Positions 1 to 12,601 of a DNA stretch of 12,601 nucleotides are shown one piece after another; position 1 is the first letter of the stretch; each line of letters starts with the position of its first letter. This DNA is from Deltaproteobacteria bacterium RBG_13_61_14 (lineage in GTDB: Bacteria > RBG-13-61-14). The translations under genes and the position numbers were made by a program. The stretch is taken from NCBI GenBank assembly GCA_001797815.1, contig MGQK01000007.1, positions 38,651-51,251 of the forward strand, given 5' to 3'. Under the pieces are notes generated by a model. The model had not been told where the DNA came from, did not search any database, and saw nothing but the letters and a program-made list of their open reading frames with translations.

Positions 1-429
1 GCGGACCACGTCCAGGGAGCTGTCCATGCAGATGATAGTCTCCACCCCGGCCGCGCCCAGCTCGTATTCCAGGTCCGCGGCGGTGTGCAGGGGAGAGCAG
101 GGGACGTTGGCCGCGCCTGCTTTCAAAATCGCATAATCGGCGATGAGGAACTGGGGGCTGTTGACCAGGATGGTGCCGACCCGGTCGCCTTTCTTCACCC
201 CCAGGTCGGCCAGGGCCGCGGCCAAAGAGTCCGCCTCCCGGCCGAGCTCGGCGTAGGTCATCTGCCGGCCGAGGAAGGTCAGGGCCGGACGCTTGGGAAA
301 ATCGCGGACCGCCTCGTCCAGGAACTGGAACAGGGGGATGACCGGGTAGGGCTCCAGCGTGGCGGGGATGCCCCGTCGTTCTGCTTGCCGGCGCCAGGGG
401 CGTTGCAGGTAACTTTGTTTTTCCGCCAT
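1..429 (-). CDS. Acyl-CoA synthetase (AMP-binding family), N-terminal part, cut by window edge
   Basis: Reading the minus strand from the ATG at 429 gives an open frame of 143 codons that runs off the left edge. The first 40 residues are a leader with MAEKQSYLQRPWRR and later PVIPLFQFLDEAV. They are followed by the N-terminal signature of long-chain fatty-acid/acyl-CoA ligases: FPKRPALTFLGRQMTYAEL, then GVKKGDRVGTILVNSPQF and ILKAGAANVPCSPLHTAADL. These enzymes make acyl-AMP and then acyl-CoA from a carboxylic acid, ATP and CoA, in the cytoplasm or at the inner membrane. The ATP-binding P-loop and the catalytic C-terminal domain lie outside the window, so substrate class cannot be judged. The start is supported by AAGGAAAGG a few bases upstream and by a promoter further upstream. 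It lies downstream of, and on the same strand as, the DUF3108-like gene, with a 100-nt gap. Confidence 0.88.
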   Translation of the reverse strand, partial: MAEKQSYLQRPWRRQAERRGIPATLEPYPVIPLFQFLDEAVRDFPKRPALTFLGRQMTYAELGREADSLAAALADLGVKKGDRVGTILVNSPQFLIADYAILKAGAANVPCSPLHTAADLEYELGAAGVETIICMDSSLDVVR

Positions 430-468
430 CAACCTTTCCTTGAGATGAAGACCTCGGAACTATGCCCC

Positions 469-498
469 ATCATAGAAAACCGGGGCAGGGCGCGTCAA
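469..498 (-). promoter_or_regulatory. Sigma70-type promoter for the acyl-CoA synthetase gene
   Basis: On the minus strand the sequence reads TTGACG (complement of 493-498), an 18-nt spacer, then TATGAT (complement of 469-474). Both boxes are one mismatch from the sigma70 consensus. Transcription would start near 462, giving a leader of about 33 nt before the ATG at 429. It lies between the DUF3108-like stop codon and the ligase start, so the ligase has its own promoter. No start site can be seen directly; this is a consensus match. Confidence 0.6.
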
Positions 499-529
499 GT
501 GAAAAAGGATCGGTCGCCTGCCGGCTTTC

Positions 530-1378
530 CTAAGGTTTCACTTTTGATTTATTTCCGCTTTCCGGCCGCTGGGGTGGTTTGGTTGAAGGCTCGGTCCCGA
601 GCAACTCGTAGGCTTGCAAGGGCGCGGCGCCGACCGGTCCGAACCTGCCCTGGAAGCGCACCTGGAAGTGGGGCGGGGCCTGGTCCATCCAGAAGTCGTA
701 GTCCGGCACCCAGGGGCTGATGATGGGGGAAACCCAACGCCACCGGCCCAGGATCTTCTTCAGATCCGGCTCCAGGATGACCCGGAAGCACTCGAAGGTC
801 CCGGCAGGGACGGTGGTGGTTTCCATGCCCGCCACTTTTGCGAACATGTGGATGGGGGTCCCGTCCGGCGAGAGCAGCAGGTTGAAGTCGTAGCGGTCGC
901 CGACCCGGAGATCCTTGCCCGTCAGCCAGGCCGGGATGGTGTACATGTAACAGAGGTCGCCCGCCGGATCGAAGGCCGGCTCCCGGAAATCGTACCAGGC
1001 CTCGCTGGCGGCCCGGCCGGAACGGTCGGTTACCCGCTTTTCCAAGCGCAGCAGCGAGAGCCGCTCCGCGTCCAGGATAAAGGTCCAACTCACGCCGGCC
1101 CCGTCGCGCAAATTGTCTTCCTTGTCGTAGCGGATAACGGGCATACCTTCCCACTCGGAAGGATAGAGGTGGACCTCGGAACGGACCACGCCCGATATTT
1201 CGCGGCTGAGGTCCATCCAATTCCCGCCTTCTTCTTGCACCACCACCCGATAGGTCCGCCGAACGTCCTCCTGGATCGCCGCCCCGGCGCGCGCGGACAG
1301 GCTCCAGCAAAGGGCGGCGAACAAAAATGACCAGGCCCGCGCCCGGTTGCGGCCCGGGGTCGAGGTCAGGTTTTCCAT
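530..1378 (-). CDS. Exported DUF3108-like protein
   Basis: This encodes 282 residues. The N-terminus looks like a Sec signal peptide: basic residues (GRNRARA), a hydrophobic stretch WSFLFAALCWSL, and a likely cleavage site at SARAGA near residue 33. There is no lipobox at Cys24, so a periplasmic location is inferred. The mature part is beta-rich. It has a TVPAGTFECFRVIL segment (about residues 190-202) after LRVGDRYDFNLLL, a pattern typical of DUF3108-type proteins. That family has no assigned biochemical role, so none is claimed. I chose the ATG at 1378 because GAGAGGG lies 7 nt upstream; in-frame starts at 1393 and 1402 (TTG) would place extra charged residues before the signal peptide. It is divergent from the UROD/GntR operon, and a functional link to it is unproven. 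Confidence 0.8.
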   Translation of the reverse strand: MENLTSTPGRNRARAWSFLFAALCWSLSARAGAAIQEDVRRTYRVVVQEEGGNWMDLSREISGVVRSEVHLYPSEWEGMPVIRYDKEDNLRDGAGVSWTFILDAERLSLLRLEKRVTDRSGRAASEAWYDFREPAFDPAGDLCYMYTIPAWLTGKDLRVGDRYDFNLLLSPDGTPIHMFAKVAGMETTTVPAGTFECFRVILEPDLKKILGRWRWVSPIISPWVPDYDFWMDQAPPHFQVRFQGRFGPVGAAPLQAYELLGTEPSTKPPQRPESGNKSKVKP

Positions 1379-1513
1379 GATAATCCCTCTCATCTCCTCC
1401 AAGCGTGGAGGGAAGCATTTTGGATATTAGATCACCGAGCCGGCTTCCCTGTTGAGTTTCCGTATCCTAATAATGCGTTAGCCCGCTCTTTTTTTAGGCA
1501 GTGAATTTTTTAG

Positions 1514-1540
1514 TTGACATCGAGGAGAAATTGGTATACT
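1514..1540 (+). promoter_or_regulatory. Promoter of the UROD/GntR operon
   Basis: A perfect -35 box TTGACA (1514-1519) is followed after 15 nt by TATACT (1535-1540), which is 5/6 to the -10 consensus. The spacer is shorter than the ideal 17 nt, so basal activity may be modest. Transcription would begin near 1547, leaving a leader of roughly 128 nt before the GTG at 1675. The -10 box is embedded in the palindrome annotated as a candidate operator, the arrangement expected for simple repression. Confidence 0.55.
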
Positions 1541-1543
1541 AAG
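1529..1543. promoter_or_regulatory. Candidate GntR-family operator overlapping the -10 box
   Basis: AATTGGTATACTAAG contains TTGGTATACTAA, a 12-bp palindrome with a single mismatched pair (TTrGTATACyAA). GntR-family operators follow a GT-N-AC symmetric plan, which this fits as GT-AT-AC. It covers the -10 box of the operon that encodes a FadR-like GntR regulator, so autorepression is the obvious reading. A 12/15 match lies upstream of the gene at 10108. Binding is inferred only. Confidence 0.45.
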
Positions 1544-1674
1544 CTTATCAGCAGACAAAATGAAAGATTCTTGACCTTGGCCGCAATGATAGCAGGAAAA
1601 TTCAAATTCAGAACCAGGCCAGCCGAGGCGGTAGAATCTCGACGAATGGTAACTATAGTGTGCAGGAGCAGGTC

Positions 1675-2799
1675 GTGAAAATAGAAAGTCCTTTCAAGCA
1701 CGAGGCCGATTTCGAGCATATGGAAAAGGTGCTCATGCGCCAGACCAAGGACGGACCGGTGCCGATCTTCGAGGGGTCAGTGGACGCCGAGATCGCCTGC
1801 GAGATTCTGGATTTCGACTTCCCGACCGAGCGGGTGTCCGAGATCATCAACATCGGGCCGAACCCGACCCTGGAGCAGTTGCAGCTCGGGTTCAAGCTCA
1901 TGGAGATGGTTATCGCCTTTTACACCCGGATGGGCTACGACTACGTGACCATGGCGCCCATCGTTCCGATTCCCCGCACGCCCCGGCACGTTTGCGAAAA
2001 CCCGCAGCAGCAAGGTCTGGTCCGGGTCTGGCAGGAGGAGGGCCAGGGCATCGTCTCCTCGCGGGAAGAATTCGAGGCGCTCCCCTGGCCGCCGCTGCCG
2101 GGCGTCAACGTGCTTCCCCTGGATCACACCGCCCGGAAAATCCCGCCCCAAATGAAGATGATCGCAGTGATCCTCGGCATTTTCGAAGACCTGAGAAGCC
2201 TCCTGGGCATCCAGCAAATGGCGGTCAAGAGCGTGGAAGACCCCGAATTTGTGGAAGCGATCCTGGAAAAACTCTGCCTCTACAACGAGGCCGCGGTGGA
2301 GAAGTGCGCGGCCCACCCGGCCGTGGGCGCCGTGATTTACGGGGACGACCTGGGCTTCAACCGCGGCACCATGATGTCCCCGGACTGGATCCGGCGCTGC
2401 CTCATCCCCCGCTACAAGCGCATGGCCGACGCTTGCCATCGGCACGGGAAACCCTTTTTGTTCCACTCCTGCGGCCAGATTGACGCGATCATGGAGGACT
2501 TGATCGAGACGGTGGGCATTGACGGCCGGCACTCTTTTCAGGACAACATCGAGCCGGTGGAGCAGGTTTACCGGAAGTATGGCGACCGGATCTCCATCCT
2601 CGGCGGGCTCGACGTGGATCTCCTGGCGCGGGGCACAGAGGCGCAGGTCCGGAAAAGGACCCGCCAGACCCTGGAGGCCTGCGCGCCTGGAGGAGGCTTT
2701 TGCATGGGCTCGGGCAACTCGGTGACCAACTTTTGCAAGATCGAGAACTATTTCGCCATGCTGGATGAAACCCGGAAATGGAACGAGGAGCATGCTTGA
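1675..2799 (+). CDS. UROD-superfamily protein 1 (methyltransferase-like, not haem UroD)
   Basis: This encodes 374 residues of the uroporphyrinogen-decarboxylase superfamily (TIM barrel), in the branch that includes the MtaA/MtbA-type methylcobamide:CoM methyltransferases. Visible landmarks, numbered from GTG 1675, are IYGDDLGF (about 221-228), FHSCGQID with the H264-x-C266 pair, a RHSFQDNIEPVEQ strand, ILGGLDVDLLARG, and GFCMGSGNSV near 342-350. The haem-enzyme N-terminal RQAGR signature is missing. In the methyltransferases a third zinc ligand Cys follows at a PGC motif; here that position reads G-N (N348), though Cys343 lies five residues earlier. The start is GTG 1675, with AGGAG 6 nt upstream; an in-frame GTG at 1660 lacks a Shine-Dalgarno sequence. 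It is the first gene of the operon, 12 nt before the regulator. The substrate is unknown. Confidence 0.82.
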   Translation: MKIESPFKHEADFEHMEKVLMRQTKDGPVPIFEGSVDAEIACEILDFDFPTERVSEIINIGPNPTLEQLQLGFKLMEMVIAFYTRMGYDYVTMAPIVPIPRTPRHVCENPQQQGLVRVWQEEGQGIVSSREEFEALPWPPLPGVNVLPLDHTARKIPPQMKMIAVILGIFEDLRSLLGIQQMAVKSVEDPEFVEAILEKLCLYNEAAVEKCAAHPAVGAVIYGDDLGFNRGTMMSPDWIRRCLIPRYKRMADACHRHGKPFLFHSCGQIDAIMEDLIETVGIDGRHSFQDNIEPVEQVYRKYGDRISILGGLDVDLLARGTEAQVRKRTRQTLEACAPGGGFCMGSGNSVTNFCKIENYFAMLDETRKWNEEHA

Positions 2800-2811
2800 G
2801 AGGAGAGAGCC

Positions 2812-3570
2812 ATGAGCACCGGCGCGCGAGCGGTCAAGCGGATTTCCCTGCCCGAACAAATCGTGGCGGTGCTCCGGAGAGAGATTCTCACCGGCGGGTT
2901 TCAGCCGGGGGACCAGCTTCCCTCGGAGCGGGAGCTGGCCGAGAGGTTCGGTATCTCCCGGATCACCCTGAGGAAGGCCCTGGCCGTCCTCGCCCAGGAA
3001 GGATGGATCGAGATCGTGCAGGGCCGGGGCAACACGGTCCTGGATTTCCGGACCAGCGTGGGGATTGAGGTCCTGCCCGAGCTGTTCCTCTCCTGCCCCG
3101 AGGCGGTGATGAGCCCCCCGGTGTTTGAAACGATCCTTGCCAACAGCGCCTGGCTCTACGAACAAATCCTGCTCGCCGCGGCGAAAAAGGCCAAGCCCGA
3201 GGACGAGCCCCGGCTGCTCAAGCTCCTTTCCGCGCAGACCGAAGAGGTCGGGCTCGAGCAATTCTATGAGAACGAGTTCCGCTTGTATCGCGAGCTGCTC
3301 CGGATCGGGGACCACCTGATCCTGCAGATGGCCTTCAACTCTCAGGTCAAGCTCTCCCGCAAACTCCTGGCGCAGGGTTTGGTCCGGGATCTGCCCTATC
3401 CGCTGCCCCTGTATCACACGATCAATCGGTCCCTGGTCAAGGCCGTCTGCGCCGGCAACCGGGGCCGGGTCCAATCGCTGATGAGCAAGCACCGCCCGGA
3501 CATGGAAGAGGGGTTCCGGCGGTTCTTCAAGAACCTCGGCCTCAAAATCAAGGGCCGGGAGGAAGATTGA
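2812..3570 (+). CDS. GntR-family transcriptional regulator, FadR-like
   Basis: This encodes 252 residues. Residues 14-78 form a classic GntR winged helix: QIVAVLRREILTGGFQPGDQ, LPSERELAERFGISR, then TLRKALAVLAQEGW and the wing IVQGRGNTVLDF. The C-terminal helical domain resembles Escherichia coli FadR in layout, as in GNTVLDFRTSVGIEVL just after the wing and a final helical bundle ending in MSKHRPDMEEGFRRF. Length is close to FadR (239). The metal-binding Asp/His pattern of ordinary FCD domains is not evident, again as in FadR, so an acyl-CoA or other organic ligand is possible, but the effector is unknown. GAGGAG precedes the ATG. It lies between a UROD gene and an exported-protein gene and probably represses its own operon through the palindrome at 1529-1543. 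Confidence 0.93.
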   Translation: MSTGARAVKRISLPEQIVAVLRREILTGGFQPGDQLPSERELAERFGISRITLRKALAVLAQEGWIEIVQGRGNTVLDFRTSVGIEVLPELFLSCPEAVMSPPVFETILANSAWLYEQILLAAAKKAKPEDEPRLLKLLSAQTEEVGLEQFYENEFRLYRELLRIGDHLILQMAFNSQVKLSRKLLAQGLVRDLPYPLPLYHTINRSLVKAVCAGNRGRVQSLMSKHRPDMEEGFRRFFKNLGLKIKGREED

Positions 3571-3571
3571 G

Positions 3572-4702
3572 ATGTCGGACCCAGGAACCGCGGGCTGGAA
3601 AACCCTGGCTTGGACCACGGTCCTGCTCATCGCCGCCGCCTCGGCCGGGCCGGCCGACGTCAGGATTTTCCAGGGCCATCAGAACGGCCGGGTGGAGGGC
3701 TTTGAGCAAACCGACCTGAACATGTTCCAGGCCCACCCGATGGAGTCGTTTTTCTACTCCGAGTCCTGGAATCACGTTCTCTGGTTCGAAAAGGAGGGCA
3801 TCGTCCTCCTCGTCAACTTCCAACTCCACAACCTGGGAGTCAACCGGGGCAACCTCAACGTGATCGCGATCATTTCCGATCCGTCGGGCAAGGAAAATTT
3901 TGAACTGAACTATTTTCAGCCTTCCCAGTTCCAGATCGCCGAGCAGGATTTCGGAATCAGCGCCGGGGGGCACTCTATCCGGCTGGAGGACGGGCAATAT
4001 CATCTCGTCATCCACGGCGAGAAAATCCAGGCCGATTTCATTTTCAAGATTCTCGCCCCGAGCTTCCAGATGGGCGACGGCATCCTCTATTTCCTGCGAA
4101 GCGGCGACTTCGGCCGGTACAACGATCCGATCCCTTGGGCGGAGGTGAGCGGGACCCTGTCCTATGGAGGCCAGGCCCGGCCACTTCGGGGCTGGGTCAC
4201 CATGAGCCACGACTGGCAGGTCCTTCCGCCATCCCGGATGGTGAACCGGGGCAAGGCCTTCTGGCTGTATTCGGACCAGGCGGTCATCCTGGGCTCCGTG
4301 GTTTCCTGGGCGGAGTTGGGGGACGCCTGGGTGAAAGCGCTGATGGTGGCCGGGCGCGGCCGGATTTTGTTTTCTTCCCACGACTTTCGGTTAGAGGATC
4401 TGGACCCCAAGCCGGTTCCGGGGGGCGGCCCTCCCTGCCCCTCGCGCTATCGGGTGGAAGCGGTGCACGGGGAGGACTGGCTCCGGGGCGAGATCAAGGT
4501 CCGGCGCATTCAGCAAAAGGCGGAGTTGATGACCTACCTTCCGGGTTTCCTGAGAAAGCTAGCGGAAATGTTTTTCCGGGAGACCTGGGCCTACCTTTTC
4601 TTGGCTGAATTCAGGATCGAATTGCACGTGGAAGGGACCACCCGGGTGCTCCAGGGCACCGGGCTCGGGAACTTCATGGAATCTGCCGCCCCGCACCGTT
4701 AG
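3572..4702 (+). CDS. Exported protein, possible CrtC/AttH (lipocalin-like) fold
   Basis: This encodes 376 residues. The N-terminus is a likely signal peptide (hydrophobic LAWTTVLLIAAASA, cleavage after ASA at residue 25). The mature chain is beta-rich and bipartite: residues about 40-165 (FFYSESWNHVLWF, GIVLLVNFQLHN), then SGTLSYGGQARPLRGWVTM followed by S-H213-D214-W215. A G-x(2-3)-H/D-x-W turn after a short beta hairpin recalls the Y-x-DH-x-WG segment of CrtC (hydroxyneurosporene hydratase) and AttH/Svf1-like proteins. I therefore propose that fold, with moderate certainty about fold and none about substrate. GGGAGG lies 9 nt before the ATG, and the ATG is 1 nt after the regulator's stop, so translation is probably coupled. 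A secreted protein among otherwise cytoplasmic enzymes may sense or bind a lipid or sugar, but that is speculation. Confidence 0.75.
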   Translation: MSDPGTAGWKTLAWTTVLLIAAASAGPADVRIFQGHQNGRVEGFEQTDLNMFQAHPMESFFYSESWNHVLWFEKEGIVLLVNFQLHNLGVNRGNLNVIAIISDPSGKENFELNYFQPSQFQIAEQDFGISAGGHSIRLEDGQYHLVIHGEKIQADFIFKILAPSFQMGDGILYFLRSGDFGRYNDPIPWAEVSGTLSYGGQARPLRGWVTMSHDWQVLPPSRMVNRGKAFWLYSDQAVILGSVVSWAELGDAWVKALMVAGRGRILFSSHDFRLEDLDPKPVPGGGPPCPSRYRVEAVHGEDWLRGEIKVRRIQQKAELMTYLPGFLRKLAEMFFRETWAYLFLAEFRIELHVEGTTRVLQGTGLGNFMESAAPHR

Positions 4703-4710
4703 CCGCGGGG
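4689..4710 (+). other. Hairpin spanning the stop codon of the CrtC/AttH-like gene
   Basis: CCCCGC (4689-4694) pairs with GCGGGG (4705-4710) around a 10-nt loop containing the TAG stop. No T-run follows, so it is not a canonical terminator. It could slow or protect the transcript between this gene and the next UROD gene, or be chance in GC-rich sequence. Confidence 0.3.
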
Positions 4711-4761
4711 ATCAGGAAGGGCTTCGGCCGCGAGACCAGAAGCCTGAACCAGGAGAGGGAA

Positions 4762-5916
4762 ATGGATTTTTGGAGAGCGGTGCTCAAGATGAAGGCGCCG
4801 GGCGAGCGCCGGCCGGACTTCGAGCGGTTCCGGAGGGCGATCACCACCGGCGAGCCGGGGCCGGTGACGGTGGGCGACATTTTTGCAGACTTCGAAACCG
4901 TAAGCCATTTCCTCCGCGAGCCGGTGATTGACTGGGCCGCTTTGGCCGAGGCCCCGGATATTCACATATCTTTTCGGGATCTGTGGTGGGGTTATAAATA
5001 CGTGGGCCAGATCATCCGCTTTTGCTCCCTCACCGGCTGGGACTATGCCTGGTCCTACAGCATCCTCCCGTTTAAGGGTTTCGCTTTCCAGATCGTGAAT
5101 AACACGTCCTCTGAAGTCCAGGACGGCAAAAGAGGCTGGCTCAACGACAACCGCGGGCCGATCATGAGCTGGGACGACTTCGAGCGATACCCCTGGCCCA
5201 AGAATATCAAAGCGATTAATGCCATGTCCCGGGTGATGGCCAAGCGGGTGCCCGAGGGGATGAAAGTGATGGTCATTCCGGGCGGGGTGTTCGAGTGGAC
5301 CACCTGGCTGATGGGGCTGGTGCCGTTTTCCTACGCCCTGGGGGACCAGCCCGACCTGGTGGACGCGGTGATGGATAAGGTCACGGGCCTGATCGGCGAG
5401 GTGGTCAAAGATATTATGACCGAGCCTAACGTCGGCGGCGTCTTCATGGGCGACGACCTGGGATTTTTCTCCGGCACCTTTGTCTCGCCCTCGGTGCTGC
5501 GCGAGAAGTTCCTGCCCCGCACCAAGCAGATCGTGGACCTCACCCATAAGGCGGGCGGGGTGTTCGTGCTTCACTCCTGCGGCAACATGTACGCGGTCAT
5601 GGATGATATCGTGGCCATGGGGGTGGACGCCAAGCACAGTTACGAGGACAAGATCCTGCCGGTAGAGCAGGCGCACGCGAAGTGGGGCGATCAGATCGGG
5701 ATTATCGGCGGTGTTGACATGGACATCATGGCCAAGGGCGGTGAGCATGAGGTGCGGCGACGAACCAGGGAGATATTAGATGCCTGTGCCAGCAAGGGAC
5801 GATACGTGCTGGGGACCGGCAACTCGGTGGCAAACTATATCCCGCTGCGAAACTACCTGGCCATGATCGAGGAGGGCCGGAAGTGGAATAAGGAAAAATT
5901 CGGGAGGGAGTATTGA
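4762..5916 (+). CDS. UROD-superfamily protein 2 (methyltransferase-like paralogue)
   Basis: This encodes 384 residues, paralogous to the protein at 1675. It shares GDDLGF (230-235), HSCGN (271-275), KHSYEDKILPVEQ, IIGGVDMDIMAKGGE, GTGNSV (351-356) and a C-terminal NYLAMIEEGRKWN. The fold expected is the UROD TIM barrel. The H-x-C pair of the zinc methyltransferases is present, but the third-ligand position is Asn354 and no Cys lies nearby, unlike the paralogue. True UroD arginines at the N-terminus are absent, so this is not a haem enzyme. Relatives act as methyl-corrinoid or small-molecule methyltransferases, but no corrinoid-binding partner is visible here. AGGAG and GAGGGA precede the ATG. 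The 59-nt gap after the exported protein gene is compatible with one operon. Confidence 0.85.
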   Translation: MDFWRAVLKMKAPGERRPDFERFRRAITTGEPGPVTVGDIFADFETVSHFLREPVIDWAALAEAPDIHISFRDLWWGYKYVGQIIRFCSLTGWDYAWSYSILPFKGFAFQIVNNTSSEVQDGKRGWLNDNRGPIMSWDDFERYPWPKNIKAINAMSRVMAKRVPEGMKVMVIPGGVFEWTTWLMGLVPFSYALGDQPDLVDAVMDKVTGLIGEVVKDIMTEPNVGGVFMGDDLGFFSGTFVSPSVLREKFLPRTKQIVDLTHKAGGVFVLHSCGNMYAVMDDIVAMGVDAKHSYEDKILPVEQAHAKWGDQIGIIGGVDMDIMAKGGEHEVRRRTREILDACASKGRYVLGTGNSVANYIPLRNYLAMIEEGRKWNKEKFGREY

Positions 5917-5928
5917 TCTCCATTCCCG
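5901..5928 (+). terminator. Hairpin over the UROD-2 stop codon, possible weak terminator
   Basis: CGGGAGGGAG (5901-5910) can pair with CTCC-A-TTCCCG (5918-5928), about 10 base pairs with one bulged A and one G-U, around a 7-nt loop holding the TGA stop. On the plus strand it is followed by AAAAGAGC, not a T-run, so intrinsic termination is unlikely. On the minus strand it is followed by AATTTTTCC, but no minus-strand gene lies to its right. A transcript-end stabiliser is as likely as a terminator. Confidence 0.35.
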
Positions 5929-6058
5929 AAAAGAGCGGGTGGTCGCGCGCGGATCAGGCGGCAGTGGCGTCTGCCCTGCCCCTCTTCTTTACTTAGTGCT
6001 TCGATTCGCAAATACAATGACGTATTTATTTTCTCGCAAAGGCTTATTTGCTTACTCA

Positions 6059-6087
6059 GCCCTCGGCCGTGAGCTCGGGCCGAACGG
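6059..6087 (+). repeat. REP-like motif, copy 1
   Basis: The segment contains TCGGCC-(9 nt, GTGAGCTCG)-GGCCGA, a short hairpin around a GAGCTC core. A copy in opposite orientation lies at 12285-12313 with 27 of 29 positions identical. Two near-identical copies 6 kb apart in non-coding DNA argue for a dispersed repeat family in this genome. Confidence 0.65.
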
Positions 6088-6104
6088 CACTAAGTCCTGA
6101 GTAA

Positions 6105-6126
6105 ATAAGTTCGTCATCGAACTTAT
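6105..6126 (+). other. Perfect 9-bp hairpin upstream of the GH172 gene
   Basis: ATAAGTTCG (6105-6113) and CGAACTTAT (6118-6126) are perfect complements around a TCAT loop, ending 14 nt before AGGAGG. No T-run follows, so this is not a terminator. It could be a dimeric repressor site or an RNA hairpin in the 5' leader. Confidence 0.5.
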
Positions 6127-6151
6127 GAATCGAAGGACTTAGGAGGAACTC

Positions 6152-7255
6152 ATGGATGGCACCCTTTCCAGTCTGATCAGTCCGATCACCTCCATCGCGA
6201 ATCTTCGGGAGGGCGTCAAGGCCCGGCAGGTCTCCACCCACACGCACGAGTCGGCCAAGCTGGGGGCCTACCGCCGCTTCCAGCAGATCGGACACCGGGA
6301 CTTCAGGACCATCCGGCCGGGTTCGAGCTGGGCCTTTCCAGAAATGCAAGGGCCCGGGTGCGTAACCGCGCTCTGGATCACCGTGGCCGGCCGGCTGCTG
6401 GAGGCTGTTTATCGCTCCCGCGTTCCCGCGCACCGGTATCTGTGGATCAACATCTACTACGATGGCGCCGAGACGCCCGCGGTCTCCGCGCCCATCGGCC
6501 ACTTCTTCGGCAACGGCACTTCCAAGTACGTGAGTTTCTCCAGCAAGTTCGTGGGCATGACCTCCGGCGGTTACTATTGCTTTTTGCCCATGCCCTTCCG
6601 GAAATCGTGCCGGGTGGTGATGGAGAACCGGCATCCCTCGCAGTCCATTGCCCTCTTCTTCGGCGCGATCACCTTTCACCAGGTCCCGGAGCTCGGCCCG
6701 GAAACCGGCTGCCTCCATGCCCAATACCGGGCATCCGATTTCCGCGGCTCGGAGGACGTGGACGGCGCCACGATACCCAACCATCCGCACTTGATTTTGG
6801 AGGAGGACTCCGGACCGGGCCATTTCGTGGGCATGACGCTTACCTTCTACCCCAACCACCCGATCCGGTCCCGGTTCAAGACCCCTTACTTCCTTTTTCC
6901 CTACCTGGAAGGCAACCTCAAGGTTTACGTGGACGCCGAGGTGAGGGAGCCGCTGCCGGCCCGGATCGAAAAACCCGTGGGCTCTCCCCCCGGACCCCAG
7001 TCCATCGAATGCACCGGGGTGGAAGACTATTTTTTATCGGGCTGGTATTACATCAACGGCCCTTTCGCCGCTCTTTATCACGGCTGCCCGGTTAAGTCCT
7101 ACCTGACCGGAGTGGTGAGCCAATACCGCTTCCACGAGGCCGACCCCTACCCCTGGCAAGAAAGGATCCGGATGACCATGACCCACGGCGAGTTCGATCA
7201 GGTGGATTGCCGGATGGAAAGCCTGGCCTTTTATTACAAGAAGGCGGGGCAGTAG
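6152..7255 (+). CDS. GH172 (DUF2961) glycoside hydrolase, short form
   Basis: This encodes 367 residues without a signal peptide, so it is probably cytoplasmic. The DUF2961/GH172 pattern runs throughout: GPGCVTALWIT (67-77), IYYDGAETPAVSAPIGHFFG (101-120), YYCFLPMPFRKSCRVVMEN (141-159), GPGHFVGMTL, YLEGNLKVYVDAE (251-263), TGVEDYFLSG (288-297), YRFHEADPYPW. Known GH172 members include alpha-D-fructofuranosidase/difructose dianhydride I synthase and alpha-D-arabinofuranosidases, retaining enzymes with a catalytic Glu pair. By alignment the pair here would be E253 in LEGN and E291 in VEDYF. Between them lies an insertion (REPLPARIEKPVG) that makes the spacing 38 instead of the 21 seen in the paralogue at 10108. 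AGGAGG stands 5 nt before the ATG, directly after the fold-back element. It is followed after 37 nt by the GH94-like gene. Confidence 0.9.
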   Translation: MDGTLSSLISPITSIANLREGVKARQVSTHTHESAKLGAYRRFQQIGHRDFRTIRPGSSWAFPEMQGPGCVTALWITVAGRLLEAVYRSRVPAHRYLWINIYYDGAETPAVSAPIGHFFGNGTSKYVSFSSKFVGMTSGGYYCFLPMPFRKSCRVVMENRHPSQSIALFFGAITFHQVPELGPETGCLHAQYRASDFRGSEDVDGATIPNHPHLILEEDSGPGHFVGMTLTFYPNHPIRSRFKTPYFLFPYLEGNLKVYVDAEVREPLPARIEKPVGSPPGPQSIECTGVEDYFLSGWYYINGPFAALYHGCPVKSYLTGVVSQYRFHEADPYPWQERIRMTMTHGEFDQVDCRMESLAFYYKKAGQ

Positions 7256-7267
7256 ACGGAGACGATC

Positions 7268-7309
7268 ATGATTTTTAGTGGAGCCGGCAGCAGTGGATAC
7301 ACCGAGTAG
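7268..7309 (+). other. Possible 13-codon leader ORF overlapping the GH94-like start
   Basis: An ATG at 7268 with GGAGA 5 nt upstream opens a 13-codon frame (MIFSGAGSSGYTE, then TAG) that overlaps the start of the GH94-like gene in another frame. It has a better placed ribosome site than the GTG at 7278. It might couple or dampen initiation at the downstream GTG, mark a small frameshift at the true start, or be chance. Confidence 0.2.
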
Positions 7310-9944
7310 CAGATTTGGATACTGGTCCGAAGACGAATATGGACTTCCCGTCTATAACTACACCATGGATCAGTGCAACGATCCTGCCGCGCTATACCCC
7401 ACCTCACGAGGGATGGCCAACGAGCACTGGCACCTGCTGGGCAACGACCGGATTGTCGCGCTGGCCATGAACCACGGAAACGTAGTGATTTATTCAGGAG
7501 AGCGGGGCGCAAAGTGGTACAACTATTACCAACCCCGAAAAAGAAGGCTAAGCGGCGGCTACGGTTTCCTCAAGGACGGGGAGACCGTGCTCAGCACCTG
7601 GTATGAGCAACGACCTCCCGGTTCGGAATTCAAGAGGATTTTCGGCGCCGGATATTACACCAAGAGCCTCGAAACTGCCGATTTGAAAATCGAGCAGACC
7701 GTCCTGGCGCCCTTTGGAGATGATCCCTGCCTGGTCTCGCGAGTTACGATCGAAAACCTTTCGGACCGCGGCCGCGACCTCGAATGGTTCGAGTTCTGGG
7801 ACGTGAACATGCTTCAGTTCACGATGGATGAGGTCAGCGGGGAATCGGGCCGGACCAGGAGTTCTCTCCAATTCATAAGCAAGGTAATGATCCTGCTCAA
7901 TCGCCTGGCCGCAAAGGCGGACCATCCCACCTTTCTCTCCAGGGTGGCAGCGAAAATGCTGGAAGGCGGAGCGAGCAAGAACCTGAAGGGTTTCCTACTC
8001 GATACCGAGCACAGGGGCGATGCGATCTTGGCCCGGATCTATCACCCCTCTCCGCCGGTAGCGAAGAACGAGATAGCGAAGGTTGATTATTACCCCGAGC
8101 CCATGTTCCTCGTCTCCCTCGACGGGCCGATCAGCGGGTTCGAGACCCGCCGGGCGGTCTTCTTCGACCGGAAAGGCGACCCTCGCCTGCGCACGGAAGG
8201 GGGACTCATCGAGGAAGCCAGAGCCAACCAGGCCAATGCCTGCCTGGTGATAAAACAGAGCATCAGGCTCGAACCGCGACAGGCCAAGACCCTGACTTTC
8301 CTCGCGGGGTATGGAGACGCAACGACGCTCGAAGCTCTCCAGGCCAAGTATCGCCGCCTGGATCCGGTCCGGGAGAGTCTCTCGGCCTGGTCCCAGGCCC
8401 TGCCCCGCGTATCTGTCCTTAATGAATGGGTTTCCCGGGAGATGCGCTGGAACGCCTACTACCTGAAAGCCCTGGCTACGTACGACGAATACTTCAATGC
8501 GTGCATCATCTCGCAAAGCTGTTCTTACCAGTATGTCCTGGGCATGAACATCGCGGCCCGCGATCCCTTGCAGCATATGCTGCCCATGATCTACCTCCAC
8601 CCGCCGCTGGCCAAAGAGGTGTTGCGATACACGCTCAGCGAGATGGACCAAAGGGGGTTCATCCCCTATGGCATCAAGGGCGTGGGCCGGCGCACCGCGG
8701 GGGCCACCCCCTTCCCCTCGGACACCAACCTCTACCTCATGCTGGCGGCGACCGAGTATGTGCAGGCCACCAGGGACTTCGCTTTCCTCGAAGAGGAGCT
8801 GCCTTTTTACCCGCGGGACCGGGGCGAGAGCGGCACGGTGCTGGAACACCTGAGGCGCGGATGGGAGCACCTTTTCCGCGACGTGGGCATCGGCGAGCAC
8901 GGGTTGCTCAAGCTCCGGAACTCCGACTGGAACGATGGCTTTCTGGTGGGCCTGCAGACGGGAGAACCGGGCTTAGACCTGGCCCTGGTCGAGGAAAAGG
9001 GAGAGTCGGTGCTCAACACCGCGTTGGCTACTTACGTCCTGCCTTACTTCGCGGGGATGCTGGAGCGGGCCGGAGAGACTGGATGGGCCGAGGAGGTCCG
9101 CGATCAGGCGGACAAGCTGCGGGAGGCCCTGCTCAAACAATGGAACGGCCGGTGGTTCAATCGCGCCGGCCTGGGCGACGGCCGGATGGTCGGCCAGGAT
9201 CACCTCTACCTTGACCTTCAGCCCTGGGCCATCCTCGGCGCGAACCTGGAACCAGAAATGGAGCGAGCCTTGACCGAGACCCTGTGGACCGAGCTTTCCG
9301 CCCAGTCTCCCCTTGGCGCGATCAGCCTCTGGCCCCTGCCCGAGCATTTACAGCTCATGTCAGGCGGGGGCGCGTGGGCCGGCGTCTGGTATTCTCTGAA
9401 CGCGCCGCTGATCTGGGCCTATGCCAAGGTCAATCCCCCATACGCGGTGGAACAGTTCGAGCGGCTCACCTTCCACCGCCACGCCGAAGCCTATCCGGAA
9501 ACCTGGATCGGCATGTGGAGCGGACCCGACGCCTACAACGGCCCGACCGCGAAAAGGCCGGGCGAGACCTGGGACCTGTTCCCTTACTTCGGGTGGATGA
9601 GCGACTTTCCGGTCATGTGCAGCCATGCCCACGCTTGCCCGTGGTTCGCCCTGCTCAAGCTCGCGGGCATTCAGCCGGCCGCCGACGGATACGTGATCGC
9701 TCCGCTCCTGGGGCTCGGGGACTTCAAAATCGAGACGGAGCTGATTCATCTCTACCGGAAAGGCAACGCGCTTGGAGGAAGCCTCCGACCTCTCGGAGAC
9801 GGTGACGTCTGGTTCCGAGTGAGGAGTGAAGGCAATCAGGTCGAGGTCGGCGGCAGGAGAGTGACTTTCCAACGAGAGGGCGAGTTTATCGTTTTTCCGG
9901 TTCACGCCCAGGCGATGGAACCCCTGGACTGGAAGATCGACTGA
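7293..9944 (+). CDS. GH94-related (GT36-type) phosphorylase-like enzyme
   Basis: This encodes 883 residues, no signal peptide. The N-terminal beta-sandwich shows the GT36 layout: GYWSEDEYGLPVYNYT, LLGNDRIVALAMNHGNVVIY (about 48-67), a GAGYYTKSLETADLKIEQT strand and VTIENLSDRGRDLEW. The catalytic (alpha/alpha)6 region has NIAARDPLQHMLP (about 419-431), PSDTNLYLMLAATEYV, SDWNDGFLVG (544-553) and EEKGESVLNTALATYVL (about 567-583). These match the R-D-Q, S-D-D, D-W-N-D-G and G-E-S-V blocks of GH94, whose general acid is an Asp of the DWND motif. GH94 enzymes cleave beta-disaccharides with phosphate. The phosphate-loop region, normally W-x-T-G-T-A, here reads PVMCSHAHACPWF (about 773-785), so phosphorolysis is doubtful. 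GTG 7293 has TGGAG 9 nt upstream; an in-frame GTG at 7278 is an alternative. Likely co-transcribed with the GH172 gene before it. Confidence 0.83.
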   Translation: MDTPSSRFGYWSEDEYGLPVYNYTMDQCNDPAALYPTSRGMANEHWHLLGNDRIVALAMNHGNVVIYSGERGAKWYNYYQPRKRRLSGGYGFLKDGETVLSTWYEQRPPGSEFKRIFGAGYYTKSLETADLKIEQTVLAPFGDDPCLVSRVTIENLSDRGRDLEWFEFWDVNMLQFTMDEVSGESGRTRSSLQFISKVMILLNRLAAKADHPTFLSRVAAKMLEGGASKNLKGFLLDTEHRGDAILARIYHPSPPVAKNEIAKVDYYPEPMFLVSLDGPISGFETRRAVFFDRKGDPRLRTEGGLIEEARANQANACLVIKQSIRLEPRQAKTLTFLAGYGDATTLEALQAKYRRLDPVRESLSAWSQALPRVSVLNEWVSREMRWNAYYLKALATYDEYFNACIISQSCSYQYVLGMNIAARDPLQHMLPMIYLHPPLAKEVLRYTLSEMDQRGFIPYGIKGVGRRTAGATPFPSDTNLYLMLAATEYVQATRDFAFLEEELPFYPRDRGESGTVLEHLRRGWEHLFRDVGIGEHGLLKLRNSDWNDGFLVGLQTGEPGLDLALVEEKGESVLNTALATYVLPYFAGMLERAGETGWAEEVRDQADKLREALLKQWNGRWFNRAGLGDGRMVGQDHLYLDLQPWAILGANLEPEMERALTETLWTELSAQSPLGAISLWPLPEHLQLMSGGGAWAGVWYSLNAPLIWAYAKVNPPYAVEQFERLTFHRHAEAYPETWIGMWSGPDAYNGPTAKRPGETWDLFPYFGWMSDFPVMCSHAHACPWFALLKLAGIQPAADGYVIAPLLGLGDFKIETELIHLYRKGNALGGSLRPLGDGDVWFRVRSEGNQVEVGGRRVTFQREGEFIVFPVHAQAMEPLDWKID

Positions 9945-9959
9945 GAATCGGTCGTTTTT
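9938..9959 (+). terminator. Intrinsic terminator overlapping the GH94-like stop codon
   Basis: CGACTGA (9938-9944) pairs with TCGGTCG (9948-9954) as a 7-bp stem with one G-U and a GAA loop, followed at once by TTTTT (9955-9959). The stem's left arm contains the TGA stop. It should end the transcript carrying the GH172 and GH94-like genes and so separates the gene at 10108. Confidence 0.65.
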
Positions 9960-10050
9960 CGCGGGCCTTGTCTGGAGAGATCTAGATCCGGATCAGGCAA
10001 TAACAAAGTGAAAAAAGGTCTTGGGGTGAGCGACCTATTGATAATCGCAC

Positions 10051-10065
10051 AATTGGTTGACAAAG
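10051..10065. promoter_or_regulatory. Candidate second GntR operator
   Basis: AATTGGTTGACAAAG matches the candidate operator at 1529-1543 at 12 of 15 positions and keeps the TTGGT-N2-AC-x-AA plan. It lies 43 nt before the start of the double-length GH172 gene and just after a -10-like GATAAT (10040-10045), where a bound repressor could block initiation. The right half-site is less symmetric than in the first copy, and no good -35 was found. Confidence 0.35.
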
Positions 10066-10107
10066 AAGCGCTCCTTTCGGTTCCACCCTTTTTGAAGGAG
10101 GTCTGCC

Positions 10108-12141
10108 ATGGATGATGACATTTTCCGCGGCTTTGACTTCATGGAGCAATTTCCGGTCCTCCACGACCTCGTGATCTGCCGGAAATCGTCCTGCTACGAC
10201 AAAAAGGGCGGCAACGACAACGGCTTCACCAACAAAGCCGAGCATATCCGCAAGGTGGGCAAACGCGGCGCGGTGTATCTGGACGCGATCGGCCCGGGCT
10301 GCGTGTTTCTTTACGCCGAAGCCTGGCTCAATCACTTCAAGCAGCGGCCGAAATGGATCGAGAAGGCGCACGTGAAGCGGATCGGCCGGGTCCAGTTCTT
10401 TTTCAACGGCGAGAGCGAGCCGCAGATTGACGTCCCGGTCAACCGCTTCGTCGGGCCGGAGCCTTTTACCTTTCCGCTGGCCTATACCCCGGAGCAATCC
10501 ACCGGCTCCACCGTCACCTACGTGCCCATGCCCTATCCGGAAAGTCTCAAGGTTTTTGTGACCGGCGGCCAAACTTTCTGCTGGGGCTTGCATTTTTATT
10601 ACCATACCTATCCGCGCGGCACCCAAGTGCCGGCCTGGAGCCGGGAGACGGACCTCTCCGCGGCCCGCGCGGCGCTGGATTACGAGACCGCCTGCCGGCC
10701 GGCGGGCCAAATCGTGCACCAGCTTCAGGACCTGGTTCTACAGCCGGGCGAGAGCCGCGAGATTTTCGCCTCCGATCAGGGCGGCACCATCAAGTGCCTC
10801 CGGATGCGGCTGCCGGAAGACGACGCAGCCGTAAAAAGCCTGATGCTGAAAGCCTGGTGGGACGACGATCGGGAGCCGTCGCTCAACGGCCCGCTCTCGC
10901 TGTTCTACGCAGTGGAGAACCGCTGGGCCCCCAAGCCGATGGCTATCAACCTGCATGCCGAGATGCGGGGCGTGGTGGTCGGTCAAGACAAGGAAGGCCT
11001 GTTTTTCCTGCGCCTGCCCATGCCTTTTTCCCGGCGGGCGCGGCTGGTCATCGAGAACCGGGGGACGGCAGCGGCGACGATTGCGGAGGTGTGGATCGAA
11101 TCGGACGAGACGGTAACGCCGGGGCTGGGTAAAAGCGCGGGCTATCTGCGCACCCAGTTCCGCGAGTCGCATCAGCTCACCCCGGGCCGCGACTATGTGA
11201 TGGCCGAGATCCAGGGCCGGGGGCACATCGCCGGCACCGTGCTCGCGGTGGAGGACACGGCCGAGTGCTGCCTCGAAGGCGACGAGCGTTGTTACACCGA
11301 CGGCGGCCGGTCGCCGCTGATCATCGGCGATGCCACCGAGACTTATTTCGGGGGTTCCTGGTATTTCTGCGAGGAGGCCTTTGCGCTGCCGCTCTACGGC
11401 GCACCCACCTTCCGGATGAAGAGCCAAGTGGGCGGCAGTCCCGCGGACATCACCATGTATCGGTTCCACGTGACCGATTATTTTCCCTTCCGAGGGAGCG
11501 CAAGGTTTTCCATCCAGCACGGCGGGTTCAACGAGGTGCCGGGCAACTACCGCAGCCTGATTTTTTACTACCACCTGTCCGATCCCAGCCTGACGCAGAC
11601 CGACTATTTGAGCATGGCCGATCCCGAAAGCCTCCGAGCGCATGGCTTTTCGGCCGCGCCGGTGCGGACGCGGATGCGGGACGGCTTTTTCGACGGCGAG
11701 TTCAACGGCATGGACATCGGGACGCTCAAGCGGCCGAAATGGATGTCACCCATCGCGTGGATGTTTTATTGGACGTGGTGGGGCGGCAACCGCCGCCGGC
11801 CGCCGAAGGATTCACCCGACCGGGTAAGCTTTACCGTGGCCGAGCACGACCGGCCGCACGAGTTCACGGTGAAGATTGACCCGCAGGCCGACGCGGTCAT
11901 GCTCCGCCGGGTGCTCGACCAGAGCGTCCCCGATCAGCGCGCCCGGATTGAAGTGGACGGAAAACTGGCCGGGATCTGGTTCAACACCGGCAATAACAAA
12001 TGGAAGATCTTCGCCGAGGACGACCTGATCCTCGATCCCTCCGCCACCCGGGGCAAGGAAAAAATTACCCTCCGAGTGGCGCCGGAGTCCTTGATTTGGA
12101 CGGCCGCGGAATACACCGTGTTCTCGATCGTGACTCCGTAA
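10108..12141 (+). CDS. GH172 (DUF2961) glycoside hydrolase, multi-domain form
   Basis: This encodes 677 residues, no signal peptide. Residues 55-170 look like a first DUF2961 jelly roll (AIGPGCVFLYAEAW, FFFNGESEPQIDVPVNRF, YVPMPYPESLKVFV). Residues 220-490 form a second, complete unit: LKAWWDDDREPSLNGPLSLF, FFLRLPMPFSRRARLVIEN, EIQGRGHIAGTVLA, CCLEGDERCYTDGG, GDATETYFGG, YRFHVTDYFPF. The Glu pair aligned with the GH172 catalytic residues is E390 (LEGD) and E411 (ATETYF), 21 residues apart. A C-terminal beta-sandwich (about 570-677; VMLRRVLDQSV, RARIEVDGKLAGIWF) is often joined to this family and may bind carbohydrate. Family knowledge suggests an exo-acting furanosidase on alpha-D-fructofuranosides or alpha-D-arabinofuranosides; the actual sugar is unknown. 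AAGGAGGT 6 nt before the ATG is a perfect ribosome site, suggesting strong translation. Probably a separate transcript after the terminator at 9938. Confidence 0.9.
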   Translation: MDDDIFRGFDFMEQFPVLHDLVICRKSSCYDKKGGNDNGFTNKAEHIRKVGKRGAVYLDAIGPGCVFLYAEAWLNHFKQRPKWIEKAHVKRIGRVQFFFNGESEPQIDVPVNRFVGPEPFTFPLAYTPEQSTGSTVTYVPMPYPESLKVFVTGGQTFCWGLHFYYHTYPRGTQVPAWSRETDLSAARAALDYETACRPAGQIVHQLQDLVLQPGESREIFASDQGGTIKCLRMRLPEDDAAVKSLMLKAWWDDDREPSLNGPLSLFYAVENRWAPKPMAINLHAEMRGVVVGQDKEGLFFLRLPMPFSRRARLVIENRGTAAATIAEVWIESDETVTPGLGKSAGYLRTQFRESHQLTPGRDYVMAEIQGRGHIAGTVLAVEDTAECCLEGDERCYTDGGRSPLIIGDATETYFGGSWYFCEEAFALPLYGAPTFRMKSQVGGSPADITMYRFHVTDYFPFRGSARFSIQHGGFNEVPGNYRSLIFYYHLSDPSLTQTDYLSMADPESLRAHGFSAAPVRTRMRDGFFDGEFNGMDIGTLKRPKWMSPIAWMFYWTWWGGNRRRPPKDSPDRVSFTVAEHDRPHEFTVKIDPQADAVMLRRVLDQSVPDQRARIEVDGKLAGIWFNTGNNKWKIFAEDDLILDPSATRGKEKITLRVAPESLIWTAAEYTVFSIVTP

Positions 12142-12206
12142 TCTCCGGCCCAGCGCGGCCCAGCCGCAACCCAAGCTCTTCCCCTTGAACGTGAACGAGA
12201 AAAAAA

Positions 12207-12234
12207 GTATGTCGTATATCGTATGTAGTATGTC
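12207..12234 (+). repeat. Heptanucleotide tandem repeat (4 units)
   Basis: Four consecutive 7-mers read GTATGTC, GTATATC, GTATGTA, GTATGTC. Heptameric short tandem repeats in intergenic DNA are known from other bacteria and vary by replication slippage. No coding or promoter role is apparent here. Confidence 0.7.
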
Positions 12235-12250
12235 GGGAGAAGCAAGGCAG

Positions 12251-12356
12251 CCGCGACCGTTCGGCTGTCTTCGACCCTGAGGCTCCGTTCGGCCTGAGCT
12301 CACGGCCGAAGGCAGACCGAAGGGAGCTCTCGACCGAAGCCGCTCCTCGGTCGCGG
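12251..12356. repeat. REP/BIME-like fold-back block
   Basis: CCGCGACCG (12251-12259) and CGGTCGCGG (12348-12356) are perfect 9-bp inverted repeats that enclose a smaller hairpin, TTCGGCC-(9 nt)-GGCCGAA (12288-12310). Several ACCGAAG/TTCGACC-type half repeats lie in between. The block is GC-rich, non-coding, and resembles clustered REP sequences. It lies downstream of the last GH172 gene and could act as a 3' stabilising or termination structure. Confidence 0.55.
12285..12313 (-). repeat. REP-like motif, copy 2 (inverted)
   Basis: The reverse complement of this stretch matches 6059-6087 at 27 of 29 positions, including the TCGGCC/GGCCGA stem and the GAGCTC loop core. Its stem is one pair longer than in copy 1 (TTCGGCC/GGCCGAA). 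Confidence 0.65.
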
Positions 12357-12601
12357 GATACCGCCAAAAAGATCTGGCTCGTCCTGAGAATCTGTGGGTG
12401 AGTTGAAGCCTTGACTAAACATAATTCTCTATCTTTTCAAGGTGTTGCATTGGTGAAGAAAGCCATCACAACCATCCGTGGCAACCCTGATACCCTCCGG
12501 GGGCCAGGGCGGTAAGATGGGTTGGCAGAGCGGGCAGGGGAGATGGTAAAAGAGCAGCCCCGAGCCTAAGTGGGCTACTTCATAAATATCATTACGTATT
12601 C
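12357..12601. other. Right-end spacer without an assignable gene
   Basis: Together with the repeats before it, this belongs to a 460-nt stretch after the last gene. I find no convincing gene, RNA or promoter. A 20-codon frame starts at GTG 12453 (peptide starts VKKAITTIRGNP, stop TAA at 12513-12515) with AAGGTG 8 nt upstream, too short to judge. A weak AGCCC/GGGCT hairpin lies at 12556-12576. The last 18 bases match 6010-6027 at 14 of 18, so another copy of the dispersed repeat may begin here. The stretch 12360-12440 could be the edge of an insertion sequence, but no transposase frame supports that. Confidence 0.4.

Follow-up and report, generated by a model that had tools for sequence, protein, structure and literature searches.

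A gene in the window, by which we mean the whole 12,601-nucleotide stretch of DNA analyzed here, encodes a protein that resembles the phosphorylases of glycoside hydrolase family 94 (GH94) in its acid block but not in its phosphate-binding loop. Does it carry out phosphorolysis by other means, or does it catalyze a different reaction on the same scaffold? The first-pass annotation had suggested a hydrolase, a transferase, or a phosphorylase of an unassigned GH94-related family. We find a separate clade that has lost the phosphate site, and of these options we favor the hydrolase. Judging from sequence, the gene product is probably (about 70%, by our estimate) an inverting, exo-acting glycoside hydrolase, most likely of β-glycosides, that has the scaffold of a GH94 phosphorylase and is a member of a distinct, apparently uncharacterized clade. 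Hydrolysis, inversion, the β-linkage, exo action, and Asp751 as the base are what we infer; the observations behind them are given below.

Gene and domain architecture

The gene, previously placed at positions 7293 to 9944, is real and on the plus strand, but its start had been set at the second in-frame GTG, which is codon 6 of the longer frame (Table 1). The product has an N-terminal β-supersandwich, an (α/α)6 barrel, and a C-terminal β domain, in that order. Its Pfam matches were to GH94 models only, namely the catalytic domain (E value of 1.9e-25, 90 bits against a cutoff of 27) and the supersandwich domain (E value of 1.5e-14, 55 bits against a cutoff of 23). The GH63 and MGH1 Pfam models and the NCBIfam models searched gave no match. 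For the SGL group (GH144, GH162, and GH189) there was no Pfam match at an E value of 1, and none of its members was among the fold matches listed. By sequence, the nearest solved relatives are cellobiose and lactose phosphorylases.

Table 1. Features of the window and their positions
Feature	Residues	Window positions	Strand	Remarks
URO-D-family proteins (two)		1660-2799 and 4762-5916		Nearest NCBIfam models: MtaA/CmuA methyltransferases, far below cutoff
DUF2961 (GH172) protein	367 aa	6152-7255	+	22 bases upstream of GH94-like gene; probable operon partner
GH94-fold protein gene	888 aa	7278-9944	+	Open; first in-frame start is the GTG at 7278
Putative variable N-domain insertion	About 180-276	7815-8105	+	pLDDT below 50 at 235-259
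RD pair of GH94 subsite -1	R428-D429	8559-8564	+	Arg in 25/25, Asp in 24/25 family members
DWNDG block	550-554	8925-8939	+	D553, predicted general acid, in 25/25 family members
GESV block	575-578	9000-9011	+	E576 in 23/25, S577 in 24/25 family members
GVWYSLN, in place of GH94 GIFCHNN	702-708	9381-9401	+	Phosphate histidine lost
Family signature WIGMWSGPDAYN	743-754	9504-9539	+	D751, proposed general base, in 25/25 family members
PVMCSHAHACPWF, replacing the GH94 W-x-[TS]-G-[TS]-A phosphate loop	778-790	9609-9647	+
DUF2961 (GH172) protein	677 aa	10108-12141	+	Downstream of GH94-like gene

Predicted structure and fold matches

An AlphaFold2 model built from 43 sequences had a pLDDT of 89 and a pTM of 0.92 and was poorly predicted only at residues 1 to 7 and 235 to 259; an earlier model from 5 sequences (pLDDT of 50) was discarded. 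The input alignment of the model contains GH94s, so that the model leans towards the GH94 fold. Among solved structures, the best matches were cellobiose phosphorylases of Cellvibrio gilvus (Z score of 42, 3.5 Å over 737 residues, 21% identity). They were followed by the single-barrel GH63-type mannosylglycerate and glucosylglycerate hydrolases (Z scores of about 29 to 33), alkaline invertases, and others; the match to a GH63 mannosylglycerate hydrolase had a Z score of 33 and 2.7 Å over 338 residues. GH116 enzymes, including the exo-β-D-arabinanase ExoMA2, were also among the structural matches, while the solved members of GH149 and GH161 gave a weaker match (GH161) or were absent among the matches listed. 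Function cannot be read from a common fold alone.

The unusual segment pointed out earlier at about residues 180 to 260 is real, and part of it coincides with the poorly predicted stretch. By its position it is probably the variable N-domain insertion of GH94 and not a foreign domain. In GH94, the helices of this insertion contribute to the pocket (PMC5309861).

A separate clade, widespread yet rare

We compared 25 family members, the window protein included, with 18 GH94 controls recovered in the same searches. The 25 form one clade, split from the controls by a single branch with 100/100 support, and this split was present in all 200 bootstrap trees (maximum likelihood, LG+C20+F+G4) with GH94 represented by only these 18 uncharacterized sequences. 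L044, the most diverged member, is attached beside GH94 through a long branch, and we are unsure of its placement. Identity to the window protein is 24 to 36% within the family and 17 to 21% to GH94. We looked for a placement inside a characterized family and obtained none; GH94 is the nearest, and the clade lies outside the GH94 controls in the tree. In the open-access literature we found no paper describing such a clade. Set apart from GH94 by tree and motifs, it is a candidate new family beside clan GH-Q.

In the genome samples the family is widespread yet rare. It is carried by all three genomes of the host phylum in the collection, and the window's genome has two copies. The copy in the window branches separately, and the second copy groups with those of the two remaining genomes. 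Outside the host phylum, a wider sample of 386 genomes held ten more carriers, and searches around three of them gave a few more. In one large phylum, the members are confined to a single family within that phylum (5 of 396 genomes). A Chitinophagaceae genome has three copies, and in a 395-genome sample of its phylum true members were found only in that genome, two other matches being ordinary GH94. Matches on plasmids were, by name, mostly annotated GH94 or related enzymes, with one clear member on a Spirosoma plasmid; the viral contigs scanned held no relative. The Spirosoma member (L067:10987-13265) is annotated as two adjacent hypothetical proteins, and its reading frame may be broken.

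Both phosphate elements of GH94 are lost

In the GH94 enzyme LpSOGP, phosphate is held by Y922 and S1005, and H924 and S1006 are in the position where other GH94 enzymes have a bound sulfate (PMC5309861). The histidine equivalent to H924 was found in all 18 GH94 controls and in none of the 25 family members. At position 706 the window protein has Ser and no family member has His, so the conserved phosphate histidine of clan GH-Q, as in GH149 and GH161, is absent as well. This change (GIFCH to GVWYS, residues 702 to 706) is additional to those in the first-pass annotation.

That annotation had instead drawn attention to a nonstandard loop in place of W-x-T-G-T-A, and gap-free anchoring on the conserved Gly797, which follows the last barrel helix, does bring PVMCSHAHACPWF onto the GH94 loop. 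The motif W-x-[TS]-G-[TS] is present in 18/18 controls and in 0/25 family members, with the anchored register clear in 21. The GH94 loop is mostly [ST]-W-[LY]-[TS]-G-[TS]-A-S-W, its W and G occurring in every control, whereas that of the family is mostly P-V-M-N-x-[NH]-x-H-A (in the 21 of 25 members with the anchoring Gly). A profile-profile alignment gave another register, in which the loop was placed with a 9-residue gap, and the window protein was still without the T/S-G.

Could the new loop bind phosphate in its own way? The last helix starts at residue 783 in the model, immediately preceded by C781-S782. Position 782, the loop Ser of the window protein, is not conserved in the family, which speaks against His and Ser of this loop occupying phosphate-binding positions; positions 783 and 785 are often His, which points the other way. 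A phosphorylase with a rebuilt phosphate site, in which the His and Asn of the PVMNxNxH loop replace the histidine and the T-G, would draw on H785, which is His in 21 of the 25 members. Three members have Asp there, however, and together with the variable Ser782 and the evidence on the catalytic pair and export given below, this makes such an enzyme unlikely in our estimation. As far as its sequence tells, the window protein agrees with GH94 in the acid and in much of the sugar site but lacks the phosphate-related features of GH94. Because these features are absent, the label of GH94 phosphorylase should not be given to it.

Retained catalytic and sugar-site residues

The DWNDG and G-E-S-V blocks, described earlier as kept, are both in place. 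LpSOGP holds its sugar through R630, D631, W758, D760, and E917 (PMC5309861), and the role of the RD pair in subsite -1 of GH94 has been described (PMC5309861, PMC6771811). In the alignment of 25 against 18 sequences, the equivalents of R630, W758, and D760 are invariant in the family and in GH94, and that of D631 is nearly so. The subsite -1 Glu (E917) is Glu in all 18 controls, Ala in the window protein, and variable in the family. Retention of the acid and of the subsite -1 Arg-Asp would also suit a phosphorylase with a rebuilt site. It is harder to reconcile with a catalytically dead scaffold or a sugar-binding protein: loss of the phosphate site would indeed kill a phosphorylase, but the acid Asp, the Arg of the RD pair, and D751 are invariant despite the low identities to the window protein, and such invariance would not be expected under drift. 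We regard a dead protein as very improbable.

An Arg-Glu pair at residues 387 and 388 (window positions 8436 to 8441) is invariant in all 25 family members.

The Glu of this pair, E388, is found in none of the GH94 controls. We considered this family-specific residue as the general base and set it aside because of its position close to the beginning of the first barrel helix. It could also serve a retaining glycosidase or transglycosylase on a GH94-like scaffold, comparable to the GH116 β-glucosidases and GH189 glucanotransferases on (α/α)6 scaffolds, and the GH116 structural matches with ExoMA2 among them would agree with this. The matches to GH94 and to the GH63-type enzymes are stronger, however, and point to inversion, and the helix limits of the model place E388 probably far from the pocket. 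A retaining enzyme is thus distinctly unlikely.

Asp751 is a candidate general base

The general base of the inverting hydrolases in GH63, GH78, and GH37 occupies the place taken by sulfate in GH94 (PMC7263609). The clade has a signature of its own, W-x-G-x-W-x-x-x-D-x-x-N (also given as W-x-G-x-W-x-G-P-D-x-x-N), which reads WIGMWSGPDAYN in the window protein and in which the D is the invariant D751. We compared a mixed profile, GH94s included, with ten GH63-type proteins, among which was one closely related to the Thermus mannosylglycerate hydrolase of solved structure. The probability was 99%; the Asp of G-M-D-N paired with D553, and the Glu of E-Y-Y-D paired with D751, the latter in a gapped stretch and with the mixed profile only. 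With a family-only profile, the alignment to GH63-type sequences ended at residue 743, short of the base. We take this Glu and Asp to be the catalytic residues of mannosylglycerate and glucosylglycerate hydrolases, and the PDB titles of D182A and E419A variants agree with this.

The alignment of the acid and D751 with the hydrolase pair argues against a phosphorylase with a rebuilt site. The D751 column is acidic in the controls too (Asp or Glu in 16/18), and because of this D751 alone does not separate hydrolase from phosphorylase. It is a candidate base and not a discriminating mark; the marks that do discriminate are the lost histidine and the lost loop.

For the inverting hydrolase that we favor, Asp553 of the DWND block would protonate the leaving glycosidic oxygen, as in GH94. 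There, the attack on the anomeric carbon is made by phosphate near the histidine and the Thr/Ser-Gly loop, both of which are missing in the clade; here, water activated by Asp751 would attack in its place, with Asp751 taking the place and role of the Glu in GH63-type inverting hydrolases.

Export signals

Sec, lipoprotein, or Tat-type N-termini, recognized by visual inspection of hydropathy, lipobox, and twin-arginine patterns, were seen in about 19 of the 23 members with a readable start and in none of the 18 GH94 controls. Making sugar 1-phosphates is normally a cytoplasmic strategy, and phosphorolysis by an exported enzyme would be unusual; that most relatives look exported counts against a rebuilt phosphate site. 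No export signal was found in the window protein and its relatives L050 to L052, which would fit a phosphorylase. Lacking an export signal, the window enzyme has a predicted cytoplasmic location, which is compatible with phosphorolysis.

Relation to known families

GH94, with its cellobiose, chitobiose, and related phosphorylases of clan GH-Q, has the same three-domain fold, DWND acid, RD pair, and GES block as the clade. It differs in having the phosphate histidine, the [TS]-G loop, and a conserved Glu at E917, and the clade stands apart in the tree, mostly carries export signals, and has low identity to GH94 (17 to 21% for the window protein). GH149 and GH161, also of clan GH-Q, share the fold class and acid motif but, unlike the clade, retain the phosphate histidine (PMC6484121, PMC6771811). 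GH94, GH149, and GH161 are described as phosphorylases with one common mechanism (PMC12102758).

The GH63-type inverting hydrolases (mannosylglycerate and glucosylglycerate hydrolases and YgjK) have the same barrel fold, and in the alignment their acid Asp pairs with D553 and their base Glu with D751. They are known to act on α-glycosides, their identity is about 10 to 16%, the window protein does not match their Pfam models, and Asp replaces their base Glu. An analogy is offered by the GH65 hydrolase FjGH65A, in which the phosphate residues are lost and the base Glu616 stands in that place (PMC8626586). There, too, a phosphorylase-type scaffold is used for hydrolysis with a carboxylate base replacing the phosphate residues, but FjGH65A belongs to another family and acts on α-glucosides, and in our case the column of the proposed base is often acidic in GH94 phosphorylases as well.

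We tentatively suggest, at somewhat less than even odds, that the clade constitutes a new family of glycoside hydrolases and the first relative of clan GH-Q to hydrolyze. It would mark a natural divide between phosphorylases and hydrolases, across which the hydrolases use as their base an acidic residue that most of the phosphorylases retain. If true, a phosphorylase-type scaffold is used naturally as a hydrolase, showing how phosphorolysis and hydrolysis interconvert on it. It would also be a warning against annotating proteins of the clade as phosphorylases and would provide a test pair for engineering in either direction.

Gene neighborhood

The window holds a same-strand series of genes for a URO-D-like protein, a GntR regulator, an unknown protein of 376 aa, a second URO-D-like protein, a DUF2961 protein, the GH94-like protein, and another DUF2961 protein. 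Known members of GH172 (DUF2961) are α-D-arabinofuranosidases and a difructose dianhydride I synthase/hydrolase (PMC10115798, PMC8605356). The window's genome has about eight DUF2961 genes altogether, and in an unrelated genome (G016) the sole DUF2961 gene is directly downstream of the family member. We found no literature linking URO-D, DUF2961, and glycosidases.

Elsewhere, family members have GH92 neighbors at three loci (that at L085 recognized from its sequence only), and GH3, GH31, and a nucleoside hydrolase as further neighbors. At L070, the neighbors of a cytoplasmic member include a GHMP-type sugar kinase and a nucleotidyl transferase; these would fit a free sugar and not a sugar phosphate, which weakly opposes a rebuilt phosphate site. 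Together, the neighbors point to glycan breakdown and to no single substrate. The window enzyme may perhaps work with its two flanking GH172 proteins on an imported oligosaccharide, a weak suggestion.

Other observations were made at these loci. The 376-aa protein (window positions 3572 to 4702) matches no Pfam or NCBIfam model and has a signal-like N-terminal segment. A second cluster in the window's genome (contig C106:64259-68807) has three DUF2961 genes, two of them sized like the window's pair, apparently with no GH94-like gene between them. Two URO-D-like genes and a homocysteine S-methyltransferase gene stand beside the family member at L083. A NAGPA (phosphodiester glycosidase) protein (L070:10852-11976) adjoins the cytoplasmic member and its GHMP kinase neighbor.
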